The position numbers and the translations under genes were made by a program. From NCBI GenBank assembly GCA_003222155.1, contig QHUU01000097.1, positions 1 through 41,070 on the forward strand: DNA of 41,070 nt, written 5' to 3'. Origin of the DNA: Gemmatimonadota bacterium. GTDB lineage: Bacteria > Gemmatimonadota > Gemmatimonadetes > Gemmatimonadales > GWC2-71-9. Positions 1-41,070 of this stretch are shown here, piece by piece (the first letter of the stretch is position 1; every line of letters begins with the position of its first letter). The notes under the pieces are model-generated. The model searched no databases. It saw only the letters and a program-made list of their open reading frames with translations, and was not told the origin of the DNA.

Positions 1-627
1 CGCGCCGCGCGCGACCTGCCGTGGCGCAACACGCGCGATCCCTATCGCGTGCTCGTCTCCGAGTTCATGCTGCAGCAGACGCAAGTCGCGCGCGTGGCGG
101 AGTACTATCCGCGCTTCATCGAGCGGTTTCCGGACCTCGAGACGCTAGCGCGAGCCAAGCCGCGGGCCGTCAGAGAGCAGTGGGACGGGCTGGGTTATTA
201 CGCACGCGCGCGGAACCTTCATGCCCTTGCGAAAGACGTTACACGACGCCACGACGCCACGTTGCCAAGTGATCCCGAAGAGCTGATCAAGTTGCCGGGA
301 GTGGGGCCGTACACCGCGGGGGCGGTCGCTTCGTTCGCCTACGAGAAGCCGGTACCGGCCGTCGATACCAACGTCAACCGCGTGCTCCGCCGCGTGTTCT
401 TCGATCGTGCAACGCGCAACGTGCAACGCGCAACGAAAGTCTGGGAGCTGGCGCGAACCCTGGTGCCCAAGAACGGCAAACGCGCTTGGCGCTTCAATCA
501 GGCCATCATGGAGCTGGGAGCGCTTATCTGCGTGGCGCGGAGGCCGAAATGCCCGGAGTGCCCGGTGCGCACCGTGTGTAGGACCGGCAAATCTAGACGC
601 ACAGACGCACAGGGGAGAATAGGTTGA
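1..627 (+). CDS. mutY: A/G-specific adenine glycosylase MutY, 5'-partial and lacking the C-terminal domain
   Basis: MutY removes adenine mispaired with 8-oxoguanine in base-excision repair. The frame is open to the left edge, so the first residues are missing; 208 residues are visible. Seen directly: the catalytic Glu in SEFMLQQTQV (visible residue 21), the helix-hairpin-helix LPGVGPYTAGA, the catalytic Asp in AVDTNVNRVL (residue 122), and four iron-sulfur cysteines at residues 177, 184, 187 and 193 (C-x6-C-x2-C-x5-C). Typical MutY proteins run to about 350 residues, with a NUDIX-like domain that reads 8-oxoG. Here the protein stops 15 residues after the last cysteine, and its last residues (SRRTDAQGRIG) are encoded by the left arm of the hairpin repeat at 593-716. 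The C-terminal domain is not found in any frame downstream. The catalytic core looks intact. MutY identity is firm; activity on 8-oxoG:A without the sensor domain is open. Confidence 0.93.
   Translation, partial: RAARDLPWRNTRDPYRVLVSEFMLQQTQVARVAEYYPRFIERFPDLETLARAKPRAVREQWDGLGYYARARNLHALAKDVTRRHDATLPSDPEELIKLPGVGPYTAGAVASFAYEKPVPAVDTNVNRVLRRVFFDRATRNVQRATKVWELARTLVPKNGKRAWRFNQAIMELGALICVARRPKCPECPVRTVCRTGKSRRTDAQGRIG
406..433 (+). repeat. 14-bp perfect tandem duplication inside mutY
   Basis: The unit CGTGCAACGCGCAA occurs twice in direct succession. It encodes part of the linker just after the catalytic Asp region of MutY. The unit length is not a multiple of three, so gain or loss of one copy would shift the frame. 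Confidence 0.8.
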
Positions 628-716
628 GTAAAGACAGGTAGACCTGTTACTCCCCGCTGTTCTCCCCTGTGCGTCTGCTGCGTCTGTGCGTCTAGCCTTA
701 CCGCGTCTAGCTTTTG
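593..716. repeat. Hairpin repeat, CTAG family, copy 1
   Basis: The left arm starts with CTAGACGCACAGACGCAC and continues into AGGGGAGAA. The right arm is its reverse complement, ending in GTGCGTCTAG at 695, with a further GTCTAGCTTTTG to about 716. The core is GAGTAA..ACAGG / CCTGTTACTC. The same architecture occurs at 4751-4865 and 24768-24890. The stop codon of mutY lies inside the left arm. It fills most of the spacer to the kinase gene. It may be a non-autonomous palindromic element; terminator activity is also possible. Confidence 0.85.
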
Positions 717-743
717 CCTTTCTCCGTCTTATCGGTCTATCAT
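714..743 (+). promoter_or_regulatory. Candidate promoter of the kinase gene
   Basis: TTGCCT at 714-719 and TATCAT at 738-743 are spaced by 18 bp. The -10-like hexamer ends 5 nt before the GTG start at 749, and no Shine-Dalgarno sequence is present, which fits a leaderless transcript. The -35 box abuts the outer edge of the hairpin repeat. Confidence 0.4.
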
Positions 744-748
744 AGAGC

Positions 749-3859
<3,111 letters not shown>

Positions 3860-3864
3860 ACGGA

Positions 3865-4320
3865 TTACGACCTTCCGATGGTAACCGCGAACATCGCGAT
3901 CAGTCCCAGCGCTCCCGCGATCGACGCCGCGAGAATCTGCCGCTTGCGCAGCCGCGGAAACGCCTCGGGCAGCTGGCCCCCCGGTCCCGGCTCGAGCCGC
4001 GCCAGCTTGGCCGCCGTCGGGACGCTGATCGCCACGGCGCCGATCGCCCCCAGGAACCCCGCGCCCATCATGGCGCCGAGCCATCCCGGCACCTGCCCCG
4101 ACTCCATGTAGGGCCGGGCGAGAATGAACCCCGATAGCACCACCGCGATCGCTCCAGGCGCCACCAGGATGCGCTGCACCGCGCCGATGATCTTGTACGC
4201 CGTGAGCCGCTCGGCCGTCCCCATGCGTTTCGCGGTGACCCCCGCGACCATCGTCGCGATCCCCCCGCCGAGCCACAGCGTGAACCCCAGAACGTGCACC
4301 AGCAACAAGAATCCCCTCAT
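3865..4320 (-). CDS. Small four-helix membrane protein, DUF2269/CopD-like
   Basis: A 151-residue protein with about four hydrophobic segments: residues 3-25 (LLLVHVLGFTLWLGG), 47-67, 80-103 and 130-148. The first helix, with HVLGFTLWLGG, resembles the start of DUF2269 and CopD-like integral membrane proteins, where the conserved His may bind metal or haem. No substrate can be assigned. The start codon overlaps the stop of the upstream DUF2203 gene by 4 nt (ATGA), so the two are translationally coupled. It is convergent with the kinase gene, with only 5 bp between the stops. Confidence 0.65.
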   Translation of the reverse strand: MRGFLLLVHVLGFTLWLGGGIATMVAGVTAKRMGTAERLTAYKIIGAVQRILVAPGAIAVVLSGFILARPYMESGQVPGWLGAMMGAGFLGAIGAVAISVPTAAKLARLEPGPGGQLPEAFPRLRKRQILAASIAGALGLIAMFAVTIGRS

Positions 4321-4733
4321 CCCTCGCCTCCCACCGCTACCGGTATTGGGCGTCGGCCCGCGTATCCCGTCTCGAGCTCATGCCAGTGCTCGATTTTCTC
4401 TTCACCCTGCTTCCAGCACCAGAATATTTCCTTGCCGTCGAGCTTGCCGTAGAAATCCACCAGCCCCTGCTCGAATCCTTTGAACACGCAGCCGATCTGC
4501 TCCAGCTCTCCCAAGTAGTCGTTGATCCGTCCCGCCACCTCGTCGATGCGGGCGCGCAAGCCCACCTGCTCGGTCGATTCGCCCCATTCCGGTCGCGCCT
4601 GCGCCGCCACCAGCTCGTACTTTCCCACCAGGTCGCGCCACTCGGGATGCAGCGTCACGAGGTCGGCGACGATACGCTTCACGAGGGGAAGAGTACGATT
4701 GGCTTCGGCGAGAGTAAAATATTTACGGGGCAC
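4317..4733 (-). CDS. DUF2203 family protein
   Basis: A 138-residue soluble protein. It begins VPRKYFTLAEANRTLPLVKRI, the usual DUF2203 N-terminus, and ends with the family hallmark: GCVFKGFEQGLVDFYGKLDG, then EIFWCWKQGE, then IEHWHELETGYAGRRPI. Function unknown; the Trp/His-rich end suggests a conserved binding site. The open frame runs further upstream to 4832, but that part is encoded by a hairpin repeat and has no family similarity, so GTG at 4733 is preferred. A TATATT hexamer sits 6 nt before that GTG and there is no Shine-Dalgarno, consistent with a leaderless mRNA. It is the first gene of a two-gene unit with the membrane protein that follows. Confidence 0.85.
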   Translation of the reverse strand: MPRKYFTLAEANRTLPLVKRIVADLVTLHPEWRDLVGKYELVAAQARPEWGESTEQVGLRARIDEVAGRINDYLGELEQIGCVFKGFEQGLVDFYGKLDGKEIFWCWKQGEEKIEHWHELETGYAGRRPIPVAVGGEG

Positions 4734-4739
4734 AGTACC

Positions 4740-4745
4740 AATATA
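4740..4745 (-). promoter_or_regulatory. -10 element of the DUF2203 gene
   Basis: TATATT on the minus strand, 6 nt before the GTG start. The -35 region would fall in the arm of the adjacent hairpin repeat and shows no good match. Suggests leaderless transcription. Confidence 0.4.
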
Positions 4746-4750
4746 CGCGG

Positions 4751-4865
4751 AAATGCAAAAGCTAGACGCACCAGACGCACAGGGGAGAACAGGGGCGAGT
4801 AACAGGAATACCTGTTCACTCGAACTGTTCACCCCTGCGCGTCTGTGCGTCTAGTAGTTGCATTT
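4751..4865. repeat. Hairpin repeat, CTAG family, copy 2
   Basis: Outer arms AAATGCAA (4751-4758) and TTGCATTT (4858-4865) enclose CTAGACGCAC...CAGACGCACAGGGG and its complement ending GCGTCTGTGCGTCTAG at 4854. The loop-proximal core is GAGTAACAGG / CCTGTTCACTC. It lies between two minus-strand genes, after the CBS gene and before the DUF2203 gene. It is the most symmetrical of the three copies. Confidence 0.88.
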
Positions 4866-4866
4866 C

Positions 4867-5271
4867 CTATTCGCGCACAATCACTATCCCCTGAATGAAT
4901 TCTGGATGCGGTATGAACCCCACCACTCTCTTGTCCTGATTCACGACGACAATGGTCGAGCGTATGTGCGTGTCCTTCTCGTCCAGCTGTTCTATCCGGA
5001 AGCCTTCGAGCTCCGTGTCGGGGCTCACGACGATGGTGTCGGTACGCGCGTGGTCGAGCGCCTGGCAGTCGGTCGGGTCGTGGCCGGCGGCGACGCACTG
5101 CGTGACGATGTCGCGGTCGGATATGGTGCCGAGGTAGCGGCGGTCCTTGGGATTATCCACCACCGGCACGACCGAGATGTCCTTGGCCTGCATCAGCAGC
5201 GCCACCTCGGCGCTGGTGGCGCCGGCGGCGGCGACGAACGGCTCGGGGATCATGATTTCGCGGGCGAGCAC
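4867..5271 (-). CDS. CBS-domain pair protein
   Basis: A 134-residue protein made of two CBS motifs. The first is about 8-60 (TSAEVALLMQAKDISVVPVVD and YLGTISDRDIVTQCV); the second is about 72-130 (VVSPDTELEGFRIEQLDEKD and STIVVVNQDKRVVGFI). CBS pairs usually bind adenosine nucleotides and act as energy-state sensors. A stand-alone pair has no catalytic part, so the partner is unknown. GTG start; GGAG lies about 8 nt upstream on the minus strand. It is followed at once by hairpin repeat copy 2. Confidence 0.85.
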   Translation of the reverse strand: MLAREIMIPEPFVAAAGATSAEVALLMQAKDISVVPVVDNPKDRRYLGTISDRDIVTQCVAAGHDPTDCQALDHARTDTIVVSPDTELEGFRIEQLDEKDTHIRSTIVVVNQDKRVVGFIPHPEFIQGIVIVRE

Positions 5272-5304
5272 TCAGACCACTCCGTTCGTTGAATCGCGAG
5301 TGAA

Positions 5305-5324
5305 GTCGCGGCTTCAGCCGCGAC
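5305..5324. repeat. Palindrome providing the patatin stop codon
   Basis: Perfect 7-bp arms GTCGCGG / CCGCGAC around CTTCAG. The TGA stop of the minus-strand patatin gene (GGTCGCGGCTGA) lies inside. No U-tract follows, so it is not a classical terminator. Confidence 0.7.
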
Positions 5325-6198
5325 CAAATCTATCACCCAGTGCCCGCGTTGTTGCATCGTAGCCGGCCTTCAGGAATCTCTCACCAGCATCGGCAGCGAA
5401 CGTCGCCTCCCGCTCCGCCACGGCCCGCACGACGACCAGGCGCGCGGCGTCAGGCGGCCACGCCGCGATCGCCACCTCGGTCTGCGCCGCCATCATGATG
5501 CGGATCGCCTCGCCATGGGCGCGGATCAGAGGCGGCGGCAGCAGGCGGCGGAGGGGGGTGGAGGGCGGTGGAGGTGGCTCGTCGAAGCCGGGGCCCACGT
5601 GAACCGCCACCACCAGGTCCGCCGGGATGCGCCGCGCGACCTCGAGCGCCAGCACCGCCCTCAAGCCCCCGTCCGCCAGCCGCCGGCCGTTGATCACCGC
5701 GGGCGGGAAATAGAGCGGGAGCGCGCAGGAGGCGTAGAGGGCGTCATGGAGCCCCACCACCAACCCTTCCGATCGTCCCCCCTCTCCACGTAGTGGAGAG
5801 GGGGACAGGGGGTGAGGACCGAATAGCACCAGCTCGCCCGAGTCCAGGTCGGTCGCCGTGACGGTCAACGGGATCCGCAACTGGTCGAATCGCGTCGCCG
5901 GGACGAACCGCTCGATGGCGCGGCGCAGCCCGGCCGGCTTGAGCAGATGCGACGCGAACGCGCCCTGCAGCAGCGCGAGGGGATCGACCCGCGCCACGTC
6001 GCGCTGCGACAGCGACCGCGCCGCGATGACTATTTCGTCGTAGGTAGCTCCGCTGGCGCACGCCGCCGCGATCACGGCGCCCATGGACGTTCCCACCAGG
6101 TGTGGGGGCGTGAGCCCGGCTTCGGTGAGCGCCTTCCAGGCGCCGAGGCAAGCGAGGCTCTTCGCGCCGCCGCCCCCAAAAACCCCCACAACCCTCAT
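5314..6198 (-). CDS. Patatin-like phospholipase, RssA family
   Basis: A 294-residue serine lipid acyl hydrolase. Seen: the oxyanion-hole glycines in GVFGGGGAKSLACLGAWKAL (residues 4-23), the nucleophile elbow GTSMG (about 37-41) and the catalytic Asp in LADGGLRAVLALEVA. These make the Ser-Asp dyad complete. Members of this family cleave acyl groups from phospholipids or other lipids; the substrate here is unknown. Two oddities. Residues about 127-140 (HPLSPSPLRGEGG) are encoded by an in-frame palindromic repeat (5777-5803), and a proline-rich stretch (EPPPPPSTPLRRLLPPP) near residue 210 is encoded by GGTGGAGG-type repeats. The start codon lies close to the repeat cluster 6203-6303 and has no clear ribosome binding site. 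Confidence 0.88.
   Translation of the reverse strand: MRVVGVFGGGGAKSLACLGAWKALTEAGLTPPHLVGTSMGAVIAAACASGATYDEIVIAARSLSQRDVARVDPLALLQGAFASHLLKPAGLRRAIERFVPATRFDQLRIPLTVTATDLDSGELVLFGPHPLSPSPLRGEGGRSEGLVVGLHDALYASCALPLYFPPAVINGRRLADGGLRAVLALEVARRIPADLVVAVHVGPGFDEPPPPPSTPLRRLLPPPLIRAHGEAIRIMMAAQTEVAIAAWPPDAARLVVVRAVAEREATFAADAGERFLKAGYDATTRALGDRFGRG
5777..5803. repeat. Palindromic element inserted in frame in the patatin gene
   Basis: Arms CCCCCTCTCCAC and GTGGAGAGGGGG around a short TAGT-like centre, followed by ACAGGGGGTGAGG. On the minus strand it encodes part of HPLSPSPLRGEGG, which interrupts the expected junction between a beta strand (GELVLF) and the conserved DALYASCALPLYFPP segment. 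It resembles, in principle, the protein-coding palindromic elements known from Rickettsia. Confidence 0.75.
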
Positions 6199-6202
6199 GA
6201 AG

Positions 6203-6303
6203 TCGGAACGCGGAAGGCGGAACGCGGAACATCAGGTCGACCTTCGTGTCGCGAACCGACCTCCCACGTCTGTTCCGCATTCCGCGTTCCGCGTTCCGCG
6301 TTC
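6203..6303. repeat. Large hairpin of GGAACGC repeats
   Basis: The left arm, from 6204, is built of CGGAACGCGGAA units. The right arm (6271-6303) is built of TTCCGCGTTCCGCG units. Inside is a second inverted repeat, AGGTCG at 6234 and CGACCT at 6257-6262. It fills the whole spacer between the thioesterase stop and the patatin start. It resembles the other repeat loci in plan, but the sequence is unrelated. Confidence 0.8.
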
Positions 6304-6787
6304 ACTCACCTGCCCCCGTGTCGTATCTCCGATCCATGACCCGTGACGCCCGCCGCTTCGCCGCCCGGTCATAGCGCCGCTTCTCGTCCGCCGTCTCCGG
6401 CACGATCGGCGGCACTTCGGTGGGGACGCCCGTGTCGTCCAGCGCCACGTACGTGACGTAGCACGAGTTGGTGTGGCGCTTTTCGCCCGTGAGCACGTTC
6501 TCCGCGATGATCTTCACGCCCACTTCCATCGAGGTGCGGCCCGCGAAGTTGACGCGCGCGAACGCGCTGATCAGCTCTCCCACGTGGATCGGCTCCTTGA
6601 AGTCCACCTTGTCCACCGACACGGTGACGCAGGGCCGGCCGGCGTGGCGGATGGCGCATACCGCGGCGACGCGGTCCACGAGCGACAGGATGACGCCACC
6701 GAACACGTTGCCCAGCAGATTGGCGTGCTGGGGCATCATCAGCTCGGACATGACCGTTTCCGAGTCGCGCGGATGCTTCGCGCGCAT
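6302..6787 (-). CDS. Acyl-CoA thioesterase, hotdog fold (YciA-like)
   Basis: A 161-residue hotdog-fold hydrolase predicted to cleave acyl-CoA to free acid and CoA in the cytoplasm. Typical segments: MMPQHANLLGNVFGGVILSL, with the N-x-x-G-x-x-FGG pattern at about 20-33; then SVDKVDFKEPIHVGELI; and the second half GRTSMEVGVKIIAENVLTG. The C-terminus is basic (KRRYDRAAKRRASRVMDRRY). The open frame extends far upstream only because it overlaps the NAD synthetase gene. ATG at 6787 is preferred since it forms a TGATG overlap with the nadE stop and starts the family-like region. Probably co-transcribed with nadE. Confidence 0.88.
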   Translation of the reverse strand: MRAKHPRDSETVMSELMMPQHANLLGNVFGGVILSLVDRVAAVCAIRHAGRPCVTVSVDKVDFKEPIHVGELISAFARVNFAGRTSMEVGVKIIAENVLTGEKRHTNSCYVTYVALDDTGVPTEVPPIVPETADEKRRYDRAAKRRASRVMDRRYDTGAGE

Positions 6788-8604
6788 CAGTAGTCCACCG
6801 GCCTGAGATAGAACTCGCCGATCGCGGTCTGCGACATCACCGCCACCGTGGGCAGCCGCCGCTTCCAGTGGGTCGAGTCGAGCCGCCGCTCGACCTTGTC
6901 CACCTCTTCGCGCGTGAAGCCGCGCGCCACGATGTCCTCGGATTTCATCCCGCGGATCAGATAGTAGAGGATCCGGTCCACTTTGTCGTAGCTGATGCCG
7001 TAATCGCCCTCCGTCGTCTGCCCCGGGACGAGGTCGGGTGTGGGCGGCTTGCCGAGGATCACCTCGGGGACGCCGACGTGACGCGCCAGGGCGCGGACTT
7101 GCGTCTTGAACAGGTCGCCCAGCGGATTCACGGGCGGCGTGTCGTCGGCGTGCCAGGTGAAGTAGCCGAGCAGGCGTTCGCTCTTGTTCCCGGTGCCGAG
7201 CGGCAGAGCACGGTATTTCGCCGACAGGTCGAACAGCACGATCATGCGCTCGCGCGCCATCACGTTGCCGCGGCGCGTGGGATCGGCATCGCCCACTTGC
7301 GAGAGATAGCCGTCTACGGCGGCGGTGATGTCCACGGTGATCGCCTGAATCCCCAGTTGGTCTATGATCAGCTGGGCATGCTGCAGGCTCTCCGGGGACG
7401 ACGTCTTGTACGGCATCCGCACACCGATCACGTTTTCTTTGCCGAGCGCCTCGACCGCGAGGAAGGCGGTCAGTGACGAATCCACACCGCCCGACAGCCC
7501 CACGATCCCCTTGGTGAACCCGCGGCGCCGCACGACTTCGTCCTTCAGAAACGAAACCAACCACCGTCGAGCCAGGTCGCGGTCGATGGCGAGAGGGTCT
7601 CCCTCCTCCACGCCGCGTCCGACGACATGAATTGCGGATTGCGGATTGCGGATTGCGGATTTTAGAGACGCGCCGTTGGTCGCAGGGTCGAACTCCGCCG
7701 CCCGCGCTTTCCGTTTCCCCTTTCCCGGTTCCCCTTTCCCGAGGCTCTTGACGAGATGTGGGAGGTTGACCTCGAGGTCGGCTAGAAGGGGAGACTCTGC
7801 TCTCGCCCGCGTCAGCTCTTCGAAGTCGAGGTCGTACGTGAGCACCGCCTCTTCGAACAGCGGCCCCCGCAGTACGATCTCGCCGCCCGGGCTCACGACC
7901 ACCGAGCCGCCCGGAAACCCCTTCCCCCCTTCGAACCCCACCAGGCTCGCGAACGCGATCCACACGCCGTGCTCGTCCGCCATCCCCTTGAGGATCCGCT
8001 CCCACCGTACCACGCTCGCGGGCAGCCGGGTGCCCTCCTCGTCCATCCCAGTGCCCCGCGCCGGCGACGCGCTCGGCACGATCACAAGCTGCGCCCCCTG
8101 GAGCGCCGCGATCGTCCCGGTGATCGAGTGCCAGGCGTCCTCGCAGATGAGGATCGCGACGCGCCCAAAGCGCGTGTCGAAGGCCTGGATATCGCGCCCC
8201 CGCTCCACGAACCGCTCCTCGTCGAACACGCCGTAGGTCGGCAGGAACACCTTGCGGTGGACGTGGCGAATACCGGGTGAGTCGTTGCCGAGAGAGGCGT
8301 AAAGGCAAGAGTTGTAGAAGTGATTCTGGAACACCTCGTAGAACCCGACGGCCACATCGATGGGAGGGGCTCCCGCGGCCTCATGCTCGACGGTGAGATC
8401 ACGGAACAGCGTCCCCGCGGTCACGGCGACGTCGCGCACGCCGCCCTCGACGAAGTAGCCCGAGGTCGCCGTCTCGGGGAAGATCACCAGGTCGACCGGG
8501 GGGTCGAGCTTGGCGATCTGCGCCAGCACGCCGCCGATCTTCTGGAGATTGGCAGCGTACTCGCCCTTGCTGGGGCGGATCTGCGCGACGGCGAGGCGGG
8601 GCAT
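6787..8604 (-). CDS. nadE: Glutamine-dependent NAD(+) synthetase
   Basis: A 605-residue two-domain enzyme for the last step of NAD synthesis, amidating deamido-NAD with glutamine-derived ammonia. The N-terminal nitrilase-fold glutaminase domain (about 1-285) has its triad: Glu in VIFPETATSGY, Lys in HRKVFLPTYGVFDE and Cys154 in ILICEDAWH. The C-terminal synthetase domain (about 340-605) has the ATP-pyrophosphatase loop GLSGGVDSS and the motifs LGTGNKSE and GDLFKTQVRALA. The linker (about 287-325) is unusual: it is encoded by two simple repeats and reads GKGEPGKGKRKA...LKSAIRNPQSAI. It diverges from crcB across 27 bp and overlaps the thioesterase gene by 1 nt. A TATCTT hexamer 6 nt before ATG suggests a leaderless mRNA. 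Confidence 0.95.
   Translation of the reverse strand: MPRLAVAQIRPSKGEYAANLQKIGGVLAQIAKLDPPVDLVIFPETATSGYFVEGGVRDVAVTAGTLFRDLTVEHEAAGAPPIDVAVGFYEVFQNHFYNSCLYASLGNDSPGIRHVHRKVFLPTYGVFDEERFVERGRDIQAFDTRFGRVAILICEDAWHSITGTIAALQGAQLVIVPSASPARGTGMDEEGTRLPASVVRWERILKGMADEHGVWIAFASLVGFEGGKGFPGGSVVVSPGGEIVLRGPLFEEAVLTYDLDFEELTRARAESPLLADLEVNLPHLVKSLGKGEPGKGKRKARAAEFDPATNGASLKSAIRNPQSAIHVVGRGVEEGDPLAIDRDLARRWLVSFLKDEVVRRRGFTKGIVGLSGGVDSSLTAFLAVEALGKENVIGVRMPYKTSSPESLQHAQLIIDQLGIQAITVDITAAVDGYLSQVGDADPTRRGNVMARERMIVLFDLSAKYRALPLGTGNKSERLLGYFTWHADDTPPVNPLGDLFKTQVRALARHVGVPEVILGKPPTPDLVPGQTTEGDYGISYDKVDRILYYLIRGMKSEDIVARGFTREEVDKVERRLDSTHWKRRLPTVAVMSQTAIGEFYLRPVDY
7631..7658. repeat. ATTGCGG x4 heptamer array in the nadE linker
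   Basis: Four tandem copies of ATTGCGG, followed by ATTTT. On the minus strand they encode LKSAIRNPQSAI, between the glutaminase and synthetase domains. The heptamer is not a multiple of three, so copy-number change would shift the frame. Confidence 0.85.
7705..7742. repeat. TTTCCC-rich simple repeat in the nadE linker
   Basis: An imperfect array of GTTTCCCC / TTTCCCGG units. On the minus strand it encodes GKGEPGKGKRKA, a basic, probably unstructured linker segment. Confidence 0.6.
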
Positions 8605-8610
8605 GCGAGA

Positions 8611-8625
8611 AAGATAGTTTATTAT
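8611..8625. promoter_or_regulatory. Divergent leaderless promoters of nadE and crcB
   Basis: TATCTT (minus strand, 8616-8611) ends 6 nt before the nadE ATG. TATTAT (plus strand, 8620-8625) ends 6 nt before the crcB ATG. Only 27 bp separate the start codons, so neither mRNA can have room for a normal leader. Neither gene has a Shine-Dalgarno site. Confidence 0.5.
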
Positions 8626-8631
8626 GTGCGC

Positions 8632-8910
8632 ATGATCGCCTACATCGCCCTCGGCGGCATCCTCGGCACCGTGGCGCGCTACTTCGTGCAGGGCGCCTCG
8701 CAGACCCGCGGCGGCACCTTCCCCACCGGGACGCTCGCGATCAATCTCGCGGGGTCGTTCCTGCTCGGGTTCATCATGCGGTTCGCCACCGGCTCTACGG
8801 TCGTCTCCGCCGAGCTGCGCGGCGGCCTCACGATCGGCTTCTGCGGCGCATTCACTACGATTAGCACGTTCAGCTACGAGAGCATGCGACTGCTGGGGGA
8901 CGGCGAGTAG
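8632..8910 (+). CDS. crcB: CrcB/Fluc fluoride channel, apparently missing the last helix
   Basis: CrcB proteins form dual-topology dimers that export fluoride. Seen: GGILGTVARYFVQG in helix 1, the conserved NLAGSFLLGFI in helix 2, and GFCGAFTTISTFSYE in helix 3, which carries the Phe-box and Na+-binding region. Family members are usually about 110-130 residues with four helices. This one has 92 residues and stops right after helix 3 (ESMRLLGDGE), so helix 4 is missing. The sequence just after the stop is a GGTAGAGGTGAT / CTACCG repeat, which may mark the break. Either a truncated, possibly inactive gene or a degenerate partner of a second crcB elsewhere. ATG at 8632 is fixed by the motif spacing. 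Confidence 0.85.
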   Translation: MIAYIALGGILGTVARYFVQGASQTRGGTFPTGTLAINLAGSFLLGFIMRFATGSTVVSAELRGGLTIGFCGAFTTISTFSYESMRLLGDGE

Positions 8911-8945
8911 GGCGGTAGAGGTGATCCACTACCGTCTTCTGCCGT
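8911..8945. repeat. GGTAGAGG-family repeat after crcB
   Basis: CGGTAG...CTACCG arms enclose AGGTGATC, followed by TCTTCTGCCGTCTTCTAC. The wording matches the 12536-12623 repeat (GGTAGAGG, GGAGGTGAT). It occupies the space between the crcB stop and the convergent permease stop. Confidence 0.55.
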
Positions 8946-10230
8946 CTTCTACGATCCAGCTTAACCCATACGCCCCTACCAGCAGCGCGAGCGCCTTCGC
9001 TACGAGCCCCGGCCGCCCTACCGCCGTCCCCGCGAACAGCGCCGCGTAGACGCCGACGAACCCGAGCGGCACCCACGGAAACCACGGCACGAGAAACGGC
9101 GCGCTCGGCTGCCGGGAGCGCAGCCGGAACAGCGACAGCACGGTAAAGCTGTCGATCACCAGGATCACGGTGATGGCGAGGCCGAGCAGCGACTCGAACG
9201 AGCCCGTGGCGGCGAGCGCGATCGCGACCGCCCCCACCAGGAGCATCGCGACCCATGGAGTACCGCCCGCGTTGACGAGCGCGAGCGCGCGCGGGCCCAG
9301 CCCCTCGCGCGCCAGCCCGAAGATCACGCGCGGCGTCACGAAGATGTTGCCGTTCAACGACGCCAGCACCACGAGCACCGCCAGCGCGGCCACGAGGCTG
9401 CCGCCGCGCGCCCCGGTGAGCTCCGCCGCCACCTCGCCGGGCGCCAGGTTCGAGGCGGCGATCCGGTCGATCGGCAGCACCTGGAAAAAGGCCGCGTTGA
9501 GCAGCAGGTACAGTGCCGCTGCGATCCCGATCCCGCCCAGCAGGATGCGGGGGAGGGTGCGGCCGGGGTCGACCACCTCTTCCGCGATCTTGGCGACGTC
9601 CAGATACCCGTAATAGGTCCAAATAACCGCCTGGGACGCGAGCGCCAGCGCGACGAGCGTCGCGCCGCCAGTTGGGGCGCCGGGAAGCGTCGAGGTCCAG
9701 CCCGCGCCGCCGCCTTTGGCGAACGCCAGCACGACCACGCCCGTCAGGGCCAGCACCTTCGCCCCGGTCGCGAGGTTCTGCACCCAGCGCCCCGACGCGA
9801 CCCCGGCGAGATTGATCCCGGTCAAGAGCGCCGCCAGCCCCGCCCCGACCCAGCTCGTGTGGCCCGGCACGAGGCCCGCGAGCCGCCCGATGTACTCTCC
9901 GGCCACTACGGCAATGCCCGCGATTGCGGCGGGATAGATCGCGACTCCCTCGACCCAGCCCACCACGAACCCGGCGCGCGGGCCGAATGCCTCGCGCACG
10001 TACACGTACTTCCCACCCGCCGCGGGGTGCCGCGTCGCGAGCTCGGCGAAACACAGCGCGCCGAGCAGCGCCAGGGCGCCGCCGGCGACCCAGGCGACGA
10101 AGGTGAGCCACGGGCGGCCCAGCTGCGCCGCCACGAGGCCGGGCGTGCGGAAGATCCCCGAGCCCACCATGATCCCGACAACCATGGCGAGCCCGTCCAC
10201 CAACCGCAGCGATCGTTTCAGGTCCGTCAC
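8929..10230 (-). CDS. APC superfamily amino acid permease
   Basis: A 433-residue inner-membrane transporter with about 12 hydrophobic helices. The N-terminal helix 1 carries the unwound substrate motif VVGIMVGSGIFRTPG (residues 17-31), typical of the amino acid/polyamine/organocation superfamily. Further conserved parts are ELATRHPAAGGKYVYVREAFG (about 63-83) and GYLDVAKIAEEVVDPGRTLPR, the loop with E-E-V-x-x-P-x-R. Substrate cannot be read from sequence; LAT-like amino acid exchangers and putative antiporters are the closest style. It is convergent with crcB. Its upstream side faces the terminator of the DUF4384 gene, so it probably has its own promoter in that short gap. Confidence 0.9.
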   Translation of the reverse strand: MTDLKRSLRLVDGLAMVVGIMVGSGIFRTPGLVAAQLGRPWLTFVAWVAGGALALLGALCFAELATRHPAAGGKYVYVREAFGPRAGFVVGWVEGVAIYPAAIAGIAVVAGEYIGRLAGLVPGHTSWVGAGLAALLTGINLAGVASGRWVQNLATGAKVLALTGVVVLAFAKGGGAGWTSTLPGAPTGGATLVALALASQAVIWTYYGYLDVAKIAEEVVDPGRTLPRILLGGIGIAAALYLLLNAAFFQVLPIDRIAASNLAPGEVAAELTGARGGSLVAALAVLVVLASLNGNIFVTPRVIFGLAREGLGPRALALVNAGGTPWVAMLLVGAVAIALAATGSFESLLGLAITVILVIDSFTVLSLFRLRSRQPSAPFLVPWFPWVPLGFVGVYAALFAGTAVGRPGLVAKALALLVGAYGLSWIVEDGRRR

Positions 10231-10248
10231 GGCGGGGGAATGTGCATC

Positions 10249-10281
10249 AAAAAAAACAGGGGCGCAGCATGCTGCGCCCCT
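10249..10281 (-). terminator. Rho-independent terminator of the DUF4384 gene
   Basis: A perfect 24-nt palindrome at 10258-10281 (arms AGGGGCGCAGCA / TGCTGCGCCCCT). On the minus strand it is followed, after one base, by a run of eight U (A-run at 10249-10256 on the plus strand). This is the clearest intrinsic terminator in the window. Confidence 0.88.
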
Positions 10282-10304
10282 ACTAGACGACCTGATCGAC
10301 TTGT

Positions 10305-11636
10305 CTACGGCCGCCGACGACTGCCCCCGCCCCCGCCCCCACCGCCGCCGCCACCGCGATTGCCGCCGCCGCCACCACCAGCACGATTACCGCCGCCCCC
10401 CCCGCCGCCACCACTGTGGGTCGCCGGCGCGGACGAGCCGCGGTCACGCCCACCGGACTCGCGCGGCCGCGCGACCGGCGCGGGCCGATCACTGCCGCGC
10501 GAGGGCTCACGCCGCTCGGGCTGCGCCCGAGTGGCAGGCTGCTCGGCTGGCCGGTCGGGATGGTCGGGCCGGTTTCTGACATCGGGCCGATCGGGGTGAT
10601 CAGGATGGTCCGGATGGTCCGGATGGTCCGGATGGTCGGGCCGATTCCTGACATCGGGCCGATCGGGCTGATTCGGGCGATCGGGCCGCTCGCGCACGGG
10701 GAATGCTGCCGGGCGCTCGCGCACCGGAACGACGCGCCGGTCCGAGCTCGAAACGAACGTCAGGGGACTGCGCGCCCGCACTCCGATCCCGCCCGTGTTC
10801 ACGTTGGTCCCGAGCCGATCCTTGAAATACAGGCCGGAGCCGACGCCGGACCGCAAGCGATTCACGAACAGGCTGTGCGGCTGGTTGTAGAAGGTCGCGC
10901 CGCCCGTGTAGTAGATGTACGGCCGGTACACGAAGGGCCGCCGGTAGCCGAAGCCGAACCCCCCGAAGAAGAACGGATCGTAGAACGGACTGTAGTACGC
11001 GCCGCAATAGAACGGATCGTAGAAGAACGCGTCGTAGCAGGAGCCGTAGCGGTACGGCCAGCCCCAGCCGAAGCCCACGGAGTAGTACGACGGGTAGTAA
11101 TCGCGGTAGGCCCGCTGGACCGAGACGACGTAGCTGGCGGCGTCGTAGTCGAAGTGGCCGTCCGGGGTCATGCGCTGCACGATGTCGACCAGCGCCGCCT
11201 CTTTGTCGTCACCCGACTGCCGCACGTCGAGGACCCTGTAATCCCAATGATCGCCCCGTACGAACGGGTCGAACTTGAAGGGTGTCGCGGAGCGGGCGGC
11301 GACCACCAGCCCCGACCCTTCGCGCTCGTCGATGTAGAACGCCTCGCGATCGCCGCGGCCGCGCACCTCGATCGTCTCGCCGCCGCGCACGAACGCGTCG
11401 TCACCCGGGTCGAGCGGGAACAGTAGACGCACCCGGCCGTCGGCGTCGGCGCGCAGGACGACGACGTAGCCGTCGTCGCCCAGGCGGACGTTGACGCGCG
11501 CCTTATCGCCCCGTTCGTAATTGTCGTGATTGAGCCAGACTTTGATCGGCGGGTCGTCGCTCAGGACTCGAGCGGACACCACGTTCGCGGGAGCGAGCGC
11601 GGATCCGACGAGCGAAAGCATCAATGGCAGCAGCAT
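10305..11636 (-). CDS. Secreted DUF4384-domain protein with Pro/Asp/His repeats and Gly-rich tail
   Basis: A 443-residue exported protein. Residues 1-22 form a signal peptide (MLLPLMLSLVGSALAPANVVSA). Residues 30-115 look like a DUF4384 beta-sandwich (IKVWLNHDNYERGDKARVNV; GYVVVLRADADGRVRLLFPLDP). The middle is rich in Tyr, Phe and Gly. From about 325 to 370 comes a low-complexity segment of PDH/PDR/PDVRN repeats, and the end is a tail of long glycine runs. The low-complexity part comes from recent tandem duplication of DNA (9-bp units at 10603-10638 and a 72-bp spaced duplication). Function unknown; a surface or envelope role is likely. A strong terminator follows, and an AGAGGA site lies 7 nt before the start. 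Confidence 0.8.
   Translation of the reverse strand: MLLPLMLSLVGSALAPANVVSARVLSDDPPIKVWLNHDNYERGDKARVNVRLGDDGYVVVLRADADGRVRLLFPLDPGDDAFVRGGETIEVRGRGDREAFYIDEREGSGLVVAARSATPFKFDPFVRGDHWDYRVLDVRQSGDDKEAALVDIVQRMTPDGHFDYDAASYVVSVQRAYRDYYPSYYSVGFGWGWPYRYGSCYDAFFYDPFYCGAYYSPFYDPFFFGGFGFGYRRPFVYRPYIYYTGGATFYNQPHSLFVNRLRSGVGSGLYFKDRLGTNVNTGGIGVRARSPLTFVSSSDRRVVPVRERPAAFPVRERPDRPNQPDRPDVRNRPDHPDHPDHPDHPDHPDRPDVRNRPDHPDRPAEQPATRAQPERREPSRGSDRPAPVARPRESGGRDRGSSAPATHSGGGGGGGGNRAGGGGGGNRGGGGGGGGGGGSRRRP
10559..10668. repeat. Tandem and 72-bp spaced repeats in the DUF4384 gene
   Basis: Four copies of the 9-mer GGATGGTCC/G at 10603-10638 encode the HPD repeats. They are flanked by two near-identical blocks of about 37 bp, starting at 10559 and 10631 (72 bp apart, 24 codons), which encode RPDVRNRPD. 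All units keep frame, so the array can change length without breaking the gene. Confidence 0.8.
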
Positions 11637-11643
11637 AGGTCTA

Positions 11644-11655
11644 TCCTCTATAATA
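11644..11655 (-). promoter_or_regulatory. AT-rich promoter / RBS region of the DUF4384 gene
   Basis: On the minus strand, TATTAT (11655-11650) is followed by AGAGGA (11649-11644), 7 nt before ATG. If TATTAT is the -10 box the transcript would start too late to include AGAGGA; an upstream GATATA could serve instead. The exact promoter cannot be decided. Confidence 0.35.
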
Positions 11656-11718
11656 CGCTATATCCCTGGCAAGCGATCAAGAAGCGTGCCTGTTCCCATG
11701 GGACCACACGCCACGCCG

Positions 11719-11760
11719 CGCGTTAACGCGTGACCCCCCTGGGAGACATGTCTGTCTCCC
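11719..11760. other. Two palindromes in the spacer after the tupA-like gene
   Basis: CGCGTTAACGCG at 11719-11730, and GGGAGACA / TGTCTCCC arms at 11741-11760. The second lies just downstream (minus strand) of the TupA-like stop and could end that transcript, though no U-run follows. Nothing else is seen in 11656-11771. Confidence 0.4.
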
Positions 11761-11771
11761 CGTGAGACAGG

Positions 11772-12632
11772 CTACCAGCGGTCGGGCTTTCCCGCATCGG
11801 GGACGAACAGGCTCTGGCCGAACCGCGCTTTCCCGAACCCCGCGATCAACGCCTGCGTCTCCGGTGCCACGAAGAAGTCCGCCAGGGCCCGGCCGCCGGC
11901 AAGGTTCACGCGCCCGGCGTTCTTAGGGTTCAGCTCGAGCACGTGGTAGACGTTGTACAGCAGGGAGTCGCCCTCGACCATGGGCACGAGCTGCAGCTTG
12001 TCGCGCCACGCGAGATAGGTCGCCCGATCGGTGAGGGTGTAGGCGCGCTTTTCGTCGGCGAGCTGCAGCGTCGCCCCCATCCCCTGGCCCGACTCGACGT
12101 ACCAGCCGTCCCGGAGGCCCGATCCCGCGACGAGCTTCCAGAGCTGCTGTTCGCGCTGGTGCGTGCCGGATTGGTCGCCGCGCGACACGAATAGGGCGCG
12201 CGCGCCTGCGATGCGACGGAAGGCCGCCACGGCGTCGCTCAAGCCCCGCACCCCGGCGGGATCGGCAGCCGGTCCCACGACCAGGAACTCATTGTGCATC
12301 ACCAGCCGGCGGCGCACGAAATAGCCCGAGTCGACCAGCGCCCGCTCCGCCTCGGGCGCGTGCGACAACACCACGTCGGCGTCGCCACGGCGTCCCATGG
12401 CCAGCGCCTGGCCGCTGCCCACGGCGATGACCTTCACGTGGAGGCGGGTCTGCCGCTCGAACACCGGCAGCAGCGAATCGAGCAGACCGGCGTCGCGGGT
12501 GGAGGTCGTCGTCGCAAGGATGACTTCGGCGGACTGGACGGTAGAGGACGGTAGAGGACGGTAGAGGACGGTGGAGGTGATGGCCACAACCTCCACCAAC
12601 CTCCCCAACCTCCCCAACCTCCCGCTCACCAC
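11772..12632 (-). CDS. Tungstate/molybdate-type ABC binding protein, TupA-like
   Basis: A 286-residue periplasmic binding protein. The region after residue 35 follows the TupA pattern: VILATTTSTRDAGLLDSLLPVFERQT, then VIAVGSGQALAMGRRGDADVVLSHAP, then FVSRGDQSGTHQREQQLW and YTLTDRATYLAW. In this family the TTTS and SGTH segments hold the oxyanion. The N-terminus is odd: residues 1-34 (GRLGRLGRL...TSTVLYRPLPSSTVQSA) are encoded by two tandem repeats, yet have a basic start, a hydrophobic stretch and a possible cleavage site SA-EV. It overlaps the porin gene by 7 nt. A ModE-like regulator is next upstream, supporting an oxyanion role. No cognate permease (TupB) or ATPase (TupC) is in the window. 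Tungstate versus molybdate cannot be separated. Confidence 0.85.
   Translation of the reverse strand: MVSGRLGRLGRLVEVVAITSTVLYRPLPSSTVQSAEVILATTTSTRDAGLLDSLLPVFERQTRLHVKVIAVGSGQALAMGRRGDADVVLSHAPEAERALVDSGYFVRRRLVMHNEFLVVGPAADPAGVRGLSDAVAAFRRIAGARALFVSRGDQSGTHQREQQLWKLVAGSGLRDGWYVESGQGMGATLQLADEKRAYTLTDRATYLAWRDKLQLVPMVEGDSLLYNVYHVLELNPKNAGRVNLAGGRALADFFVAPETQALIAGFGKARFGQSLFVPDAGKPDRW
12536..12623. repeat. Two tandem arrays and a hairpin at the 5' end of the tupA-like gene
   Basis: Four copies of the 10-mer GGACGGTAGA/GGACGGTGGA at 12536-12575, a hairpin GGTGGAGGT / ACCTCCACC at 12570-12597, then about three copies of the 9-mer AACCTCCCC at 12598-12623. On the minus strand it encodes the N-terminal 34 residues of the binding protein. 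Confidence 0.88.
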
Positions 12633-13570
12633 CGCACCTGCATCTGCACCACGCTGCGGTTGTTGCTCACCTGCACCGCCTGCTCCCGGAACGCTTCATA
12701 GTCGGCGAGGATCTTGAAGTTGTCGCCGCGCATGAAGTACTGCAGGCCGATCAGGTAGCCGGTGGAACGATCGGTCGCGACCAGATCGCTGGGGTCGAAC
12801 TGCTCGACGCGGCCCACCAGCTCCACCCGCTGCGGGATCGCGTAGTACCCCGCGAGACCATACCACCCTCTGGTATGCACGTGGCTGCGGCGATTGTATT
12901 CGTCGATGTACTCGGCCCGCCCCGTCCAGCGACCGGACCGGTACAAGCCCTGGACGTTCGCGCCGGCCGAGTCGCTGTAGCCCTCGAATGCGCCGCCCAG
13001 GTCCAGGCCCCTGACGGGCGTCACCACGGCGCGCGCGAAGTAGGCCATGCGGTTGTCGGCATTGACGGCGCGGTTCGGCCCCTCGCCGTCGACCACTGAG
13101 GCCTGGAGCGCCAGCCGGCCGGCGAGCGTCCAGTCGGCCTGCACGCCGATGTCGCGCTTGGCGGCATTGACGATGCGGGAGCGCTCGCCGGTCTCGAGCA
13201 CCGAGGCGCCGAGCAGCGACTCGAGGGAAAACGGCACTTTGAACTGTCCGACGGTCGCGCCCCACGCGCGGTGCGCGAGCCTGATGAAGACGTCGGTGGC
13301 GGAGAAGGTGAGCGGCCCGGCCGCAGCGACGCCGACGCCGTTGGTGCTCATCTCGATCTGCGCCCGATACGACGCCCAGGGTGTGACGTTTCCCTCCACC
13401 GCGAAGCGCACCCGCCGTAGAAAGAACGACGCAGTGTCGCCGAGCGTCTCGAAGCGGGGCTGGAAATAGCCGGTCAGCCTTGGAGCAGTCGAGAACGGCG
13501 CGGGCGTCTGCGCCGGCACTCGCAGCGCCGCGCAGACAGTGAGGACCGCCACGACGGGGCCGGAGCGCAC
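12626..13570 (-). CDS. Outer-membrane porin, OprP/OprO-like
   Basis: A 314-residue beta-barrel protein. The signal peptide is residues 1-21 (MRSGPVVAVLTVCAALRVPAQ, cleavage after VPA). The mature part begins RLTGYFQPRFETLGDTASFFLRRVRFAVEGNV, the pattern of phosphate-selective porins O/P, and alternates amphipathic strands (for example RAYVRAQIEM-like repeats and GYLIGLQYFMRGDNFKILADYEAF) up to a terminal aromatic-basic strand, MQVRW. It probably passes anions across the outer membrane. It lies directly upstream of, and overlaps, the TupA-like gene, and sits after a ModE-like regulator with a 26-nt palindrome in its leader. This suggests a tungstate/molybdate import role rather than phosphate. 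GTG start fixed by the signal peptide. Confidence 0.8.
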   Translation of the reverse strand: MRSGPVVAVLTVCAALRVPAQTPAPFSTAPRLTGYFQPRFETLGDTASFFLRRVRFAVEGNVTPWASYRAQIEMSTNGVGVAAAGPLTFSATDVFIRLAHRAWGATVGQFKVPFSLESLLGASVLETGERSRIVNAAKRDIGVQADWTLAGRLALQASVVDGEGPNRAVNADNRMAYFARAVVTPVRGLDLGGAFEGYSDSAGANVQGLYRSGRWTGRAEYIDEYNRRSHVHTRGWYGLAGYYAIPQRVELVGRVEQFDPSDLVATDRSTGYLIGLQYFMRGDNFKILADYEAFREQAVQVSNNRSVVQMQVRW

Positions 13571-13594
13571 GCGGGCAAGCTAGCGCGCCCCCGG

Positions 13595-13620
13595 CCGATA
13601 GGCAATATGGTGCCTATCGG
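13595..13620. promoter_or_regulatory. Palindrome between the ModE-like regulator and the porin gene (candidate operator)
   Basis: Perfect 10-bp arms CCGATAGGCA / TGCCTATCGG around ATATGG. It lies 25 bp before the porin start and contains the stop codon of the ModE-like gene. The CGATA...TATCG layout with an AT-rich centre is compatible with a ModE-type operator. It lacks a U-run, so an intrinsic terminator is less likely. Confidence 0.5.
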
Positions 13621-13994
13621 GGCAGGATCTTCCGGAAGACCACGTCGCTCAAGCGCACCGCTTCCCGCTTCCAGCGGGCGAACAGCTTCACCAGGCGCCG
13701 GGCTTCGGGGGTGAGGCGGGCGCCGCCGCGGCGCGCGCCGCCGCGCGTCGTGGCAAGCACCTTGGCGCCGAGCACGCGCTCCATCTCACGGATGCGGTTC
13801 AGGCAAGTGCGATAGCTCCACCCCACCTCGCGGCCCGCCGCCCGGATGGTCCCGGTGCGATCGACGGCGTCGAGAAACCGGAGGTAGCGGGGTCCCATGA
13901 GGAACGCGCCGTCCCAGTTGAGCCACAGCTTGTGGTGCGGCTTCAAGTGGACGCGCAGCGAGGGACGGCGGGAAGGCGCCTTAGCGGGCGACAT
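13614..13994 (-). CDS. ModE-like molybdate/tungstate-responsive regulator (DNA-binding part only)
   Basis: A 126-residue protein with a LysR/ModE-type winged helix-turn-helix at about 30-110: GPRYLRFLDAVDRTGTIRAAGREVGWSYRTCLNRIREMERVLGAKVL, then the wing TTRGGARRGGARLTPEARRLVKLF. The Gly/Arg-rich wing GGxxGGxxxLT is characteristic of ModE. The C-terminal molbindin (oxyanion-sensing) domains of E. coli ModE are absent, as in many short ModE-type proteins. ATG at 13994 is chosen over more upstream starts because those overlap the divergent phosphatase gene. It lies upstream of, and in line with, the porin and binding-protein genes; its stop sits inside the palindrome at 13595-13620. Predicted to control this operon. 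Confidence 0.8.
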   Translation of the reverse strand: MSPAKAPSRRPSLRVHLKPHHKLWLNWDGAFLMGPRYLRFLDAVDRTGTIRAAGREVGWSYRTCLNRIREMERVLGAKVLATTRGGARRGGARLTPEARRLVKLFARWKREAVRLSDVVFRKILPR

Positions 13995-14034
13995 GAGGTA
14001 GATTGTGCGTGGAAAGCTAGCCGCGGCCCCGCCC

Positions 14035-14505
14035 ATGAGCCAACTGCTCGATGCCATTGCCGGCGTTCCCAACGCCTGCGAGCCGATCCCGGGAATCGTC
14101 ACGGGAGGTCAGCCCGCGCTCGAGCATCTCGCGGCCCTGAAGGGCGCCGGCTGCGCGGTGGTGATCGACATCCGCGAGGCGATGGAGCCGCGCCCCTTCC
14201 GCACGCCCGACGCGGTGGTCGCCGCGGGGCTCGAGTATCGCAGCATCCCGATCGGGCACGGCGTGGTGAGCGACGCCACGTTCGCGAGCTTCGTCGCCGC
14301 CGTGCGCGAGCTCGCGGGCAAGCGCCCCGCCTTCATTTATTGCGCCAGCGGCAATCGCGTCGGGGCGGGTCTCATTCCTTATTTCATGCTGGAGCAGGGG
14401 ATGGAAGAAGAAGACGCCGTCACCCAGGCGATGCGGGTGGGGTTGCGCAGCGCGGAGCTGATGGAGCAGGCGCTCGAGTACGCCCGCGCGCGCCAGGGGA
14501 TTTGA
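14035..14505 (+). CDS. Beta-lactamase-hydrolase-like / DUF442 protein phosphatase
   Basis: A 156-residue protein with a dual-specificity-phosphatase-like fold. Seen: PNACEPIPGIVTGGQPALEHLAALKGAG at the N-terminus (the TGGQP motif typical of DUF442), VVIDIREAMEPRPF, and the P-loop FIYCASGNRVGAG at about 102-114, where Cys and Arg would form the phosphocysteine site (C-x4-R). Members act as phosphatases or sit beside sulfur metabolism genes; no such partner is seen here. An alternative GTG start at 14005 would add 10 residues without family similarity. Divergent from the ModE-like gene, with starts 41 bp apart. Confidence 0.8.
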   Translation: MSQLLDAIAGVPNACEPIPGIVTGGQPALEHLAALKGAGCAVVIDIREAMEPRPFRTPDAVVAAGLEYRSIPIGHGVVSDATFASFVAAVRELAGKRPAFIYCASGNRVGAGLIPYFMLEQGMEEEDAVTQAMRVGLRSAELMEQALEYARARQGI

Positions 14506-14508
14506 CCT

Positions 14509-14871
14509 CTACGCGGAGCGGTGCCAGTACATCCGCATTTCGGTGATCTTGCCGTCCTTCGTCTCGCAGAAGATGGCGCCCCGGGTATCCACCCACTCGC
14601 CCGTGCGGCGGCGCCGGTAGGTGCAGCGGAACTCGGCGGCGAACCACGGCCCGGCCGTGTGGATCTCGCCGGCCTTGAACGTGACCTCCGCCTGGTTCAG
14701 CGGGACGTCTTTCCAGTACGCCCGGATCGCGTCGCTCCCGGCGCTGCGCTCGCCGAACGGCGAGCCCAGGAACACGGCGTCGGGCGCGAACACGGCGGCG
14801 ATCGCGTCCACGTCGCCCCGCTCCCACGCCGCGCCAAACCGCTCCAGCAGCTCGCGATACGCCGCGCTCAT
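14509..14871 (-). CDS. SnoaL/NTF2-like protein (DUF4440 type)
   Basis: A 120-residue NTF2-fold protein: a helix with AAYRELLERFGAAWERGDVDAIAAVFAPDAVFLGSPFG, then GSDAIRAYWKDV and beta strands ending GKITEMRMYWHRSA. This is the standard SnoaL/DUF4440 pattern (small cone-shaped pocket; roles range from isomerase to ligand binding). No catalytic assignment is possible. The frame is open further upstream to 14952, but ATG at 14871 matches the family start, and TATATT lies 7 nt before it, so the mRNA is probably leaderless. Convergent with the phosphatase gene, with 3 bp between. Confidence 0.8.
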   Translation of the reverse strand: MSAAYRELLERFGAAWERGDVDAIAAVFAPDAVFLGSPFGERSAGSDAIRAYWKDVPLNQAEVTFKAGEIHTAGPWFAAEFRCTYRRRRTGEWVDTRGAIFCETKDGKITEMRMYWHRSA

Positions 14872-14878
14872 GGCGCCC

Positions 14879-14884
14879 AATATA
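14879..14884 (-). promoter_or_regulatory. -10 element of the NTF2-like gene
   Basis: TATATT on the minus strand, 7 nt before ATG, which is the normal distance from a -10 box to the first transcribed base. No good -35 match. Supports a leaderless transcript. Confidence 0.45.
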
Positions 14885-14967
14885 CGGCAATCCGGAACCC
14901 GGGGCCGGGACGTATGGTACACGGAGTCTCCGACGTTCACACCGACACCCACTAGGAGGATGGACCG

Positions 14968-15345
14968 ATGTTGAAGCGCATCCTCGCCACGACGGCCCTA
15001 TTGGGCCTGTGCGCGCTGCCGCTCGCGGCACAGGGCCACCAGGCCGCGGCGGGCAACGACATGACGATCACCGGCGCGGTGGTCGACCTGAACTGCCACA
15101 CCACCAACGGCGCCTCGGGCGCCGCTCACAAAGCCTGCGCGCAGGCGTGCGCCAAAGCCGGCGTGCCGCTCGGCATCCTGTCGAGCGACGGCACCATCTA
15201 CCTGCCGGTGAGCGCCAAGCCGGGCGATCCGCAGAACTCCAAGCTCGAGCAGTACGCCGAAAGCAAAGTGAAGGTGACGGGCACGCACCGCATGGTGAGC
15301 GGGCTGCACACCATCGAGATCAAGACCGTCTCGCCAGCCACCTGA
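14968..15345 (+). CDS. Small secreted Cys/His-containing protein
   Basis: A 125-residue exported protein. Signal peptide about 1-21 (MLKRILATTALLGLCALPLAA). The mature part has GAVVDLNCHTTNGASGAAHKACAQACAKAGVPLGIL, with three cysteines and two histidines that could bind a metal or haem-like ligand, then TIYLPVSAKPGDPQNSKLEQYAESKVKVTG, resembling an OB-like strand region. No firm family name from sequence. A strong AGGAGG lies 7 nt before ATG. The stop overlaps the start of the following lipoprotein-thioredoxin gene (TGATG), so they are coupled, and the cysteines of this protein might be clients of that thioredoxin domain. Confidence 0.8.
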   Translation: MLKRILATTALLGLCALPLAAQGHQAAAGNDMTITGAVVDLNCHTTNGASGAAHKACAQACAKAGVPLGILSSDGTIYLPVSAKPGDPQNSKLEQYAESKVKVTGTHRMVSGLHTIEIKTVSPAT

Positions 15346-16718
15346 TGCGCCGCGCCCTGGGCGCCGTGCTCGCGACAGCCACGCTCGGCTGTCGCGCGCC
15401 GGCGCCCGGCGGCCTCACCCTGCTCTTCCTCGGCCGCTCGCCGGCCGCTTCCCTCAACGGCCTCTCCTGGGCCCCCGACCCCGACCAGAGCCGCGTCATC
15501 GCCTTCGATGGACGACTGCACGTCGTCCGCCAGCTCTCGAGCCCCCGCCTCGCGACGCCGATGGCCGTGGCGCCGCTCAGCCCGAGCGAGCTGCTCGTCA
15601 CCGAGCGCACCGGCGAGGGCGTGGTGCTCGACACCGCGGGCCGGCCGGTGCGGGAGTGGGACAGCCCCGACGTGGCCTCGCTGTACGCCGCGGCGGGGGG
15701 CGGGGGGCGCGTCGTGGCGGTGCGCTCCCCGTATTACGTCCCCCAACTCGCCAGCCCCGAGCCGGATACCGCTCCACTCATCCGCATACTCGACACGCTG
15801 GGTCGCCCCATCGCGGGGCTCGCCACCATCCGCCGACCCGCCCTGCCACTGCTCGGCTACCTGGTGAATGCCGGGGCCGTCGCCGCGGCGGCGGACGGGT
15901 CCGTGTACTACGCCCCGCTCGTGCGGGACGAGATTCGCAAGTACGGCCCGGGAGGCGAGCAGCGCTGGAGCGCGAAGCGGGGGCTCGAGGGCACGGAGTC
16001 GGATCCGGTGTTCCTGGCGCCAGCGCGGGGGACCACCGAGCTGCGGGTGCGAAACAGACTCGTGAACGTGGCGCTCGTGCTCGGGCCCGACGGGCGCCTG
16101 TACGCCCTCGGCTCCGACGACTCGAGCGCGACCAGACTGCGCGTGGACGTGGTGGATACCGCGACCGGGGCGATCCTCGCGACCCGGCACCTCGGCGCAG
16201 GGCGTGGCGCCGTCGCGGTCGATCGCAGCGGCGCACTCGCCCTGATCGACGCGGATTCGCTCCTGGCCGCCGCCGCGCCGGTGGCCGGTGGCCGCGAGCC
16301 GTTCGCGCCGGCCTTCGCGCTGCCCGATCTCCGGGGCGACACCGTCACCCTCGCGGCATTCCGGGGGAAAGTGACGCTCGTGAATTTCTGGGCCTCGTGG
16401 TGCGACCCCTGTCGCGAAGAGTTTCCCCACATGGCCGGGTTGTATCGCGAGTTCGATCACGAGGACTTCGCGATCGTCGCCGTCTCGGACGACGTCGACG
16501 CCGGCAAGATGCGCGCGTTCGTGCGCCACTTTCAGCCTTCGTTCCCGATCCTGGTGGGGGGTGGGCGAATGAAGCAGACCTATCATTACCGGGGCCTTCC
16601 CTATTCGGTGCTGCTCGATCGGCGGGGCAGGGTGGTCGAGCGCATCTTCGGCTTCGGCGGGGAGGAGGAGTTTCGGAATCTGCACGCCACTATTGCAAAG
16701 GAGGTTGGCGTTCCCTAG
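15345..16718 (+). CDS. Lipoprotein with propeller-like part fused to a TlpA-type thioredoxin
   Basis: A 457-residue protein. The N-terminus is a lipoprotein signal (RRALGAVLATATLGC, lipid on Cys16). The middle (about 30-320) has repeated short strands of the kind LYALGSDDSSATRLRVDVVDTATGAILA, suggesting a six-bladed NHL/6-bladed-propeller-like region. The C-terminal 140 residues are a TlpA/AhpC-TSA thioredoxin domain: FALPDLRGDTVTLAAFRGKV, active site WASWCDPCREE (Cys353, Cys356), and the cis-Pro loop RGLPYSVLLDRRGRV. It should be anchored at the outer face of a membrane and act as a thiol-disulfide reductase. The start is fixed by TGATG overlap with the secreted Cys protein upstream. The fusion order is uncommon. 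Confidence 0.87.
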   Translation: MRRALGAVLATATLGCRAPAPGGLTLLFLGRSPAASLNGLSWAPDPDQSRVIAFDGRLHVVRQLSSPRLATPMAVAPLSPSELLVTERTGEGVVLDTAGRPVREWDSPDVASLYAAAGGGGRVVAVRSPYYVPQLASPEPDTAPLIRILDTLGRPIAGLATIRRPALPLLGYLVNAGAVAAAADGSVYYAPLVRDEIRKYGPGGEQRWSAKRGLEGTESDPVFLAPARGTTELRVRNRLVNVALVLGPDGRLYALGSDDSSATRLRVDVVDTATGAILATRHLGAGRGAVAVDRSGALALIDADSLLAAAAPVAGGREPFAPAFALPDLRGDTVTLAAFRGKVTLVNFWASWCDPCREEFPHMAGLYREFDHEDFAIVAVSDDVDAGKMRAFVRHFQPSFPILVGGGRMKQTYHYRGLPYSVLLDRRGRVVERIFGFGGEEEFRNLHATIAKEVGVP

Positions 16719-16728
16719 CCTTCAGTTC

Positions 16729-17715
16729 GTGACCGATCGTACCCTTCCCCCGTCCCCCGTCCCGCTTCCCGTCATCATCGACTCCGACCCCGGCATCGAC
16801 GACATGCTGGCCCTGCTCCTGGCGCTCGGCTCGCCGGAGCTCGACGTGCGCGGGATCTCGGTGTCGTACGGCAACACCGTCGTCGAGAACGCCTATCGCA
16901 ACGCCGTCGCGATCGTGCGGCGGGCGGGCAAGCGGACGACGTTGGGCGTGGGGGCGCGGCGCCCGCTCGCCCGGCCGCTCGCCGTAGCGAGCGAGACCCA
17001 TGGCGAATCGGGACTCGGCTACGCGGCGCTGCCGCCGGCCGGCGTGATCCTCGACTTCGTCAAGTCGCTCGACCGGCTGCTCGCGGAGCAGGCGGAGCCG
17101 GTCACCCTCGTGACGCTCGGCCCGGTGACGAGCCTGGCCCTGGCGCTGCGGCGCGACCCGGCGCTGGTGCGCGACAAGGTGGCGCGCCACATCGCGATGA
17201 TCGGCAACGTGGCCGCGCAGGGGAACACCACGCGCTACGCGGAGTTCAACGCCTGGTGCGACCCCGAGGCGCTGGACCTCGTGCTGCGCGCCCGGCTGCC
17301 GACGGAGATGGTGGGACTCGACGTGACGCGCCAGCTCGTGCTCGCACCCAGCGAGGTCACACGGCTCGCCCATTCCGGTGCGGAGCAGGCGGTGTGGCTC
17401 CAGGATGCGCTCCGGTTCTACATGGAGTTCCACAAGCGACAGGAAGGACTGGAGGGCTGCATCGTGAACGACGTGCTCCCGATCGCCGAGCTGGTGCATC
17501 CCGGCGTCCTCACGTTCCAGGAGCAGCGCCTCACCGTGGACCTGGACGACGCCGAGCACCGCGGGCATACCCGCGTCGACCCGGAGGGCGCGCCGGTGAA
17601 GGCCGCGATGCGGGTCGAGCTCGGGCCGGTGCGGCGGCTCCTGTCCGAGCGCGTGTTCCGCTGGGCGGCGCGCTCCGCGGCGACCCCGATCACGTCCGAA
17701 GAGGTGCAGGTGTGA
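16729..17715 (+). CDS. Inosine-uridine nucleoside hydrolase family protein
   Basis: A protein of about 328 residues that should hydrolyse the N-glycosidic bond of ribonucleosides, using Ca2+. Family marks: PVIIDSDPGIDDMLALLLAL (the Ca2+-binding DxDPGxDD near residue 15-22), VSYGNTVVENAYRNA, TLGPVTSLALALRRDP and IGNVAAQGNTTRYAEFNAWCDPEA, then GLDVTRQLVL. The start is uncertain: an AAAGGAGG lies at 16697-16704, followed at once by TTG (16705), while the GTG at 16729 is 24 nt further on and gives a family-like N-terminus. The stop overlaps the next start (TGATG). Might serve nucleoside salvage. Confidence 0.88.
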   Translation: MTDRTLPPSPVPLPVIIDSDPGIDDMLALLLALGSPELDVRGISVSYGNTVVENAYRNAVAIVRRAGKRTTLGVGARRPLARPLAVASETHGESGLGYAALPPAGVILDFVKSLDRLLAEQAEPVTLVTLGPVTSLALALRRDPALVRDKVARHIAMIGNVAAQGNTTRYAEFNAWCDPEALDLVLRARLPTEMVGLDVTRQLVLAPSEVTRLAHSGAEQAVWLQDALRFYMEFHKRQEGLEGCIVNDVLPIAELVHPGVLTFQEQRLTVDLDDAEHRGHTRVDPEGAPVKAAMRVELGPVRRLLSERVFRWAARSAATPITSEEVQV

Positions 17716-18662
17716 TGGCGCTGCCGCGCAAGGTCACGGTCATCGGCGCGGGGGACATCGGGTGCGGCTGGGCCGCCCTGTGCGTCGCGGCGGGCTGGCC
17801 GGTGACGCTGTTCGACGCCAGCGCGCAGGGGCTCGAGCGGGGCGCGGCCGACGTACCGCAGCGAGCACGGGCGCTGGTGGAGCAGCAGCGTGCCAGCCAG
17901 GGAATCGTGGAGCGGGGGCTGCTCGAGTTCGAGCAAGCGCGCAGCCTGCTCCAGGGCGTGAAGGACGCAGACTGGGTGATCGAAGCGATCTCAGAAGACC
18001 TGATGGCGAAGCAGCGGCTGTTCGAGTCGATCGAGCAGGTGGCCGGGCACGACGCGCTGCTCACCAGCTCCTCGAGCGGTCTCCCGCCCGGCGATATCTT
18101 CGCACGCTGCCGCCGCCAGGATCGCTGCCTGGTGGCCCATCCCCTCAATCCGCCGGAGCTGATTCCCCTGGTCGAGCTGGTGCCCGGACCGCGCACGACC
18201 CAGTCGACTGTGGCGCGCGCCCAGGACTATCTCCGCTCGCTCGGCCGCATGCCGATTCTCCTGAAGAAGGCCGTCCCGGGCTACGTCGTTGGGCGAATTG
18301 CCGCCGCCGTGTGGCGACAGTGTATCGATCTTGTCCTCGACGGCGTGATCGACGTGGACGAGCTGGACCGGGCGGTCTCGCTCGGACCTGCCCTCGGCTG
18401 GGCCGCGGCCGGCCCTCATCTCACCTACCACCTCGCCGCCGGTGACGGCGGCGTGACGCTGTTTCTCCAGCAACTCTTGGGGAGCTTCGAGAGCTGGTGG
18501 GCCGAGCTCGCCACCTGGAAACGGCTCGAGCCGGAGCAGCAGCGCGCGCTGATTCACAGCGTGGAGCGGGCCTACAAGCACAAGCTCGAGTTGCTGCGCG
18601 AGGCCAGGGACCGACGATTGGGAGCCATTCTGCGAGCGTTGGAACAAGCAAGAACTACATAA
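17715..18662 (+). CDS. 3-hydroxyacyl-CoA dehydrogenase-type oxidoreductase
   Basis: A 315-residue NAD-dependent enzyme. The Rossmann motif KVTVIGAGDIGCGWAALCVAAG lies at 6-27; ADWVIEAISEDLMAKQRLF carries the Glu of the cofactor cleft; the SSSSGLPPGDI and HPLNPPELIPLVELV segments hold the substrate-side Ser, His and Asn. After VPGYVVGRIAAAVWRQ comes the helical C-terminal domain. The sequence style (HPLNPP, single C-terminal domain) is closest to L-carnitine dehydrogenase or lambda-crystallin/gulonate dehydrogenase relatives rather than the fatty-acid beta-oxidation enzyme, so the substrate is left open. It is coupled to the nucleoside hydrolase by TGATG. The TAA stop is immediately followed by a large hairpin repeat. 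Confidence 0.87.
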   Translation: MALPRKVTVIGAGDIGCGWAALCVAAGWPVTLFDASAQGLERGAADVPQRARALVEQQRASQGIVERGLLEFEQARSLLQGVKDADWVIEAISEDLMAKQRLFESIEQVAGHDALLTSSSSGLPPGDIFARCRRQDRCLVAHPLNPPELIPLVELVPGPRTTQSTVARAQDYLRSLGRMPILLKKAVPGYVVGRIAAAVWRQCIDLVLDGVIDVDELDRAVSLGPALGWAAAGPHLTYHLAAGDGGVTLFLQQLLGSFESWWAELATWKRLEPEQQRALIHSVERAYKHKLELLREARDRRLGAILRALEQARTT

Positions 18663-18760
18663 AGACGTAGCACAAAGACGTCGCGCAGAGACGTCACGCG
18701 TAGGCGTATCCGCGTGACGCCTTTGTGCTACGTCTTCGTGGTACGTCTTTGTGGAACGCC
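18662..18760. repeat. Large hairpin of GACGT repeats between convergent genes
   Basis: Arms AAGACGTAGCACAAAG (18662-18677) and CTTTGTGCTACGTCTT (18721-18736) are perfectly complementary, as are CGTCACGCG (18692-18700) and CGCGTGACG (18711-18719). GACGT recurs every 14-16 bp on the left arm and a CGTCTTTGTGG tail follows to 18755. It fills the spacer between two convergent genes and could terminate both. The sequence is unrelated to the other repeat families. Confidence 0.85.
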
Positions 18761-19189
18761 TTATTTCTTTTCAGCCCTGACCATCAAGATGGGGATCTTA
18801 GTCTGATGTCGTAACGCTGTCGCGGTGCTGCCTCTTACCACATCCTCCAGCAGGCGATGCCCGTGGGTGGCCATGGCGATCAAGTCGCAGCCTTCCCGCT
18901 CGGCGGCGGCGGCGATCTCGGTGGCGGGGTCGCCCCCGGCGAGCACGGCGTCGGCGTCGAACCCCTCGGCTGTGAGCCGGCCGCACTGCTGCTCCAGGTA
19001 AGCCCGGTCCTCGCGCATTTCTTCGGACTCGCGCAGGTCGAGCTCGCGGATGTTGCGGGCGACCCAGCCGTCCGCCACGTGGATCAGGACGAGCGCGGAG
19101 CCGAGGCGCCGGGCCAGCACACGCACGTGGGCGAGGATCGCCTCGTCGCTGGGGGAGTGCTCGAGTGGGACGAGAATGCGCCGGTACAT
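18761..19189 (-). CDS. Universal stress protein (UspA family)
   Basis: A 142-residue single-domain USP. N-terminal strand [20 protein letters not shown]-terminal nucleotide-binding stretch DLIAMATHGHRLLEDVVRGSTATALRHQTKIPILMVR, matching G-x9-G-S/T of ATP-binding members. Probably a cytoplasmic stress or energy sensor. The start overlaps the mntH stop (TGATG), making it the third gene of an mntR-mntH-usp unit. Its presence in a manganese operon hints at a link to oxidative or metal stress. Confidence 0.9.
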   Translation of the reverse strand: MYRRILVPLEHSPSDEAILAHVRVLARRLGSALVLIHVADGWVARNIRELDLRESEEMREDRAYLEQQCGRLTAEGFDADAVLAGGDPATEIAAAAEREGCDLIAMATHGHRLLEDVVRGSTATALRHQTKIPILMVRAEKK

Positions 19190-20535
19190 CAACGCAGCCA
19201 GTTGCCGAACGCCTGCACCAGCAGCCAGGCGTTGAGCGCCGCGATCACGAGCGCCACGCCCCAGGCGAGCGTCTTGAGCCACCCCGGGTTCACGAACTCC
19301 CCCATCTTGGCCCGGTCCGACGTGAACTGCACCAGGGGGAAGACGGCGAAGGAGAGCTGCAGGCTGAGGATCACCTGACTGAGAATGAGGAGTCGCGCCG
19401 TTCCGTTCTCTCCGAAAAAGATAGCGGTCAGGGCGGCGGGCACAATCGCGATGCAGCGCGTGATGAGGCGCCGCAGCCAGGGCCGCAGCCGGATGTTCAG
19501 AAACCCTTCCATCACGATCTGGCCCGCGAGCGTGCCGGTGAGAGTGGAGTTCTGCCCCGAAGCGAGCAGCGCGAACGCGAACACGGCGCTCGCGCCGGTC
19601 ACGCCGAGCAGCGGCGTGAGCAGGTGGTACGCCTGCTGGATCTCGGCTACGTCGGTGCGGCCGGCGCGATGGAACGTGGCGGCGGCGACGATCAGGATGG
19701 CGGCATTGATGAACAGGGCGAAGCTCAGGGCCACGGTGGAGTCCACAAAGGCGTAGCGCACCGCCATGCGCTTGCCCGCCGCCGACTCCTCGTACCGGCG
19801 CGTCTGCACGATGGACGAGTGCAGGTAGAGGTTGTGCGGCATGACCGTGGCGCCGAGGATGCCGATCGCGATGTACAGCTTGGCCGGATCGCGCACGATC
19901 GCCAGCCTCGGCAGGAAGCCGTGCGCGACGGCGCCGATCTCGGGGCGCGCGATGACGATCTCGAACAGGAAGCACCCGGCGATGGTGGCAATCAGGGCGA
20001 TCACCAACGCTTCCAGCAGACGGAACCCCCGGTGTTGCAGCAACAGCACCAGCAGCACGTCGAGCGCCGTGATGACGATCCCGATCGGAAGCGGCATCCC
20101 GAACAGCAGGTTCAGCGCGATGGCGGAGCCGATCACCTCCGCCAGGTCGCACGCCGCGATGGCCACCTCGCACAGGAGCCACAGGGCCAGTGTGGCGGGC
20201 CGGGAATAGTGGTCGCGGCACGCCTGCGCCAAGTCCCGTCCCGTCACGATGCCGAGCTTCGCGGCGAGGCCCTGCAGCAGGATCGCCATCAGATTCGAGA
20301 CGAGAATGACGCTCAGCAGCGCGTAGCCGAACGCCGACCCGCCCGCCAGGTCGGTGGCCCAGTTGCCCGGATCCATGTAACCCACCGCGACCAGATAGCC
20401 GGGGCCCGCGAACGCGAGCACCCGGCGCCACCAGGTGCGCGCATCGACTGGAACGCTGCGATACGCCTCGGCGAGGCTCGGGGCGAAGCGCGGCCGCCGC
20501 CACCCCGCTTCGGGCTCAGCGAGCGGCCGCGCCAT
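19189..20535 (-). CDS. mntH: NRAMP family Mn2+/Fe2+ transporter
   Basis: A 448-residue proton-coupled divalent metal importer with about 11 membrane helices. Metal-site motifs are intact: DPGN in [12 protein letters not shown] (helix 1) and MPH in [14 protein letters not shown] (helix 6). Other family marks: [14 protein letters not shown], and [22 protein letters not shown]. The N-terminus carries a 45-residue cytoplasmic extension. ATG at 20535 is selected; it overlaps the end of mntR by 20 nt. The open frame upstream to 20604 overlaps mntR further and shows no family similarity. The operon order regulator-transporter fits manganese homeostasis. Confidence 0.95.
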
Positions 20536-21235
20536 ACCCGTCCACCGGGACCTCGCGGCACCACAAGAGTTGCGCCAGCTCGCGTCCCACGACCCGCCGG
20601 TCACCGGACGGCACCAGGGCGATCGTGGTCGGCCCGTTGAACGGCTGGCGCTCGCTCACCGTGAGCAGCACGCCGGGCGTGAGGCCCTGCTCCGCCAGGT
20701 AGTGCAGCCGGGCGGAATCCTGTGTGCCGACCTGGCGCAGCTCGAGTTTCAGACCCACCGCTGCATCGGCGAGCGGTACCAGCTCCGCTTCCTCGATCTC
20801 TCCCGCCGCCGTGGGAATGGGGTCGCCGTGAGGATCGTACAGCGGATGCCCCAAGGTGCTCGCCATGCGCTCGACCAGCTCGTCCGACACGGCGTGCTCC
20901 AGCTGCTCCGCCTCGGCGTGCACGCCACCCCAGTCGTACCCGAGATGCTGCGTGAGATACAGCTCGAGGATGCGGTGCCGACGGATCATCTTCAGGGCCG
21001 CGCGCCGGCCCTGCGCGGTGAGCTGCACGCCGCGATACGGGACGTGCTCGATCAATCCGGTCTCGGAGAGGCGCTTCACCATCCCGCTCACTGAAGGCGG
21101 CGCCACTTCGAGCATCGCGGCGATGTCGCTGGTCGCCGCGAAACCTCCCTGGTTCGAGAGATGGTAAATGACCTTGAGATAGTCTTCGACCGAGCGGGTG
21201 AGCGGTGGGTTGGCGTCTCTCAAGAGCGCGTTCAT
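20516..21235 (-). CDS. mntR: DtxR/MntR-type metal-dependent repressor with FeoA-like domain
   Basis: A 239-residue regulator. N-terminal winged helix: [20 protein letters not shown], the recognition region [40 protein letters not shown]. Next the dimerisation/metal-binding domain: [40 protein letters not shown], with the His and Glu ligands (H-A-E-A-E-x-L-E-H). The C-terminal 85 residues form an SH3/FeoA-like domain ([22 protein letters not shown]). This longer layout is DtxR/IdeR-like, so Mn2+ versus Fe2+ specificity is not settled; the mntH neighbour favours Mn2+. GGGAGAA lies 5 nt before ATG. A palindromic operator candidate lies about 80 bp upstream. Confidence 0.92.
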
Positions 21236-21313
21236 GCCGATTCTCCCTGCCGGAAAGGCGCGCGAAACGGGTGTGTCACGCGCCAGGTATGAGGCGGCAG
21301 CACAACGGTTTTG

Positions 21314-21353
21314 ATAATATGATTAGGCTATACTAATCAGATTATGTTGTCAA
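21314..21353 (-). promoter_or_regulatory. Palindromic operator and promoter of the mntR-mntH-usp operon
   Basis: TGATTAG / CTAATCA arms (21320-21326 and 21333-21339) around GCTATA, extended by ATAAT / ATTAT (21314-21318 and 21341-21345). The TTAG...CTAA layout resembles DtxR/MntR boxes. TTGACA on the minus strand (21353-21348) is a perfect -35 match, which places the -10 region (TATAGC or neighbours) inside the palindrome. Repressor binding would block the promoter. The AT-rich patch is unusual in this window. Confidence 0.65.
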
Positions 21354-21376
21354 GCAAATATCTGGATTCGTAGTGG

Positions 21377-21949
21377 CTAGATACGTGTGACTGTGTGGAC
21401 AAACGGCGTGAGAATGCGCTCCGTCATGCCCCAAATGACGTCTTCTCCGAGCCGATAGGCCGGGAATGTCCGCGCGCCGTCACTCAACGTGAGCGTGACG
21501 TCGAATCGCACGCCGGGCTCCGACAACCGGGCGAGTGGCACCCAAAACGCACGCTGCACCTCGGCGTTGGTCGTGAGCGCGGGGCGACGGGGCATCGCGA
21601 ACACGAACGGTCGCACGATCACGGGTGGGAGGGACGCCGTGCGGGGGGCGAGGTCGTCGAGGATGCCCAGCCGCTCGGCGGTCCCGAGGTCGACGCCCGT
21701 TTCCTCGCGCGTCTCGCGCACGGCGGTCGCGAGCAGGTCCGCGTCGCCGGGATCCTGGCGTCCACCCGGAAGCGCGATCTGCCCCGACCACGGGTCGCCG
21801 GCGCGCTCGGCGCGCTTGATCAAGAGGATCTCGGCCCCTTTCGGACCGTCGACGAGCACCAGGGAGACCGCGGCCGGGCGGGCGCCGGCCGCTTCGGCAG
21901 GTCGCGGGTGATGACCCAGCAGTGCCTGGCGCACCCCGTCCAGCGTCAT
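21377..21949 (-). CDS. NUDIX hydrolase, CoA-pyrophosphatase-like
   Basis: A 190-residue NUDIX enzyme. Nudix box: GGRQDPGDADLLATAVRETREETGV, with the catalytic REtrEE helix; the first acidic position is Asp rather than Glu. The PAAVSLVLVDGPKGAEILLIKRAER start and SGQIALPGG lead-in match NudL-type (CoA pyrophosphatase) members. The C-terminal part (YRLGEDVIWGMTERILTPFV, with WG-x-T-x-R-I-L) is also NudL-like. ATG at 21949 is chosen: it overlaps the stop of the preceding gene by ATGA, and upstream residues lack similarity. Substrate, CoA or another nucleotide diphosphate, is inferred. Confidence 0.87.
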   Translation of the reverse strand: MTLDGVRQALLGHHPRPAEAAGARPAAVSLVLVDGPKGAEILLIKRAERAGDPWSGQIALPGGRQDPGDADLLATAVRETREETGVDLGTAERLGILDDLAPRTASLPPVIVRPFVFAMPRRPALTTNAEVQRAFWVPLARLSEPGVRFDVTLTLSDGARTFPAYRLGEDVIWGMTERILTPFVHTVTRI

Positions 21950-22350
21950 ACGACGTGTTGGGTCAGCCATTGCACCACCGCGGCCGCGGCGCGATCGGGG
22001 GAATCGTCGCGCACACTCATGCCGGGAAGTCGCGTCCCGGCTTCGATGCGCGTCACTACGATCCATCCGTCGTCCTCGCGCTCGACCAGCCCGCAGCGCT
22101 GTGCGCGGAGACCCAGCGCGCCGCCCTGCAGTGCCTGGAGCACCAGTGTCACGTGGTCCGGCGATGGCGGGTCGAGCGTCACGGTCGCGAACCCGGCGCG
22201 CGCCAGCCGCCCGGCGAGTGCAGCGAGCGAGCCGGCGAGCACGACGACGGGACGGTCGCCCCCAGCGCTCGTGACCGCGACGGACACGGTGGCGCCGGTC
22301 GCACCGGAGGAGAGGGGGAGCCGGAACGTTTGCGTCGTCGGAGTGGCCAA
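21946..22350 (-). CDS. Unknown protein, coupled to the NUDIX gene
   Basis: A 134-residue protein not recognised. A central stretch VVVLAGSLAALAGRLARAGFATVTLDPPS looks like a strand-helix-strand of a Rossmann or alpha/beta-hydrolase-like fold, but no nucleophile or nucleotide motif is seen. The end, RLPGMSVRDDSPDRAAAAVVQWLTQHV, is helical. The start is probably TTG at 22350, as no ATG or GTG fits better. It overlaps the NUDIX start by 4 nt, so the pair should be co-translated. Divergent from the symporter gene. Confidence 0.55.
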   Translation of the reverse strand: MATPTTQTFRLPLSSGATGATVSVAVTSAGGDRPVVVLAGSLAALAGRLARAGFATVTLDPPSPDHVTLVLQALQGGALGLRAQRCGLVEREDDGWIVVTRIEAGTRLPGMSVRDDSPDRAAAAVVQWLTQHVV

Positions 22351-22361
22351 GCCGCTAGCCG

Positions 22362-23669
22362 TTGCGGAGCGTGGAGGCGGGGCTGATCATTGTGCCCGGA
22401 AATAATACCGTGCGATCGATCGGAATCCACGTCTGGATGGCAGTCGGGCTCGTGGCCGGGCTCGCGCTGGGCTTCGCCGCCGTCCTGATGCACTCACCCC
22501 TGCTGTTGGCCGTGACGCAGTGGCTGCGGCCGCTCGGCACGCTGTTCTCGAACCTGCTGTCGATGGTCGTGATCCCGCTCGTCGCCACGGCGCTGTTCGC
22601 CGGGATCGCGGGGCTGGGCGATCTGCGACGCGTGGGCCGGCTCGGCGTCCGGACGCTCGGCTTCTTCTGGAGCACGACGCTCGCGGCGATCCTCGTTGGC
22701 TTCGTCGTGGCGGCGCTGTTCCTGCCGCTCGCGCCCATCACTCCCGACCAGCAGGCGGCGCTCCGACAGGTCGCCGCCGCCGACTCCGCAGGCGTGGGGC
22801 GCGCGGCGGAGCAGATCACCACCGGCGCCCGGTTCATCGTGGAGCTCCTCCCGTCGAACCCGGTGCGAGCCGCGGTGGACGGCAATCTGCTCCCGCTGAT
22901 CGTGTTCATCACGATCTTTGCCGTGGCCGCCGCCACGCTGCCCGAAGAGAAGCGTCACACGCTCACCGACCTCGCCGACGTGACTACGCAGGCGCTGATC
23001 CGGATCGTGCGCTGGGTGCTGCTGCTCGCGCCGCTCGGCATTTTGGCGATCGCCGCCGGCGCCGTGGCAACGTTCGGCCTCGACCTGGTGAAGACCATGG
23101 CCGTGTTCATCCTGACGGTCATTGCCGGGCTCGTCGTGTTCATCGCGGTGGTGTACCTCCCCGCGGTCGCGCTCGTCGGGCGGCTCGGGGCAAGGCGCTA
23201 CTTGAAGGCCATCCGTGCCTCCCTGCTCATGGCGTTCTCGACGACATCGTCGCTCAGCGCCCTTCCCGTCATGCTCGAAGCCGCGGAGAGCGACCTGCGG
23301 CTCTCGCGCACGGTAGCGAGTTTCGTGCTGCCGCTGGGCGCGAGCATCGGGCGAGGTGGGAGCGCCCTGTTCCAGGCCGTGGCGGTAATGTTCGTGGCTC
23401 GGCTGTACGACATCCCGCTCGGGCTCGCGGGCACGTTCCAGGCGGGAGCCGCCGTCTTCCTCGCGTCGCTCACTGTGGCGAGCGTGCCGTCGGCGAGCAT
23501 CGTGAGCCTCGTGCCGGCGTTCGCCGCCACGGGGCTCCCCCTCACCGGCCTGCAGCTGCTGCTCGGATTCGATCGCGTCCCCGACATGTTCCGCACCATG
23601 ACCAACGTGTTCGGGACGCTCACCGCTGCGACCGTCGTGGGCGCGGTGGAAGGAGACAAGCTCGAGTGA
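22362..23669 (+). CDS. DAACS-family symporter with degenerate ion-site motifs
   Basis: A 435-residue membrane protein of the dicarboxylate/amino acid:cation symporter (GltP/GltT, SLC1) family, with eight helices and two re-entrant loops. Seen: the serine-rich loop MAFSTTSSLSALPVMLEAA and the helix 8 motif DRVPDMFRTMTNVFG (Asp, Arg and Asn of the substrate site). Oddities: the helix 7 NMDGT motif reads GRGGS, and the helix 8 NVTGD motif reads NVFGT. These changes remove residues that bind Na+ in GltPh (N310, D312, D405), so the coupling ion may differ. Start uncertain among TTG 22362 and GTG 22410. The glycosyltransferase gene follows with a GTGA overlap. Confidence 0.87.
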   Translation: MRSVEAGLIIVPGNNTVRSIGIHVWMAVGLVAGLALGFAAVLMHSPLLLAVTQWLRPLGTLFSNLLSMVVIPLVATALFAGIAGLGDLRRVGRLGVRTLGFFWSTTLAAILVGFVVAALFLPLAPITPDQQAALRQVAAADSAGVGRAAEQITTGARFIVELLPSNPVRAAVDGNLLPLIVFITIFAVAAATLPEEKRHTLTDLADVTTQALIRIVRWVLLLAPLGILAIAAGAVATFGLDLVKTMAVFILTVIAGLVVFIAVVYLPAVALVGRLGARRYLKAIRASLLMAFSTTSSLSALPVMLEAAESDLRLSRTVASFVLPLGASIGRGGSALFQAVAVMFVARLYDIPLGLAGTFQAGAAVFLASLTVASVPSASIVSLVPAFAATGLPLTGLQLLLGFDRVPDMFRTMTNVFGTLTAATVVGAVEGDKLE

Positions 23670-24808
23670 CGTGGTGGATCCCCGCCGCGTACGCCGGGTT
23701 CCTGGCGCTGCTCGTCTATCGCTACGCTACCCGGCGTCCCCGTCTCGCCGACTGGCCGCCCCAGACGAGCGGAGCACTCGTGTCCGTGATCGTGCCGGCG
23801 CGCAACGAAGCCGTGAACGTCGAGGCGTGCATCCGCTCCATTGTCGCAACGGCATACCGGCCGCTCGAGGTGATCGTAGTGGACGACCGCTCGACCGACG
23901 GCACGGCGGCGATCGTCGAGCGGCTGGCGGGCGTGCGGCTGGTGCGGGGAGCGGAGTTGCCACCGCGATGGTTCGGGAAGCAGTGGGCATTGGTGCAGGG
24001 GTACCGCCAGGCGCGGGGAGAGCTGCTGCTGTTCGTCGACGCCGACACGCGGCACCACCCGGAGCTGATTCCGCGGGCGGTGCGTGTGCTCACGGCCGAG
24101 CGCGTCGCGCTGGTGAGCGTGGTATCGCGCCAGGAAATGGTGACCTTCTGGGAGCGGCTGGTGCAGCCGCACGTGTTCGTAGCGCTGGCGGCACGCGTCG
24201 GCGACCTGCGACGTATCAACCGTACACGGGTGGAGTGGGACGCCATCGCCAACGGGCAGTTCATTCTCACGACTCGCTCGGCCTACGAGACCGTGGGAAC
24301 ACATGAGGCAGTGCGGGAAAGCGTGGTGGAGGACCTCGCACTGGCTCAAACCTACGTGCGACATCATCTCGACATCTTCCTGACACACGGTGAGCAGTAC
24401 ATGGCCACGCGCATGTACCGGAGCCTCGCCGGAATCGTGGAGGGGTGGACCAAGAACCTCGCGACCGGGGTGCCGCTCGCGTTTCCGCCGATCCCGCTGG
24501 TGCGCCGAGTGGCTCCTTATTTGATGTGGCTGCCCGCCCTGCTGTGGATCCTGCCGCCGCTGGCGTGGGCGGTGTTCGGGTGGTGGTGGGCGGCTGTCAC
24601 GACGCTGATCTCACTTGGAATCTGGGTCGCCGTGTATTGGGCCGAGGGGGCGCCGCTGTGGTATGCGCTGCTCTACCCGTTCGGGGCGGGTGTGGTGGCG
24701 TGGATCATGATCCGGTCGGCATGGCGCGGATCGGCGCGAATCGAATGGCGGGGCAGATCATACGAAACAGGCAAGGCCACTACTGGACGCACAGACGCAC
24801 GGGGGTGA
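23666..24808 (+). CDS. Membrane-bound family 2 glycosyltransferase
   Basis: A 380-residue GT-A enzyme. An N-terminal anchor helix (WWIPAAYAGFLALLVYRYA) is followed by VSVIVPARNEAVNVEACIRSIVATAYRPLEVIVVDDRSTDGT, the DxD motif in LLLFVDADTRHHPEL, and acceptor-side GQFILTTRSAYETVGTHEAVRESVVEDLALAQ, with the ED motif. The last 100 residues hold three membrane helices. It resembles CrtQ-like/hopanoid-associated transferases acting on lipid acceptors at the membrane; the sugar and acceptor are unknown. GTG start overlaps the symporter stop by 4 nt (GTGA) and follows an AGGAGA. The last residues (TGRTDARG) come from hairpin repeat copy 3. Confidence 0.88.
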   Translation: MTWWIPAAYAGFLALLVYRYATRRPRLADWPPQTSGALVSVIVPARNEAVNVEACIRSIVATAYRPLEVIVVDDRSTDGTAAIVERLAGVRLVRGAELPPRWFGKQWALVQGYRQARGELLLFVDADTRHHPELIPRAVRVLTAERVALVSVVSRQEMVTFWERLVQPHVFVALAARVGDLRRINRTRVEWDAIANGQFILTTRSAYETVGTHEAVRESVVEDLALAQTYVRHHLDIFLTHGEQYMATRMYRSLAGIVEGWTKNLATGVPLAFPPIPLVRRVAPYLMWLPALLWILPPLAWAVFGWWWAAVTTLISLGIWVAVYWAEGAPLWYALLYPFGAGVVAWIMIRSAWRGSARIEWRGRSYETGKATTGRTDARG

Positions 24809-24890
24809 ACAGTTTGAGCGAGGAGGTATTCCTGTTACTCGCGGCTGTTCTCCCCCGCGCGTCTGTGCGTCTGTGCGTCTAGCCTGTTCA
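24768..24890. repeat. Hairpin repeat, CTAG family, copy 3
   Basis: The left arm CTGGACGCACAGACGCAC lies at 24783; the right arm GCGTCTGTGCGTCTGTGCGT ends in CTAG at 24882. Outer ends ACAGGC / GCCTGT are also complementary. The core CCTGTTACTCGC is shared with copies 1 and 2. It supplies the C-terminal residues and stop codon of the glycosyltransferase and fills the gap to the next stop. Confidence 0.85.
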
Positions 24891-25247
24891 CACTCCGCAG
24901 GCCTGAAACACCGGCGGATGATCACCGCGCTGCAGCAGGTCATGCAGCATCTCATGCTCCACGAGCTGGCGGTCGTTGCGCCAGCGATGCGCGAGGTAAA
25001 TCGTGTGGCGAGGCTGCCACCACCCATCGCACCGACCCTCGTAGGCGGGACACGGATAGTCGACACCGGGCACCTCGTACCACTCCACGCGATCGAACCC
25101 GGCCCAGAGACCGGCGCACGCCTCGATGGCGCTCCACCACGTCTGATACGCGGGGGGTGGCGTGAACTCGATGGCGCCCGCAGGGGCGAAGCTGTCGAGA
25201 CAGCCGAGCAGCAGCGGCAGCAGCAGCCAGCGAGTGCGACGCGTCAT
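24888..25247 (-). CDS. Small lipoprotein with HExxH motif
   Basis: A 119-residue protein with a lipoprotein signal (MTRRTRWLLLPLLLGC, lipid on Cys16). The mature part has four or more cysteines (IEACAGLW, YPCPAYEGRCDGWW) and ends with RQLVEHEMLHDLLQRGDHPPVFQACGV. HEMLH matches the zinc-binding HExxH of zincin metallopeptidases, and GDH may give a third ligand (H-E-x-x-H-x7-H). At this size it would be a minimal peptidase domain or a non-catalytic metal-binding protein. It overlaps the nickel-transporter stop by 4 nt (ATGA), so it is the second gene of a two-gene unit; a metal link is plausible. Not recognised as a named family. Confidence 0.7.
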   Translation of the reverse strand: MTRRTRWLLLPLLLGCLDSFAPAGAIEFTPPPAYQTWWSAIEACAGLWAGFDRVEWYEVPGVDYPCPAYEGRCDGWWQPRHTIYLAHRWRNDRQLVEHEMLHDLLQRGDHPPVFQACGV

Positions 25248-25945
25248 AGTCCCGCGAGCGTGGTCGCCGCGAGGCCGAACCCCACGGCCACGCTGGTGAG
25301 AGCCGAGCCGAGGTGCAGCACGGTCGCCCAGCGCGCCGCCCGCCCCGACGCGAGCCGCACGACGGCGGCGAGCGAGAGCGACACCAACAGCATCCCGATC
25401 ATCGTGCCGGCGGCGAAGGCCAGGAAATAGGCGAGCTGGGCGCCACGGGTGGGCGCCGCCGCGACGAGGAGCACCAGGAGCGCGGCGCTGCCGGCGAGCC
25501 CATGCAGCAGGCCGAATCCGAGCGAGCGCCCGGCGTCGCCGCGGGGGTGGGCGTGCTGGTGCGCGGCCTCGTGGGCGTGGCTGTGGAGATGGAGGTGGGG
25601 CGTTCCCCCCTCACGGTGGGAGTGCGCGTGCAGGTGCCACCGGCCCCGGGCGTAGCGCACGATCACCGACACGCCGAGGCCGATGAGCAGCAGCGCCACG
25701 AGAAAGTCGGCCGCGGGCGAGAAGCGTTCCGGCAGGCTCAGCCCGAACAGGATGATCGCCCCCACCACGGCCCCGACGCTCACGGTGTGCCCCACGGCCC
25801 AGGCGAGCCCCAGCCGGCAGGCGTCGAGCAAGCGCCCCTGGCGCGTGGCCAGCGTGGAAACGGCCGCCAGGTGGTCCGGCTCGAACGCGTGTCGCAGCCC
25901 GAGCAGCAGGCCAAGGCCCGCAAGAGCGGAGAGGTTGGGGCTCAT
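25244..25945 (-). CDS. NicO-type nickel/cobalt transporter
   Basis: A 233-residue membrane protein with about six helices. The helix 1 metal motif RHAFEPDHLAAVSTL (H-x4-DH) and AVGHTVSVGAVVG (H-x-x-S) identify the NicO/RcnA-UreH superfamily. Between helices 3 and 4 lies a His-rich loop of about 35 residues (HLHAHSHREGG, PHLHLHSHAHEAAHQHAH) that would bind Ni2+ or Co2+. This type can work as importer or exporter; direction is not decidable. ATG at 25945 is favoured over the longer frame to 26152, which covers the sigma-factor gene. TAGATT lies 7 nt before it. Divergent from the ECF sigma gene. Confidence 0.88.
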   Translation of the reverse strand: MSPNLSALAGLGLLLGLRHAFEPDHLAAVSTLATRQGRLLDACRLGLAWAVGHTVSVGAVVGAIILFGLSLPERFSPAADFLVALLLIGLGVSVIVRYARGRWHLHAHSHREGGTPHLHLHSHAHEAAHQHAHPRGDAGRSLGFGLLHGLAGSAALLVLLVAAAPTRGAQLAYFLAFAAGTMIGMLLVSLSLAAVVRLASGRAARWATVLHLGSALTSVAVGFGLAATTLAGL

Positions 25946-25952
25946 GGCTCGC

Positions 25953-25958
25953 AATCTA
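25953..25958 (-). promoter_or_regulatory. -10 element of the nickel-transporter gene
   Basis: TAGATT on the minus strand, 7 nt before ATG; no Shine-Dalgarno sequence. Suggests a leaderless transcript. Confidence 0.4.
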
Positions 25959-25971
25959 CCCGATTCATTAC

Positions 25972-25999
25972 AACCTTTCACCCCTAAGCCATATCGAAT
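25972..25999 (+). promoter_or_regulatory. Possible ECF-type promoter of the sigma operon
   Basis: AACCTTT (25972-25978) and TCGAAT (25994-25999) with 15 bp between. The AAC-containing -35 element is typical of ECF sigma targets, and many ECF operons are self-activated. The -10 match is weak, so this is tentative. Transcription would begin at or near the ATG. Confidence 0.25.
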
Positions 26000-26006
26000 C
26001 AGGGAC

Positions 26007-26579
26007 ATGGAGCTCACCACTCCCGGGGTGGCGACACTGCGCAGGGATCTCGACCAGACGGCGCGGGACGCGGAAACAGCCGACGTGGCGCTCGCCGCCT
26101 CTGGGGACGGCCGGGCGTTCGAGCGGCTGTACCAGACGCACGTTGCCCGCATCTACAGTCTGGCCCGGCGGATGACCGGGGAGGATCACGCGGACGATCT
26201 CACGCAGGACGTGTTCGTGCGGGCCTGGACCAAGCTCGCGACGTTTCGCGCGGAGGCGGCGTTCGGTACGTGGCTGCATCGGCTCGCGGTGAACGTCATT
26301 CTGGCCCGGCGGACCACGCTCGGCACCGAGCGCGGCCGCTACGACGACTCCGAGGGCGCGCTGGACGGCGTCTCGAGCCGCCCTCACGCCCCCGAGCTGT
26401 CGCTCGATTTCGAGGAGGCGATCGGGCGACTGCCCGACGGCGCCCGGCAGGTGTTCGTGTTGCACGACATCGAGGGATACCGTCACGAGGAGATCGCCGA
26501 CCTGCTGGGGATCGTGCCGGGGACGTCGAAATCGCAGCTGCATCACGCGCGCATGGCGCTGCGCCGACATCTGGAATGA
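26007..26579 (+). CDS. ECF RNA polymerase sigma factor
   Basis: A 190-residue group 4 sigma-70 factor. Region 2: FERLYQTHVARIYSLARRMTGEDHADDLTQDVFVRAWTKLATFRAEAAFGTWLHRLAVNVI, with the core-binding DDLTQDVF and -10 reading FRAEAAFGTWL. Region 4: EEAIGRLPDGARQVFVLHDIEGYRHEEIADLLGIVPGTSKSQLHHARMALRRHL, with the -35-reading helix-turn-helix. Directly followed (13 bp) by an anti-sigma factor and two DUF4097 proteins, so it is likely an envelope or surface stress regulator of that operon. ATG at 26007 gives the usual length; longer frames reach into the divergent gene. Confidence 0.95.
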   Translation: MELTTPGVATLRRDLDQTARDAETADVALAASGDGRAFERLYQTHVARIYSLARRMTGEDHADDLTQDVFVRAWTKLATFRAEAAFGTWLHRLAVNVILARRTTLGTERGRYDDSEGALDGVSSRPHAPELSLDFEEAIGRLPDGARQVFVLHDIEGYRHEEIADLLGIVPGTSKSQLHHARMALRRHLE

Positions 26580-26592
26580 CAAGGGAGCATCG

Positions 26593-27252
26593 ATGAGCGA
26601 TACATGGACAAACCGACTCTCCGAGTACGTCGACGGAGATCTTCCCGAGAGGGACCGCGCGACGCTCGAGGCGCACCTGCCGACCTGTGCAGAGTGCCGC
26701 GCGACGCTCGACGAGCTGCGCCGGGTCGTCGCCCGCGCGCAGACATTGGACGACAGGTCGCCCACGGCGGATCTCTGGCCCGCGATCGCGCGCCACGTCG
26801 GCGTGGTGAGCCTCGACGCCCGGCGCGCGCGCCGGCGTCTGTCCTTCACCGTGCCGCAGCTCGCTGCCGCCGCGGTCGTGCTGGCCCTGCTTTCCGGCGC
26901 GTCGGCGTGGCTGCTGCTGCGTCGGCCGGACGCGGGGCCGCCGTCGCAGTCGACCACGACCCCGACACCCATACTGACGAACGCGGGGACGTACGAGGCG
27001 AATCCCAGGTACGCGGCAGCGGTGGCGAACCTGGAGCGCGTGCTGGCACAGGGTCGCGGCCGGCTCGATACGGCCACGGTGCGGGTGATCGCGAAGAACC
27101 TCGGGATCATCGACCGGGCGATTCGCGACGCGCAGAGCGCCCTGGCCGCGGACCCGGCGAACTCATACCTGAATCTGCACCTCGCCCAAGAGATGCGGCG
27201 CAAACTGGAGCTCCTGCGGCAGGCGGCGGCACTCGCGGGCGCGCAGACCTAG
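26593..27252 (+). CDS. Zinc-finger anti-sigma factor
   Basis: A 219-residue single-pass membrane protein. The N-terminal ZAS domain has LSEYVDGDLPERDRATLEAHLPTCAECRATLDELR, with the H-x3-C-x2-C motif that binds zinc and clamps the ECF sigma factor. One membrane helix lies at about 94-114 (LAAAAVVLALLSGASAWLLL). The outer part (about 125-219) is a helical segment (YAAAVANLERVLAQGRGRLD...NSYLNLHLAQEMRRKLELLRQ) resembling extracellular domains of similar anti-sigma proteins. AGGGAGC lies before ATG. Expected to hold the upstream sigma factor inactive until an envelope signal arrives. Confidence 0.92.
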   Translation: MSDTWTNRLSEYVDGDLPERDRATLEAHLPTCAECRATLDELRRVVARAQTLDDRSPTADLWPAIARHVGVVSLDARRARRRLSFTVPQLAAAAVVLALLSGASAWLLLRRPDAGPPSQSTTTPTPILTNAGTYEANPRYAAAVANLERVLAQGRGRLDTATVRVIAKNLGIIDRAIRDAQSALAADPANSYLNLHLAQEMRRKLELLRQAAALAGAQT

Positions 27253-27268
27253 AGGAGGACAGACGAGC

Positions 27269-28171
27269 ATGCTCACCACCCTGGCGACGCTGGCAGGCCT
27301 CGCGCTCGCGCAACAGACCGACACGACCGTCCCCGTGCGGGCGGGCGCCCGCCTCGAGGTGAACAACTTCGGCGGGGAGATCGCCGTGAAGACCTGGAGC
27401 AAGAGCGCGGTGCGGATCGCGGCGAGCCACTCGAGTCGCGACCACATCACGGTCGAGGCGTCCGACCAGGTGGTGCGGGTGAAGTCGGAGAGCCGGCGCG
27501 GCCCGTCCCAGGTCGTGGATTACGAGATCACCGTCCCCGCCGCCATGGCGCTCGCCCTGTCGGGCGTCTACACCGACATCTCGGTCGAGGGGAGCCAGGG
27601 GGAGATCACGGCCGAGACGGTCCAGGGCGCGATCAAGGTCTCGGGGGGCGCCGGCAACGTCTCGCTCAAGTCCGTGCAGGGCGACGTGACACTCGAGAAG
27701 GCGCGCGGCCGTATCGACTTGAGCAGCGTGAACGAGACCATCAAGGCGAGCCAGATCTCGGGCGACCTCTCGGCGGAGACCGTGAACGGCGACATCTCGC
27801 TCGTGCAGATCGAGTCCGCCAACGCCGAAGCGAACACGGTCAACGGCGACGTCGTGTACGACGGAACCATCAAGGACGGCGGCCGCTACCGCTTCTCGAC
27901 CCACGACGGCGATCTGCGCGTGTCGATCCCCGACAAGTCCGGCGTCGCCGTCTCGGTATCGACGTTCAACGGTGATTTCAGCGCCTGCTTCCCGGTCCAG
28001 CTGACCGGCAAGACCAAGCACCGTTTCAGCTTCACGATCGGCTCGGGGAGCGCCCGGCTCGAGCTCGAGTCGTTCGATGGCGACATCCGGCTGTGTCGTC
28101 CCGGCCAGCTGGCCAAGGACAAGGACCGGGACGAGGACAAGGACCACAACCAGCACCAGGAGGAGGAATGA
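27269..28171 (+). CDS. DUF4097 beta-solenoid-like exported protein, first copy
   Basis: A 300-residue exported protein with a short signal peptide (MLTTLATLAGLALAQQ). From about residue 25 it is a run of short beta repeats: LEVNNFGGEIAVKTW, GVYTDISVEGSQGEITAETVQGAIKVSGG, GDVTLEKARGRIDLSS, then GDLSAETVNGDISLVQI and ANTVNGDVVYDG. The VNGDI/VNGDV pattern is the hallmark of DUF4097 (putative adhesin) proteins. The tail is highly charged (KDKDRDEDKDHNQHQEEE). AGGAGG lies upstream, and the stop overlaps the next start (ATGA). Probably a product and target of the adjacent ECF system; role in surface adhesion or signalling is inferred. Confidence 0.88.
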   Translation: MLTTLATLAGLALAQQTDTTVPVRAGARLEVNNFGGEIAVKTWSKSAVRIAASHSSRDHITVEASDQVVRVKSESRRGPSQVVDYEITVPAAMALALSGVYTDISVEGSQGEITAETVQGAIKVSGGAGNVSLKSVQGDVTLEKARGRIDLSSVNETIKASQISGDLSAETVNGDISLVQIESANAEANTVNGDVVYDGTIKDGGRYRFSTHDGDLRVSIPDKSGVAVSVSTFNGDFSACFPVQLTGKTKHRFSFTIGSGSARLELESFDGDIRLCRPGQLAKDKDRDEDKDHNQHQEEE

Positions 28172-28953
28172 CCATGCGCTTGGCCACGCTCGGGCCGCTC
28201 GTCGTCGCGGCCGCCCTGCCGCTCGCCCGCCCGGCGGCCGCCCAGAGCGAGTTCCACTGGAAGGGCCAGATCGCCGCGGGCAAGACCATCGAGATCAAGG
28301 GCGTGAACGGCGACGTCAGCGCCGTCGCCGGCTCGGGCGACGTCGAGGTGACGGCCGTGAAGCACGCGCGCAAGAGCGACCCCGACGAGGTGAAAATCGA
28401 GGTCGTGCCGCACGAGGGCGGGGTCACCATCTGCGCCGTGTATCCCAGTTACAGCAGGCGTCAAAACACCTGCGAGCCGGCCGAAGGCGGCCACATGAAC
28501 ACGCAGGACAACGATGTGGTGGTGGACTTCACGGTACGGGTGCCCGCCGGCGTGCGGTTCGTCGGTAGGACGGTCAATGGCGCGATCGACGCCGCGAACC
28601 TCGGGGGCGACGTGGAGGCGAACACGGTCAACGGCAGCATCCATGTCGCGACCTCGGGCTACGCGCAGGCCTCGACGGTGAACGGCTCGATCACGGCGTC
28701 GCTGGGCCGCGCCCAGTGGACCGATGCGCTCGAGTTCCATACGGTGAATGGCGCGATCACGGTCGAGCTGCCGGCCAGCGTGTCGACGGAGGTGCGCGCC
28801 AGCACCGTGAACGGGAGCATCGAGACCGACTTCCCTCTCACGGTCACGGGTCGACTGGGCCCGCGGCGGGTGACGGGCACGATCGGGAGCGGAGGCCGAC
28901 GGCTGGCGCTCGAGACGGTGAACGGAAGCATCAGGCTTAGAAAGGCCAGTTAG
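28168..28953 (+). CDS. DUF4097 exported protein, second copy
   Basis: A 261-residue paralogue of the gene before it. Signal peptide about 1-26 (MRLATLGPLVVAAALPLARPAAA). Repeats follow: IEIKGVNGDVSAVAGSGDVEV, FVGRTVNGAIDAANLGGDVEANTVNGSIHVA, ASTVNGSITASLG, FHTVNGAITVELPA, RASTVNGSIETDFPL and LETVNGSIRLRKAS. The TVNGSI unit recurs at least six times, about every 20-25 residues, as in a beta-solenoid. Two cysteines (CAVY, CEPA) may form a disulfide. AGGAGG at 28161-28166 is only 1 nt before the ATG at 28168 but well spaced for the ATG at 28174, which would remove just two residues. It is the last gene of the ECF operon. Confidence 0.88.
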   Translation: MTMRLATLGPLVVAAALPLARPAAAQSEFHWKGQIAAGKTIEIKGVNGDVSAVAGSGDVEVTAVKHARKSDPDEVKIEVVPHEGGVTICAVYPSYSRRQNTCEPAEGGHMNTQDNDVVVDFTVRVPAGVRFVGRTVNGAIDAANLGGDVEANTVNGSIHVATSGYAQASTVNGSITASLGRAQWTDALEFHTVNGAITVELPASVSTEVRASTVNGSIETDFPLTVTGRLGPRRVTGTIGSGGRRLALETVNGSIRLRKAS

Positions 28954-29456
28954 AGGCCCGTGAAAAGCCCGTGAGAGGCCGAGGAAGAGGTTGTGCTACG
29001 GGCGAGCCACCAGGCTGCGGATCAGACCGATGATGAGCCCAATCAAGCGCTCACATCGCTGCAAAGCCTCCACGACGGGCTTGGGCTCGGCAGACAGCCC
29101 GAGCTCCTGGACGAGCTCGAGGTGCGTCCGAAGCTCCATGGCTGAGCCGAGGGCGATGCGAAGACAACGAACAAACTGCGGCTGGTGGCCAAGCCATAGC
29201 CCTCGGCCACATTGGCTGCGACCGACGGAGCCGCTCGGCGTATCTGGTCCGCGAGGGAGAAGTGTCGACTCAGCGGCGGCTCGAGCGTGAGTCGATAGGC
29301 CATCGCCGCCAACTGACGGGCGGCTCTCCAAGCTTCGAGCGATTCCAGCCTCCTCATACGCCTAACCTGGGAATCCGAGAAATCGCGCCGTCATCCGTTC
29401 TACGCGCGCGACATCATGTCATTGCCTTACCCTTCCCTGGCCGTTTCACGGGCCTC
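28953..29456. mobile_element. Putative element with inverted-repeat ends around a broken four-helix-bundle gene
   Basis: A perfect 13-bp inverted repeat, GAGGCCCGTGAAA at 28953-28965 and TTTCACGGGCCTC at 29444-29456, encloses 478 bp that hold only a frameshifted four-helix-bundle gene. A weaker match (GGCC.AGGGAAG-like) follows inside each end. The left end touches the stop codon of the second DUF4097 gene. No transposase and no target duplication are visible, so mobility is an inference. The rest of the gene-free stretch 28954-29564 shows no tRNA, and only a weak promoter-like region before the methyltransferase. Confidence 0.45.
28996..29357 (-). pseudogene. Four-helix-bundle protein (S23/IVP type), frameshifted
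   Basis: Two overlapping minus-strand frames together give one typical four-helix-bundle protein of about 120 residues, the family often encoded in 23S rRNA intervening sequences. Frame A from ATG 29357: RRLESLEAWRAARQLAAMAY, then SLADQIRRAAPSVAANVAEGYG. Frame B continues QFVRCLRIALGSAMELRTHLELVQELGLS and ends at 28996. The switch lies near 29180-29190; the offset fits loss of one base. Each part alone lacks half the bundle. It may be a true pseudogene or a single sequencing error. No reverse transcriptase is nearby, so it is not a diversity-generating Avd. Confidence 0.82.
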
Positions 29457-29564
29457 ATCCCCGCGTCTCTCGTGACCGCGTGATTTTGATCGGCGTCGCA
29501 ATCACCTGGTACCAGCTTGAAGAGGGACCTGACGTAGCGTAGTCGCGTCCGAACCAGGGGTCCC

Positions 29565-32500
29565 GTGGTGCTGCGGGAACTTCTCACCCGCTCCGAGCAG
29601 ATCGATGATCTTCGCCACCTCTTTGGGGCGCTCGGGTTTCAAGCGGCGTGGGAGCACGTGCCGCCCGGGCCCTGGCTCGGCACGGCGCCGGTGGAGGCCG
29701 CGGGCGTCGTGCGGGCGGCGCTGGTGGCGCGGCACGACGCGTTCCGCGTGTTCGCGCTCGAGGCGCGCGATCCCGAGCGCGCGGTGCGGGCGGCGGCGCA
29801 GCGGCTCGCGGCGCACGCCGAGCGGGGCCTCGCGTGCGCGCTGGGTGCGGCACCGCGCCGGCTGCTGTGCGCCAGCTGGCGCGCGGCGGCGCGGGGACCG
29901 GCCATACGGGTCGCCGCCATTCCGCTCGAGCGGCCCCCCGGCAGCTCGCTCGAGACGCTGGAGCGATTCAGCCCGCGGCCGCGCGAGACGGCACTGGCGC
30001 TCAGCCTGCGTGTGGGCGAGGCGCTCGCGAGCGAGGCGGTCACACCACGTTTTTTCCGGGCGTTCCGCGCCACGCTCGAGCGCCTGACCGATCGGCTGAC
30101 CACCCCGCGGGGCCGGGCCGAGCGACACGCCCTCGCCTTGACCGCGTTCACGCGGGTGCTGTTCCTCTACTTCGTCCAGGGCAAAGGGTGGCTGGACGGC
30201 GACCGCCATTACCTGATCCGCAAGTTCGACGACTGCGTCGCCGCGCGGCGGCCGTTTCACCGCCGGGTGCTCGACCCGCTGTGCTTCGGGGCGCTCAACC
30301 GCCCCGCCACCGACCGCTCCAGCGCGGCCCGCGCGCTCGGGCGGCTGCCGTTCCTGAACGGCGGCCTGTTCGAGCCCACCGTCCTCGAGCGGCGCCACGG
30401 CGCCGCGCGGTGGAGCAACGCCGACTGGCGCGACGCGTTCGACGACCTGCTGGAGCGGTTCCACTTCTCGGCGCGCGAGACCGACGACGGCGACGTGGTC
30501 GCCCCCGACATGCTGGGTCGGGTGTTCGAGGGCGTGATGGACCCGGCCGAGCGGCGCGCCAGCGGCAGCTACTACACGCCCGCGGCGCTGGTGCGGGAGA
30601 TCGTGCGCGCCGGGCTCGAGGCCGTGCTCGTCCACCGGCTCGGGCTCGCCCCGGCTGTCGCCGAGGTTTGGATCCATCGGGGCGAGCCGCCGGAGCGAGC
30701 GCCCGACCTGCGGTGCCTCACCGTACTCGATCCGGCGGTGGGCTCGGGGGCGTTTCTGCTCGGCGCGCTCGAGGAGCTCACCCGGCTGCGGTGCGCGACG
30801 GGCGAGGGGCCGGCGTGCGCCGTGCGACGCGACGTGGTGGCACACTCACTATTCGGCGTCGATCTGAGCCTCACCGCGGTGCGGCTCACCGAGCTGCGGC
30901 TGTGGCTCGCCTTGATCGCGGACGTGAGCGTCGATCAGAACGACCGGGAGCTAGCCGCCATCGCGCCGCTACCGAACCTGGACGGGCAGGTGCGCCAGGG
31001 GGACGCGCTCGTCGACCCGCTCACGCTCGCCCGGGCGCTGGGCGGCGCGCCGGCGCCCGCTGCCCCGGGGCCCGAGCTCGAGCGGTTGGGCAGCGCCCGG
31101 CGCACCCTGTTCAGTCTGGCGGGTGCGGCGAAGCGGGACGCGCTCGCCGCGCTCGCCCGGGCCGAGGCCGCGCTCGCCCGGGGGTTGTTTCGGGCGGCGG
31201 TGGCGGCGCTGGAGCGGCGCGGGGGGGAGCTGATCGCGGCGGCGAAGGACCGCGACCTGTTCGGCCGCCGGCGAGGGCTCACGACCGACGAGCGCGCCTT
31301 GCTGCGGCGGCTGCGCGCGAGCCGGCGTGAGCTGCGAGCCGCCGCGGCACGGCTCGAGCGCGAAGGCGGCGCACCGTTCTTCGCGTTCGAGTCGCACTTC
31401 GGCGATGTACTGGCGCGCGGCGGGTTCGACCTCGTGGCCGGAAATCCCCCGTGGGTGCGCGGCGAGCGGGTCCCCGTGCGCGTGCGGGAAGCGCTCACCA
31501 CACGGTACGCGACGTGGCGACCGGCGCGGGGCCGCGGGTTCGCCCATCTGCCGGACCTGGCCGTCGCCTTCGTGGAGCGCGCGCTCGAGCTGGCGGCGCC
31601 CGGCGGCACCGCCGCGCTGCTCGTTCCCGCCAAGCTCGCCTCGAGCGGCTATGCCGAGCCGCTGCGCCGCCGACTGGCCGAAGGCGCGCGGGTCGAGCGC
31701 GTGGCACCGATGCCGGCGGGAAGTGCGTTCGCGGCGGCGGTGTATCCCATGGTGCTCGTCACCACGCGAGCCGAGCCGACGGGGCGCGAGCAGGTCGCTA
31801 CGGCCCTCGGGGCGAGGAGCACTACACCCTTGATCCCGCAGCGCGCACTCGCCGGCGACGGCCCGTGGATCCTGGCGCGCGACGCGGTCCGGGTGGCGCG
31901 GCAGCTCGGGGCGAGCTGCCCGCGAGTGGGCGAGCGGTGGAGACCGCAGCTCGGCGTAAAGACGGGCGCGGACGATGTGTTTCTGAGCGCCCAACCCGGC
32001 GCGGCCACCCGACCCGCGGTCCGGGGCCGCGATCTGGGGCCGTGGCGCGCCACGCCCCGCATCCACCTGCTGTGGACCCACGCGCCCGACGGCCGGCCGC
32101 TCGCCCGCCTGCCGCCCGAGCTCGCCGCGGCGCTCGCACCGCACCTGGATCGGCTGGGCCGCCGCAGCGACTACCGCGCGGGGCCGGCCTGGCAGCTGTT
32201 TCGCACAGCCCTCGCCTACGCGCCCTGCCGCGTGGTCTGGCCCGATCTCGCGCGCCGGCTCGCGGCCGTGGTGCCCGCCCCGGAGCTCGTGCCGCTGAAC
32301 ACCGTGTACGGGATCGCTACGCGCGAGCTGGACGACGCATACGCACTCGCGGCGCTGTTCAACTCGCGCTGGCTCACGGCGCTGGCGCGGCTGCACGCCG
32401 ATCCGGCGCGCGGCGGGTTCCGGCGCTTCAACGCCCGCGTGGTGCGGGGCCTGCCGCTGCCCGTCACCAGTCTGGCGGTGTGGCGCGCCCTCGCCGACCA

Positions 32501-32600
32501 GGGGCGGCGCGGCGAGTCCGACGACGACGTGATCGCGGACCTGTACCAGCTCGATGCCGCCGACCGCCGTGCACTGGCAGCCGCCCCGGATCCTCTCTGA
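29565..32600 (+). CDS. Eco57I-like gamma-class adenine DNA methyltransferase, large
   Basis: A 1011-residue protein predicted to methylate adenine-N6 in DNA. Domain order: an N-terminal region of unknown fold (1-180), a helical part with [22 protein letters not shown] (about 195-215) and [11 protein letters not shown], then the methyltransferase with [15 protein letters not shown] (about 335), SAM motif [19 protein letters not shown] (about 387) and the catalytic NPPW ([13 protein letters not shown], about 627). A long Ala/Arg-rich helical insert separates the two motifs. The C-terminal 250 residues ([48 protein letters not shown]) look like a target-recognition domain. No PD-(D/E)xK nuclease motif is evident. 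GTG start with AGGGG upstream. Overlaps the helicase gene by 47 nt. Resembles DrmMI or type IIG enzymes. Confidence 0.88.
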
Positions 32601-34878
32601 GCACCTCGCCCCGCTCCCCGAGCCGCTCGCCTGCCTGCTCTCACCGGGGCCGGTCGACGCGCCGGCGGCGGTCGCGGCGCTCGGCGCGCGGGCGCTGCTC
32701 GACCTGGCGCCGCTCGGGTCAGAAGGGCGGACGCCGTGGCCGGCGTGGCTCGCCCCGCACCAGGTCCCCGCCGCGGAGCGGCTGCGCGCTCTGCTGGTGC
32801 GCTACGGCGGGGGGCTGCTCGCCGACGCGCCGGGCCTCGGCAAGTCGTACGTCGCGCTGGCCGTCGCGCTCGCGTTCGGAGAACGATTCGCCCTGGTAGT
32901 GCCCGCCGTATTGGTGGACCAGTGGCGCGGCCTGTTGGAGCGGTACGAGAGCGACGCCCCGATCGTCACTCATGAGTTCCTCAGCATGCGCCGTTGCCGC
33001 CCCTTGCCGCCCTCTGCCGCCCGTTGCCGCCTGTTTGTCGTCGACGAGGCCCATCGCTTCCGCAACCCCGGCACCAATCGCTACCGCGCGCTGGCGCGGC
33101 TCGTGGTGCGTGCGAAGGTCCTGCTCGTCACGGCCACACCGGTCCACAATCGCGTCGGCGACTTGTGCCACCTGCTGCGGCTGTTCCTGCGCGACCACGC
33201 GCTGACGGCCCTCGGCGTTCCCTCACTACGCTGCGCGGCGCGGGGCGACCGGGACGCGGACCCCGCGGCGTTGCGGGCCGCCGCCGCCCGGTTGTGTGTG
33301 TCCCGCTCGCGCGAGCGGGCGCGGACGGGCTGGAGCGCCGGCCCGGTCACGCTCTCGTTCCCGGCACGCGCCAGCGGCGCGGTGGTTCGAATCGGCGCAG
33401 CGTCGGATGCGCTGCTCGAGCGGCTCGTCGCCGGCATCGTCCAGCTCGACTGCGGTGGAGAGGCGGCGGCCCTGTTCCGGCTGTTGCTCTTGTCGCAGCT
33501 CGCCTCGAGCCTGCCCGCGTTTCGCGCGAGCCTGGGACGTCACGAGGAATGGCTCGAGCTCGGCCTCGCCGCCACGGTGCAGGGTCGTTCACTCACCCGA
33601 CGGGACTTCCGGCGGCTCTTCCCCACGGGGCAAGACGATCTGCAGCTCGCGCTCCTCCCCCTGATCCTGCCTGCCGGCACGAGCACGGTGAGTGATGCCG
33701 ACCGCGAGACGGTGCAGGGCCTGCGCCGGCTCGCCGTGCCCGGCCCCGACCCGAAGGCCGACGCGCTGGCGCGCATGCTCGCCGGGCGCGGCGGCAAGAC
33801 GATCGTGTTCGTGCAACCGCGCGCCACTGTCCGGCACCTGCTCCGCCGCCTCCACGGCCACCGCGTCGCCGCGGTCATGGGCGATCGGGGGTGGTTCGGC
33901 GGCGAGCGGTCGACGCGGGCGGACGTGCTGCGGGCGTTCGCACCTGCGGCCCAGGGCGTCCCCGGGCCCGCGGCCGCGCTCCAGACCGATGTCCTGCTCG
34001 CGACCGATCTCTTGAGCGAAGGGCTGAACCTCCAGGATGCCGTGCGGGTGATCCACTACGACGTGCCCTGGAGCCCCGCCCGGCTGGCGCAGCGCGTGGG
34101 CCGGATCGATCGCGCCGGCTCGCCGCACGCTCACATCGAGACGGTGACGTTCCTCCCGCCGCCCTCGCTCGCCGGCGCGCTCGCGATCGAGCGCCGCTGG
34201 CTCGCCAAGGCACGGGCGCAGTGGCAGACCGGTACCGCGCAGATCGAGCTGGCGCACGGCGGCACGGCCGCCGCGTTCGACTGGTGCGACCGGCTGCAGG
34301 AGCTCGCAGCACACGCCGGCAAGCCTGCCGCGTCCGGCGCCTGCGCCGCGGTCGCCGCGGCGGAGCGGGCGGTGGTGCTGCTGGTGCGCCTTGCAGATCA
34401 GGTGGAAGCCGTGGTCGTGACGGCGAGCGCGGTGCGGAGCGATCCGGCGCGGGCCACCGAGCTGCTCGAGCGTGCCGCGGGCTCCCGGCCGGTGCCGCTC
34501 GACCGCGCCGGGCTCGAGCTGGCGATCCGCCGGGCGGCGCCGCTCGTGCGCGGCCGACTCGACGCGATCGAGCGGGCCCAGTGGCGCGCCGCCGACCGCG
34601 ACCGGCTCACCCGGCGGCTCATCCCCTGGGTGCTCGCGGCCGCCCGCCGCGCCGCCGCGCGGGGCCGCCACACCGAGCTCGCCCGCCTCGATGCACTCGT
34701 GTCGCGGCTGGCGCTCGGGATGACGGCCGGGGAGGAGGTGCTGCTCGACGAGCTGCTCGGGCGCCGCGCACCGCTGACGGTGCGGGACGTGCTGGCGTGG
34801 CACCAGCGGCTGGCGCCTCTCGGGGGCGTGCCCGATCCTCCCACGGTTCTGCTGGAGGCGGCGCTCGTGCTCGGCTGA
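32554..34878 (+). CDS. HepA/SNF2-type helicase paired with the methyltransferase
   Basis: A 774-residue superfamily 2 ATPase. Motif [20 protein letters not shown] (about 91-109), motif Ia [18 protein letters not shown], motif [17 protein letters not shown] (DEAH near 164), motif [13 protein letters not shown] (about 190). The second RecA domain has [19 protein letters not shown] (about 414), [40 protein letters not shown] (about 482-521). The C-terminal 200 residues are helical and unrecognised. SEGLNLQ and QRVGRIDR are typical of RapA/HepA-like proteins. The Walker A precursor reads DAPGLGK rather than the usual DExGLGK. The stretch before DEAH ([14 protein letters not shown]) is encoded by a simple repeat. 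ATG at 32554 lies inside the methyltransferase gene; GTG at 32569 is an alternative. Strongly coupled to it, implying one complex or pathway. Confidence 0.88.
32989..33032. repeat. GCCGCCC(T)TTGCC simple repeat in the helicase gene
   Basis: Imperfect array of about 12-bp units (CCGTTGCCGCCC, CTTGCCGCCCTC, TGCCGCCCGTTG). It encodes [12 protein letters not shown] directly before the DEAH box, where related helicases have a short variable strand. Confidence 0.65.
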
Positions 34879-34961
34879 GGGCTCACTCGTGATGCCAGTA
34901 GCGCGAGGACGGTCTCGAAATGGTGCATGCGGTTTGGGGCCTCCCAAAGTTACCTTCCGGC

Positions 34962-35609
34962 GTGGCGCTCACGACTTTCCTGTTCGACCTGGACGGCACG
35001 CTTATCGACTCGATCGAGCTGATCCTCCGGTCTTACCGCCACACCATGCGCACGCACCGCGGCGATGAGCCCGCGGACGACATCTGGATGGCGGGGCTGG
35101 GCACCCCGCTGTGGGTGCAGTTCCGTCGCTTCACCGACGACCCGGCCGAGATCGACGCGATGGTCGCGACGTACCGCGCGTACAACCTCGCGCACCACGA
35201 CGAGCTGGTGCGGCCCTACGACGGCATCGTCGAGGCGGTACGGGCGCTGCGGGAGCGGGGCCGCCCCCTGGGTCTCGTGACGAGCAAGATGCGGAGCGGG
35301 GCGATCCGGGGGCTCGTGCGCGCGTCGCTCGAGGACGCGTTCGACGTGGTCGTGGGAGCGGACGAGGTCACACACCCCAAGCCCCATCCCGAGCCGGTGC
35401 GCCTGGCGCTCGAGCGGCTGCACCGGCCCGCGACGGGCGCCGTGTTCATCGGCGACTCGCGCCACGATATCGAATGCGGCCGCGCGGCCGGCGTCAAAAC
35501 CGCCGCCGCGCTGTGGGGACCCTTCGACCGGTCCCACCTCGAGGACCTCGCGCCCGATTACTGGCTGGAACGGCCCGCGGACCTCAGTTTACTGGCGGTC
35601 GACGACTGA
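34962..35609 (+). CDS. HAD-superfamily hydrolase, phosphoglycolate-phosphatase-like
   Basis: A 215-residue HAD phosphatase. Motif I TFLFDLDGTLIDSIE (nucleophile Asp near residue 9), a helical cap (subclass I), motif II GLVTSKM, the Lys in VTHPKPHPEPV (motif III) and motif IV VFIGDSRHDIECGRAAGVKT. Close in style to Gph/PpaX enzymes that hydrolyse small phosphomonoesters or pyrophosphate. GTG at 34962 is chosen since the family starts within five residues; the frame is open back to 34920. The stop is in a GACGACT repeat. 22 bp separate it from the aminotransferase. Confidence 0.9.
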   Translation: MALTTFLFDLDGTLIDSIELILRSYRHTMRTHRGDEPADDIWMAGLGTPLWVQFRRFTDDPAEIDAMVATYRAYNLAHHDELVRPYDGIVEAVRALRERGRPLGLVTSKMRSGAIRGLVRASLEDAFDVVVGADEVTHPKPHPEPVRLALERLHRPATGAVFIGDSRHDIECGRAAGVKTAAALWGPFDRSHLEDLAPDYWLERPADLSLLAVDD

Positions 35610-35631
35610 CGACTGACAACGGAGAACTCAC

Positions 35632-36756
35632 TTGCGGTTCGTCCCCTTCGAGCTGGAGCGCTGGCAGAGCACCTGGGAAAACCGGGTGCGGTACAACCTA
35701 TCCGAGTCGGGCGTGCATCCGCTTTCGATTCAGGAGCTGCTCGACCTGGCGGGAGCGTCTCCGGAGCCTCTGCTCAACGTGCGACTCGGCTACAGTCAGT
35801 CCAACGGCACCGACCTGCTGCGGAGCAGGATCGCCGCGTTGTACCCGGGCGTGTCGCCCGAGCAGATCTTGGTCACGACCGGCAGCGCCGAAGCGAACTT
35901 CGTCGTCTGCTGGCGGCTGATCGAGCCGGGCGACAGTGTAGCCGTCATGCTGCCGAACTATCTCCAGACCTGGGGGCTCGCGCAGAACTTCGGGGCGGAC
36001 GTGCGCGGCTTCGCGCTGCGCGCCGAGGCGCAGTGGGAGCCGGCGCTCGAGGAAATGCGGGGCGCCATCGCACCGGGCACGAAGCTGGTCGTCGTGACCA
36101 ATCCGCACAATCCGACGGGACACGTGCTCTCGGGGGAGATGCGAAAGGCCATCGTGCGTCGCGCGGCGGAGGTGGGTGCCTGGCTGCTCGCGGACGAGGT
36201 GTACCAGGGTGCGGAGCGTGAGGGGCCCGCGACCGCGTCGTTCTGGGGCAGCTACGAGCGCGTGATCGTCGTGAACGGCCTCTCGAAGGCGTACGGCCTG
36301 CCGGGCCTGCGGATCGGCTGGGTGGTGGGGCCACCGGGGTTCTCCGGCGAAGCGTGGGCCCGGCACGACTACACCACCATCGGGCCGGCGGGCGCGAGCG
36401 ATCACCTCGCCGCCGTGGCGCTCGAGCCGCGGGTACGCGAGAAAGTGCTCGAGCGCACGCGCCGTATCCTCCGGTCCAACTACCCGGTGATCGAGCAGTG
36501 GCTCAAGCGCTTCGGTGACACGTTCAGCTGGCACGCCCCGCAGGCCGGAGCGATCTGCCTGGTGAAGTATCGCCAGGGGATCAGCGCCCTCGACCTGGTG
36601 GAGAAGATGCGGGCCGAGCACGGCGTGCTGCTCGTGCCGGGGGACCACTTCGGGCTGCCGCACCACATACGATTCGGATTCGGCGAGGAGCTGCACCACT
36701 TCGAGGCGGCGCTCGCGGAGACGGAGAGGGGCCTGAAGCGCGTGTTCACCGACTGA
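35632..36756 (+). CDS. PLP-dependent class I/II aminotransferase
   Basis: A 374-residue fold-type I enzyme. Seen: YNLSESGVHPLSIQELL, LGYSQSNGTDLLRSRIA, VTTGSAEANFVVCW, the cofactor-ring segment VVVTNPHNPTGHVLS, LLADEVYQGAE with the Asp binding the pyridine nitrogen, and the Schiff-base Lys in VNGLSKAYGLPGLRIGW. The Arg of HIRFGFGEE binds the substrate carboxylate. Family members include aspartate and aromatic aminotransferases; substrate unknown. TTG start at 35632 with GGAGAA 7 nt upstream. 1 bp separates it from the ornithine-cyclodeaminase-family gene, so the two probably act in one amino-acid pathway. Confidence 0.9.
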   Translation: MRFVPFELERWQSTWENRVRYNLSESGVHPLSIQELLDLAGASPEPLLNVRLGYSQSNGTDLLRSRIAALYPGVSPEQILVTTGSAEANFVVCWRLIEPGDSVAVMLPNYLQTWGLAQNFGADVRGFALRAEAQWEPALEEMRGAIAPGTKLVVVTNPHNPTGHVLSGEMRKAIVRRAAEVGAWLLADEVYQGAEREGPATASFWGSYERVIVVNGLSKAYGLPGLRIGWVVGPPGFSGEAWARHDYTTIGPAGASDHLAAVALEPRVREKVLERTRRILRSNYPVIEQWLKRFGDTFSWHAPQAGAICLVKYRQGISALDLVEKMRAEHGVLLVPGDHFGLPHHIRFGFGEELHHFEAALAETERGLKRVFTD

Positions 36757-36757
36757 C

Positions 36758-37705
36758 ATGCGCGTCGTGCCGCTCGAGGCGTTCCGGGACAAGGTCTCGT
36801 TCGCCGTGGCGGTCGGCGCGGTGGAGCGGGGCTTCCGGGCGCTCGCGCTGGGGGAGGCGGTGCTCCCCGACCCGATGGTGGTGGAGCTCCCGGCGGAGCG
36901 GGCGGAAGTACACGTGAAGGGAGCGCATCTCAAGGGCGCGCGCCACATCGTGCTCAAGGTGGCGACGGGCTTCTACGAGAACCGCGCCCGCGGCCTGCCG
37001 TCCGGGGACGGTCTGTTTCTGCTGCTCGACGCCGCTACGGGGGTGCCGGCGCTGCTGCTCGAAGAGCACGGCTATCTCACGGACTTCCGCACCGCCGCCG
37101 CCGTGGCGCTCACGCTGAAGTATCTCGCGCCCAGGGGCGCGCACGAGGCCCTGCTGGTGGGCGCGGGGGCCCTCGCCCGGCTCACGGCGCGCGCCATGGT
37201 GGCTCAGATGCCCCTCGCCCGGCTCACGCTGTGGAATCGCACGGCCGAGCGCGCCGGGCAGCTCGCCCGGGAGCTCGCGCAGGTGGTGGAGACGCGCATC
37301 GCGCCCGCCCTCGAGAGCGCGGTGCGTGACGCCCGTGTGATCGTGACCGCGACCGCCAGCACGACCCCGCTGATCAGGGATTCGTGGGTGGCGCCCGGTA
37401 CGCACGTCACATCGGTGGGGACCGGGAGCCCCGAGAAGATCGAGCTCGAGCCCGCGCTGCTGGCGCGCGCCGACAAGCTGGTGGCCGATCGCGTGTCCCA
37501 GACGGAGCGCTACGGCAACCTGCACCACGCCGTCGCCGCTGGCGTCGCCACGCGCAAGCGGGTGTACGCGGAGCTCGGTGATCTCGCGGCTGGCCGGCGT
37601 CCCGGGCGGGAGACCCCGGACGAGATCACCGTGGCCGATCTCACCGGGGTGGGCGTGCAGGACGCCGCGATCGCGCAGGCCGTGGTGGAGGCTTTAGGCC
37701 TGTGA
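36758..37705 (+). CDS. Ornithine cyclodeaminase / mu-crystallin family protein
   Basis: A 315-residue NAD(P)-binding enzyme. Seen: VHVKGAHLKGARHIVLKVATGFYENRARGLPSGDGLFLLLDAATGVPALLLEEHGYLTDFRTAAAVALTLKYLAPRGAHEALLVGAGALARL, with the GxGxxA dinucleotide loop; then LWNRTAERAGQLA, VTATASTTPLI and a C-terminal ITVADLTGVGVQDAAIA. This is the mu-crystallin/OCD fold, whose members make proline from ornithine, reduce cyclic ketimines or dehydrate amino acids. Together with an aminotransferase, a ketimine or imino-acid reductase role is likely. ATG at 36758, 1 bp after the previous stop. Confidence 0.88.
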   Translation: MRVVPLEAFRDKVSFAVAVGAVERGFRALALGEAVLPDPMVVELPAERAEVHVKGAHLKGARHIVLKVATGFYENRARGLPSGDGLFLLLDAATGVPALLLEEHGYLTDFRTAAAVALTLKYLAPRGAHEALLVGAGALARLTARAMVAQMPLARLTLWNRTAERAGQLARELAQVVETRIAPALESAVRDARVIVTATASTTPLIRDSWVAPGTHVTSVGTGSPEKIELEPALLARADKLVADRVSQTERYGNLHHAVAAGVATRKRVYAELGDLAAGRRPGRETPDEITVADLTGVGVQDAAIAQAVVEALGL

Positions 37706-37709
37706 GTCT

Positions 37710-37727
37710 CTGTCAGAACTCTGTCAG
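37710..37727. promoter_or_regulatory. Pho-box-like direct repeat upstream of the DUF305 gene
   Basis: CTGTCAG-AACT-CTGTCAG: two 7-bp copies with an 11-bp period, the layout of the PhoB box of E. coli (CTGTCAT, four bases, CTGTCAY). It lies 48 bp before the GTG of the DUF305 gene. The required -10 box about 10 bp downstream is not evident, so function is unproven. A random micro-duplication is possible, since such events are common in this window. Confidence 0.45.
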
Positions 37728-37775
37728 AAACCGCACTCGCGCAACGGCCGTAATCGGGCTATCCATTGCCGTAAC

Positions 37776-38387
37776 GTGACCAAACTCCCACGGGTCGTCT
37801 GCGTCGTCCTCGTGTGCGCCGGCCCCGCCGTACGCGGGGCCGCCCAGGGCACGGCCCAGGGTGGTGCACCGTACACGGCAGCCGACGTGCATTTCATGTC
37901 CGGCATGATCCGGCACCATGCGCAGGCGGTGCTGATGGCCGGCTGGGCGCCCACGCACGCAGCGAGTCCCGCCGTGCGCGCGCTGTGCGAGCGGATCGTC
38001 GTGGGCCAGCGTGACGAGATCGTGCTCATGCAGCGCTGGCTCCACGACCGTCATGAGCCCGTCCCCGTCCCCCAAGCCGACAGCTCGCACATGATGATGT
38101 CGGGGATGGATTCCTCGATGCTGATGCCGGGGATGTTGGACGCCGCCCAGCTCGAGCGGCTGGGGCACGCCCGCGGCCGGGAGTTCGACCGGCTGTTCCT
38201 GCAGTACATGATCCAGCATCACCAGGGTGCCCTCACCATGGTGAATCAGCTGTTCGGCTCGCGCGGGGCGGGAGAAGAAGAGCCCGCGTTCCGATTCGCG
38301 GCCAATGTGTTCGCCGATCAGACCACGGAGATCGAGCGCATGCAGCGCATGCTCGCCGACCTCCTGTCGCAGCACCTCAATCGCTGA
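37776..38387 (+). CDS. DUF305 family exported protein
   Basis: A 203-residue exported helical protein. Signal peptide about 1-24 (TKLPRVVCVVLVCAGPAVRGAAQ). DUF305 marks: DVHFMSGMIRHHAQAVLMAGWAP with the HH pair in the first half, and FLQYMIQHHQGALTMVNQLF in the second, with a Met-rich linker (SSHMMMSGMDSSMLMPGML) that suggests copper or other soft-metal binding. Ferritin-like four-helix fold expected. GTG start. The stop overlaps a possible start of the next gene (TGATG). A Pho-box-like repeat lies upstream. Confidence 0.88.
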   Translation: MTKLPRVVCVVLVCAGPAVRGAAQGTAQGGAPYTAADVHFMSGMIRHHAQAVLMAGWAPTHAASPAVRALCERIVVGQRDEIVLMQRWLHDRHEPVPVPQADSSHMMMSGMDSSMLMPGMLDAAQLERLGHARGREFDRLFLQYMIQHHQGALTMVNQLFGSRGAGEEEPAFRFAANVFADQTTEIERMQRMLADLLSQHLNR

Positions 38388-38413
38388 TGCGTCCACCCTC
38401 ACCGGATGGTGCT

Positions 38414-40423
38414 ATGAAACGTCCACTGTGCGCGCTCGCCCGTGTCATCGGAGGCCTCAGTCTCGCCGCGTGCGCGTCGTCGGGTGGCGTGAACCTGTCG
38501 ACGCTGCCTCCCAGTCCGGACCCTCGGGTGGGCCTGCGGGCCGGGGTCGTGCGTGTCGACAGTGCCAACCGCCGGGTACTGGAGGTGACCCCCGCCGCGC
38601 AAGCGACGTGGAATCTGCGGCTGGTAGTGAACCGGCCTTCGTCGGAGAAGTTCGTCGGCGTCACCAACTCCGACCTGGCATTTTTCCGAAACTACGTCAT
38701 TCAGGGCAATTACAACGGCTTCCAGGTGTGGGACATTGCGAACCCCGCGGCGCCGACGTTGAAGGTGGGGTATCTCTGTCCCGCGTCGCAGAGTGACGTG
38801 TCGGTCTACAAGAACCTGCTGTTCGTGTCGGGGGAGGGGATGGGGGGCCGGCTCGACTGCGGCACCCAGGGCGTGCACGATTCGGTCAGCACCGATCGGC
38901 TGCGCGGCCTGCGGATCTTCGACATCTCGGACATCGCGAATCCGAAGTACATCGCCAACGTGCAGACGTGCCGCGGCTCGCACACACACTCCGTGGTGCT
39001 CGACCCCAACGACACGACGAACGTCTACGTCTACATCTCGGGCGCGGCGCCCGTGCGCTCGCCCACCGAGCTCCCGGGCTGCGTGGCGGCCTCGCCGGAC
39101 TCGAGCCCCAACAGCGCCCGCTTCCGGATCGAGGTCATCAAGGTGCCGCTCGCCGCCCCGCAGCAGGCGGCGATTGTGAGCTCGCCCCGCATCTTCGATT
39201 CGCTCACCGCGCCCCCGACGCACGCCGAGGCGCCGGAAGACGTCGCCCGGTCGGCCAAGGCGGCGGCCGAGGCGCGCGCCAAGGGCGGCTTCACGGCCGC
39301 GGTGAACGGCCTGGAATACGTGCTGGGACCGGGTTTCATCAATCCGATGCTCGACAGCGTCGTCAGGGTACGCCATGGGACCGGGGCGCCGACCGCCGCC
39401 GACAGCGCGGCGCTGCGCGCGGCGATCCAGGGCATCGTCGATGTGATCGTGGGTGCGCCCAAGCCGGGGACGCCGAACACGGCGCGCCCGGGACCCGAGC
39501 AGTGCCACGACATCACCGCCTACCCCGCGATCGGGCTGGCGGGCGGGGCCTGCGCCGGCTACGGGCTGCTGCTCGACATCCACGATGTGGCGCACCCCAG
39601 GCGGATCGGGGCGGTGTCAGACTCGAACTTCTCCTACTGGCACTCGGCGACGTTCAACAACGACGGGACCAAGGTGCTGTTCACCGACGAGTGGGGCGGC
39701 GGCGGCGGGCCCAAGTGCCGCGTCACCGACAGGCACGAGTGGGGCGCGGACGCGATCTTCACGCTGGACGACAAGCGGATGACGTTCCGCAGCTACTACA
39801 AGCTGCCGGCGCCGCAGACCGAGCTCGAGAACTGCGTCGCCCACAACGGCTCGCTCATCCCAGTCCCCGGACGCGACATCATGGCGCAGGCGTGGTACCA
39901 GGGCGGCGTCTCCGTGTTCGACTGGACGGACGCGGCCCATCCCACGGAGATCGCGTTCTTCGATCGCGGCCCGATGGACGGAACCAACGGCGTCGGCGCT
40001 GGATCGTGGTCGGCGTACTGGTACAACGGGCACATCTACAGCTCGGAGATCGCGCGCGGGCTCGACGTGTTGGAGCTCGTGCCGAGCGGGTTCCTCTCGA
40101 ACAACGAGATCGAGGCCGCAAAGCTGGTGCACTGGGACTACTTCAACACGCAAGATCAGCCGCGCATCGTCTGGCCGCCGAGCTTCGTCGTTGCGGGCGC
40201 GTATGTGGACCAACTCGCCCGGTCCCATGGGTTGGCTCCCGAGCGGGTAGCGGCGGTGCGGCAGGCACTCGATCGCGCGCAAAAGCTGTCCGGGCGCGAG
40301 CGGCGGGACGCGTTGACGCAACTGGCGACACAGCTGGGCGGCGACGCGGCGGGCGCGGCCGACGCCGGCAAGGTGCGGAGCCTGGCCGCGGCGGTCACCG
40401 ACCTCGCCAACGCGCAGCCCTGA
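38414..40423 (+). CDS. LVIVD-repeat-type surface lipoprotein
   Basis: A 669-residue lipoprotein. Lipobox LSLAAC, lipid on Cys20. The body has propeller-type repeats of the LVIVD kind: VIQGNYNGFQVWDIANPAAPTLKVGYL, LRGLRIFDISDIANPKYIANVQTC, GLLLDIHDVAHPRRIGAVSD, GGVSVFDWTDAAHPTEIAFFDRG and IYSSEIARGLDVLEL. A helical insert (about 255-345) breaks the repeats. Sequence around HSATFNNDGTKVLFTDEWGGGG may bind metal. No enzyme activity is evident. ATG at 38414 gives a clean lipoprotein signal; ATG at 38387 (TGATG with the DUF305 stop) would add nine residues. Co-transcribed with DUF305. Confidence 0.82.
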   Translation: MKRPLCALARVIGGLSLAACASSGGVNLSTLPPSPDPRVGLRAGVVRVDSANRRVLEVTPAAQATWNLRLVVNRPSSEKFVGVTNSDLAFFRNYVIQGNYNGFQVWDIANPAAPTLKVGYLCPASQSDVSVYKNLLFVSGEGMGGRLDCGTQGVHDSVSTDRLRGLRIFDISDIANPKYIANVQTCRGSHTHSVVLDPNDTTNVYVYISGAAPVRSPTELPGCVAASPDSSPNSARFRIEVIKVPLAAPQQAAIVSSPRIFDSLTAPPTHAEAPEDVARSAKAAAEARAKGGFTAAVNGLEYVLGPGFINPMLDSVVRVRHGTGAPTAADSAALRAAIQGIVDVIVGAPKPGTPNTARPGPEQCHDITAYPAIGLAGGACAGYGLLLDIHDVAHPRRIGAVSDSNFSYWHSATFNNDGTKVLFTDEWGGGGGPKCRVTDRHEWGADAIFTLDDKRMTFRSYYKLPAPQTELENCVAHNGSLIPVPGRDIMAQAWYQGGVSVFDWTDAAHPTEIAFFDRGPMDGTNGVGAGSWSAYWYNGHIYSSEIARGLDVLELVPSGFLSNNEIEAAKLVHWDYFNTQDQPRIVWPPSFVVAGAYVDQLARSHGLAPERVAAVRQALDRAQKLSGRERRDALTQLATQLGGDAAGAADAGKVRSLAAAVTDLANAQP

Positions 40424-40426
40424 ACC

Positions 40427-40441
40427 GCGCTAGGCCAGCGC
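40427..40441. terminator. Short hairpin between convergent LVIVD and PiT genes
   Basis: GCGCT / AGCGC arms around AGGCC. The PiT stop codon lies inside it. Possibly a bidirectional stop signal, without a U-run. Confidence 0.3.
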
Positions 40442-41070
40442 GCGCAGCACCAGGTAAGTCAATCCCGCGATCCCCGCCGAGGCGGGGATCGTGAGGATCC
40501 ACGCCCACACGATCCGCCCGGCCACGCCCCACCGCACGGCCGAGAGCCGGTGCGCCGCGCCCACGCCGGAAATGGCGCCGGTGATCGTGTGGGTCGTGCT
40601 GACCGGAATGCCGAAGTGGGAGGCGATGAACAGCGTGATGGCGCCGCTCGTCTCGGCGCAGAAGCCGCCGAACGGCGTGAGCTTGGTGAGACGCTGGCCC
40701 ATGGTCTTCACGATGCGCCACCCGCCCGTCACGGTGCCCAACCCCATCGCCGCGCCGCACGCCACCACCACCCAGGCAGGTACGGTGTTGGGGTCGGTGA
40801 GGTGCAGGGGGGACGCCGCGAGGGCGCCGATCCCAACGACCTGCTGCTCCGCCACCAACAGGCCGACGATGATGCCCATGGTTTTCTGTGCGTCGTTGGA
40901 TCCGTGCCCGAGCGAGTACGCGGCGGCCGAGCCGATCTGCAACACGCGAAACACGCGGTCCACCTTGCGCGGGAGCGAGCGTCGCAGGGCCCACGACAAC
41001 GCCACCGTCAGCGCCAGCGCCAGCACGAGGCCCATCAGCGGCGCCACCACGATAAAGACGAGAGTCGAGA
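40430..41070 (-). CDS. PiT-family inorganic phosphate transporter, 5'-partial
   Basis: The C-terminal 212 residues of a low-affinity phosphate symporter; the frame is open to the right edge (upstream residues STLVFIVVAP are in frame). Seen: GHGSNDAQKTMGIIVGLL, the PiT signature with GSNDAQK, and the second copy GGFCAETSGAITLFIASHFGIPVSTTHTITGAISGVG. Several membrane helices. PiT proteins take up metal-phosphate with H+ or Na+. The gene is convergent with the LVIVD gene and not next to the Pho-box-like repeat (about 2.7 kb away). Confidence 0.93.
   Translation of the reverse strand, partial: STLVFIVVAPLMGLVLALALTVALSWALRRSLPRKVDRVFRVLQIGSAAAYSLGHGSNDAQKTMGIIVGLLVAEQQVVGIGALAASPLHLTDPNTVPAWVVVACGAAMGLGTVTGGWRIVKTMGQRLTKLTPFGGFCAETSGAITLFIASHFGIPVSTTHTITGAISGVGAAHRLSAVRWGVAGRIVWAWILTIPASAGIAGLTYLVLRALA

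Follow-up and report, generated by a model that had tools for sequence, protein, structure and literature searches.

A conserved DNA methyltransferase and SNF2 helicase gene pair in an order of the Gemmatimonadota

The methyltransferase-helicase gene pair

The window analysed here, 41,070 nucleotides of contig QHUU01000097.1 from a Gemmatimonadota bacterium, carries two overlapping genes, one for a predicted N6-adenine DNA methyltransferase and the other for a SNF2-family helicase (Table 1). Both reading frames and the overlap between them had been picked out in a first-pass annotation and were found again at the same positions. The Pfam matches were Eco57I (8e-15) and N6_Mtase (9e-11) for the methyltransferase, and Helicase_C (9e-18) and SNF2-rel_dom (1e-10) for the helicase. 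The genes share a strand in all 46 genomes that have both in one fetched locus, and in 43 of these the helicase frame opens upstream of the methyltransferase stop (as open frames, not mapped starts), which supports the earlier proposal that they form one unit. Elsewhere, the two genes lie 12 kb apart in one genome (G051), and in another (G110) the 16-kb locus retrieved has the methyltransferase but no helicase. The pair is not a chance association, because the methyltransferase was found in 57 of 61 relatives (40 of the 41 high-quality ones) and the helicase in 56 of the 61 surveyed, and dN/dS is low for both (about 0.13–0.18 and 0.25–0.43, respectively), i.e. both are under purifying selection.

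Table 1. Coordinates of the gene pair, its motifs and the downstream gene in the window.
Feature	Position	Strand	Remarks
Methyltransferase gene: N6-adenine DNA methyltransferase, gamma class (Eco57I/BrxX-like)	29565..32600	+	1011 aa, GTG start
Methyltransferase residues 1-155, N-terminal alpha/beta domain	29565..30029	+	Fast-evolving; occupies position of MmeI nuclease domain
Methyltransferase SAM-binding motif (letters not shown)	30729..30755	+	DPAxGSGAF pattern invariant, 48/48
Methyltransferase motif IV NPPW, catalytic	31443..31454	+	Invariant, 48/48
Methyltransferase target-recognition region, residues 741-1000, with LGVKTGADD	31785..32564	+	Boundaries estimated from structure model
Methyltransferase end/helicase start overlap	32554..32600	+	47 nt
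Helicase gene: SNF2-family ATPase/translocase	32554..34878	+	774 aa, ATG start
Helicase Walker A DAPGLGKS	32824..32847	+	GxGK 46/46
Helicase Walker B DEAH	33043..33054	+	D, E, H invariant in 46/46 (DExH)
Helicase motif (letters not shown)	34090..34113	+	–
HAD phosphatase gene (PpaX/Gph-like)	34920..35609	+	41 nt downstream of helicase

The DAPGLGK lead-in to the helicase Walker A motif, singled out earlier as unusual, is real but not peculiar to this protein, as the residue after D varies across the family (A, D, P, S or G) while GxGK is kept in 46/46; plasmid-borne relatives (see below) read ADAVGLGK or ADSVGLGK.

Among solved structures, those closest to the methyltransferase model were CamA (Z 29.6), BrxX (26.1) and M.BseCI (25.6), with the alignment rows of the structure search covering mostly residues 157–997. 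Matches to BrxX and MmeI begin at residue 156–158, and in the predicted model residues 156–1008 superpose on residues 158–893 of MmeI. The first 155 residues would then sit where MmeI has its nuclease, and they may have a nuclease ancestry. The same superposition speaks for classical restriction, with a nuclease acting from elsewhere or hidden in these 155 residues or in the helicase C-terminus, as do the extra effectors of some relatives, such as the DUF262 carried by one from Deinococcus radiophilus. Such a system is nevertheless improbable, since the two candidate regions are the least conserved parts of the pair, the aligned N-termini contain no E-x-K motif (in Type IIG/IIL restriction-modification an N-terminal PD-(D/E)XK active site is found, unlike here), and Pfam searches of the two proteins returned no PLD or PD-(D/E)XK nuclease family. 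The N-terminal domain had no match among PDB sequences either, and the first-pass statement that no nuclease is visible, either in the two proteins or in the genes around them, stands.

Distribution and inheritance

In a survey of the window's order of soil bacteria, most likely Gemmatimonadales, covering genomes at least 85% complete (n=171), the methyltransferase was present in 154 (about 90%), normally once, and the helicase gene is nearly always at its side. Families f1, f2, f3 and f9 (labels f1–f9 are tool-assigned) are monophyletic in both the methyltransferase and the helicase trees, which are congruent with one another (Mantel r 0.91 overall and 0.98 within f1). Family labels, synteny and the congruence of the trees together suggest that the pair has been vertically co-inherited. 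A search for close mobile copies gave 27% identity for the best plasmid match and phage matches of 23–36% over partial stretches; one IMG/VR contig (L189, 36% identity) also carries the pair, with the genes overlapping.

The divergence of the target-recognition domain keeps step with that of the catalytic domain at every depth compared, with identities of 0.44 against 0.55 between genera of f1 and of 0.50–0.55 against 0.53–0.57 in f2, and no collapse in identity among relatives. In Gemmatirosa kalamazoonensis KBS708 the recognition motif reads LGVKCGCND, a variant common to other members of the set and not a degenerate one. Three motifs have been described in the methylome of this strain, RGATCY, ATGCAC and CCAGN7TCA (PMC3974934; methylation data in GEO GSE55390), and that of the core methyltransferase could be RGATCY, ATGCAC or neither. 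Assigning ATGCAC to it by elimination was dropped, as KBS708 also has an MmeI-family methyltransferase that better fits an asymmetric 6-mer; searches for other KBS708 methyltransferases with PF01555 and PF02086 were empty and gave RGATCY no other owner. The representation of 6-mers near the loci revealed only generic palindrome avoidance.

One explanation for a pair of this kind is a non-cleaving barrier fixed in the lineage, in which the methyltransferase would mark self and the SNF2 motor would block replication or expression of unmodified incoming DNA, the genes being core because the order depends on the barrier. BREX, which stops phage with no obvious cleavage, offers a model for it. Two features of the pair's evolution fit such a barrier. 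The helicase evolves fast, above all at its C-terminus, as does the N-terminus of the methyltransferase, and fast evolution is typical of parts facing invaders. The pair is also absent more often from small genomes: in f2, genomes without the methyltransferase have a median size of 2.6 Mb against 3.8 Mb for the others (p 7e-5), and this, together with its absence from 17 of the 171 genomes of the order, suggests that the pair is dispensable, barrier- or accessory-like, in reduced genomes. On the other hand, genes for defence tend to be patchy in distribution and to move horizontally, whereas this pair is single copy and syntenic, with congruent trees and with recognition-domain identity that does not collapse between relatives.

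The neighbours do not look like a defence island either. The families flanking the 37 loci inspected were housekeeping or unnamed, and the ten neighbours scanned in the window had no PADLOC match at 1e-5 and included no AAA+ or DUF499 gene. The earlier reading that drmA, drmB, drmC, Res, BrxC and PglZ are missing from the flanks thus holds. The HAD phosphatase gene adjoins the pair in 21 of the 37 loci, in four families, and appears to be a conserved neighbour whose functional link to the pair is unproven.

Relationship to known systems

Judged by profile scores, the pair is a member of no named system, the DISARM, BREX and Dpd models all scoring far below their cut-offs. DrmMI and DrmD of class 1 DISARM had been proposed as the nearest pairing, and indeed DrmMI was the best PADLOC match of the methyltransferase (1e-26) and DrmD was among the top helicase matches; by profile, DpdE is also among the closest to the pair. 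Class 1 DISARM likewise combines a methyltransferase with a SNF2-like helicase, and the pair could be imagined as its remnant, with drmA, drmB and drmC lost or located elsewhere. We consider this very improbable: the helicase reaches only 90.9 bits against the NCBIfam DrmD model (NF038317, cut-off 610) and scores higher against DpdE (101.7 bits, cut-off 500), the core genes are absent from the flanks seen, and the plasmid relatives examined pair the methyltransferase with a helicase-related gene (mostly PLD-SNF2) and not with drmAB.

The methyltransferase resembles BrxX/PglX of BREX in being an adenine methyltransferase that has no nuclease of its own, and matches it structurally over residues 158–1004 (Z 26.1), but it scored at most 33.9 bits against the PglX models (cut-offs 400–900) and no PglZ or BrxC gene was seen near the pair. 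The DUF499-centred BREX-related systems named Hma, whose type-2 form has an HKD-helicase (PMC12839542), also join an N6-methyltransferase to a Swi2/Snf2 helicase; in contrast, the pair has no HKD domain, and no DUF499 ATPase gene was seen beside it. The nearest solved structure to the methyltransferase core, that of CamA from Clostridioides difficile, aligned over 494 residues, with nothing aligned to residues 1–312 of the window protein. CamA is an orphan methyltransferase conserved within its species, and we know of no SNF2 partner for it. In its near-universal presence in the clade, apparently vertical descent and recognition domain free of turnover, the window methyltransferase seems akin to core orphan methyltransferases of the CcrM/CamA kind.

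Two-gene modules of a methyltransferase and a PLD(HKD)-SNF2 helicase at one locus, for which PADLOC holds a candidate model (C3a139 'HKD+Snf2'), occur in Natrinema (pNVE500), Nostoc (pn2) and Haladaptatus. Against the family profiles, their methyltransferases reach about 1e-70 to 1e-131 and their helicases about 1e-50 to 1e-84. Unlike the pair, these modules are plasmid-borne and scattered over phyla, and their helicases have an N-terminal PLD nuclease domain, with the H and K of HxK invariant in eight; no PLD or other nuclease domain was found in the window helicase, and no such PLD domain in the helicases of f1–f3. In the sister family f4 the plasmid PLD profile is matched by a separate gene (hhalign 97%, E 8.5e-11) in which the catalytic H and K are replaced. 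From these comparisons the pair probably descends from a PLD-bearing ancestor, the PLD having later been lost in the window's order. The helicase N-terminus of f9 was also considered as a PLD remnant; it is similar by eye, but profile comparison gave 0.6% (10% against the f4 gene), and the resemblance is only suggestive.

A candidate core module of the order

Taken together, we put at about even the chance that the pair is a restriction-type methyltransferase and SNF2 module which has lost its nuclease activity and now belongs to the core gene set of the order, inherited vertically and normally present once. It had been put forward as an uncharacterised defence system. That it falls in no named system remains true, while an accessory defence role does not agree with a pair that is near-universal, usually single copy, vertical and set among housekeeping genes. 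The first-pass annotation had itself counted homologues found as housekeeping singletons away from defence islands as evidence against defence; distribution and neighbours largely fit that description, except that the homologues are kept together and not as singletons. Known relatives with this architecture are, without exception, modules of defence or restriction (PMC12839542), and the non-cleaving barrier described above is, on the evidence of both kinds, a serious possibility that falls short of probable.

As a mechanism for such a core pair we propose that the methyltransferase would methylate one adenine of a lineage-conserved sequence motif across the host chromosome. The SNF2 motor, translated from a shared transcript, would track along duplex DNA and act either on the methyltransferase itself or on the state of methylation, with no cutting of DNA. 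For the main present role of the pair we favour a chromosomal one, an epigenetic mark or genome maintenance of the kind known for CamA or CcrM, over accessory defence against phage. Methylation activity, a conserved motif, translocation and co-transcription of the pair are inferred; that no nuclease acts from elsewhere and that the role is chromosomal are likewise presumed. A further reading, specific but rather unlikely, is that the pair is a domesticated restriction system, an order-wide housekeeping module coupling an m6A mark to a dedicated SNF2 motor that works on the host chromosome.

The pair is open to experimental test, since there are cultured members of the group, the carriers presumably including Gemmatirosa kalamazoonensis (which we take to be G110) and Gemmatimonas aurantiaca T-27. 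Methyltransferase-SNF2 modules have been described in mobile defence systems, and here one is apparently core throughout a bacterial order. It has kept its catalytic sites and apparently lost its nuclease activity; it may offer a concrete case of how restriction systems become domesticated, and raises the question of what use a SNF2 motor makes of methylated DNA when nothing is cut. If the domesticated reading is true, the pair would be a bacterial counterpart to the partnership between a DNA methylase and a chromatin remodeller.

The gene pair and its neighbourhood

The two genes stand as the first-pass annotation described them, with the same coordinates, a 47-nt overlap and Pfam domains that agree (see table). 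Its report of flanks lacking drmA, drmB and drmC also held, none of the ten window neighbours of the pair having a PADLOC match; these include a glycosyltransferase, DUF4097 proteins, a four-helix-bundle protein, a HAD phosphatase, an aminotransferase and an ornithine cyclodeaminase-like protein. Two DUF4097 (toastrack, LiaG-like) genes lie in tandem upstream (27269–28953), and such genes also occur near the pair, upstream or downstream, in other families. Downstream of the HAD gene, the aminotransferase, which resembles capreomycidine synthase/GntC at scores below the cut-offs, is followed by the ornithine cyclodeaminase-like gene (35632–37705), possibly forming an amino-acid modification pair. 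Positions 749–3859 encode a 1036-aa protein in which a serine/threonine kinase is joined to tetratricopeptide repeats.

Coordinates of the methyltransferase (MTase) and helicase genes and of the small PLD-like genes of family f4
Feature	Location	Strand	Domains
MTase gene	window 29565-32600	+	Pfam Eco57I/N6_Mtase
Helicase gene	window 32554-34878	+	Pfam SNF2/Helicase_C
f4 PLD-like small gene	L150:4232-4810		
f4 PLD-like small gene	L153:5066-5620		
f4 PLD-like small gene	L154:5613-6305		

The pair belongs to no named system, its NCBIfam scores falling far under the cut-offs: 90.9 against 610 for DrmD, 101.7 against 500 for DpdE and at most 33.9 against 400–900 for the PglX models. DrmMI/DrmD, previously proposed as the nearest pairing, is indeed among the closest PADLOC profiles, but shares that place with type IIG MTases for the MTase and with DpdE for the helicase. 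We found no paper on this pair in the open-licence literature; a 2026 BREX survey describes DUF499-centred MTase–helicase systems, one type with an HKD-helicase, and its main text makes no mention of Gemmatimonadota (PMC12839542).

Distribution and inheritance

The MTase was present in 57 of 61 relatives (40 of the 41 good genomes) and the helicase in 56. Across a phylum sample of 297 genomes, each at least 85% complete, 182 had MTase matches, including 154 of the 171 from the window's order, probably Gemmatimonadales (17 without). Outside it, strong matches came from family f9 and part of f4, and the remaining weak ones are probably other MTases. The pair is core and not patchy, which speaks against an accessory defence system.

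In trees of both proteins over 46 genomes, families f1, f2, f3 and f9 were each monophyletic; the outgroup, f4, was not resolved as a single clade, and genus g30 failed to group together in the helicase tree. Between the two trees, path lengths correlated at 0.91 overall (0.98 within f1, 0.87 within f2). Pairs in one fetched locus were always on the same strand (46/46), and the helicase frame opened upstream of the MTase stop in 43 loci, a small gene separating the two in three f4 loci. In genome G051 they lie 12 kb apart, and no helicase was found within the stretch fetched around the MTase of G110. The HAD gene adjoins the pair, usually downstream, in 21 of 37 loci spanning f1, f2, f3 and f9. 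Family labels, synteny and mutual congruence suggest that the two genes are inherited vertically and jointly. Within the genus, dN/dS was 0.13–0.18 for the MTase and 0.25–0.43 for the helicase.

G110 C2 (about 5.03 Mb; L187:6935-11775) also encodes a 924-aa MTase of the MmeI family with a 689-aa Res/DEAD-type helicase directly after it, which gives this genome a second MTase–helicase pair. An overlapping pair with 36% identity to the window MTase occurs in L189 (IMGVR_UViG_3300003315_000001), filed as viral and possibly a misfiled chromosomal contig.

Active sites and the proposed loss of nuclease activity

NPPW and DPAxGSGAF were invariant in 48/48 MTases, as were GxGK and DExH in 46/46 helicases. 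The helicase model (pLDDT 82.7) resembles SNF2 motors, INO80 being the top match (Z 20.3); the MTase model (pLDDT 87.5) matches CamA (Z 29.6), BrxX (26.1), M.BseCI (25.6) and MmeI (24.3). The BrxX and MmeI matches begin at residue 156–158, and in the model residues 1–155 form an alpha/beta domain where MmeI has its nuclease, to which it may be related by descent; E-x-K is absent from this region in the aligned members.

Distant relatives carried by plasmids from haloarchaea, Thermococcus, Thermus, Deinococcus and Nostoc combine the MTase with a helicase of ~1080–1270 aa, adjacent or a few genes away, that has an N-terminal PLD-type domain (confirmed by Pfam for Natrinema and Nostoc); its HxK motif keeps both H and K in all eight aligned N-termini. 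In f4, the small intervening gene (~190 aa) encodes a separate protein that fits the plasmid PLD profile (97% hhalign probability, E 8.5e-11) but has other residues in place of the catalytic His and Lys. The f9 helicase is extended at its N-terminus by a stretch of uncertain origin, and no PLD-type domain was found in f1–f3 helicases, the window's included. The simplest account is a stepwise loss of nuclease activity, in a direction that we infer.

On Nostoc plasmid pn2 (L177:8494-19331) the MTase and PLD-helicase module lies directly upstream of EVE-domain, deoxynucleoside kinase and viperin genes, likely a defence island. Deinococcus radiophilus plasmid pRadio5 (L178:6740-15116) carries the MTase, a DUF262 protein and a helicase together, among several toxin-antitoxin pairs.

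Possible role

Since both active sites persist where nuclease parts have disappeared or become inactive, methylation together with ATP-driven tracking on DNA is probably what has been conserved. Identity in the recognition region (residues 741–1000) falls almost as fast as in the catalytic domain, with no collapse between relatives at any point, as expected if specificity is conserved. The only methylome found for the group, that of Gemmatirosa kalamazoonensis KBS708, contains RGATCY, ATGCAC and CCAGN7TCA, none confidently ascribed to this MTase (PMC3974934).

A lineage-fixed, non-cleaving barrier to incoming unmodified DNA would fit, above all, loss in small genomes (f2 genomes without the MTase are smaller than those having it) and the fast-evolving helicase C-terminus. 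We regard it as a tenable but less likely candidate than a chromosomal role, which has about an even chance of being correct and is favoured because the pair is near-universal and syntenic and its recognition domain stable. We read the pair as an MTase–SNF2 module that lacks a nuclease and has become part of the core gene set of an order.
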